From Alphaproteobacteria bacterium (GTDB lineage: Bacteria > Pseudomonadota > Alphaproteobacteria > Rhodobacterales > Rhodobacteraceae): DNA of 33,033 nt. This document shows, in pieces, positions 1-33,033 of the stretch (positions within the stretch are counted from its first letter, which is position 1; each line of letters opens with the position of its first letter). Both the position numbers and the translations under genes were made by a program. The stretch lies in assembly GCA_024280735.1 (NCBI GenBank), contig JAJRPO010000035.1:1-33033 (forward strand), given 5' to 3'. The notes under the pieces are model-generated. The model saw only the letters and a list, made by a program, of their open reading frames with translations, was not told the origin of the DNA and ran no database searches.

Positions 1-1
1 C

Positions 2-121
2 GGTATCCCAAAAGCTCAATTCGGGTTATATTTGAAGGAGTGTGAGTGGAGATTTAACAACAGTGACCCTTCAGATCAGTTATTACAGCTAAGACAATGG
101 GTTAGACATCATCTAAGGTAG
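2..121 (+). pseudogene. IS1595/ISXO2-like transposase, C-terminal end (cut by window edge)
   Basis: The frame starting at base 2 reads without a stop to TAG at 119-121 and gives about 39 residues, including FGLYLKECEWRFNN and a Leu/Gln-rich tail ending QLRQWVRHHLR. This is the typical end of ISXO2-like (IS1595 family) DDE transposases. The rest lies outside the window, so whether the element is intact cannot be judged. The following bases (about 122-140, containing GGGTCAGCCCC) may hold the terminal inverted repeat. Family assignment is by remembered family signature. Confidence 0.65.
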
Positions 122-153
122 TTATCTGGGTCAGCCCCAAGTATTTATACCCC

Positions 154-315
154 GACGGCAGCCATTGTTACCGTGCTTTACACACCACCCACGCGGTTTA
201 CACCCGCGAAGATGGCACGTCGATGGCGCGGGCGGATAGGCCGGACCGCAATGGTACTTACGAGTTTGAAATTCTGGGATTTGAAGTGCTGGGGGCGGGG
301 CAGGTTTACACCTGA
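154..315 (+). pseudogene. C-terminal fragment of an unidentified gene next to the IS end
   Basis: An open frame follows the transposase tail and ends at TGA 313-315. It encodes about 53 residues with a soluble, charged composition (for example HAVYTREDGTSMARADRPDR and then GTYEFEILGFEVL). There is no start codon or ribosome binding site, so it looks like the 3' end of a gene broken by the upstream insertion sequence. I do not recognise the family. It could also be chance open frame in GC-rich DNA; the absence of a start and the position at the IS boundary favour a remnant. Confidence 0.35.
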
Positions 316-322
316 CCCCACT

Positions 323-796
323 TTATGCCCGAAAGACCCATAATGCCCGACCAAAAAACGATCCGGCAACCAAGCCGGCAATTGCGGCAAAGACCAAGTG
401 AAAGCCGGATGAGGTGTATATATCAGGGGAGACCGCCTTGAACACGCCGCCCACAAAATTCAACCAGAAGATCACCATTAAGGCAAGCATCGTGACCCAT
501 TCCCCCTTCAAGGTAATCGATTTACCCGAACGGCCTAAAACAACGCTACTTTGGAATCGGAAACCGAATGTCGCGCCAATCCAATATGTTGCAGCGAAAA
601 GCACCCAGACCTTAGGTTCTACCGACAATCCATTCACCGCATTTAACGATAGCAGCCCGAGTAACGGCAGAAAATAAATCGGCAGGGTCAGCGTTGTTCG
701 ATCCTTCGATGCTTTCAGCCCCACAAAAACCAATCCCACCAAAAGCGGCCAAACCCACAAAGGGGCACCCGTTGCAAATCTTGCTATTCCGTCCAT
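323..796 (-). CDS. Small multi-pass membrane protein, unknown function
   Basis: 157 residues starting MDGIARFATG. The ATG at 796 was chosen because AAAGGAG lies upstream at a good distance; a longer frame exists to 844 but has no such site. Four to five hydrophobic segments are visible: near residues 12-27, 38-55, 63-80, 99-117 and 130-150, with short charged loops such as KASKDRT and GRSGKS. The family was not recognised, and a function cannot be inferred from neighbours because an IS remnant lies on one side and an unrelated amidotransferase on the other. It is probably an inner-membrane protein. Confidence 0.6.
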   Translation of the reverse strand: MDGIARFATGAPLWVWPLLVGLVFVGLKASKDRTTLTLPIYFLPLLGLLSLNAVNGLSVEPKVWVLFAATYWIGATFGFRFQSSVVLGRSGKSITLKGEWVTMLALMVIFWLNFVGGVFKAVSPDIYTSSGFHLVFAAIAGLVAGSFFGRALWVFRA

Positions 797-1050
797 CTGT
801 GCACTCCTTTTGTGTTTGTCTTGATTGTGCCCACAGACCACCACGCCCTAGATACGTGAAATGCAGGTTTCTTGCGCGAACAACGCATCCCTTAGCTGCC
901 TTATACACGACCCGCATATTTGACTGTGGCGGAAAATGTGCTACCTGCTAGCCCCCATTGGGCTGGCGATGCGGATTTTCGCGGATTGCAATGGGACAAT
1001 GGCCGTGCATTTCCCGCTAGCTGAACTTACGCCGCCACTCTGCGCGCGTT

Positions 1051-1827
1051 TCATAGACTCAGCGGTAGTTCTCGAACACCCTTTTTGGACACCTCAACCA
1101 ATTGGTTTTCGGTGATCCCTTGCCATGCGTCACTGGTATCATGCAGCGGTTCCGAGGCAATGGCACGCCCCCCGTGGTCCAGACAGCCCGACAGATAGAG
1201 CGACGGGCTTTTATCATCGGAGGCATGGCGGAAGCCAAATATCCGCGTGCCATCTGAAATCACACCCGTCAGGCGGATTGGTGAACTCAGCGCGTTGTTG
1301 TCCCGTGCAAGCTGCGTCACCTGTTTGATGGTCTTCTCAATTGCCAGCTTTGCATCCTGTTGCAGGCCATTGGTCAGCAGCAGCAGAAAGAACAGTTCTG
1401 AATCGGTACAGCCACGCCGTGCATTATAGTGATCGTCCATCAGCAGGTTTTCCACCTTGCGCCGGATCAGGGCAAAATTTCCGATGCCACCGTTATGGGC
1501 AAACGACCAGTTATCAAAGGTGAAAGGATGGCAGTTTTCCCGCGATGTGGTGCCAAAGGTCGAGGCCCGAACATGCGCGATGAACAGCTCCGATTTTACC
1601 ATCCGGCAAATGCTGGGCAGGTTGGCATCCGACCACGCGGGCAACACATCTTTGTACAGACCCGGCGCGCCCGGCCCATCGTACCAAGCAATGCCAAACC
1701 CGTCACCATTTACCGCGAGCTTGGCTTCTTGGGCGTCTTGGCTTTGCTCTAGCAACGAATTTTCCGGCTTAACGATAATATTTTCAAGCGGGATACTGTT
1801 TCCGACATAAGCGACAAGTCTGCACAT
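1051..1827 (-). CDS. Class II glutamine amidotransferase (YafJ-like)
   Basis: 258 residues from the start MCRLVAYVGNS. The frame is open to 1935, but in this family the nucleophile is Cys2 directly after the initiator Met, so the start at 1827 is preferred. The Ntn-type domain is visible: Cys2 at the N-terminus, AHVRASTFGTTSRENCHPF and FAHNGGIGNF (oxyanion and glutamine-binding region), then TDSELFFLLL. The protein is predicted to hydrolyse glutamine to glutamate and ammonia in the cytoplasm; the acceptor substrate is unknown. It is transcribed away from the MmgE/PrpD gene, and the two 5' ends are separated by only about 120 bases. Confidence 0.85.
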   Translation of the reverse strand: MCRLVAYVGNSIPLENIIVKPENSLLEQSQDAQEAKLAVNGDGFGIAWYDGPGAPGLYKDVLPAWSDANLPSICRMVKSELFIAHVRASTFGTTSRENCHPFTFDNWSFAHNGGIGNFALIRRKVENLLMDDHYNARRGCTDSELFFLLLLTNGLQQDAKLAIEKTIKQVTQLARDNNALSSPIRLTGVISDGTRIFGFRHASDDKSPSLYLSGCLDHGGRAIASEPLHDTSDAWQGITENQLVEVSKKGVRELPLSL

Positions 1828-1949
1828 GGGGTTTTGAGCTTTCAAACAATGGAAAAAGGATTGGCGGTTGTCTATCGAATTTGTGCAAGACAATCCAGCC
1901 GTCTCGTAATAACCTTTGGGATGAATATCTTTCAAACTTGGAATGCCCG

Positions 1950-3263
1950 TTGGAAACCTTCACCACCCAAATCACCCACTTCACCCAGAGCTTCCAAATC
2001 AGCACTGCACCGGCGTCCTGCCTGCATATCCTGAAACTGTCTTTGCTTGATTGGTGCGCGGTTGCCCTTGCGGGTGTTGGGGAGCCGGTCAGTCGAATTA
2101 CGCGTGATATGCTGAACAGTGAGGCAGGTACGCCGGAGGCATTTATATTTGGGCAGGCCACCCGATTGCCAGCCCGTGCAGCGGCACTGGCTAATGGCAC
2201 AACGTCACACGCGCTGGATTATGACGACACGCATTTTCTGCATATCGGCCACCCAAGTGTTGCGATCTTTCCGGCGGCCCTGGCGCTCGCAGAACGCCAA
2301 AATGCCAGCGGTGCCGATTTCCTGACAGCGGCCCTTGTGGGATATGAGGCATCGTGCCGGATTGGTCACTGGTTGGGGCGGTCGCATTACGAGGCTGGTT
2401 TTCACCAAACCGCCACGGCGGGGGCGTTTGGGGCCACGCTGACCGCCGCGCGTCTGTTGAAACTGCCTGCGGATCAAACCCGTCATGCGCTGGGCTTGGC
2501 GTGTACCCGTGTTTCCGGCCTCAAGGCGCAGTTTGGCACCATGGGTAAGCCGTTCAATGCGGGGATGGCCGCGAGCAATGGCGTAGAGGCGGCGCAGCTG
2601 GCCAGCCACGGGTTCATTTCCAATCCAGAGGCTTTGGAAACGGCCTTTGGGTTTGCGGATACGCATGCGGCAGCGCAAACTGATAGGGCAGAGGTGTTGC
2701 GAAGGTTGGGTCGTGACTTTGTGCTGGAGCAAGTGCAGCATAAATTTCACGCCTGTTGTCACGGGCTGCATGCGGCGTTGGAGGCTTTGCAAACTCTGGA
2801 AATATCCGATTTGAATGACATCATCAGCGTGACCGTTCACACGCATCCACGGTGGCTGAAGGTTTGCAATAAGCCTTCGCCAACGACTGGACTGGAAGCT
2901 AAGTTTAGCTATCGGCAAACCGTGGCGATGGCCCTTGCGGGGGTGAATACAGGGGCATTGCAAAGCTATAGCGACGCCATTTGTCAGATACCCGAAATAA
3001 AGGCGCTGCGTGAGAAGGTTCAGGTGGTTGGGGATGGCAGTTTGGCGGATACAGCTAGTCGGGTGGTTTTGGTTTTGAGTGGTGGTGATCGTCGTGAGGC
3101 CAGTTTTGATCTGACCAAACCAATGGTTGCCAGCGCGCGTGAGAAACGAGTGCGCGAAAAGGCTGCTGCATTGATTGGAAACGAAAAATCTACGGCTCTC
3201 TGGATGGAATTGGATAAGCTTGGTCAGGCCGCGTCGGTGCAGGGTTTGGTTGGTGCTTTGTAA
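1950..3263 (+). CDS. MmgE/PrpD family protein
   Basis: About 437 residues. The family signature is clear: LSLLDWCAVALAG near the N-terminus, then ANGTTSHALDYDDTH and HPSVAIFPAALAL, which match the N-terminal helical domain of 2-methylcitrate dehydratase/iminodisuccinate-type proteins. GLKAQFGTMGKPFNAGMAA is the typical loop before the second half. Substrate is not deducible because no methylcitrate-cycle genes are nearby. The start is uncertain: the frame is open from 1881 but contains no ATG before residue about 75 of that frame, only TTG codons at 1881, 1938 and 1950. TTG 1950 gives the usual N-terminal length. No strong ribosome binding site precedes any of them. Confidence 0.8.
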   Translation: METFTTQITHFTQSFQISTAPASCLHILKLSLLDWCAVALAGVGEPVSRITRDMLNSEAGTPEAFIFGQATRLPARAAALANGTTSHALDYDDTHFLHIGHPSVAIFPAALALAERQNASGADFLTAALVGYEASCRIGHWLGRSHYEAGFHQTATAGAFGATLTAARLLKLPADQTRHALGLACTRVSGLKAQFGTMGKPFNAGMAASNGVEAAQLASHGFISNPEALETAFGFADTHAAAQTDRAEVLRRLGRDFVLEQVQHKFHACCHGLHAALEALQTLEISDLNDIISVTVHTHPRWLKVCNKPSPTTGLEAKFSYRQTVAMALAGVNTGALQSYSDAICQIPEIKALREKVQVVGDGSLADTASRVVLVLSGGDRREASFDLTKPMVASAREKRVREKAAALIGNEKSTALWMELDKLGQAASVQGLVGAL

Positions 3264-3324
3264 CGCGCGGCGCTTTTGGCTTTTAAGCGGGGTTGGTGGT
3301 TGCTGTTGGGTATCCTCGTGTTTC

Positions 3325-4023
3325 TCAGCAGATGGCGTCTTGTGCTTTGTATGCGGTTAGGTTTTTATCTGCTTCGTCTTCAAAAACATCTTCGCCGAAT
3401 TCAACTGTCTGAATGCGATCGAGGCGAAAATTTCGAAAGTCATGCCGTTTTTCACACCAAGTTGCCAACAACCATATTGGGCTACAGAAAATCAATGCCA
3501 GCGGGCGCAGGGTGCGAAAGGTGTCTCGTTGCAATTCGTCGGTGTAGCGGATGTGGATTTTTCGCCGAACACGAATACATTCGCGCAGATCTGAAAAACT
3601 GACGGTCCAAGGTAACTCAGATTGATTTGGGCCAACCTGATTGGGAATCGAATAAGTTGTGATCTGCTCCAGCTCCCCCTGAAGGTTTGCCGGTAGAACG
3701 GCCTGAATTTTGTCAAAAGCACTGTCCGCTTTCTTGGCAAAACGGGCGTCTGTCCAATGCCGCACCATGCTGATACCAAGGCCGATGGCCTCCAGCTCTT
3801 CGGGATCAAAAGTAACAGGAGGCAGGTAGTAGTGTTTGTCGATCATGTAACCGACCCCTGCTTCACCACTGATTGGCGTGCCAGAATCCATTAAATCCTG
3901 AATGTCGCGGTAAACCGTGCGGGTGCAAATTTCAAATTCTTCGGCAATACGTCTGGCCGTTACCGCGCGGCGGCGACCCCGAATAAAGTGAACAATCCTG
4001 ATTAACCTGTCTGCTCGTCTCAT
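3325..4023 (-). CDS. YafY-type helix-turn-helix/WYL transcriptional regulator
   Basis: 232 residues. The N-terminus RADRLIRIVHFIRGRRRAVT followed by ARRIAEEFEICTRTVYRDI is the HTH_11 winged-helix domain of the YafY/DeoR-like family (residues about 4-60). GYMIDKHYYLPPVTFDPEEL follows, and the C-terminal part (about 135-225) resembles a WYL-type ligand-sensing domain. A GGAG ribosome binding site precedes the ATG. It is divergent from the RidA gene at 4141, and a perfect inverted repeat between them is a likely operator, so the simplest reading is a regulator of its own gene and ridA. The effector is unknown. Confidence 0.85.
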   Translation of the reverse strand: MRRADRLIRIVHFIRGRRRAVTARRIAEEFEICTRTVYRDIQDLMDSGTPISGEAGVGYMIDKHYYLPPVTFDPEELEAIGLGISMVRHWTDARFAKKADSAFDKIQAVLPANLQGELEQITTYSIPNQVGPNQSELPWTVSFSDLRECIRVRRKIHIRYTDELQRDTFRTLRPLALIFCSPIWLLATWCEKRHDFRNFRLDRIQTVEFGEDVFEDEADKNLTAYKAQDAIC

Positions 4024-4062
4024 CCAGCTACTCCTCTGGTTTGGAATAATTGTAGCTTAGTT

Positions 4063-4096
4063 ACAGTCTACTGACACCATGCTGTCAGTAGACTGT
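4063..4096. promoter_or_regulatory. 14-bp perfect inverted repeat, candidate operator
   Basis: ACAGTCTACTGACA at 4063-4076 is followed, after a 6-base spacer, by its exact reverse complement at 4083-4096. It lies 40 bases upstream of the regulator start and 45 bases upstream of the RidA start, in the shared divergent promoter region. The right arm is followed by a run of T, so it also resembles a terminator, but no gene reads into it from either side. An operator for the adjacent WYL-type regulator is the favoured interpretation. Confidence 0.6.
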
Positions 4097-4140
4097 TTTT
4101 ATACAGATATTTCAAACGCTAACTAAAACGGAGAACCCCG

Positions 4141-4536
4141 ATGAAACGAACACCCGTCAACCCATGGCCCTGGTCACTGAAACTCGGCTACAACCAAGCC
4201 GAAATAATCGAGGGCACCAACCGGCAACTGATCTGTGCAGGTCAAACCGCTGTCGATGGTGAAGGCAACCCGCAGCACACGCAGGATATGCGCAAACAGA
4301 TCATGCTTACCCTTGATAACCTTGGGGCCGTTTTGAACGCCGCCGACATGGGTCTTGGCAACATCATTCGTCTTGTGATTTACACCACAGATGTTGACGT
4401 TGCCCTGAAGCACTTTGACGTTTTTGGCGCGCGTTTTGGGCCGCTCAATGCTGCCCCGCCCATGACCCTGATCGGTGTTACCCGTCTGGCCATCCCGGGA
4501 CTGATGTTTGAGATTGAGGCCACTGCCGCCGATTGA
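4141..4536 (+). CDS. RidA (YjgF/YER057c/UK114) family protein
   Basis: 131 residues, usual length for the family. Recognisable segments are PWPWSLKLGYNQAEI, ICAGQTAVDGEGNPQH, QIMLTLDNLGAVLNAADMGLGNIIRLVIYTTDVD and the C-terminal PPMTLIGVTRLAIPGLMFEIEATA. Canonical RidA deaminates reactive enamine/imine intermediates and has an Arg in an IEVEAIA-preceding strand; the Arg of VTRLA may correspond. The variant motifs put it in one of the Rid subfamilies rather than archetypal RidA. GGAG precedes the ATG. It is divergent from a WYL-type regulator and probably controlled by it. Confidence 0.85.
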   Translation: MKRTPVNPWPWSLKLGYNQAEIIEGTNRQLICAGQTAVDGEGNPQHTQDMRKQIMLTLDNLGAVLNAADMGLGNIIRLVIYTTDVDVALKHFDVFGARFGPLNAAPPMTLIGVTRLAIPGLMFEIEATAAD

Positions 4537-4796
4537 GTGCGTTACCCGCGGCTCGAATGTGTGTTGGAAAACCATGTTCGAGTCGTGCTTCATCCGCGTG
4601 GCTGATATTTCCATTTCGCTTGGTAAATGCAGTATCAATCAATAATACCCTGCCAGAAAATACCCCTTGATCCAGCCCTAGGCTTTGTGAAACACTGGAT
4701 CATGAAAACAAAAATAACAAAAACCAGCCAGACACCTTTACATTTCAATTTGAAAACAGCGCTAAATCGCGCTGAAAATAACTGTGAGGTGCGCCC

Positions 4797-6284
4797 ATGT
4801 TGAGAGCCGCACCAATCTTGCGAAACCTGATAACGCCCAAACCTGTTGCAACACAGACTTACGATGATGCGAGTGAGGCCGTGGCGGCGATTCTGCTGAT
4901 TTATCAGCAATCGACCTTGTTTCTACGGAAACATTTCACCCGATTTCAACAAGGCCTGAAACCGGAGGGGCATTACCGCGCCTTCTATCCTTTACTGTCA
5001 ATCACCACCTCGACTTTTTCCCAGATCGATACGCGGTTGTCCTTTGGGCATGTGCCGGAACCGGGCACTTACGCCACCACATTGACCCGCCCCGACCTGT
5101 TTGAGGGCTACTTGCACCAGCAAATCAGCCTGCTGCTCGATAATCACAAAGTGCCTATTTCGGTGGGTGTGTCCGATGTACCAATTCCATTGCATTTTGC
5201 GCTGGGCGAGGGGTTCACCTTGTCGGGCGGGGATGCATCGGTTCATGATCGGCCCTTGCGTGATATTTTCGATGTGCCGGATCTGAAAACGACCAACGAT
5301 GACATTGCCAATGGCGATGCCGAAGATGCGCCTGATGGCACGCGTCCATTGGCACCGTTCACGGCACAGCGGGTGGATTATTCACTGGCGCGTCTGTCGC
5401 ATTATACGGCCACCGCGCCGGAGCATTTTCAGAACCATGTGTTATTCACCAATTACCAGTTCTACATTGAGGAATTTATCAACTTTAGCAAAGAGCAGCT
5501 CGCGAACGGCGAGGGTGAGTATATCAGCTTTGTGTCGCCGGGGAATGTAATCACCACGGACGGAACAACCGACATCGACGCGCCGTTGAAGACGCCGCAG
5601 ATGCCTGCCTATCATCTGACCCGTGCCGACGGGTCGGGCATTACCATGGTGAATATCGGCGTGGGGCCGTCCAATGCGAAAACCGCCACAGACCATATTG
5701 CTGTGTTACGCCCCCATGCATGGCTGATGTTGGGCCATTGCGCCGGATTGCGCAACAGCCAGAACCTTGGGGATTTTGTGCTGGCCCATGCCTATGTGCG
5801 CGAAGACCATGTGCTGGATGCCGACCTGCCTGTATGGGTGCCAATCCCGCCCCTCGCCGAAGTCCAGATTGCACTAGAGCAAGCGGTGGCAGAGATTACT
5901 GGCCTGTCAGGCTATGAGCTGAAGCGCGTGATGCGGACCGGCACTGTCGCCACGATTGATAACCGAAATTGGGAATTGCGCGAACAATCCGGCCCCGTGC
6001 AACGCCTGTCAAAATCACGGGCTATTGCGCTCGATATGGAGAGCGCGACAATTGCCGCCAACGGGTTTCGATTTCGGGTGCCCTATGGCACGTTGTTGTG
6101 TGTATCGGACAAGCCGCTGCACGGAGAGTTGAAGTTGCCGGGAATGGCATCGGATTTTTACCAAACCCAAGTTTCACGCCATTTGAGGATTGGTATTCGC
6201 GCAATGGAGCATTTACGCGAAATGCCTTTGGAACGGTTGCATTCGCGTAAATTACGCAGCTTTGATGAAACCGCCTTCTTGTAG
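4797..6284 (+). CDS. amn: AMP nucleosidase
   Basis: 495 residues, close to the 480-500 expected. The N-terminal AMP nucleosidase domain (about 20-180) contains the TRPDLFEGYLHQQISLLL segment and VSDVPIPLHFAL. The C-terminal half is a purine-nucleoside-phosphorylase-like fold: VNIGVGPSNAKTATDHIAVL, WLMLGHCAGLRNSQNLGDFVL, AIALDMESATIAANGFRF and LLCVSDKPLHGELK. The Asp-Met-Glu-Ser segment carries the ribose-contacting Glu of this fold. It cleaves AMP to adenine and ribose 5-phosphate in the cytoplasm. A GAGG ribosome binding site lies upstream. About 260 bases between it and the RidA gene show nothing else recognisable. Confidence 0.9.
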   Translation: MLRAAPILRNLITPKPVATQTYDDASEAVAAILLIYQQSTLFLRKHFTRFQQGLKPEGHYRAFYPLLSITTSTFSQIDTRLSFGHVPEPGTYATTLTRPDLFEGYLHQQISLLLDNHKVPISVGVSDVPIPLHFALGEGFTLSGGDASVHDRPLRDIFDVPDLKTTNDDIANGDAEDAPDGTRPLAPFTAQRVDYSLARLSHYTATAPEHFQNHVLFTNYQFYIEEFINFSKEQLANGEGEYISFVSPGNVITTDGTTDIDAPLKTPQMPAYHLTRADGSGITMVNIGVGPSNAKTATDHIAVLRPHAWLMLGHCAGLRNSQNLGDFVLAHAYVREDHVLDADLPVWVPIPPLAEVQIALEQAVAEITGLSGYELKRVMRTGTVATIDNRNWELREQSGPVQRLSKSRAIALDMESATIAANGFRFRVPYGTLLCVSDKPLHGELKLPGMASDFYQTQVSRHLRIGIRAMEHLREMPLERLHSRKLRSFDETAFL

Positions 6285-6428
6285 TGCCGAGTTTGGCGAA
6301 AAAGAGCCGAAAAACCCTATTTTTTATGGAAAAAATTGAGTCTGGCTGATTGTGTTGCACCGCAATATCTTGTTAAATGTGGCCGGACCCCCACGAGGGA
6401 TCGACAAGAAACAACAAGGAGCAGTAAT

Positions 6429-6719
6429 ATGACTCAGAAACCTATGACAAAAACCCAGCTGGTTGCCGCCTTGGCCGAAGCAACCGGTTCTGACAAGAAA
6501 ACAGCCAATGATTTTCTGGCAGCGGTAACAGACATCGTCACCAAAGAAGTGGCCGCTGGCGGTGCTGTAACCCTGCCTGGCCTTGGCAAATTTGCTTGTC
6601 GCGCGCGCCCGGATCGTATGGTTCGCAATCCCGCCACTGGTGAACAGATGCACAAAGATGCAGACCGCGTGGCCAAAGTGACCATTGCGAAAGCACTGAA
6701 AGACGTGATCAACGCTTGA
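6429..6719 (+). CDS. HU family DNA-binding protein
   Basis: 96 residues starting MTQKPMTKTQLVAALAEATG. The ATG at 6429 is preceded by AAGGAG at 6416-6421, which decides the start over the longer open frame. The sequence matches the HU/IHF fold: helical N-terminus, then VTLPGLGKFACRARPDRMVRNPATGEQM, where the GLGKF turn and the RNPATGE arm are diagnostic for DNA-binding beta arms. It binds and bends DNA as a dimer in the nucleoid. The arm differs slightly from canonical HU (RNPATGEQM rather than RNPQTGKEI), so it is best left as HU family. It is probably transcribed alone. Confidence 0.9.
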   Translation: MTQKPMTKTQLVAALAEATGSDKKTANDFLAAVTDIVTKEVAAGGAVTLPGLGKFACRARPDRMVRNPATGEQMHKDADRVAKVTIAKALKDVINA

Positions 6720-6744
6720 TCCTGTTTTAAAATTCTGAATACTG

Positions 6745-6775
6745 AAGGGGTCGCGTTATGCGGCCCTTTTCTTTT
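6745..6775 (+). terminator. Imperfect hairpin with T-rich tail after the HU gene
   Basis: AAGGGG then TCGCG, a short loop and GCGGCCCTT form an imperfect GC-rich stem, followed by TTCTTTT. It sits 26 bases after the HU stop codon and just before the transporter ribosome binding site, as expected for a rho-independent terminator. Confidence 0.5.
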
Positions 6776-6789
6776 GTTGGGAACTCAAT

Positions 6790-7659
6790 ATGGACATTCG
6801 CTCGATGGTGATGGGGTTCACCTTTGCCTTGATGTGGAGTTCCGCCTTCACCTCTGCCCGCATCATTGTTTTGCAGGCACCGGCCCTCACAATCTCGTCG
6901 TTGCGGTTTATGATCGCTGGATTGCTGGCGGTTGGGATTGCCTATTTGCTGGGCCAACGGATCAGGTTGGATCGCCGCAATTGGCGCGCTGTTTTCATAT
7001 TCGGTGTCTGCCAGAACGCGCTGTACCTGGGGCTGTTTTTTCTGGCGATGCAGCGGATAGAGGCATCGCTTGCCTCAATCATCGCCAGCGTTATGCCGCT
7101 GCTGGTGGGGCTGGCCAGCGCTGTTTTCCTGAAAGAACGGTTGAGTAAGCTGGGGGTGATCGGCCTGATTGTCGGTTTTGCCGGTGTCGCCATTATCATG
7201 GTGGCACGGCTTCAGGGCGGCATTGATATGCGGGGGATTTTCTACTGCCTCATTGGCGTGGTCTCGCTCGCGGCGGCTACGCTGTCGGTTCGGGGGGCGT
7301 CGTCCAAGGGCAATGTATTGATGGTCGTCGGCTTGCAAATGCTGGTGGGCAGTGCGGCGCTGTTTTTTCCAGCCCTGTTACTGGAGGAGCAGGTTATCAA
7401 CTGGACGCCCACCTTAACGGCGGCGTTTTCTTATACCATCATCGTGCCGGGACTGATGGCGACAGTAATCTGGTTTCTGTTGGTGGAACGCATTGGGGCG
7501 ACGCGCGCCTCTACCTATCATTTCCTCAACCCGTTTTTGGGTGTGGGAATCGCTGCAATTATCCTGGGCGAGACCTTGACCCTACAAGACGTCATCGGGG
7601 TTGTCGTGGTGATGGCGGGAATTTTCGCGGTGCAGTTTTCGCGGGTAAAGCCGACTTAG
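6790..7659 (+). CDS. DMT superfamily (EamA) transporter
   Basis: 289 residues with about ten hydrophobic segments in two similar halves, the usual EamA arrangement. Typical motifs are MGFTFALMWSSAFTSARII at the start, SLRFMIAGLLAVGIAYLL, SLASIIASVMPLLVGLASA with VFLKERLSKLGVIGLIVGFAGVAII at the end of the first half, and RASTYHFLNPFLGVGIAAIILGETL in the second. It is an inner-membrane exporter or permease of metabolites; substrate cannot be told from sequence. It converges on the DUF302 gene, with only 2 bases between the two stop codons. Confidence 0.9.
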   Translation: MDIRSMVMGFTFALMWSSAFTSARIIVLQAPALTISSLRFMIAGLLAVGIAYLLGQRIRLDRRNWRAVFIFGVCQNALYLGLFFLAMQRIEASLASIIASVMPLLVGLASAVFLKERLSKLGVIGLIVGFAGVAIIMVARLQGGIDMRGIFYCLIGVVSLAAATLSVRGASSKGNVLMVVGLQMLVGSAALFFPALLLEEQVINWTPTLTAAFSYTIIVPGLMATVIWFLLVERIGATRASTYHFLNPFLGVGIAAIILGETLTLQDVIGVVVVMAGIFAVQFSRVKPT

Positions 7660-7661
7660 GC

Positions 7662-8090
7662 TTACTCCAGAACTTCCTGTACGATGGTATCCAGCAAGGC
7701 TTGAACTTCCTTCATCGGGCCGTCGGGATAGATGCGATGCCCAACTTTAACGCCCTCCTCGTTTTCAAACACAAATACGGAATAGGGACAGTTGACCACG
7801 TTCAGCGGGTTCGCTTCCATCACTTTGCGCGACAAAACAGCAGAGCAGAACAGATAAATGTCAGCCGCCACAAAAATCTGCTTGGTGCCACCAACATCTG
7901 CCGCTGTGCGGTTCAACATTTCGCCGACATGGCTGACATAATCGATATTCAGGCCTTGGCCGATGATCGCACTTTCGGTTGCAAAGGTGGCATCTTCAAA
8001 ATCACCCTCAAAGGGGTAGGTTACCACGTCCTGCGCGGATACCTGTGCGGCGATGGTACAGAATATTGCGGTAATGAATGACTTGAACAT
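7662..8090 (-). CDS. DUF302 domain protein with signal peptide
   Basis: 142 residues. MFKSFITAIFCTIAAQVSAQD is a Sec signal peptide with cleavage near AQA/SAQ. The mature part contains FEGDFEDATFATESAIIGQGL, MLNRTAADVG, IFVAADIYLFCSAVLSRKV and NCPYSVFVFENEEG, matching the DUF302 fold. It has two Cys (in FCSA and NCPY). GAGGAG precedes the ATG. It follows the sulfur-oxidation cluster on the same strand, but the terminator at 8171-8198 separates it. Its role is unknown; a periplasmic accessory role in sulfur metabolism is only an inference from location. Confidence 0.75.
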   Translation of the reverse strand: MFKSFITAIFCTIAAQVSAQDVVTYPFEGDFEDATFATESAIIGQGLNIDYVSHVGEMLNRTAADVGGTKQIFVAADIYLFCSAVLSRKVMEANPLNVVNCPYSVFVFENEEGVKVGHRIYPDGPMKEVQALLDTIVQEVLE

Positions 8091-8170
8091 TGCTAGGCTC
8101 CTCGGTGCAATCGTATCATTAAAGGGCGCTTACCACCAGAATATTGCCGACACTGGCGGAGTAGTAACGT

Positions 8171-8198
8171 AAAACGGCGCTTTTCAAAGCGCCGTTTT
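8171..8198 (-). terminator. Strong terminator at the end of the sox cluster
   Basis: AAAACGGCGCTTT at 8171-8183 and its exact reverse complement at 8186-8198 form a 13-bp stem with a two-base gap (so a slightly longer real loop) and flanking A/T runs. It is 18 bases beyond the stop of the last cytochrome gene and could terminate transcription in both directions, but only the minus-strand sox transcript ends here. Confidence 0.85.
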
Positions 8199-8215
8199 TG
8201 ATGAATTCACCGGTG

Positions 8216-8671
8216 TTATTGCGACACGGATTTCAAATACTCAACCATGCCGTCGAGGTCTTTTTCCTTTAGGCCTTTAAAAGACATTTTGGTTTTATTA
8301 ACGAATTTCTTGGGGCTGGTTAGGAAGGTCCGCAGATTTTCCTCAGTCCAGACACCACCATCGGCAGCCAGTGCCAACATGCCTTTGGAATATTTATAGT
8401 CAGGTTTGGAACCCATTTCCGCGCCGTAAACACCGTTTAACATCGGGCCAACACCATTTTTGGCTTTGTCGCCAACTTTGTGACAGGCTTTGCATTTTTT
8501 AAAGGTCTTCTTACCCTTTTTTGCCAATGCTTCATCAATCATCACCGGGGCCATTTCTGCGACTGCCTCAGTTGCTTCTTCTGTGGTGGCAGCAGTTTCC
8601 GTGCCGGCCCAAACTGCGGTAGAGGAGGCCAAAAATCCGGCAATAACCATGGTGTTAAAAAACTTCGACAT
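8216..8671 (-). CDS. soxD: Monoheme c-type cytochrome, equivalent to SoxD C-terminal domain
   Basis: 151 residues from ATG 8671. The start is supported by AAGGAATC upstream and a complete signal peptide, MSKFFNTMVIAGFLASSTAVWA. After an acidic/Ala-rich linker there is one class I cytochrome domain: heme motif CKACH at residues 60-64, NGVGPMLNGVYG, and Met in KTKMSFKGL (about 129) as the likely distal ligand. In Paracoccus-type SoxD this domain is fused behind the domain encoded by the preceding gene, giving a diheme protein of about 380 residues. Here it is separate and has its own export signal. It probably completes the SoxCD sulfane dehydrogenase; an independent electron carrier is the alternative. 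Confidence 0.75.
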   Translation of the reverse strand: MSKFFNTMVIAGFLASSTAVWAGTETAATTEEATEAVAEMAPVMIDEALAKKGKKTFKKCKACHKVGDKAKNGVGPMLNGVYGAEMGSKPDYKYSKGMLALAADGGVWTEENLRTFLTSPKKFVNKTKMSFKGLKEKDLDGMVEYLKSVSQ

Positions 8672-8851
8672 TCTGTGATTCCTTGTTTGTTTTACGGCGT
8701 AATGGATAGCCGCCAGTTGTGAGGAGTCTTGCATGAAAGAATCCTTCGTGGGTTTTCTGCATTTAACAGTAGTTTGGGGCAATTGCGAATTGATACGGAT
8801 CACTTATCGGCTGTTTTGCGCGGTTTTGTCACGCAACCCCAACCAAGGGGA
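8672..8851 (-). other. 180-base spacer between the two soxD halves
   Basis: The first half ends with TGA at 8852-8854, and a second in-frame TAA lies at 8804-8806. The frame is then open through the downstream cytochrome, and includes an ATG with AAGGAT upstream near 8733, giving a 20-residue polar extension without signal character. The second gene is in the same frame as the first (distance divisible by three). No hairpin terminator was seen here, so co-transcription is likely. Confidence 0.5.
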
Positions 8852-9481
8852 TCATTCGGATTCCGTATTGCTGGCAGTATCCTTGATTGCCCGTCCGGTA
8901 ATTTGCACGGAGGGTTTGCAATCCGTCATGCAAACCCCGCGGCTAAAGGCCGGATATTCAGTATTGTCGCGATCATCTAGGCGAAAACTGCCGGTGTTTG
9001 GCAGGGCGATACTGGTGAAATTTTCCTTGTTCAGGATGAAATCCTCGTCCACGGCGTCGTTAAGATACAGGATATAGGCCACCAGTTGATACACCTCGTC
9101 GGGTGTCAGAGATTGCGCGTCGCCGTAAGGCATGGCGCGGAAAATGTAATCATAGGCGGTGGATAGATAGGGCCAATAGGAGCCGATGGTTTTGACGGGG
9201 CGTTCTTCGGCCAATGTGTCATGCCCCCCCGCGAGGGCGGGCCAGCGGCCCACGGCCTCGCCGAAATCACCGTGGCAGGCGGCGCATTGGTCGGTAAACA
9301 GCTCTTCGCCGTCAATGACAGAACCGGAGCCTGCGGGCAGGCCTTGGCCGTCGGGGCGCACATCGATATTCCAGGCGGCCACCTCGGCGGGTAGGGCTGC
9401 GCGCCCCAGGTTGAGCTTTCCAGCGGCGGCGGGGCTGGCCAGCAGTCCGGCGATGAGCAATGTTTTAAGAAATCTCGACAT
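8852..9481 (-). CDS. soxD: SoxD N-terminal cytochrome domain, stand-alone (sulfane dehydrogenase cytochrome subunit)
   Basis: 209 residues. Signal peptide MSRFLKTLLIAGLLASPAAA, then a SoxD-type domain: heme motif CAACH at 66-70 followed by GDFGEAVGRWPALAGG, VKTIGSYWPYLSTAYDYIFR, AMPYGDAQSLTPDEVYQL with the probable Met ligand, and a tail with the Cys pair of GVCMTDCK. This matches the N-terminal half of diheme SoxD, the partner of SoxC, which passes electrons from sulfane sulfur oxidation to small cytochromes. It overlaps soxC by 17 bases (translational coupling). The usual C-terminal heme domain is missing here and found in the next gene, so SoxD is split. Confidence 0.85.
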   Translation of the reverse strand: MSRFLKTLLIAGLLASPAAAGKLNLGRAALPAEVAAWNIDVRPDGQGLPAGSGSVIDGEELFTDQCAACHGDFGEAVGRWPALAGGHDTLAEERPVKTIGSYWPYLSTAYDYIFRAMPYGDAQSLTPDEVYQLVAYILYLNDAVDEDFILNKENFTSIALPNTGSFRLDDRDNTEYPAFSRGVCMTDCKPSVQITGRAIKDTASNTESE

Positions 9482-10715
9482 TATCGGTGATCCCTTCTGC
9501 GTTCACGGCCCAAGTCTGGATGCCGTTGTTGTGGTAGGTGGAACTCAGCCCGCGCAATTTGCGCAGGGCGTCCTTGGTGGGTTGGATGTACCCCGTGGAA
9601 TCATGCGCCCTGCTTTGTAACAACAGGGGTTTCCCGTCCCAGACAAAATCATAATAAAAGCGGTGCAGGGATTTATCTAAAGACAGCCCATCAATGCGCG
9701 CCTTGTGCCAGTTTACCCCGCCATCAAGGGTAATATCCACCTGTGGAATGGTGCCGTGGCCCGACCATGCCAGCCCGGTGATAACCGTCTGGCCCGGCCC
9801 GTGGGTGATCGGCATTTGTGGGCTTGGGCTGGTGATGACGGATTTTGCATCCATTTCCCAAGTGAAACGCCGAGAGGTGCCATCTGCCATCAGGTCGGTG
9901 TATTTCGAGGTCTCTTCGCGCTGATGCCAAGGCCTGTCGCCTATTTCCAAACGGCGCAGCCATTTGATCCAAGTGACGCCTTCCCAACCGGGCACCACAA
10001 GGCGCAAAGGGTAGCCGTTTTCCGGGCGCAAGGCCTCGCCGTTCATTTTGAAGGCAACGAGGCAATCATCCAACGCCTTTTCCATTGGGATCGAACGGGT
10101 GAGGCCACTGGAGTCCGCGCCTTCGGCTAGCAGCCAAGTGCCCGCAGTTTTCACGCCGGCCTCTTCTAGCAACAATCGCAGGGGGATGCCCGTATACATC
10201 ACATTGTGAATCATGCCGTGAGTGTATTGCACCCCGTCCATCTGTGGGCCGCGCCATTCCATACCCGAATTGGCAGAGCATTCCATGAAATAGACGTGAT
10301 TTTCGCGCGGGAAGCGCATCAGGTCTTGCATGGTGAAGATCAGCTCTTGCTCGACCAACCCGTTAATCATCAACCGATGATCCGCTGGATCATAGCGGGC
10401 AACGCCGCCATGGTGGCGCTCAAAGCAAACGGAGTTTGGGGTGATGATGCCGTCAAGTTGGTGGATTGGGGTGAAGTTGATCGCCGAAACCGAGTCAGCC
10501 GTTAGCCAAGGTACAGTCCGGCGGATCGTGTCAGATTCATAAGGGGAGGGCGCACCGTAAGGCATATGATTCACCCCATCGCCCAATTCTTGCGCCCACG
10601 GCTGAACATTGGTGATCAATGGGTCGCCTTCGGCACGCGCGCCTGTTCCAGCCAAGCCGGCGCTCGCGGCCATGCCTGCCTTGATGAAATTACGTCGGCT
10701 GGTTTTATCTGACAT
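9465..10715 (-). CDS. soxC: SoxC, molybdopterin subunit of sulfane dehydrogenase
   Basis: 416 residues starting MSDKTSRRNFIKAGMAASAG; ATG 10715 is preferred over TTG 10718 because of the GGGGG site upstream. The RRNFIKAG stretch is a twin-arginine signal, consistent with export of a folded molybdenum protein. The sulfite-oxidase fold is visible: VYFMECSANSGMEWRGPQ with the molybdenum-ligating Cys, LRLVVPGWEGVTWIKWLRRLEI, and a C-terminal dimerisation domain with ITGLAWSGHGTIPQVDITLDGG. With SoxD it removes six electrons from the protein-bound sulfane sulfur in the periplasm. It is separated from soxB by a hairpin and overlaps soxD. Confidence 0.95.
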   Translation of the reverse strand: MSDKTSRRNFIKAGMAASAGLAGTGARAEGDPLITNVQPWAQELGDGVNHMPYGAPSPYESDTIRRTVPWLTADSVSAINFTPIHQLDGIITPNSVCFERHHGGVARYDPADHRLMINGLVEQELIFTMQDLMRFPRENHVYFMECSANSGMEWRGPQMDGVQYTHGMIHNVMYTGIPLRLLLEEAGVKTAGTWLLAEGADSSGLTRSIPMEKALDDCLVAFKMNGEALRPENGYPLRLVVPGWEGVTWIKWLRRLEIGDRPWHQREETSKYTDLMADGTSRRFTWEMDAKSVITSPSPQMPITHGPGQTVITGLAWSGHGTIPQVDITLDGGVNWHKARIDGLSLDKSLHRFYYDFVWDGKPLLLQSRAHDSTGYIQPTKDALRKLRGLSSTYHNNGIQTWAVNAEGITDNVEIS

Positions 10716-10735
10716 CAATGCCCCCTGATACGAAA

Positions 10736-10757
10736 AGGCCCCGTGCTTGCGGGGCCT
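10736..10757 (-). terminator. Terminator-like hairpin between soxB and soxC
   Basis: On the minus strand AGGCCCCG, a six-base loop and CGGGGCCT are followed by TTTTCG. The stem is 8 bp, GC-rich and perfect. It lies 5 bases after the soxB stop and 20 bases before soxC, inside what is normally one operon, so it may attenuate rather than end transcription. Confidence 0.7.
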
Positions 10758-10762
10758 GTCGT

Positions 10763-12457
10763 TTATCCAGTAATTACGTTCACTGATTTGTTTGGATCAA
10801 TGGTCACAGTGCCCTGCGATTTGATCCATTGCTCGGCCACGTCCCAGATTGGCGGCCCTTCAGTGCCCTCATTCACAGAAGCCCAGCCAGCAACCACATA
10901 GGTTTTGTCTGCCTCGATCTTTTCGCCTGTTTTCAGCAGGGTCATGTTCGTTAGACGGCTGCCTTGCGGCTTGTTGATGTCGATGGTGTAGCCCATGCCA
11001 CCCACACGCACCATGTCGCCACCTTGCTGATAATAGGGATCAGGATTGAACAGATTATCTGCCACATCTTCTAGAATGGTGTGGATCAGCTCACCTGTCA
11101 TTTCGGAACGGTAAGCATTTGGATAGCTCATGCCGGTGGCGTTAAACACATCTTCGCGGGTGATGTCGTCGCCGCCAATCAGGCTTGGCCCCCAACGGAA
11201 ACCGGGCGACAGGGCGATGTCGGCCTCGCGCACATCAATCAGCGCGTTACACAGCAGATCGTCCCATGTGCCGTTGAAGTTACCGCGACGATAGAGATCG
11301 TTGGAAGTCGTCCCCCAAACCTCCGCCAGATCAGCCTCAAACGGCGCACGTTGGTCGTTGATCAGTTGCGTCATCACCGGATCGGGGGTGATGACGTCAG
11401 AGAAGATCGGGATCAGTTTATGGGCAAAGCCTTTGACCTCGCCGTCCCGCACATCCAGATCAAGGCGGGTAATGTATTTGCCGTTGGAGCCGGAGGCGAT
11501 CAGCATGGTTTTATTGACCAACACAGGTTCGGGAATGGCGTCATGGGTATGGCCCGTCAGGATCACGTCGATGCCGTCCACATTGGCCGCAAGTTTGCGA
11601 TCCACGTCAAAACCGTTGTGCGACAGCAGAACCACCAGTTCCGCGCCCTCGACGGTGCGGACCATTTCCACCACTTCGCGCATGCGTTCTTGGCGTACAC
11701 CAAACGACAAGCCAGGGAACATCCAGCGCGGGTTGGCGATGGGCATGTAGGGGAATGCTTGGCCGATGATGGCGATTTTTACGCCGCCTGCCTCGACCAT
11801 TTTATACGGATCGTAGGCAGGTTCGTCCCACTCGTTGTCAAAAATATTGGCCCCGAGGAACGGAAAATCGAGCGTGTCGACGATCTCGTTGACGCGGTCA
11901 ATGCCCAAGGTGAATTCCCAATGGGAGGTCATGGCATCCGGTTTTAACGCGTTCATCACGTTGACCATATCCTGACCATTGGTCATTTGCGCGGTATAGG
12001 ACCCCTGCCATGTATCGCCGCCATCCAGCAGCAGTGCGTCAGGGCGATCGGCGCGGATAGAATTTACCACGGTTGAAACGCGGTCAAGGCCGCCCATTTT
12101 GCCGTAAGTTTTCGCCATATTGCCAAAATCAAGATAGCTCAGGGCGTAAGCCTCTGGGGTGCCGGGCGTCAAATTGAACATCTTCAGGAAATCGGCACCG
12201 GTAACGTGAGGTGGCAACCCAAGGGCACCGCCGACGCCGATGTTGACTTCCGGCTCGCGGAAATAAGTTGGCATCAGCTGGGCGTGAATATCAGTGATGT
12301 GGATCAGCGTGACGTTGCCGGTCTTGTTGAAATCTAGCAACTGTGCCTCTGTCATCGATTGCTGCGCTGTTGCGCGCGACAAGTTGCTAACACCGTAAGC
12401 TCCGAAAATTGCCGATGCAGCAACGGAAGCCTGAAGGAAATCACGACGAGAAATCAT
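10763..12457 (-). CDS. soxB: SoxB, dimanganese thiosulfohydrolase
   Basis: 564 residues, normal length. MISRRDFLQASVAASAIFGA is a twin-arginine signal. The metallophosphatase/5'-nucleotidase-type domain has its metal motifs in order: LIHITDIHAQL (about 53-63), LLLDGGDTWQGS, MTSHWEFTLG (replacing the GNHE of nucleotidases, typical of SoxB), VVLLSHNGFDVD and ILTGHTHDAIPEP. The C-terminal domain follows from about residue 370. In the periplasm it hydrolyses the terminal sulfate from SoxY-bound cysteine S-thiosulfonate. It is flanked by hairpins on both sides, which suggests that its transcript level is set separately from soxXYZA. Confidence 0.96.
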   Translation of the reverse strand: MISRRDFLQASVAASAIFGAYGVSNLSRATAQQSMTEAQLLDFNKTGNVTLIHITDIHAQLMPTYFREPEVNIGVGGALGLPPHVTGADFLKMFNLTPGTPEAYALSYLDFGNMAKTYGKMGGLDRVSTVVNSIRADRPDALLLDGGDTWQGSYTAQMTNGQDMVNVMNALKPDAMTSHWEFTLGIDRVNEIVDTLDFPFLGANIFDNEWDEPAYDPYKMVEAGGVKIAIIGQAFPYMPIANPRWMFPGLSFGVRQERMREVVEMVRTVEGAELVVLLSHNGFDVDRKLAANVDGIDVILTGHTHDAIPEPVLVNKTMLIASGSNGKYITRLDLDVRDGEVKGFAHKLIPIFSDVITPDPVMTQLINDQRAPFEADLAEVWGTTSNDLYRRGNFNGTWDDLLCNALIDVREADIALSPGFRWGPSLIGGDDITREDVFNATGMSYPNAYRSEMTGELIHTILEDVADNLFNPDPYYQQGGDMVRVGGMGYTIDINKPQGSRLTNMTLLKTGEKIEADKTYVVAGWASVNEGTEGPPIWDVAEQWIKSQGTVTIDPNKSVNVITG

Positions 12458-12513
12458 CTGCCTAACCCTTTCCGCAAAGATATGCGGGTATCTGAATGTG
12501 TGAGAAAAGAAAA

Positions 12514-12539
12514 ACCCCGCGCAACTGAATGCGCGGGGT
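12514..12539 (-). terminator. Strong terminator between soxA and soxB
   Basis: On the minus strand ACCCCGCGC, an eight-base loop and GCGCGGGGT are followed by TTTTCTTTTC. The 9-bp stem is perfect and GC-rich with a real U tract, 8 bases after the soxA stop and 57 bases before soxB. It is a textbook intrinsic terminator inside the sox cluster. Confidence 0.85.
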
Positions 12540-12547
12540 CAAATAGT

Positions 12548-13393
12548 TTAGTTACGAACGGAAGGTGATTCCACCGACAGGCCGTTGCCGCGAGAAGCGA
12601 CGTACAGTTCCAGCGCCTGGAATTCTGCGCTACCCGGCTTGTAAGGTTCTGCACGGATATTTTTCATGCAGCCTTTGAAACGGGCGTGGATGGAGTTCAT
12701 CTTGGCATTCTTCAAACGGTATGTCGGAAAGCCGTTGATCTGGCCTTGTGATAAGTGGTCCGCACGAATGTAAGCGCCGTAGTTGTCCTCGTGGCAGTTT
12801 GCGCAAGCCATATCCAGCTGGCCAACACGGGTATAGAAGATTTCTTTACCCTGCTCGTAAGCTTCAGCAACTGGACCGTCGGTCGCAACCGAAATCGGCA
12901 TGCCCCGTGATTGCAACGAGATCAGCGATGTCATGGCAGTCATGTTAGAGCCAGTCCATTTCCATTTGTCGGCGCCCATACGATCAACACGACAGTCGTT
13001 GATGTATTGCTCCATGGAATACAGCTTGCCCTTTGCTTCATTCCAACGGGGCAGGGTGGGGCGTAGGCCCGCAAATTCTGCAACGTCTTCGTGACAATTA
13101 GAGCAAGACTTGCCCTCGGAGCCATCAACCGCTGCAAACAAGGCTTCGCCATCTTCAACAAACACAAACGACGGGTTGTCGAAATCGTCTGTTTGCAAAG
13201 ACTGGGTTTCCTTGGAACGGAAACGCCAACCGGAAATCAGCTCGTCCAACGGGCCGCCCTCCATTGGTTTTGCGTCGGTTGAAATGGCTACGCCATCTAC
13301 GGATAGTTTGTGGTCATCGGCATCGGCAAATGCTGCCTGACCGAGGGACATTGCGACAAGGCCGCAAGCCACAGTGCTTAGTAGCTTCTTCAT
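12548..13393 (-). CDS. soxA: SoxA, diheme c-type cytochrome of the SoxXA complex
   Basis: 281 residues. ATG 13393 is chosen because GGGGAGGA lies directly upstream and it gives the signal peptide MKKLLSTVACGLVAMSLGQA; the frame runs 7 codons further up without support. Two heme motifs are present: CSNCH at 97-101 and CANCH at 197-201, so this is the diheme form. The catalytic cysteine persulfide ligand is in KGCMKNIRAEPY at Cys242, with the conserved RAEPY. With SoxX it joins thiosulfate oxidatively to the SoxY cysteine in the periplasm. It lies 21 bases after soxZ. Confidence 0.95.
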   Translation of the reverse strand: MKKLLSTVACGLVAMSLGQAAFADADDHKLSVDGVAISTDAKPMEGGPLDELISGWRFRSKETQSLQTDDFDNPSFVFVEDGEALFAAVDGSEGKSCSNCHEDVAEFAGLRPTLPRWNEAKGKLYSMEQYINDCRVDRMGADKWKWTGSNMTAMTSLISLQSRGMPISVATDGPVAEAYEQGKEIFYTRVGQLDMACANCHEDNYGAYIRADHLSQGQINGFPTYRLKNAKMNSIHARFKGCMKNIRAEPYKPGSAEFQALELYVASRGNGLSVESPSVRN

Positions 13394-13414
13394 ATTATTC
13401 CTCCCCAGGTTCAA

Positions 13415-13735
13415 CTAACCCACTTTGATGGTTTTGGTGGTTTCAGTGACAGTACCGTCATCATCAACCCATTTGAATGCCAGATCGCCGGTTTCGGGAA
13501 CTGTCATATCGAACTGGATGAACGGGTTTGTTGAAACAGCACCGTGCAAGTTCACGCTCATTACTTCGGTGCCATTAAATGTGGCCGAGAAGAAGTTGAT
13601 GATCTTGCGTGGGATCTTGTTGCCGTCTTTGTCTTTGCGCTGTCCTGATTCCATCTTGTGCTTGATCAGCGTTTTGATGGTCACTACGTCGCCTGCTGCC
13701 GCAGACTTCGGAACTTTTACACGAGGTTTACCCAT
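13415..13735 (-). CDS. soxZ: SoxZ, sulfur carrier complex subunit
   Basis: 106 residues, normal size. The immunoglobulin-like SoxZ fold is recognisable from PRVKVPKSAAAGDVVTIKTL, IKHKMESGQRKD, PRKIINFFSATFNGTEVMSV and the end LAFKWVDDDGTVTETTKTIK. It has no signal peptide, as expected for a protein exported together with SoxY by the Tat system. It pairs with SoxY and supports binding of the sulfur-loaded carrier arm by other Sox enzymes. AGGAG precedes the ATG; soxY lies 20 bases upstream. Confidence 0.96.
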   Translation of the reverse strand: MGKPRVKVPKSAAAGDVVTIKTLIKHKMESGQRKDKDGNKIPRKIINFFSATFNGTEVMSVNLHGAVSTNPFIQFDMTVPETGDLAFKWVDDDGTVTETTKTIKVG

Positions 13736-13755
13736 GGTATTCTCCTATTTCTGGT

Positions 13756-14184
13756 TTAGCCGCCGCAGCCGCCGATTGTTACTTTTACCGCTTTGGCAAC
13801 CTGTGTGAACGACCCATCAGCCATTTCAGCAATTGCCACAACGTCCTGCGTGCCGGCCAGTCGGATACGGGTAGAACCGTTACCTGCCGCCAATGCGCCG
13901 AAAGCGAAATCAGCTACATTAGGGTTTGGATTGCCGCTCGCGAGCAGGATAATGCGTTTTGCGCCCGGTGAGGACACGGCCACAGGAACAGTGTTGCCGT
14001 TTTCAGCAATTTCCGGTGTGGTTAATTCGATGCCACCCTCTGCAACGTCAGCACCACCGGTAAAGGCGGCTATTGCTGCTTTCATTACGTCTTCGCTTGC
14101 CGCTTGGGCAAAGCTGACGGGCACGAGTGTCACCGTCAAAGCTGCACCACCAAAGGCAAGCGCTTTTCTTCTGGAGATATTCAT
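13756..14184 (-). CDS. soxY: SoxY, sulfur-binding carrier protein
   Basis: 142 residues. MNISRRKALAFGGAALTVTL is a twin-arginine signal. The mature protein is a beta sandwich and ends in GGCGG with Cys140, the swinging-arm cysteine that carries the sulfur substrate through the Sox cycle. Pathway intermediates are covalently bound here while SoxXA, SoxB and SoxCD act in turn. GGGAG precedes the ATG. Only 12 bases separate it from soxX. Confidence 0.97.
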   Translation of the reverse strand: MNISRRKALAFGGAALTVTLVPVSFAQAASEDVMKAAIAAFTGGADVAEGGIELTTPEIAENGNTVPVAVSSPGAKRIILLASGNPNPNVADFAFGALAAGNGSTRIRLAGTQDVVAIAEMADGSFTQVAKAVKVTIGGCGG

Positions 14185-14196
14185 ATCTACTCCCTC

Positions 14197-14652
14197 TTAC
14201 TCTTTGAGTGTTTGCAAGTAAGCCAAAACATCTTCGAGCTGTGCAGCTGTCAGAATGGTTTTGCCTTGGAATTTTTTCATGGTCCGAACGCCATTCACCA
14301 AACGGTAGAATGATGGCATCATGGAATCATCGAAAGTCATTTTGGAATTCACCAGAATTCCGCGTAACTCTGCCTCATTCCAGCGCGATGCTGCGCCGTC
14401 AAGTGACGGGCCGATTTCGCCGTGGAATGATTGTTCTGTGGCGTCTGAGTTTACATGGCAAGCCAGGCAGTTGCCCAGTTTACGATTTACAAAAACAGAT
14501 TTGCCTTTTGCCGGATCACCCGGTGCTCCCGTCAACGAAGCTGAAACAACTCCGTCCTCCCCGAACATGACGCTATCTGGTGCAACTTCGGCCGCATTGA
14601 CCGCCGTTGCAAAGAAAGCGGCACCAATGGCTGCGATGGCTATGCTCCGCAT
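14197..14652 (-). CDS. soxX: SoxX, monoheme c-type cytochrome of the SoxXA complex
   Basis: 151 residues. Signal peptide MRSIAIAAIGAAFFATAVNA; heme motif CLACH at 62-66 in the family context KLGNCLACHVNSD; GPSLDGAASRW; Met ligand in NSKMTFDDSMMPSFY; C-terminal TAAQLEDVLAYLQTL. It takes electrons from SoxA during coupling of thiosulfate to SoxY. AGGGAGGAA precedes the ATG. It is the first gene of soxXYZA and follows a 114-base gap that probably contains a promoter. Confidence 0.95.
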   Translation of the reverse strand: MRSIAIAAIGAAFFATAVNAAEVAPDSVMFGEDGVVSASLTGAPGDPAKGKSVFVNRKLGNCLACHVNSDATEQSFHGEIGPSLDGAASRWNEAELRGILVNSKMTFDDSMMPSFYRLVNGVRTMKKFQGKTILTAAQLEDVLAYLQTLKE

Positions 14653-14766
14653 TTAGTTTCCTCCCTTTAGTGTTATCGGATGATTGTTACTGAAGGAATC
14701 TGATTTACGCAACATAAATTCGCATATCTGCATGTTATGCCGCATAAGGCGTATTTCCAGAGTAAT
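14653..14766 (-). promoter_or_regulatory. Candidate soxX promoter/operator region
   Basis: This is the largest gap among the minus-strand sox genes. It holds a 13-base palindrome TTATGC-c-GCATAA at 14735-14747, within an AT-rich stretch that also contains GCATAT and CATGTTATGC. A second palindrome GAGTAA-t-TTACTC at 14760-14772 overlaps the soxW stop. The ArsR-type SoxR encoded nearby is the obvious candidate protein, but the actual binding site is unproven. Confidence 0.4.
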
Positions 14767-15333
14767 TTACTCAATCACACCTTGCTCTTTCAGCATCCGC
14801 GCGTGGAACTTTTGAAACACCTCGTCCGTCTGGTAAACGCGATCCGCCATAAACTTTAGAATATTGAAAGTAGTGTATTTTCCAAAGGCACCCGGCATGG
14901 CGAGTACGGCCCGTTGCACACCGGTTCCAGAGTCTGGCAATTCTTCCGGCAGGAATATCATTGTTGGTGTGAACACCAGCCCCCAACGCCGTGCGAGGTC
15001 TTTCTCGCTCATGACCTCGCCATCAAAATCGGTCACCTCTTCGTCACCAAACATATTCAGCTGCACAACAAAGAAATTCTCGCGGATCATCGCGTCGATG
15101 TTTTCGATGGGGAAAATCTCGTTATGCATTTTATTGCAATAGATACACCCCCGTTGCTCAACGATGATGACCATATGTTTGCCTTCCGCGACGGCAGAGG
15201 CGTGATCTTCGGCAAAGTCTTTGAATGTCGTGCGCAGCCACGTCGGTTTGTGCAGCCCGTCGTCGCCCATCTCAACTTCGGCAAAAACGGGTGTGGCCAA
15301 CAGCAGGGCCACCAACAATGAAATCATACGCAT
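14767..15333 (-). CDS. soxW: SoxW, periplasmic thioredoxin-like protein
   Basis: 188 residues. Signal peptide MRMISLLVALLLATPVFA and a thioredoxin fold with CIYC at residues 63-66 in VEQRGCIYCNKMHNE; cis-Pro region FTPTMIFLPEE. In Paracoccus SoxW receives reducing equivalents from SoxV and is linked to keeping SoxYZ active. AAAGGAACC precedes the ATG, 12 bases after soxV, so the two are co-transcribed. Confidence 0.9.
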   Translation of the reverse strand: MRMISLLVALLLATPVFAEVEMGDDGLHKPTWLRTTFKDFAEDHASAVAEGKHMVIIVEQRGCIYCNKMHNEIFPIENIDAMIRENFFVVQLNMFGDEEVTDFDGEVMSEKDLARRWGLVFTPTMIFLPEELPDSGTGVQRAVLAMPGAFGKYTTFNILKFMADRVYQTDEVFQKFHARMLKEQGVIE

Positions 15334-15345
15334 GTTTCGGTTCCT

Positions 15346-16086
15346 TTATCCGATTGTTGAAAAGATCGGGAATGTTTGTATCATCCAGTTGGCGATCAAA
15401 TTCACCGTGTTTGTTGCGATCAGTATAGCAAAAATGATCAACATCACGCCCATCACTTTTTCGACATTACCCATATATTTGCGGTTGCGCTGCATCCAGC
15501 GCAGGAACGGTTTGGCAAATATCGCCGCGATCACAAACGGGAAAGTCATTGCCATACCGTACACCATCAGCAGTAATCCGCCCTGAACAACGTCCCCCAT
15601 GCCGCCGGCGATCATCAGGATTGCAGAGAGTTGCGGGCCAACGCAAGGCGTCCAGCCAAAGGCAAAGGCAAGGCCCATCAAATAGCTGCCAAATAGCGTG
15701 GCGGCGTCGTTATTCAGCTCAATCTTGGCCTCGCGGTACAGCAGCGGGATGCGGATGATGCCCAGGAAATGTAGGCCGAAGACAAATAGGAATGCCGCCG
15801 CGACATAGGCCAATTCTTGTTTCCAGGCGCCAACAACGCCGCCTAAAACCGAGACTCCCATGCCCAAAAGGACGAATATTGTGGTCACACCCATCGAGAA
15901 TAGAATTGCTCCGGCGATCAACTTTCTGTGGGTTCGAGGTTGTATCACCGTGTCGGCGCGCAACTCGTTCATACTGATTCCCGCCATGTAACACAGGTAG
16001 AACGGCACCATCGGTAAAACGCAGGGGGACAAGAAAGAAAGCAGTCCAGCAAGGGCTGCAGCCGAGAAAGTAATGTCAAATATCAT
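15346..16086 (-). CDS. soxV: SoxV, CcdA/DsbD-type membrane thiol transporter
   Basis: 246 residues with six hydrophobic segments. The redox cysteines are Cys22 in SFLSPCVLPMVPFYLCY and Cys148 in AFGWTPCVGPQL, both in the conserved Pro-flanked contexts of the CcdA family. It moves electrons from cytoplasmic thioredoxin across the inner membrane to SoxW. It is the first gene of the minus-strand cluster and is divergent from soxS, with about 70 bases between start codons. Confidence 0.93.
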   Translation of the reverse strand: MIFDITFSAAALAGLLSFLSPCVLPMVPFYLCYMAGISMNELRADTVIQPRTHRKLIAGAILFSMGVTTIFVLLGMGVSVLGGVVGAWKQELAYVAAAFLFVFGLHFLGIIRIPLLYREAKIELNNDAATLFGSYLMGLAFAFGWTPCVGPQLSAILMIAGGMGDVVQGGLLLMVYGMAMTFPFVIAAIFAKPFLRWMQRNRKYMGNVEKVMGVMLIIFAILIATNTVNLIANWMIQTFPIFSTIG

Positions 16087-16155
16087 GAGAAACCTTGCTC
16101 TAAAGCCAAAAACATATTACATTTTCACTATATATCTAAATCCGAGGTGTCAATC
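16087..16155. promoter_or_regulatory. Divergent promoter region soxV/soxS
   Basis: AT-rich sequence (ATATTACATTTTCACTATAT around 16112-16131) between two divergent start codons. By analogy with Paracoccus and related bacteria, SoxR would bind here to control both directions. I see no perfect palindrome, so the operator position is not defined. Confidence 0.5.
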
Positions 16156-16527
16156 ATGATGCGATTCTTACTGCCTCTGGCGTTCTGCCTGCTGCCTTTG
16201 TCGGCCAATGCGGAACTGCGCTTGTTGATGTTCGAACAGGATGGCTGTTATTGGTGCGAGCGTTGGGACAAAGAAGTTTCCGCGATTTATCCCAAAACCC
16301 AAGAGGGCCGCGCGGCCCCGCTGGAGCGGGTGGATATTTGGGAGGCCTTCCCGAAAGACGTTAAACTCGAAACGCGTCCGACCTTCACGCCAACATTTGT
16401 TCTGGTTCAAGACGGTGTCGAAATATTCCGCATCCCCGGTTATCCCGGCGCGGATTTCTTTTGGTCATTGCTCGAGCAGAAAATGATTGCGTTGCCTGAG
16501 TATAAAGCCGCCGATCTGGATAGTTAA
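16156..16527 (+). CDS. soxS: SoxS, periplasmic thioredoxin-like protein
   Basis: 123 residues from ATG 16156 (second ATG directly after). GAGG at 16144-16147 fixes this start rather than the upstream GTG. Signal peptide MMRFLLPLAFCLLPLSANA; redox motif CYWC at 31-34 in FEQDGCYWCERWD; cis-Pro region FTPTFVLVQDG. SoxS reduces SoxY that has become inactive by oxidation of its carrier cysteine. It is divergent from soxV and upstream of soxR, the arrangement known from Paracoccus. Confidence 0.92.
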   Translation: MMRFLLPLAFCLLPLSANAELRLLMFEQDGCYWCERWDKEVSAIYPKTQEGRAAPLERVDIWEAFPKDVKLETRPTFTPTFVLVQDGVEIFRIPGYPGADFFWSLLEQKMIALPEYKAADLDS

Positions 16528-16625
16528 TCATGTTGCAGCGCAGCATAACCCTTTACACACTTGATTTTATGGGCCATTCTGACGCCCGTAAAACGCAAGT
16601 ACAAAATCACTAACGAGGCATGAAA

Positions 16626-16970
16626 ATGTTGCCCACGGAAACCAACGAGACACTGGAGAAGTTCCAGAAAGATTTCGACATCGACGAGATGTTTGACAAA
16701 GGCCGCACCGCCGCGTCTTTCCTAAAGGCGATGGCGCATGAAGGGCGTTTGATGATTCTGTGTCATTTGGTTGGCGGCGAGCGTTCTGTTACTGAACTGG
16801 AAAATCTGTTGTCGTCGCGTCAGGCAGCGGTCAGCCAACAGCTTGCGCGTTTACGCCTAGAAGGCATTGTTGATTTCCGCCGCGATGGCAAAACCATCTA
16901 TTACAAAATTAAAGACCCGCTGGTGTTAAGTCTGATTTCTTTGCTGTATGAAGAATTTTGCTCAATCTAA
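16626..16970 (+). CDS. soxR: SoxR, ArsR-family sulfur-responsive repressor
   Basis: 114 residues from ATG 16626; an ATG six bases upstream is only one base from the GAGG site, so the second is preferred. Winged-helix ArsR domain: AMAHEGRLMILCHL, ERSVTELENLLSSRQAAVSQQLARLRLEGIV, FRRDGKTIYYKI. Two cysteines, at 46 (MILCHL) and 112 (EEFCSI), match the positions of the reactive pair in SqrR/BigR-type persulfide sensors. It should repress the sox genes and release DNA when the pair forms a polysulfide bridge. It lies 98 bases after soxS. Confidence 0.92.
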   Translation: MLPTETNETLEKFQKDFDIDEMFDKGRTAASFLKAMAHEGRLMILCHLVGGERSVTELENLLSSRQAAVSQQLARLRLEGIVDFRRDGKTIYYKIKDPLVLSLISLLYEEFCSI

Positions 16971-16972
16971 GC

Positions 16973-17175
16973 TTACGGTGTTTCCCATGGGAAGCTGTCC
17001 AGCCGTTCGTATCCAGTTTCAGTCACAAGCACCTGGGTTTCCAGCTTAACACTTTCTGAACCAGACTCGCCGATAAGACTTTCAACACATAACACCATAC
17101 CCGGTTCAAATTGCCCGCCCATAGCATTTTCATCAAAATCCACATGCAGCGGTAAGGTAATCTCCCCATTTTTAG
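16973..17175 (-). pseudogene. C-terminal remnant of an M24-family metallopeptidase-like gene
   Basis: On the minus strand an open frame ends at TAA 16973-16975. It reads about 65 residues including LHVDFDENAMGGQFEPGM and then VLCVESLIGESGSESVKLE, ending ERLDSFPWETP. The VKLE-QVLVTE arrangement is the last metal-ligand region of M24 (aminopeptidase P/prolidase-type, also DddP-type) enzymes. The N-terminal part is missing: the frame runs into the IS30 remnant. Which M24 enzyme it was (dipeptidase, DddP or other) cannot be decided; creatinase seems unlikely because its C-terminus lacks this VKLE form. Confidence 0.65.
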
Positions 17176-17677
17176 TGGTTGCGGATTCAGCCGATCAGCG
17201 CAACACCTGCTCTAACCTATGTGATGGGGACTGGAATCCCAAGGTTTTTCGTGGACGGCTATTAAGGTGCCGGGCAACGTCATCCAAGTCTTTTTGTGAG
17301 TAGCCTGCAAGGCAGGACCCCTTTGGGAAGTATTGCCGTAGAAGACCGTTGGTATTTTCATTGGTCCCGCGTTGCCAAGGACTGCTTGGGTCGCAGAAGT
17401 AGACGTCTATCTCCGTTGCAACGGTGAACTTTTGGTGTGCAGCTAACTCAGTGCCCCTGTCCCAAGTCAGGCTTTGTTTAAGCTGATCTGGCAGGCTGCC
17501 CATTTGACGTGCCAATGCTGGTACGACTTGTTCAGTCTTTTTACGGTCTAACTTTACCAGCATCGTAAATCGGGTCTGACGCTCCACAATCGTGGCGATA
17601 TAGCTGTTTTTTGAGCCACAAATCAAATCGCCTTCCCAATGTCCTGGGACAGCACGATCTTCAACGTTTGCGGGGGA
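17176..17677 (-). mobile_element. Truncated IS30-family element
   Basis: An IS30-type transposase tail with its terminal region. The 3' end lies near 17176-17194, where the broken M24 frame stops. The 5' side ends near 17677, where the transposase frame changes to a LysR reading frame on the other strand. The N-terminal HTH half and the left inverted repeat are missing, so the copy is not mobile by itself. Confidence 0.65.
17195..17677 (-). pseudogene. IS30 transposase, 5'-truncated
   Basis: About 160 residues of the C-terminal catalytic part, ending at TGA 17195. Readable motifs are VEDRAVPGHWEGDLI, the first catalytic Asp region; IATIVERQTRFTMLV; LTWDRGTELAAHQ with the second Asp; and DPSSPWQRGTNENTNGLLRQYFPKG with the catalytic Glu, all characteristic of the IS30 DDE core. 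Full-length proteins have about 320-390 residues; the first half is absent and there is a stop codon at 17678-17680 in frame. Confidence 0.8.
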
Positions 17678-17981
17678 TTACCATGCGACCGACCCAGATT
17701 GGGCGCAGTGGATGAAAATCGCGATCCCTGGCAGGGTAGTTTCCAAGCAAAATGCACTTACTTTTAGCGATACAGCACTCGCCATTGCTGCCGCAAGAAC
17801 TGGTTCCGGTATGGCCCTTGTTCCAAAATCATTGGTCACAGGGGATTTGGAAACTGCAAGGTTGGTTTCCCCGAGTGATATTTCTATAAAACTTAAGAAA
17901 GACTACTTTTGCATCTTCCCGAATGCGCGTGCAGAAAACCCTGCTTTGCAGCAGTTTTTGAAATTCTTGAACGTTGTGTAG
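17676..17981 (+). pseudogene. C-terminal remnant of a LysR-family regulator
   Basis: The plus-strand frame from the IS boundary reads YHATDPDWAQWMKIAIPG then TFSDTALAIAAARTGSGMALVPKSLVTG, ending LQQFLKFLNVV at a stop codon. This is the end of the GcvA-type LysR substrate-binding domain. The DNA-binding half is missing. The remnant converges on the gamma subunit gene of the sarcosine oxidase operon, with 8 bases between their ends, so it may once have controlled that operon. An internal ATG at 17712 could start a short peptide but has no use as a regulator. Confidence 0.75.
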
Positions 17982-17989
17982 CTCTTGGT

Positions 17990-18559
17990 TCAGGACACGT
18001 AGCTGATCGAGGTTTCCAGCGCGTGCAGGAATGACCGCGCAGAAGAACTTGCCGACATTAGTAAAAACTCGTCCTCACCGGTTCGCACAACCATGGCGCC
18101 CAAGTGTTCCATTACAGTGCGTTCGGCCTTGTCGATTGCAAAAGCATCTTTGTGCAAGTTGATCGCACAAATCCGTTCCAGCGCCGCGCGGGCCAAGGGG
18201 CCTGACAAGGACAATGCCACCCAATTGTGGGTTTGATCCACAGGATAACCCATGCCACCAAGTGCCGTGGAAACCACCTGCGCCGCATCTGGTTTGTTGT
18301 GGTTAATCAACACAAACACCTGATCCGCCGTAAACCGTATAATCCGAGCTTCGCCGTCATTGCCAAGGAGTGAACAGCCGTTATCGGGCATTCCGACCTT
18401 GTATCCAGCTTGAAGTGCTTTGGCAAAAGCCACGTCCTCGCCGTTTGGAACAGACACAGCAACATAAGCAAGATCAGCCAGTTCGGATAATTCAGCACCA
18501 TCAAAGCTGCGGTTATACCCACCGAGGGGCGATTCTGCTGTTAGGATAAAATCAGCCAC
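17990..18559 (-). CDS. soxG: Sarcosine oxidase gamma subunit
   Basis: 189 residues from GTG 18559, chosen because AAGGGGAG lies 7 bases upstream; a GTG at 18565 is too close to that site. It overlaps the end of the alpha gene by 8 bases. Recognisable segments are MADFILTAESPLGGY, IIRFTADQVFVLI, LSGPLARAALERICAINLHKDAF, and EDEFLLMSASSSARSFLHAL, matching the SoxG family. It packs onto the alpha subunit folate domain. It is the last gene of the operon. Confidence 0.9.
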   Translation of the reverse strand: MADFILTAESPLGGYNRSFDGAELSELADLAYVAVSVPNGEDVAFAKALQAGYKVGMPDNGCSLLGNDGEARIIRFTADQVFVLINHNKPDAAQVVSTALGGMGYPVDQTHNWVALSLSGPLARAALERICAINLHKDAFAIDKAERTVMEHLGAMVVRTGEDEFLLMSASSSARSFLHALETSISYVS

Positions 18560-21494
18560 GGACACGCTCCCCTTCTGGGTCTACAAAATGAGGCGAGACG
18601 ATCTCGACCTCGATGTCTTTCTTGCGCATGGCATCCCACGCGCGGATAATCGTTCCCTTGCGCGTGTCGCCGTTGCGGATGAAACCAAGGCCAATTGAAT
18701 GGCCCAATGTTGCGGAATAGGCCACCGAACTCATCCAGCCCAGATCGTTTTTGATCTCCGGTGTTGCGTCAATTTCCAGAAAATGCGCGCCGGAGTTTAG
18801 GCTTTGCTTCTTGTCTACGGGTTGCAGCCCCATCATTACCCAACCATCATCACGGTTCAACCCGGGGCGCCGTGACAGAACAGTACCGATGCTGTCTTTC
18901 TTGTCGGAAACCATTCGCCCAAACCCAAGGTCCCGCGCGGTTGTTTGCCCCGTCAACTCGGCGCCCACAGGGTGGCCTTTTTCAATCCGCATCACGCTGA
19001 GTGCTTCTAGCCCGTAAGGCTCCACGTCAAATTCCTGACCGGCCGTCATCAGGGCGCGGATCATGCTGTCCCCAAAGCGCGAAGGCACGGCGATTTCATA
19101 GGCCAGCTCGCCAGAGAACGAAATCCGGAACAGGCGGGCAGGGGTGCCACCGCATACGGTGATGTCGGCGCAGGCCATGAAGGGGAACGCCTCATTCGAG
19201 ATGTCCGTATCTACGATCTTGGCCAGCAAGGCGCGTGAATTGGGGCCTGCCACAGCGTATTGCGCCCAGCCGTCGGTGACGGAAATAATATGCACATCCA
19301 TATCCGGCCACAGGCATTGGCGGACAAAATCTAGGTGACGGTAAACCGGTCCTGCATTGGCGGTGGTGGTGGTCATCACATAGTGGTTTTCGCTCAGGCG
19401 CGCGGCGGTGCCGTCGTCCATCACGATGCCGTCCTCGCGCAACATCAGACCATAGCGCACCTTGCCGACAGCGAGCTTGGCAAAGCCATTACTGTAAACC
19501 TTATTCAGGAAAGCGCCTGCATCACGGCCTTGGATGTCTATCTTGCCAAGGGTTGTCACGTCGCAGATACCGACCGACTTGCGGGTTGCAAGCACCTCGC
19601 GGTTCACGCTGTCACGCCAATGGGTCTCGCCTTTCTTGCTGAACCACTCGGCACGCATCCACATGCCAACTTCGGTGAACGAGGCCCCTTGCGATTCAGC
19701 CCATTTATGCGTGCTGGTAAGGCGGTACGGGCGGAAATCTTTGCCCTTGGAGCGCCCTGCCAGCGCGCCCAATGGTACAGGCGAATAAGGCGGGCGGAAA
19801 ATTGTGGTTCCGGTTTCGGGGATTGTCGCGCCTTGTGCCTCGGCCAATACAGCCAGTCCCAAAAGGTTGGCGGTTTTACCCTGATCCGTGGCCATTCCCA
19901 GCGTGGTGTACCGTTTGACGTGTTCGACAGAGCGGAAACCTTCGGTGTTGGCTTGCTTTACGTCTTTGCTGGTCACGTCGTTTTGCAGGTCAATCCAACA
20001 ACGTGATTTACCGGCTGGCACATGCCAGATCGGGGTGATGGCGCTGGCCTCGTCTTCAGCCTTGGGGGCTTGCGCACGAGAGGCGGTGAAGCCGAGGTCC
20101 TTAACCACAGTATTGGCAACCTTGCGACCCTCAACCAGACAGGCGCCAAGGCTAAAGGTGCCGTTTGCGGATCCTGCCACAACCATACCAACAGGTAATT
20201 CACCGCCCGGTACAAAGCTGGCAATTTCTTCGCGCCAAGTTGGGCGGCCCCGTTGATGGCATGTCAGATGCACATTCGGGCTCCAGCCACCGGCCACCGC
20301 GAGGCAATCCGCTTGAATGACCTGACCGTTGGTTAAAGTGATAGATTGCAGCCCTTTGCGGCCAGAGGTGTCCATAACCGCAACACCTGTTGCGATAATC
20401 GCACCGGACACATGGGCGGGCGGTTGTTTGTCCCGGCTGTCAATGACCGCCGCCACGTCCACACCTTTGGTGCGTAAATCCAGCGCGGTGCGCCAGCCGT
20501 CATCATTATCGGTAAACACCGCCACGCGCTGCCCGGCCGCAACCGCCCAGCGATTGGCATAGGCCCGAACGGCCCCCGCCAGCATGATGCCCGGGCGGTC
20601 GTTATTGCCAAAAGCGACAGAGCGTTCAGTGGCCCCGGCACAAAGGATCGCGCGTTTGGAATAGATCTTCCAATTGACCTGGCGAGGTTTGCCGTCGGCA
20701 CATCTAAGGTGGTCTGTGCGCCGCTCGATCGCGCCATAAATTCCGTGGTCATAGGCACCAAAAACCGTGCATCGTGTCATCAGACGCACGTTGTCCATCG
20801 CCGCCAGCTCGGCCACAACTCCAGCCGCCCACAGGTTGCCCATTTTGCCATCAACGGCAAATGTCTCGGCATTCAGCCGCCCGCCCATAACGCTGTCTTC
20901 GTCTGCCAGAATAACCTCTGCCCCCGCACGCGCGGCAAATAGGGCCGCTGTCAAACCGGCAGGACCGGCACCGATAACAAGCACATCACAATGCAGGAAA
21001 CCCTTGTCGTAAATATCGGGATCAGCGGCGTCGAAAAGTCGCCCCAAACCAGCGCTGGAGCGGATAAACGGTTCGTAAATCTTCTCCCAGAATGCCTTGG
21101 GCCACATGAAGGTTTTGTAATAGAAACCGGCCCCTAGGAAAGGCGAAAAAAGATCAATCCCGCCCATAATATCATTTTCCAACGACCCACGGTGGTTCTG
21201 GCTGGTGGCCTCCAGCCCGTCAAACAGCTCTGCCACTGTGGCGCGGGTGTTGGGTTCTTGAAACGCACCCTTGCGCAGTTGCACCAGCGCGTTCGGCTCC
21301 TCTGAACCGGCGCTAAAAATCCCGCGCGGACGGTGGTATTTGAATGACCGACCCACCAGTTTTTGACTATTGGCAATCAGGGCAGAGGCAAGTGTGTCGC
21401 CTTGATAGCCCTTCATCTTGCGGCCATTAAAGGTGAATTGCAGCGGTGCAGAACGATCAATCAGACCGCCATCAAGACGCAGATTAGCACTCAT
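18552..21494 (-). CDS. soxA: Sarcosine oxidase alpha subunit
   Basis: 980 residues, typical. The N-terminus (about 10-95) is the ferredoxin-like segment with FTFNGRKMKGYQGDTLASAL and FKYHRPRGIFSAGSEEPNAL. A dinucleotide-binding domain follows with GAGPAG at 175-180. The C-terminal part from about 600 is a GCV_T-like tetrahydrofolate-binding domain (VGICDVTTLGKIDIQGRDA, YGLEALSVMRIEKGHPVGAEL). In the heterotetramer, sarcosine is oxidised at the beta subunit and the released one-carbon unit is passed to tetrahydrofolate here. It overlaps delta by 4 bases (ATGA). This SoxA is unrelated to the sulfur-oxidation SoxA at 12548. Confidence 0.94.
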   Translation of the reverse strand: MSANLRLDGGLIDRSAPLQFTFNGRKMKGYQGDTLASALIANSQKLVGRSFKYHRPRGIFSAGSEEPNALVQLRKGAFQEPNTRATVAELFDGLEATSQNHRGSLENDIMGGIDLFSPFLGAGFYYKTFMWPKAFWEKIYEPFIRSSAGLGRLFDAADPDIYDKGFLHCDVLVIGAGPAGLTAALFAARAGAEVILADEDSVMGGRLNAETFAVDGKMGNLWAAGVVAELAAMDNVRLMTRCTVFGAYDHGIYGAIERRTDHLRCADGKPRQVNWKIYSKRAILCAGATERSVAFGNNDRPGIMLAGAVRAYANRWAVAAGQRVAVFTDNDDGWRTALDLRTKGVDVAAVIDSRDKQPPAHVSGAIIATGVAVMDTSGRKGLQSITLTNGQVIQADCLAVAGGWSPNVHLTCHQRGRPTWREEIASFVPGGELPVGMVVAGSANGTFSLGACLVEGRKVANTVVKDLGFTASRAQAPKAEDEASAITPIWHVPAGKSRCWIDLQNDVTSKDVKQANTEGFRSVEHVKRYTTLGMATDQGKTANLLGLAVLAEAQGATIPETGTTIFRPPYSPVPLGALAGRSKGKDFRPYRLTSTHKWAESQGASFTEVGMWMRAEWFSKKGETHWRDSVNREVLATRKSVGICDVTTLGKIDIQGRDAGAFLNKVYSNGFAKLAVGKVRYGLMLREDGIVMDDGTAARLSENHYVMTTTTANAGPVYRHLDFVRQCLWPDMDVHIISVTDGWAQYAVAGPNSRALLAKIVDTDISNEAFPFMACADITVCGGTPARLFRISFSGELAYEIAVPSRFGDSMIRALMTAGQEFDVEPYGLEALSVMRIEKGHPVGAELTGQTTARDLGFGRMVSDKKDSIGTVLSRRPGLNRDDGWVMMGLQPVDKKQSLNSGAHFLEIDATPEIKNDLGWMSSVAYSATLGHSIGLGFIRNGDTRKGTIIRAWDAMRKKDIEVEIVSPHFVDPEGERVRG

Positions 21495-21772
21495 TTTCTT
21501 TGCTCCCGTGCCACATCAGACGCCATTTCGACGCTGGAAATTTCATGGGTCAAGGTGTTGCGCGTGACCACCAGCCACGAACGATCCCCCTGTTCGTGAT
21601 ACCATAATTCGCGGTACTCCCCCGCCGGATTGTCGCGCACATAAACATATTGATAGAACTGCTCTGCTGCGTCGGGTGCGGCCGGATCAGGGCGGTTGAT
21701 CAGGGTCGCATCCCCCAAATGGTAAAATTCAGAAGCATCGCGCGGGCCAAGCAAGGGGTGGTTGATAATCAT
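21491..21772 (-). CDS. soxD: Sarcosine oxidase delta subunit, zinc-site cysteines absent
   Basis: 93 residues. MIINHPLLGPRDASEFYHLG, YVYVRDNPAGEYRELWYHEQ, and GDRSWLVVTRNTLTHEI align by eye with the SoxD family in full length. In the characterised enzyme, Zn is held by Cys6, Cys9, His59 and Cys63. Here the N-terminal CPxC is HPLL, the Gly-Cys after the His is Gly-Asp, and the protein contains no Cys at all; only His in WYHEQG remains. It lies between beta and alpha with the overlap ATGA. Same symbol, but unrelated to the sulfur-oxidation SoxD. Confidence 0.88.
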   Translation of the reverse strand: MIINHPLLGPRDASEFYHLGDATLINRPDPAAPDAAEQFYQYVYVRDNPAGEYRELWYHEQGDRSWLVVTRNTLTHEISSVEMASDVAREQRK

Positions 21773-21784
21773 ATCGCTGTATTC

Positions 21785-23035
21785 CTAATGCATGTTCGGC
21801 TGTGGGCCGACGCCCTTTTCATCGATGATATTGCCGTGGCGGAAACGATCCAGCCGGAAGGCGGCCGCGTTCGGATGCGGCTCATCCTTGGCCATTAAAT
21901 GCGCGTAGCATATGCCGCTGGCCGGCGTCGCCTTAAAGCCGCCATAACACCAGCCGCCATTGAAATAGAGGCCCTCGATATGGGTTTTGTCGATGAATGG
22001 AGAGCCATCCATCGACATGTCCATCACGCCGCCCCAACTGCGCAGCAGGCGCGCGCGCCCCAACATCGGCATCATTGCCATGATATCCTCGGCTACATGT
22101 TCGATCACCGGCAGGTTGCCGCGCTGGGCGTAGGTGTTGTATTTGTCAATGTCGCCGCCAAACACCAAGCCGCCTTTGTCGGACTGGCTGATATAAAGGT
22201 GCCCCGCGCCAAAGGTCACAACCCCCGGAATGACGGGTTTCAGGCCCTCGGTCACAAAGGCCTGCAACACATGGGTTTCAATCGGCAGGCGCATTCCGGC
22301 GGTGGCCATTACCCGACTAGATGAACCGGCGACGCACACACCAACCTTCTTGGCTTTGATGTTGCCTTTGCTGGTCTCAACCCCCGTGCAAACGCCGTTT
22401 TCAATCTGGAATCCGGTGACTTCGCAATTCTGGATAATATCAACGCCGCGCATATCCGCGCCGCGCGCAAAGCCCCAAGCCACGGCGTCATGGCGCGCAG
22501 TGCCGCCGCGTGGATGATACAACCCGCCTGTTATCGGAAATCGTTCATTTTCAAAATCCAGAAACGGGCACAGCTTGCGCACGCCTTCACGATCCAGCAG
22601 TTCCGCGTCGGAATCGGTCAGGATCATCGCGTTGCCGCGCCGTGCCGCTGCATCGCGCTGGCTGTCGCTGTGGAACAGGTTCAGGATTCCACGTTGGGAC
22701 ATCATGGCGTTATAGTTGAAATCCTGCTCTAGGTTCTCCCACAGCTTCATCGACATTTCGTAAAATGGGTTATTCTCTGGCAATATGTAATTGGAGCGCA
22801 CAATCGTGGTATTGCGCCCGACATTGCCGCCGCCGATCCAGCCCTTTTCCAACACCGCAATATTGGCCTGCTTATACTCTTTCGCCAGATAATAGGCTGT
22901 GGCGAGACCGTGGCCGCCACCGCCTACAATAATATAATCATAAGCGGCTTTGGGCTGTGGTTCCCGCCAGACCGGCTTCCAGCCTTTGTTGCCTGTCAGG
23001 CCTTCTTTGAGTATTCGTAACGCCGAATAGCGCAT
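21785..23035 (-). CDS. soxB: Sarcosine oxidase beta subunit
   Basis: 416 residues. A FAD-dependent oxidoreductase (DAO family) with the dinucleotide motif YDYIIVGGGGHGLATAYYLA at 32-51, VLEKGWIGGGNVGRNTTIVRSNY, and HPRGGTARHDAVAWGFARGA, in which His182 falls in the position of the covalent FMN histidine of the family. YFNGGWCYGGFKATPASG near the C-terminus is the other conserved flavin-site region. It carries the site of sarcosine (N-methylglycine) oxidation in the cytoplasm. First gene of the operon beta-delta-alpha-gamma. Unrelated to the sulfur-oxidation SoxB at 10763. Confidence 0.94.
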   Translation of the reverse strand: MRYSALRILKEGLTGNKGWKPVWREPQPKAAYDYIIVGGGGHGLATAYYLAKEYKQANIAVLEKGWIGGGNVGRNTTIVRSNYILPENNPFYEMSMKLWENLEQDFNYNAMMSQRGILNLFHSDSQRDAAARRGNAMILTDSDAELLDREGVRKLCPFLDFENERFPITGGLYHPRGGTARHDAVAWGFARGADMRGVDIIQNCEVTGFQIENGVCTGVETSKGNIKAKKVGVCVAGSSSRVMATAGMRLPIETHVLQAFVTEGLKPVIPGVVTFGAGHLYISQSDKGGLVFGGDIDKYNTYAQRGNLPVIEHVAEDIMAMMPMLGRARLLRSWGGVMDMSMDGSPFIDKTHIEGLYFNGGWCYGGFKATPASGICYAHLMAKDEPHPNAAAFRLDRFRHGNIIDEKGVGPQPNMH

Positions 23036-23060
23036 GGCATAATCCCCGTGATTCCTACGT

Positions 23061-23075
23061 TACTCTGGCAGAGTA
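23061..23075. promoter_or_regulatory. Palindrome upstream of the sarcosine oxidase operon
   Basis: TACTCTG-g-CAGAGTA, a perfect 7+1+7 dyad 25-40 bases upstream of the beta start. The position suits a repressor or activator site overlapping the promoter or leader. The whole 134-base gap to the Tad-type genes holds no other gene. Confidence 0.5.
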
Positions 23076-23169
23076 TCGATCGAGAAACACGCGAAAAAAC
23101 GTCATTATTTAGCGGAATGCAAACTGGGAGATAATAGGAATAGTGTCTGGGTGACTAGAAGCCCGAAAA

Positions 23170-23715
23170 TCAGCTATCAGAATTTGCCAGCTGGGATGCA
23201 AACCGCGGGCTAACCACAATTTGATTGGCGTAGGTGCGGGAATCGATGCCCACATAGTCCAGAAATGGTGTGAATGACACGAATGATTCCACCAAAATAA
23301 TACTTTCTTGGTCCAGTAGGTCAGGTATAATCGCTGCGGGAATATCATCCGCAGTGACTAAGTTATTGTGCAACCCAGTAGCCGTTGACCAGTCAACTGC
23401 ATAACTATTGCCAGCTTTTTTTATGCTGGTAACGCGTATCCAAACATCATTGGTGCTCTCGCGCATAAAGTTGGCGAACAGCCGATTCATACTGTCGATA
23501 TAGTCATCGTCAACCTCGGTTTGGCGCGAAAGAATATCGGCAATAGTGTAGGTTGCTTTCACCGATTTAGTATACTCGGCAAAAGCATTGAAAAAGGTAA
23601 AGCTGCCAGCAACCCAGAAAACAATCAACGGCATGGCGATCATAAATTCGACGGTGGTTGTGCCTTCTTCGCGGGAGAAAAAGCGCGCAAGTTTAGATTT
23701 TAAAATACCCATCAT
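23170..23715 (-). CDS. TadE/TadG-like pseudopilin-type membrane protein
   Basis: 181 residues from the ATG at 23715, which has GGAG 4 bases upstream; a frame-extending ATG at 23730 would overlap the previous gene. Arg/Lys-rich N-terminus, then REEGTTTVEFMIAMPLIVFWVAGSF (about 16-40), a TadE-type segment with the conserved Glu after the prepilin-like boundary. The rest is soluble and presumably periplasmic. It belongs to the three-gene minus-strand group 23170-25924. Known relatives are minor pseudopilins of the Flp/Tad pilus. Confidence 0.75.
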   Translation of the reverse strand: MMGILKSKLARFFSREEGTTTVEFMIAMPLIVFWVAGSFTFFNAFAEYTKSVKATYTIADILSRQTEVDDDYIDSMNRLFANFMRESTNDVWIRVTSIKKAGNSYAVDWSTATGLHNNLVTADDIPAAIIPDLLDQESIILVESFVSFTPFLDYVGIDSRTYANQIVVSPRFASQLANSDS

Positions 23716-23716
23716 T

Positions 23717-24238
23717 CTACTCCGGTTCATTTACAAATGCGGTGTCTGCGAACAGCTCTATTCCAGTAACCGCAGTATCATCAAACATTGCAAAGGCTTG
23801 GCTTAACATCGGGAACACCACAACACAGGCGCGCATATAGACGATTTCATTGCGTTGACCCGGTTCCCAAGTGGTTACTGGTGTGATGTCGTTTTCTTTG
23901 TCGACACAAGCAATCGGCGTGGTAAATCCCACATTAAGGTCCAGCACTTCCAGCTCTAGCAACAGGCTGCTGTCGCAGTCATCCAGCAGTAACGCTCGAT
24001 CACATATTTTCTGCTTGATGTAGTCATGGGTGAATAATGGGCTTGAGAATAGGCGCAACTCGCGCACCGTCATATCTACTGCCCGCTCCAGCATGATTTC
24101 TTTGGTTAGCAGCAATCCCATCTCGAATATCCAGAAGAACCCAGTCAGAAAGGTGCTGGCCACAAGAACGAATTCCAGCGAGGAATAGCCTTCTTCGTTC
24201 TTGCGGAACAGACGCAATCTTTGAAGTAAATTAGTCAT
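23717..24238 (-). CDS. TadE-like pseudopilin-type membrane protein
   Basis: 173 residues starting MTNLLQRLRLFRKNEEGYSS; the second in-frame ATG of a GTG-ATG-ATG run fits the AAGGGG site best. NEEGYSSLEFVLVASTFLTGFFWIF (about 14-38) is a TadE-like segment with Glu at the fifth position of the hydrophobic stretch. The periplasmic part holds several Cys (KQKICDRALLLDDCD, IACVDKEN, RACVVVF) that may form disulfides. It starts directly after the vWA-type gene and stops two bases before the start of the next. Confidence 0.75.
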   Translation of the reverse strand: MTNLLQRLRLFRKNEEGYSSLEFVLVASTFLTGFFWIFEMGLLLTKEIMLERAVDMTVRELRLFSSPLFTHDYIKQKICDRALLLDDCDSSLLLELEVLDLNVGFTTPIACVDKENDITPVTTWEPGQRNEIVYMRACVVVFPMLSQAFAMFDDTAVTGIELFADTAFVNEPE

Positions 24239-24247
24239 CATCACCCC

Positions 24248-25924
24248 TTATTGCGTCAGCTTGAGTTTCTGGATCGACGCGGCGATCTGGGCGAACACAG
24301 TCGAAATTTGCACGCCGTTAGCGTCATAGTAGTGGCTGCTTGAACTTGCACAGGCCGCCAGCTTGGCAGATGTTGAACTGCTGGTTTCAAACCCGATGGT
24401 GTAGACAACCAATCCGGCGTTGCGGGCCGCGGTGCAAGTTGCCGCCATTGCGGTGTCTGCTTCATTGGACGTTCTGCCTGTGCCCCAAACAAGGTCGCTA
24501 AAAGAATCTTCGCCAGTCCGACCATCATACCATTGCGCCGGCATTAGGCCCCAAGCCTTGTCCCATGTCAGTTGAGTGGAACTCACCCAGCCATCCATTG
24601 TAGTATTCAAGCTGTTGAATTCACCATTGGAAATCCAGTTATTATTCTCGATGTCATAATAGTTGTTGTTTGAAGGTCTGTGCAGGAAGTAAGTCGATTT
24701 TTCCACACCTGGTTTATAAAAACAGATCCAATTATTTTTGCTGCACTTAGCCTCGCTGGTCGAGGTTTTATGCGCCTTTTTCTTGTGTTGGGCGTACCAG
24801 AACACTTGCTCTGCTGATACCACTTCCCATAGGTCTGAATTATCGCCTTGATAATCTGGCCCCATACGGAACTCATAGGTATTGGCACCGTCGCCCATCA
24901 TAATAATAACCTTAAGGGTATCAAAATCGGAATATTGGGCGGGAACATTGACAAAACCTGCATCAACTTCCAACGCGGTTATCAAGTCAGCAGTGACGGG
25001 TTGGAAAGAAGGGTCAAGCATTGCTGCGCCCCATTTGATTCCGAGATGACCAGCGGTCCAACCATCAGCCACAAGAGAGTCAATCTTGGTGTGCAGCGCA
25101 GCTTCGTTGTCCGAGTATGGCATAATTGTAAAGTATTCATCAGTGTAGCATGTGCGCGAAGATTGGTCCAAGTTATCAGTGTCGGCCCATGTCCAGCCAC
25201 CATAAAGAGAGGTGTAGATCAATTGCGACTGTTCTACACTGGGATCAATACTCACGTTGTTAAAATCGTCATCAGCAAAATCCAGGCAGGTTGAATAATC
25301 TTGGCGATCATCAACGGTCAAGGCGTTGTACATGCCCTCTGAAGGTGCAACCGAATTGTTGAAGGGGATGACTGAAATGGCGACATAATCGTCGTCAACA
25401 TCGGTCAGCATGGTTGTGATAAACTCTTTCGCTGCGACCTTTAGGTTGGTCAGCTTGTTGTTAGACCCCATGGATCCGGACACATCCAATACCAACGAGA
25501 TTTCCAGCTTGGGAATACGTTCCTCTGCGGCGCTGGTAACGGTGATCGGCATGCTTTCGATGCCCGCCATGCTCATAAACATTGTATTGAGGTTTGCGGT
25601 GGCCGTCGCGGATACAGTCCGAAAGTTCAAACCAGTGTCGTAAACCGTCGCGACCGAAATTTCCTCAATCGCGGAAACTTTGCTCATGTAGTCGTTAACA
25701 ACGTCGTCCGGCACCTTTGTTTGCTTAAGTGACGCTGCCGCAAGAACCGCGCGGTCAAGGTTGTATTGCATCGTTGCGCGCAATGTTTCGTGCCGTGACA
25801 GGTCAATGGCTGTGCCGCCGACAAAAACAATTGTCATGAAAACAACGAGGATGAAAACCAGGATTGACCCGCCTTCGTCCTTGTTGAACTGATTTACACC
25901 GATTTTACTCATCGCTCGTTTCAT
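24248..25924 (-). CDS. TadG-like protein with von Willebrand factor A domain
   Basis: 558 residues from ATG 25924, supported by AAGGGG upstream. FNKDEGGSILVFILVVFMTI followed by a short hydrophobic stretch (about 19-40) is the TadG N-terminal anchor (TadE/Flp_N type). The main part is a vWA domain starting IPKLEISLVLDVSGSMGSNN; Asp147, Ser149 and Ser151 form the metal-ion site. A long insertion (about 260-460) rich in Asn, Asp and Trp separates it from the C-terminal AAMAATCTAARNAGLVVYTIGFE, which has the last vWA strands. It may act in pilus-linked adhesion. First gene of the trio. Confidence 0.85.
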   Translation of the reverse strand: MKRAMSKIGVNQFNKDEGGSILVFILVVFMTIVFVGGTAIDLSRHETLRATMQYNLDRAVLAAASLKQTKVPDDVVNDYMSKVSAIEEISVATVYDTGLNFRTVSATATANLNTMFMSMAGIESMPITVTSAAEERIPKLEISLVLDVSGSMGSNNKLTNLKVAAKEFITTMLTDVDDDYVAISVIPFNNSVAPSEGMYNALTVDDRQDYSTCLDFADDDFNNVSIDPSVEQSQLIYTSLYGGWTWADTDNLDQSSRTCYTDEYFTIMPYSDNEAALHTKIDSLVADGWTAGHLGIKWGAAMLDPSFQPVTADLITALEVDAGFVNVPAQYSDFDTLKVIIMMGDGANTYEFRMGPDYQGDNSDLWEVVSAEQVFWYAQHKKKAHKTSTSEAKCSKNNWICFYKPGVEKSTYFLHRPSNNNYYDIENNNWISNGEFNSLNTTMDGWVSSTQLTWDKAWGLMPAQWYDGRTGEDSFSDLVWGTGRTSNEADTAMAATCTAARNAGLVVYTIGFETSSSTSAKLAACASSSSHYYDANGVQISTVFAQIAASIQKLKLTQ

Positions 25925-26528
25925 ATTACTACCCCTTGCACCGACGCTTTTGGTTTGTTTAGGCAGCGCCAACAGCCCGGTTTTCTCGCATTTAACTCAA
26001 GGCTCAATGTGCCAGTGCGCTAGGGCAGAAGTGGGGCGGACTAGAGACCATTTTTGTGCAATTCGATGTGAATTTTACGAATTGAGGCGGAATGCCCCAT
26101 TTTGAAAACTCCGTGGTGGGTCGTTGAAAAGTATGGATTATTTCAAAAGTATGGGGTAATTGGCAATGTAAAGCGGGCCTAAATGTGGCGCAGATATGCG
26201 CAAACTCGTTCATTTAGTTAAAGATTTATTGCCTCATTGGTGCCCTAATCGTTAATCACCTGACGTCATCTTTTTGGGAAAATGACTTGTGCCCCACGCA
26301 CCCTCCAGCTTGCTGTAGGGCACACGGGGCTGAATTATGGTGCTATGTGGCCAGTTTTCACGCTGGGTGGAATCGGCGATCAGGGTCAAAATGCGAAGCC
26401 TGCGCCGATCCGTAAATGCATCGTTAGCTAAACCAAGCCCTTCCTTTGGTCAGTCAGCTGCAAAGAAACCTCTCGTGCGTTGTTGCGCCATACCTTGAAA
26501 GAATTCGCATTAGCCTGACAGTGCAGCT
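25925..26528. other. Non-coding region of about 600 bases
   Basis: No convincing gene on either strand. It holds a 7-bp inverted repeat CAATTCG-N12-CGAATTG at 26059-26084 and a direct repeat AAAAGTATGG at 26127-26136 and 26145-26154, 18 bases apart, both suited to regulatory use upstream of the TadG-like gene. A loosely paired stem (GTGCCCC at 26289-26295 with GGGCAC at 26318-26323) lies nearer to the RTX gene end but has no clear T tract. Confidence 0.5.
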
Positions 26529-29500
26529 TTACCCGAAATCGAAGTCTGCCTCACTTATCACACTTGGGTCGATATTTTCGAGAACCACAATGGCGCCATC
26601 GGCAATTTTGATTCTGGTGTTTCCTGCGCCCACAGAATGAATTTCCAGATCGGCGAAACTGGCTCCGATAATTTTGATTTCATCAATCCCGTCTTTAAAG
26701 TCCAAAACACGATCCGTTCCGAAACCCGGTCCGGCCTTGAAGACAAAAACATCTCGGCCACCACCGCCATGGAGCGTGTCGTTTCCCAGATTGCCGTTTA
26801 GAGTATCGTTTCCCAAGCCGCCAAATAAGTCATCGTATCCTTTGCCGCCTTCCAGCCGGTCGTTGTCACGGCCACCGCGCAGCACGTCTCTGCCTACGTT
26901 GCCGGCCAGGTAATCCTCACCTGAATCGCCAAGCATAACATCCCGACCATTGCCGCCGCTCAGGTGGTCAGCTCCGCCGCCGCCGCGCAGACGATCCATT
27001 CCAACGCCACCAAACAATCGGTCGGCACTGCTGCCCCCCAAAAGTTCATCTTTGCCAGCACCGCCAAACAGCATATCATCGTCTAAACCACCGGCCAGCA
27101 GGTCATTGCCGGCCCCGCCATAAATCATATCGTCATTGCCCTGACCATAAAGGCGGTCATCGCCGCGTCCGCCACGTATCTCGTCTCGGCCACCTCTGCC
27201 ATAAAGACGGTCATCGCCGTTCATACCTTGCAAGGTGTCGGCTTCACTGGTTCCAGCGACCTCAATTGGTACGTCAACTGCGTCGTCCAGATTGATGAAG
27301 GCCAGCGGAGTGATTGTCAGGCCCTGATACAGCACATCATTTGTGCCAATCACTGCGGTTACAATGAAGGGGGTATCGCCATCATCGTCATAGTCATCAA
27401 CCCCGCGCAAGCTGACAAACTGTACTTCATCCCAATTGGACGGGGTGAATGTAACGGCAGCGGTTACAAGGCTTGCCTCTGTCGCATCAAGGACTGTGAA
27501 GGTGATAGTAACATCCGAAGAGATTTCCGAATTCAGGCTGATTTCGAACGCCCCGGTCGCACCGTCTTCGCCGGTAGCATTGTCAGTCACCTCTACAGAA
27601 ACGCCCGCGGGCAATGCCGCAGGTGTCACCGTTGCACTGGTGAGGTTTTCGTCTGCGCCAAATCCATCGGTGAAAGCGACTTCTACTGTCAAAGGCGCAA
27701 GAATGTCTGATCGCGTTACTGTGTAGGTTTCATCCGTAGCGCCGGAAATAGCCACGCCACCCTGAAACCACTGGTAAGAGAATGCGCCCAACCCGTCTTC
27801 ATCGGAAATGGCGGATGTGTCTGCGGTTAAAACCTCTCTAATGTGCAATGTTCCGGAAATTACTACCGCACCAGCGGGCGCGTTATTTACATTTTGAACC
27901 GTGTCGGTAGGCTCGCTAACCTTCATTTTGATTGCGCCGGAATTATTTGTGTATGAATATAGGACACGAACAGTCGAGCCGACATCGGCCTGGACCAGCT
28001 CATAATTTGCGCTCGTTGCTCCAGTTATGAATTCACCATCACGCAGCCACTGGTAGGCTATGGTGGCCGGATTAATACCGTTTGCATCGACAATTGCACT
28101 TGCATCAACGGTCAGGGTGCTGCCCTCGTTGTTTCCACCCAAAATTGTCACTGAACCTGAAGCGATGGTATTTACCAGCCCCAGTTCAATCATGCCGTCC
28201 ATTGCGCCATCTGCCGAATCCGCCGTCGCAAGGTCTGCCGCGGTAACTAGATAACTGGCACCAACGTAGTCAGCCCCCCAAGGCGCGCCGATCAACAGAT
28301 CGTCTTTACCATCGCCATCCACATCCCCGGCAGAGGAAACAGACCAGCCCAGCAAGTCATCGGCAGCTTCGCCGAAAAACTTATAAGAACTGGCCTGTGC
28401 TGCCGTATTTTCGAGTTTAATCACCCCGTCTGATATGCCATCGGCCAAATCCGCCGCTGCAAGGTCTGCCGCAGTGACCAGATAAACAACGCCATCTTTT
28501 GATCTAGGCACCCCAATCAACAGATCATCCTTGCCATCTCCATCCACATCTCCTGCTGACGAAACTAAAACGCCAGTACTCCCGCTGAATCTATAGGAGG
28601 TGGCCTGCGCTGCCACATTTTCGAGGTTAATTACCCCGTCGGCTGCACCATCAGCCACATCCGCGGCAGAAAAATCTGCGGCCATGATCAGGTAAGCACC
28701 GCCGGCACCCTGTCCGCCGATTAATAGATCATCTTTGCCATCTCCATCCACATCCCCTGCAGAGGAAACGGAACGACCCACCTCATTTGCTAGCCCTTCG
28801 CCATTGAATTGATAGGACGTAACTTGCGTTGCCACATTTTCGAGACTAATTACCCCGTCCACAGTACCATCTGCCAAGTCTGCGGCGGCAAGGTCTGCCG
28901 CAGTGACCAGATAAACGATGCCGGAACGTGCGCTGCTGCCAACACCCTTAGGTGCTCCAATCAACAGATCATCCTTGCCATCGCCATCCACATCCCCGGC
29001 AGAGGAAACAGAATAACCCATATTGTCATTCACGCCTGCGGCCTTAAATTGATAGGAGGTGGCCTGCGCTGCCACATTAGCAAGATTAATCACGCCATCA
29101 GCTGTCCCGTCTGCCAAATCTGCGGCAGAAAGATCAGACGCGGCAATCAGGTAGGTTTTTCCCGGGCCGTCGCTGCTAATTGCGTTGTGTGGGTCCCCGA
29201 TCAACAGATCGTCCTTGCCATCACCATCCACGTCTCCTGCAGAGGAAACCGAAAAGCCCGTCGTGCCATACGCATCGTGACTGAAGAATTTATAGGAAGT
29301 TGCCTGCGTTGCCACATACCTTAGGTTAATCACCCCATCTGCTATACCATCGGCCAAGTCAGCTGTTGCAAGGTCGGCTGCGGCAACAAGATAAAACACA
29401 CCACCACTTCCATATAGATCGATAGATGTAAAAGGGGCCCCAATCAACAGATCATCTTTACCGTCGCCATCCACATCTCCGGCAGAGGAAACGGAGAAGC

Positions 29501-29783
29501 TGGTTCGGTCACCCGCATTTTCGCCGATAAATTTGTAAGAGGTTACCTGGGCCGCCACATTGGCGATATCAATCACCCCGTCCACTATGCCGTCCGCCAC
29601 ATCCGCCGCAGCAAGGTCTGCGGCAGTAATCAGATAGCTTTCGCCGGAGCTGGTGCCACCGCCATCAGCCAAATACGCCCCGATAAACAGATCATCTTTG
29701 CCATCGCCATCCACATCCCCGGCAGAGGAAACAGAACCACTCACAAAGTCGCCCCAGTTTTCACCGATAAATTTGTAGCTCAT
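26529..29783 (-). CDS. Large FG-GAP/RTX repeat protein, likely type I secreted
   Basis: 1084 residues with a modular layout. Residues 1-545: seven FG-GAP (integrin-like) repeats of about 70-81 residues, each with SSAGDVDGDGKDDLLIG. About 545-725: two Ig-like repeats, each with a YQW core (IAYQWLRDG, FSYQWFQGG). About 726-835: a Calx-beta-like domain. About 846-1008: RTX nonapeptides (GGAGNDLLAGG and variants) that bind calcium. The C-terminus FGTDRVLDFKDGIDEIKI is the serralysin-type secretion end. There is no N-terminal signal peptide, which agrees with type I export, but no export genes are near. Extracellular surface or adhesin role is an inference. Confidence 0.88.
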   Translation of the reverse strand: MSYKFIGENWGDFVSGSVSSAGDVDGDGKDDLFIGAYLADGGGTSSGESYLITAADLAAADVADGIVDGVIDIANVAAQVTSYKFIGENAGDRTSFSVSSAGDVDGDGKDDLLIGAPFTSIDLYGSGGVFYLVAAADLATADLADGIADGVINLRYVATQATSYKFFSHDAYGTTGFSVSSAGDVDGDGKDDLLIGDPHNAISSDGPGKTYLIAASDLSAADLADGTADGVINLANVAAQATSYQFKAAGVNDNMGYSVSSAGDVDGDGKDDLLIGAPKGVGSSARSGIVYLVTAADLAAADLADGTVDGVISLENVATQVTSYQFNGEGLANEVGRSVSSAGDVDGDGKDDLLIGGQGAGGAYLIMAADFSAADVADGAADGVINLENVAAQATSYRFSGSTGVLVSSAGDVDGDGKDDLLIGVPRSKDGVVYLVTAADLAAADLADGISDGVIKLENTAAQASSYKFFGEAADDLLGWSVSSAGDVDGDGKDDLLIGAPWGADYVGASYLVTAADLATADSADGAMDGMIELGLVNTIASGSVTILGGNNEGSTLTVDASAIVDANGINPATIAYQWLRDGEFITGATSANYELVQADVGSTVRVLYSYTNNSGAIKMKVSEPTDTVQNVNNAPAGAVVISGTLHIREVLTADTSAISDEDGLGAFSYQWFQGGVAISGATDETYTVTRSDILAPLTVEVAFTDGFGADENLTSATVTPAALPAGVSVEVTDNATGEDGATGAFEISLNSEISSDVTITFTVLDATEASLVTAAVTFTPSNWDEVQFVSLRGVDDYDDDGDTPFIVTAVIGTNDVLYQGLTITPLAFINLDDAVDVPIEVAGTSEADTLQGMNGDDRLYGRGGRDEIRGGRGDDRLYGQGNDDMIYGGAGNDLLAGGLDDDMLFGGAGKDELLGGSSADRLFGGVGMDRLRGGGGADHLSGGNGRDVMLGDSGEDYLAGNVGRDVLRGGRDNDRLEGGKGYDDLFGGLGNDTLNGNLGNDTLHGGGGRDVFVFKAGPGFGTDRVLDFKDGIDEIKIIGASFADLEIHSVGAGNTRIKIADGAIVVLENIDPSVISEADFDFG
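26760..27240 (-). repeat. RTX calcium-binding repeat array
   Basis: Roughly 17-18 nonapeptide units of the form GGxGxDxLx at residues about 848-1008 of the large protein, for example GGAGNDLLA and GGLGNDTLN. Several units are degenerate (GGGGADHLS, GDSGEDYLA) with Asp/Asn positions retained. Confidence 0.85.
28150..29783 (-). repeat. Seven tandem FG-GAP repeats
   Basis: Units of about 70-81 codons. Each has the core SSAGDVDGDGKDDL (six have the full LLIG, the first LFIG) plus AADLAxADxADGxxDGVI and a closing AAQxTSYxF. DNA of the core is almost identical between units, whereas the loops before and after differ, including one unit in which the loop is shortened. Confidence 0.85.
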
Positions 29784-30023
29784 TGTTCTGCCTTCCTAGA
29801 AAAAACATGCACCAAGTTTCTCGAAATAAGTGCTTCCTGAATAAAATTCCGCAATAAAAAATAGGGAAAAATGTAATAATCAGCGTTGTCCTATTAAAGT
29901 TGGCTCTAAAGTAATTGTATTCACACTTCCCTGTTTTTGCAATTTGGAAATACGAGTGGCCGTGAGGCCTGCCTTCAATTTAGAAGAGGCGCTATCGCGC
30001 CACGCATATGAGCGCTTCGCGCG

Positions 30024-30060
30024 GGGGGCCTCCGGCGGGGATATTTATTAGAACAAAGAA
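30024..30060. repeat. Rhodobacterales-type intergenic motif
   Basis: A GC-rich block GGGGGGCCTCCGGCGGGGAT followed by ATTTATTAGAAC-type sequence. I remember close forms (CCTCCGGCGGGGGTATTT with AGAA-type tails) as recurring in intergenic regions of roseobacters. A GC hairpin GGCGC-TATC-GCGCC lies at 29988-30001. Together with the AT-rich DNA to 29784 it fills the gap between the Rieske gene and the RTX gene start. Confidence 0.45.
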
Positions 30061-30067
30061 ATGGGGG

Positions 30068-31090
30068 CTATGTTTTTTCTGCCTTTATCGCGCGGGACAG
30101 CATCAGGCGGAATTGTTTTGCGCCAGCGTCTAGCCCCAGATCGATGTTGGGGGTGATCAGGTCTTTCATGCCTTGGTGGACTTTTTCCAATACGAGGCGG
30201 TCTTCTTCAAAGGCCATATGGGCACCGGCGTTCATTTTTTCAGAAATTGCGGTATCTGTTGGGTCGGTGTTGCGGTGTTGGAACCAGAAATAGCGGCTGT
30301 TGTCCGCGTCTATCGGGGTCATGAAATTGTAGGAGATGTTGACGTAGGTTTGCGCGACATGTGGCTTGCCTGGCCCGCCGGTTCCGGTTGGGGAGTAGAC
30401 GGATTTGTTCAAGGCGATGCCGGGCAGCGCCATTTCATAGTGTTGCAGGCGGTCGCAAGTGCCCTCGAATTTTACCAGATCGGCGTAATAGGGCGAGGGC
30501 GGTTGGTCGTATATCCAGCGCGATACAGTGATGCTTTGGTCGGTTTTTGTCAGATCAAGTGGGGCATCATCGGTGCCGGCACCTGCGAATGAGCTGACGT
30601 GCACCCATGCGACATGGCTGGGATCGAGCAGGTTGTCGCAAATCCACAGATAGTGGCAATTAATGTCGAGCACGCCGCCATCTGTATAGCCCCAGTCGGG
30701 GTTGTCGAAATTTTCGATTGGGAATATTTTGTCGGGATCGGCGAGCTCGGGATCGCCCATCCAGATCCACAGCAGGCGGTAGCGGTCGACTACGGGATAA
30801 GATTTCACCACGGCACGGCGGGGGATTTGGCCTTTCTGGGTCGGGGCGGAGACGCAAGCACCAAGGCAATCGAAGGTCAGGCCGTGGTAGCCACATTCCA
30901 CCGTGTCGCCGATCAGCTTGCCGTCGGATAGGGGCAGTTTGCGGTGGGGGCAGGCGTCCTCTAGGGCGACGGGTTGACCGTCTTTGGTGCGGTAGAACAG
31001 GATGTTTTCGCCGAGGTATGTTTGTGGTTTGAGGCTGCGGCCAATGTCTTTGGACCAGCCCGCAACGTACCAGCAATTTCTAAGATACAT
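30068..31090 (-). CDS. Rieske non-heme iron oxygenase, vanillate O-demethylase type
   Basis: 340 residues from ATG 31090, chosen because it has GGA upstream and the usual N-terminus MYLRNCWYVAGWSKDIG. Rieske centre: Cys47-x-His49 (ACPHRKLPLSDG) and Cys66-x2-His69 (ECGYHGLTFD). Mononuclear iron motif in the second domain: NLLDPSHVAWVH with His159 and His164. The length and motifs match the VanA/TsaM-type family that demethylates or hydroxylates aromatic ethers; substrate unknown, and no reductase partner is in the window. It lies 10 bases downstream of the amidase gene and probably shares its transcript. Confidence 0.88.
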   Translation of the reverse strand: MYLRNCWYVAGWSKDIGRSLKPQTYLGENILFYRTKDGQPVALEDACPHRKLPLSDGKLIGDTVECGYHGLTFDCLGACVSAPTQKGQIPRRAVVKSYPVVDRYRLLWIWMGDPELADPDKIFPIENFDNPDWGYTDGGVLDINCHYLWICDNLLDPSHVAWVHVSSFAGAGTDDAPLDLTKTDQSITVSRWIYDQPPSPYYADLVKFEGTCDRLQHYEMALPGIALNKSVYSPTGTGGPGKPHVAQTYVNISYNFMTPIDADNSRYFWFQHRNTDPTDTAISEKMNAGAHMAFEEDRLVLEKVHQGMKDLITPNIDLGLDAGAKQFRLMLSRAIKAEKT

Positions 31091-31100
31091 GGTGTTTTCC

Positions 31101-32495
31101 TTAGCTTGGGTTGACGGGCAGGATGGGTTGGCCAGCCGCTTCGATTGCTTGGCCTGCGGCAAGTAAGATGTCCTCGCGGTAGCGCCCGGCGATCAGTTGC
31201 ACGCCAACGGGCGGGCCGGTCATGCCACCTGTTGCCACCGCGAGGCCGGGCAGGCCAAGAGCAGGGAGCGCGAGTTGCGTGAGTTGCGCTTGCATGATGG
31301 CCTCGAAGGCATCCGGTGATTGTATGTCTTGTTGTTGGGTGAAGGGGAGCTGGCCGGAAATCGGGCAGAGCACGACGGGGTAGTCTTGCAGGAAGGTTTG
31401 CCAGCGGCGTATTTCGGTGGCGCGCTCTTTCAAGGCGTTAAGGAGGCCGTCGATTTCGATTGGCGCGGAACGGTTGGCCATTTGCTGGTAGATGAAGGTG
31501 GAATCCGGCTCGTTTTCCTGTGCGATCATGGCCTCGACCCCTGTACGCATTTCGGCGAGCCAGAGGTGGGCGTTAATTTCTGCCGATTTGTGCATGGGAG
31601 GGCAGGGGCGTTCGTCCACTTGCCAGCCTGCGGCTTGCAACCTGTGCGCAGCGTCGCGTAGGGCGGCTTTGACCTCGGCGCAGACGTCCATGCCTTCGGG
31701 CGCTAAAGTTATGGCGACGCGTTTTGGGAAGGGTGGGCCGGTTAGTGGGGCAGGGACCCACCAAGGATCCCGCGGATCCTCGGCGGACATGGCTTGCAGG
31801 GCGATTTTGATGTCTTCGATGCTACGCGCGATAGGACCCGAGACCGCCATGATTTGCCCGCCGATGTGGCGTTCAGGGCCAGAGGCATTGAAGGCGGCGA
31901 CGCGGCCAAGTGTGGGGCGCAATCCGTGCAGGCCGCAAGCGTAGGCGGGGTAGCGGATGGAACCGCCAATGTCTGTGCCATGGCCGATGGCGCAGATGCC
32001 GCTGGCCACGGCAGAGGCCGCACCGCCCGACGAGCCGCCCGGTGTCAGGGTTTTGTCACGCGGGTTCAGGGTTTGGCCGTGCAGGTCGTTCTTGGTGAAC
32101 CAGCGCAGAGAAAAGGCAGGGGTGTTAGTGCGCCCGATAATGACAGCACCCGCCTTTTGCATGTTGGAGACAACGGGGCTGTCGGACTCTGCGATCAGGT
32201 CTTGCATCAGCTTTAGACCGTTTGTGGTGGCGTGGCCCTTCTGGTCGATGTTGACTTTGATGGTTACGGGAACGCCGCAGAGCGGGCCGGGATCTTGGCC
32301 ATTGGCAATTTGGGTGTCTACAGTGCGGGCGGCATCCAATGCGGCGTCGGGAAATTCTTGCACCACGGCGTTTAGGGTTGGATTGACCGCGGCCAATCGT
32401 TCCAAGTGGGCGGTTGTGACCTCGACCGCTGATAGGTGTTTATTGCGAACGGCATTGGCTATTTGGGTGGCGGTGAGTTGCCAGAGGGCGGGCAT
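31101..32495 (-). CDS. Amidase signature family enzyme
   Basis: 464 residues. The Lys-cisSer-Ser triad is present: Lys80 in CGVPVTIKVNID, Ser155 in TPGGSSGGAASAVASGICAIG and Ser179 in GTDIGGSIRYPA. The C-terminal GLPGLAVATGGMTGPPVGVQLIAGRYRED is also typical. Hydrolyses a carboxamide in the cytoplasm; the substrate is unknown. AGGAG precedes the ATG. It is the first gene of a two-gene operon with the Rieske oxygenase, suggesting joint catabolism of an aromatic or other xenobiotic-like amide, but that is inference. Confidence 0.9.
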   Translation of the reverse strand: MPALWQLTATQIANAVRNKHLSAVEVTTAHLERLAAVNPTLNAVVQEFPDAALDAARTVDTQIANGQDPGPLCGVPVTIKVNIDQKGHATTNGLKLMQDLIAESDSPVVSNMQKAGAVIIGRTNTPAFSLRWFTKNDLHGQTLNPRDKTLTPGGSSGGAASAVASGICAIGHGTDIGGSIRYPAYACGLHGLRPTLGRVAAFNASGPERHIGGQIMAVSGPIARSIEDIKIALQAMSAEDPRDPWWVPAPLTGPPFPKRVAITLAPEGMDVCAEVKAALRDAAHRLQAAGWQVDERPCPPMHKSAEINAHLWLAEMRTGVEAMIAQENEPDSTFIYQQMANRSAPIEIDGLLNALKERATEIRRWQTFLQDYPVVLCPISGQLPFTQQQDIQSPDAFEAIMQAQLTQLALPALGLPGLAVATGGMTGPPVGVQLIAGRYREDILLAAGQAIEAAGQPILPVNPS

Positions 32496-32761
32496 GGTTT
32501 GGCTCCTGTAATATGGGGTTAGCTTACTCCTAAATCAGGTTTTGCATATCGGAAACTGGGGGGTAAGAGGAAAAAACTGGTAAGTGGTAGTTGCGCCGAA
32601 TAGAGGAGTGGGGAGTGGGCCGAATTGGTTCGGGCTCAATCTGCATCATGCTGTGACGCACACGAAGGCCTGTATTTGTGAAATCAGGGCAAGCTGTTTG
32701 GACCTGTCGCGGAATTGTGCCGCTCCTTTAACCGCGTATTGTACGCAAAAGGAGAAACAAC

Positions 32762-32905
32762 ACGGCATCACAACATACAGCATCATTCAGACAGGAAGCG
32801 GTGCGCGTAGCATTGACGAGCGGATTAAGTCGCAGGCAGGTTACTGCTGACTTTAGCGTTGGTTTTTCGACGTTAAGCCGCTGGATACAATTGGAGCGCA
32901 AATGA
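32762..32905 (+). pseudogene. IS3-family OrfA fragment with start codon changed to ACG
   Basis: Reading in frame from 32762 gives TASQHTASFRQEAVRVALTS and GLSRRQVTADFSVGFSTLSR, the HTH region of an IS3-type OrfA. AAAAGGAG at 32747-32754 is seven bases before ACG at 32762, exactly where the ATG is expected, so the start appears to have mutated. The fragment is cut at about 32902, where the end of another insertion sequence on the opposite strand begins; the TGA that ends the frame is part of that other element. Confidence 0.7.
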
Positions 32906-33033
32906 ATAGCCCCTAGTTTCCTAGACACCTTGCTGCTTCCACTTTTGCTGCTTTTCAAATTCGACGGGTGACAGCATCCCGTTTCTAGCGTGTTTACGTT
33001 TTGGATTATCGAACATTTCGATATAATCGAACA
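32903..33033 (-). mobile_element. IS3-family element, right end (cut by window edge)
   Basis: TGAATAGCCCCTAGTTTCCT at 32903-32922 has the TG terminus and GCCCC core of IS3-type inverted repeats (the element reads away to the right edge). The transposase tail follows directly. The boundary with the OrfA fragment at 32902/32903 suggests insertion of one IS3 element into another. Confidence 0.6.
32921..33033 (-). pseudogene. IS3-family OrfB (DDE transposase) C-terminal end
   Basis: The minus-strand frame ends at TAG 32921-32923 and reads about 37 residues, FDYIEMFDNPKRKHARNGML then SPVEFEKQQKWKQQGV. This is a typical OrfB end of the IS3 family. After the TAG the frame continues ETRGYS, which many full OrfB proteins carry after a Trp or Gln here, so the TAG may be a mutated codon. 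Start and catalytic residues lie outside the window. Confidence 0.75.

Follow-up and report, generated by a model that had tools for sequence, protein, structure and literature searches.

The sulfane dehydrogenase SoxCD of the Paracoccus pantotrophus type contains a fused diheme SoxD, in which both heme domains are present in one protein and soxC overlaps soxD. The second SoxD heme of Paracoccus is reportedly dispensable for catalysis, as the title of a 2005 study by Bardischewsky and co-workers has it. A shorter SoxD, found mostly in Hyphomicrobiales and in some Rhodobacterales, stops after the first heme domain (heme-1), and SoxE is a diheme cytochrome encoded downstream of soxD whose N-terminal domain resembles the free cytochrome D2 described here. 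Outside the Sox system, genes are known to split by duplication and partial degeneration, monkey-king being a case.

The locus in our study shares something with each of these and differs from each. It keeps soxC overlapping soxD and both heme domains of the fused type, whereas these are distributed over two genes for two predicted exported proteins, D1 and D2. Its SoxD stops after heme-1, like the short form, but the 23 heme-1-only loci (best 80 of 394 relatives) are not followed, in the 1.6 to 6 kb examined downstream, by a one-heme gene bearing a soxC fossil. SoxE, on the other hand, has two hemes and a distinct second half, and the copy in this genome lies elsewhere. Complementary loss after duplication would be common to this case and the known fissions, while here the protein is bacterial and exported, and the signal peptide of the second half seems to have come with a copied gene junction that holds a fossil of the neighbouring gene.

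The window, i.e. the whole stretch of 33,033 nucleotides analysed, belongs to a draft genome which is 71% complete and consists of 88 contigs. The relevant features, all on the minus strand, are the following.

9465..10718 (-): soxC, molybdoprotein subunit of sulfane dehydrogenase (TIGR04555, 605.5 bits, cut-off 420)
8852..9481 (-): D1, SoxD heme-1 half with signal-like leader (209 aa, one CxxCH)
8672..8851 (-): D1-D2 gap, 180 nt
8790..8802 (-): FNR/CRP-type site TGATCCGTATCAA (sequence pattern TGAYN4ATCAA)
8761..8766 (-): possible -10 hexamer TTAAAT, 23 nt past the FNR-type site (4/6 to TATAAT)
8611..8675 (-), equal to 24359-24423 of the reverse strand: D2 start matching the soxC-soxD junction profile (18.2 bits, E 1.9e-4 in 1.29 Mb)
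8655..8672 (-): putative SoxC C-terminal fossil NVEVF*, out of frame in the D2 leader
8216..8671 (-): D2, probable SoxD heme-2 half, a free monoheme cytochrome c with signal-like leader (151 aa, one CxxCH)
7662..8090 (-): DUF302-like protein with signal-like leader, 3' of D2 (PF03625, 22.6 bits, just under the cut-off of 23)

The two monoheme reading frames proposed in the first-pass annotation were recovered at the same positions, and each begins with a leader which, judged by eye, is signal-like, in keeping with the signal peptides assigned to both halves. The final 17 nt of soxC overlap the start of D1. The D1 and D2 start codons are 810 nt apart and therefore share one frame, which is interrupted by TGA and then by an in-frame TAA. 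Upstream, at 10763-14652 of the minus strand, further sox genes run X, Y, Z, A, B, C; X, A and C were assigned by models and Y, Z and B by eye. An open reading frame at 17195-17626 adjoining the sox cluster resembles, by eye, part of an IS30-type transposase. The DUF302-like gene is also found 3' of D2 in two other loci (L028 and L029).

D1 is readily recognized as the first half of SoxD. Its residues 22-200 match chain 2xts_B, from what is presumably the SoxCD structure, with an E value of 5e-72 and ungapped over 179 residues. With its 205 residues the chain is too small to accommodate both heme domains, and being of heme-1 size it indicates that a heme-1 domain can sit with SoxC alone. The second heme domain of the Paracoccus type is absent from the D1 chain, which has one CxxCH and then a stop, heme-2 being a separate gene. 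D1 was described earlier as ending where the linker would begin, and this agrees with the fused relatives, which run on into the linker at that point. The size of 2xts_B, together with the reported dispensability of heme-2, suggests that D1 alone should pair with SoxC, encoded immediately upstream of it; hence D1 most likely serves SoxC.

The same split arrangement was found in three other genomes of the genus, G010 (locus L028), G015 (L029) and G029 (L004/L163), with 64-78% identity to the window for D1 and 60-69% for D2. L028 and L029 share their D1 starts exactly with G010 and G015, respectively. A SoxD heme-1 match is present in 17 of the 33 genomes of the genus; four of these (the window genome, G000, and the three just named) are split, and the other 13 carry both hemes in one frame, the instance in G019 being spread over two contigs. 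This answers the comparison of split and fused soxD in relatives suggested earlier. The D1-D2 gap measures 180 nt in the window, 303 nt in G010, 304 nt in G015 and 308 nt in G029. In the window and G010 the two halves share a frame, whereas in G015 and G029 their frames differ, so that the earlier argument from a shared frame holds for the first pair of genomes and fails for the second.

A scan of named genomes gave 394 confirmed relatives, of which the best 80 were taken further. Among these 80 loci, 54 encode both hemes in a single frame and 25 have one heme, while one (L085) stops at a contig end. L028 and L029 are the split loci among the 25, and the other 23 are heme-1 only; downstream of these 23, in the 1.6 to 6 kb examined, there was no one-heme gene with a soxC fossil. 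In the family, 257 of 394 genomes had a SoxD match at E 0.001 or better, some of them weak. Among the matches listed, all ten with an open frame of less than 300 aa were heme-1 only, and D2 was not found in the 2.5 to 2.9 kb downstream of them. Loss of the covalent second heme is thus common (23 of the best 80 of 394; all ten short listed frames), and among the loci examined this small clade of marine bacteria was alone in retaining heme-2 as a neighbouring gene whose start resembles that of soxD. A search for D2 on plasmids gave 343 matching records, none of which covers 80% of D2 and all of which are under 60% identity. No split SoxD appeared in the titles and abstract openings of the SoxD literature searched, which lay mostly outside subscription journals.

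Several other arrangements were noticed around soxD. In the Rhizobiales loci L098 and L103, heme-1-only SoxD is accompanied by a c2-like one-heme gene with another leader, 1.8 and 2.3 kb downstream (at about 8367 in L098), possibly an independent route to a separate second heme. In L073, L098 and L103 soxD is directly followed by a small gene that resembles the SoxE tail. In Marivivens niveibacter (L052), the region of soxD and soxE seems to have been rearranged in yet another way: the soxD at 6001, of 305 residues from the match, has its heme-1 and linker followed by a SoxE-like heme at the C-terminus (YGEYLSGDCTSCHQ). In G022 (L013), at the end of the frame 1408-2331, a fused soxD is broken past the second heme motif, by mutation or assembly error.

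The start of D2 carries the most informative evidence. Local alignment of leader DNA from -40 to +69 scored 67 between D1 and D2 in the window, 38 in G010, 60 in G015 and 56 in G029, while other signal-like leaders scored about 20 on average against D2. The number of 355 such leaders reaching the D1 score was 0, 2, 0 and 0, respectively, which bears out the likeness of the two leaders noted at first. These background leaders were chosen by a simple custom rule and some of their loci are near-copies; the full set of 356 contains one soxD (L078), which is left out of the 355. The coding part considered alone was equalled by 0, 3, 1 and 0 of 356 leaders in the same order. The upstream 40 nt alone were equalled by 0 of 356 in the window and in G015, but by 156 in G010 and 17 in G029; the likeness reported earlier for the ribosome-binding region therefore stands for the first two genomes and is weak in the other two.

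The nature of the likeness becomes clear from the gene overlap. Since soxD begins inside the end of soxC, the last SoxC residues, NVEVS or NVEIS, can be read from the soxD start in a different frame. An out-of-frame NVE[VI] was found in all four D2 leaders, in 66 of 75 soxD leaders (own D1 excluded) and in none of the 355 others. The D2 leaders keep it though D2 has no soxC in front. In addition, the codons ATGTCGAAG open 30 of the 75 soxD leaders and none of the 355 others. A profile was made from 69 soxC-soxD junctions (-330 to +75), with the D1 of the window, L028 and L029 included and no D2. Over 1,288,621 bases it gave 149 hits of at least 40 bits and four between 12 and 40 bits, every one of the latter being a D2 start: L028 with 26.2 bits, the window with 18.2, L163 with 18.0 and L029 with 17.0 (E 7e-7 to 4.5e-4). 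The start of D2 as a decayed copy of the soxC-soxD junction is therein strongly supported.

In G010 the copy may be longer. The junction match there starts about 140 nt ahead of D2, in register with soxC and with the start codon, and the putative decayed soxC copy reads LLQNWAHVSMRYVQLT where the SoxC of the window has LLQSRAHDSTGYIQPT. Upstream of -20 the profile match by itself scores 5.2 bits, while the best of 200 shuffles gives 3.4, and direct alignment to soxC scores 35, which is reached by none of 300 shuffles. In the window, G015 and G029, the upstream-only profile gave no hit, and the direct upstream soxC alignments were equalled by 80, 155 and 50 of 300 shuffles, respectively. When the gaps were compared with longer soxC 3' ends, the scores were reached by 31 (window), 13 (G010), 180 (G015) and 164 (G029) of 200 shuffles. 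A protein profile of the SoxC C-terminus run on the gaps in six frames gave a best E value of 0.45, in G010 and in the frame of the NVEVS fossil. The evidence for a soxC copy extending about 140 nt upstream, seen in G010 alone, is good but not overwhelming.

These observations are probably best explained by fission of soxD through duplication of a segment bearing the junction, followed by separation of D1 and D2. A segment with the soxC 3' end and at least the soxD start would have been duplicated; the first copy would end after the heme-1 domain, giving D1, and in the second the duplicated leader would be joined to the heme-2 domain, giving D2. With that leader D2 would inherit both its ribosome-binding site and its signal peptide, which would allow it to be exported alone. 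The duplication of the soxD 5' end proposed in the first-pass annotation is upheld, with the copied piece enlarged to include the end of soxC. An exported protein cannot merely be cut in two, since the second half would have no signal peptide. The split soxD appears to preserve the workaround in its DNA, in that the copied junction came from overlapping genes, whose overlap persists as a fossil readable out of frame. If true, the junction copy is a readable record of how the second half gained its signal peptide during bacterial gene fission.

How much was copied can be weighed from the gaps. The leader region alone may have been copied into the soxD linker, no longer unit of soxC 3' end and soxD being involved, and we regard this as a serious possibility that falls somewhat short of probable. 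The profile match in the window, G015 and G029 spans the leader and no more than about 3 to 35 nt ahead of it, and comparison of the D1-D2 gaps with the fused SoxD of L007 and L008 gave no clear linker or heme-2 remnant after D1 (scores equalled by 25 to 193 of 200 shuffles), so that duplication of a whole soxD is not demonstrated. The match reaching into soxC in G010, however, implies that the copied piece there exceeded the leader. Tandem duplication of soxC 3' end and soxD with complementary loss, and copying of the leader only, are equally likely routes. An ordinary fused soxD broken by a sequencing or assembly error is hardly conceivable, in spite of the draft state of the genome and the shared frame of the halves in the window: the split recurs in three other genomes, in two of them with the halves in different frames, and each D2 starts with a leader of its own that contains the soxC fossil. 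A sequencing frameshift is ruled out by these three relatives, and a single uninterrupted soxD frame, which would have spoken against the split, was not encountered there.

The remaining alternative concerns the descent of D2, which may instead be a shortened SoxE or some other small cytochrome c placed on a copied soxD leader after SoxD had lost heme-2. SoxE N-terminal domains are similar to D2 and adjoin soxD in many relatives, and the Rhizobiales loci L098 and L103 do combine a heme-1-only SoxD with a separate c2-like gene. D2 matches class I cytochromes c. In a blastp comparison with the rows of the tree set, each D2 has SoxD C-terminal domains as its first 23 to 32 hits, the best being the C-termini of fused same-genus relatives at 63-68% identity. 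Its nearest relatives are thus not the unrelated cytochromes c outside sox clusters that had been named as a possible counter-finding. In a heme-2 tree of 108 rows, which leaves out the heme-1 domains L073, L082, L087, L096 and L100, a branch (93/77) separates the four D2 from the other rows, and they nest in a seven-row group with the fused SoxD of G009, G024 and L030 (94/92). In a reduced tree of 54 rows, which also leaves out L012 and L047, the four-way D2 clade has a support of 79/41. AU tests leave a placement of D2 on the SoxE side unrejected (p 0.37 with the 108-row set, 0.12 and 0.25 with the 54-row set; the domain has 110 columns). Against a SoxE origin of D2, the window genome retains a SoxE-like diheme gene on contig C12, away from the sox cluster, which branches with SoxE (L165, G000:C12:3500-9500, ORF 2982-3683). 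A SoxE or c2 origin is disfavoured by the best hits and the heme-2 tree and appears improbable; by best hits, tree and position, the identification of D2 as the SoxD heme-2 domain is supported.

A combined tree of SoxC and D1 was also considered in this respect. From 136 rows found, 124 had soxC and 112 remained after removal of near-copies; L022, L023 and duplicate loci are excluded, and L085 is labelled one-heme though its contig ends inside the gene. The four split loci form one side of a branch (SH-aLRT 99). The rows nearest to them are L012 and L047 (support 61), which are fused with a divergent C-terminus, and a nine-row group (98) adds L065 and L094, which are heme-1 only, and L085. The presence of heme-1-only SoxD near the split clade is in favour of a SoxE-derived D2. 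The next larger group of 15 rows (87) brings in fused genus rows and L039, so that the nearest lineage with an ordinary heme-2 includes fused same-genus rows, in agreement with the D2 tree. The divergent heme-2 of the fused SoxD in L012 (G035) and L047 (Marinosulfonomonas) fell on the SoxE side in a quick tree.

Taking D2 as the SoxD heme-2 domain, a working electron path can be proposed. D1 would remain with SoxC and accept electrons from the Mo centre, and D2, as a free periplasmic monoheme cytochrome, would hand on to the respiratory chain the electrons that it receives from D1 or from other donors; a role as diffusible electron shuttle is most likely. Export of both proteins and this path are inferred from the sequences. 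D2 seems to be a maintained gene: between G015 and G029 its dN is 0.108 and dS 0.73, and the low ratio in this one pair fits such a view; the corresponding D1 values are 0.114 and 1.24, and in deeper D1 and D2 pairs dS is saturated or not computable. The split soxD hence offers a natural experiment on the purpose of the second SoxD heme.

D2 may also have its own oxygen-linked promoter, which we offer as a lead. The pattern TGAYN4ATCAA, picked after the sequences were seen, occurs in all four D1-D2 gaps with its centre 36-58 nt past the D1 stop; across loci L028-L107 (930,653 bases) there are 57 instances, or 0.06 per kb. The whole window has one match against 0.68 expected by chance, so that the case for a promoter lies in the site recurring in the four gaps, in genomes that are related. 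In three of the four gaps a -10-like hexamer (4 or 5 of 6 positions) stands 22-23 nt past the site, and hexamers with at least 4 positions occur at 13 of 73 other sites. The sequence TTGAT-N4-ATCAA is given as the Fnr site, and reported to lie before napD of Dinoroseobacter shibae, in an earlier study (PMC5398030); its first T is not conserved at the sites in the D1-D2 gaps. An extended reading, in which D2 is an independently exported shuttle under FnrL control, low oxygen shifts the exit of Sox electrons with SoxCD itself unchanged, and the fossil records the gain of the signal peptide, is tentative and rather unlikely as a whole. Twelve CRP-family loci from six genomes, which take in part of the matches in G015 and G029, include FnrL-like proteins bearing the Cys pattern in G000, G010, G006 and G009.
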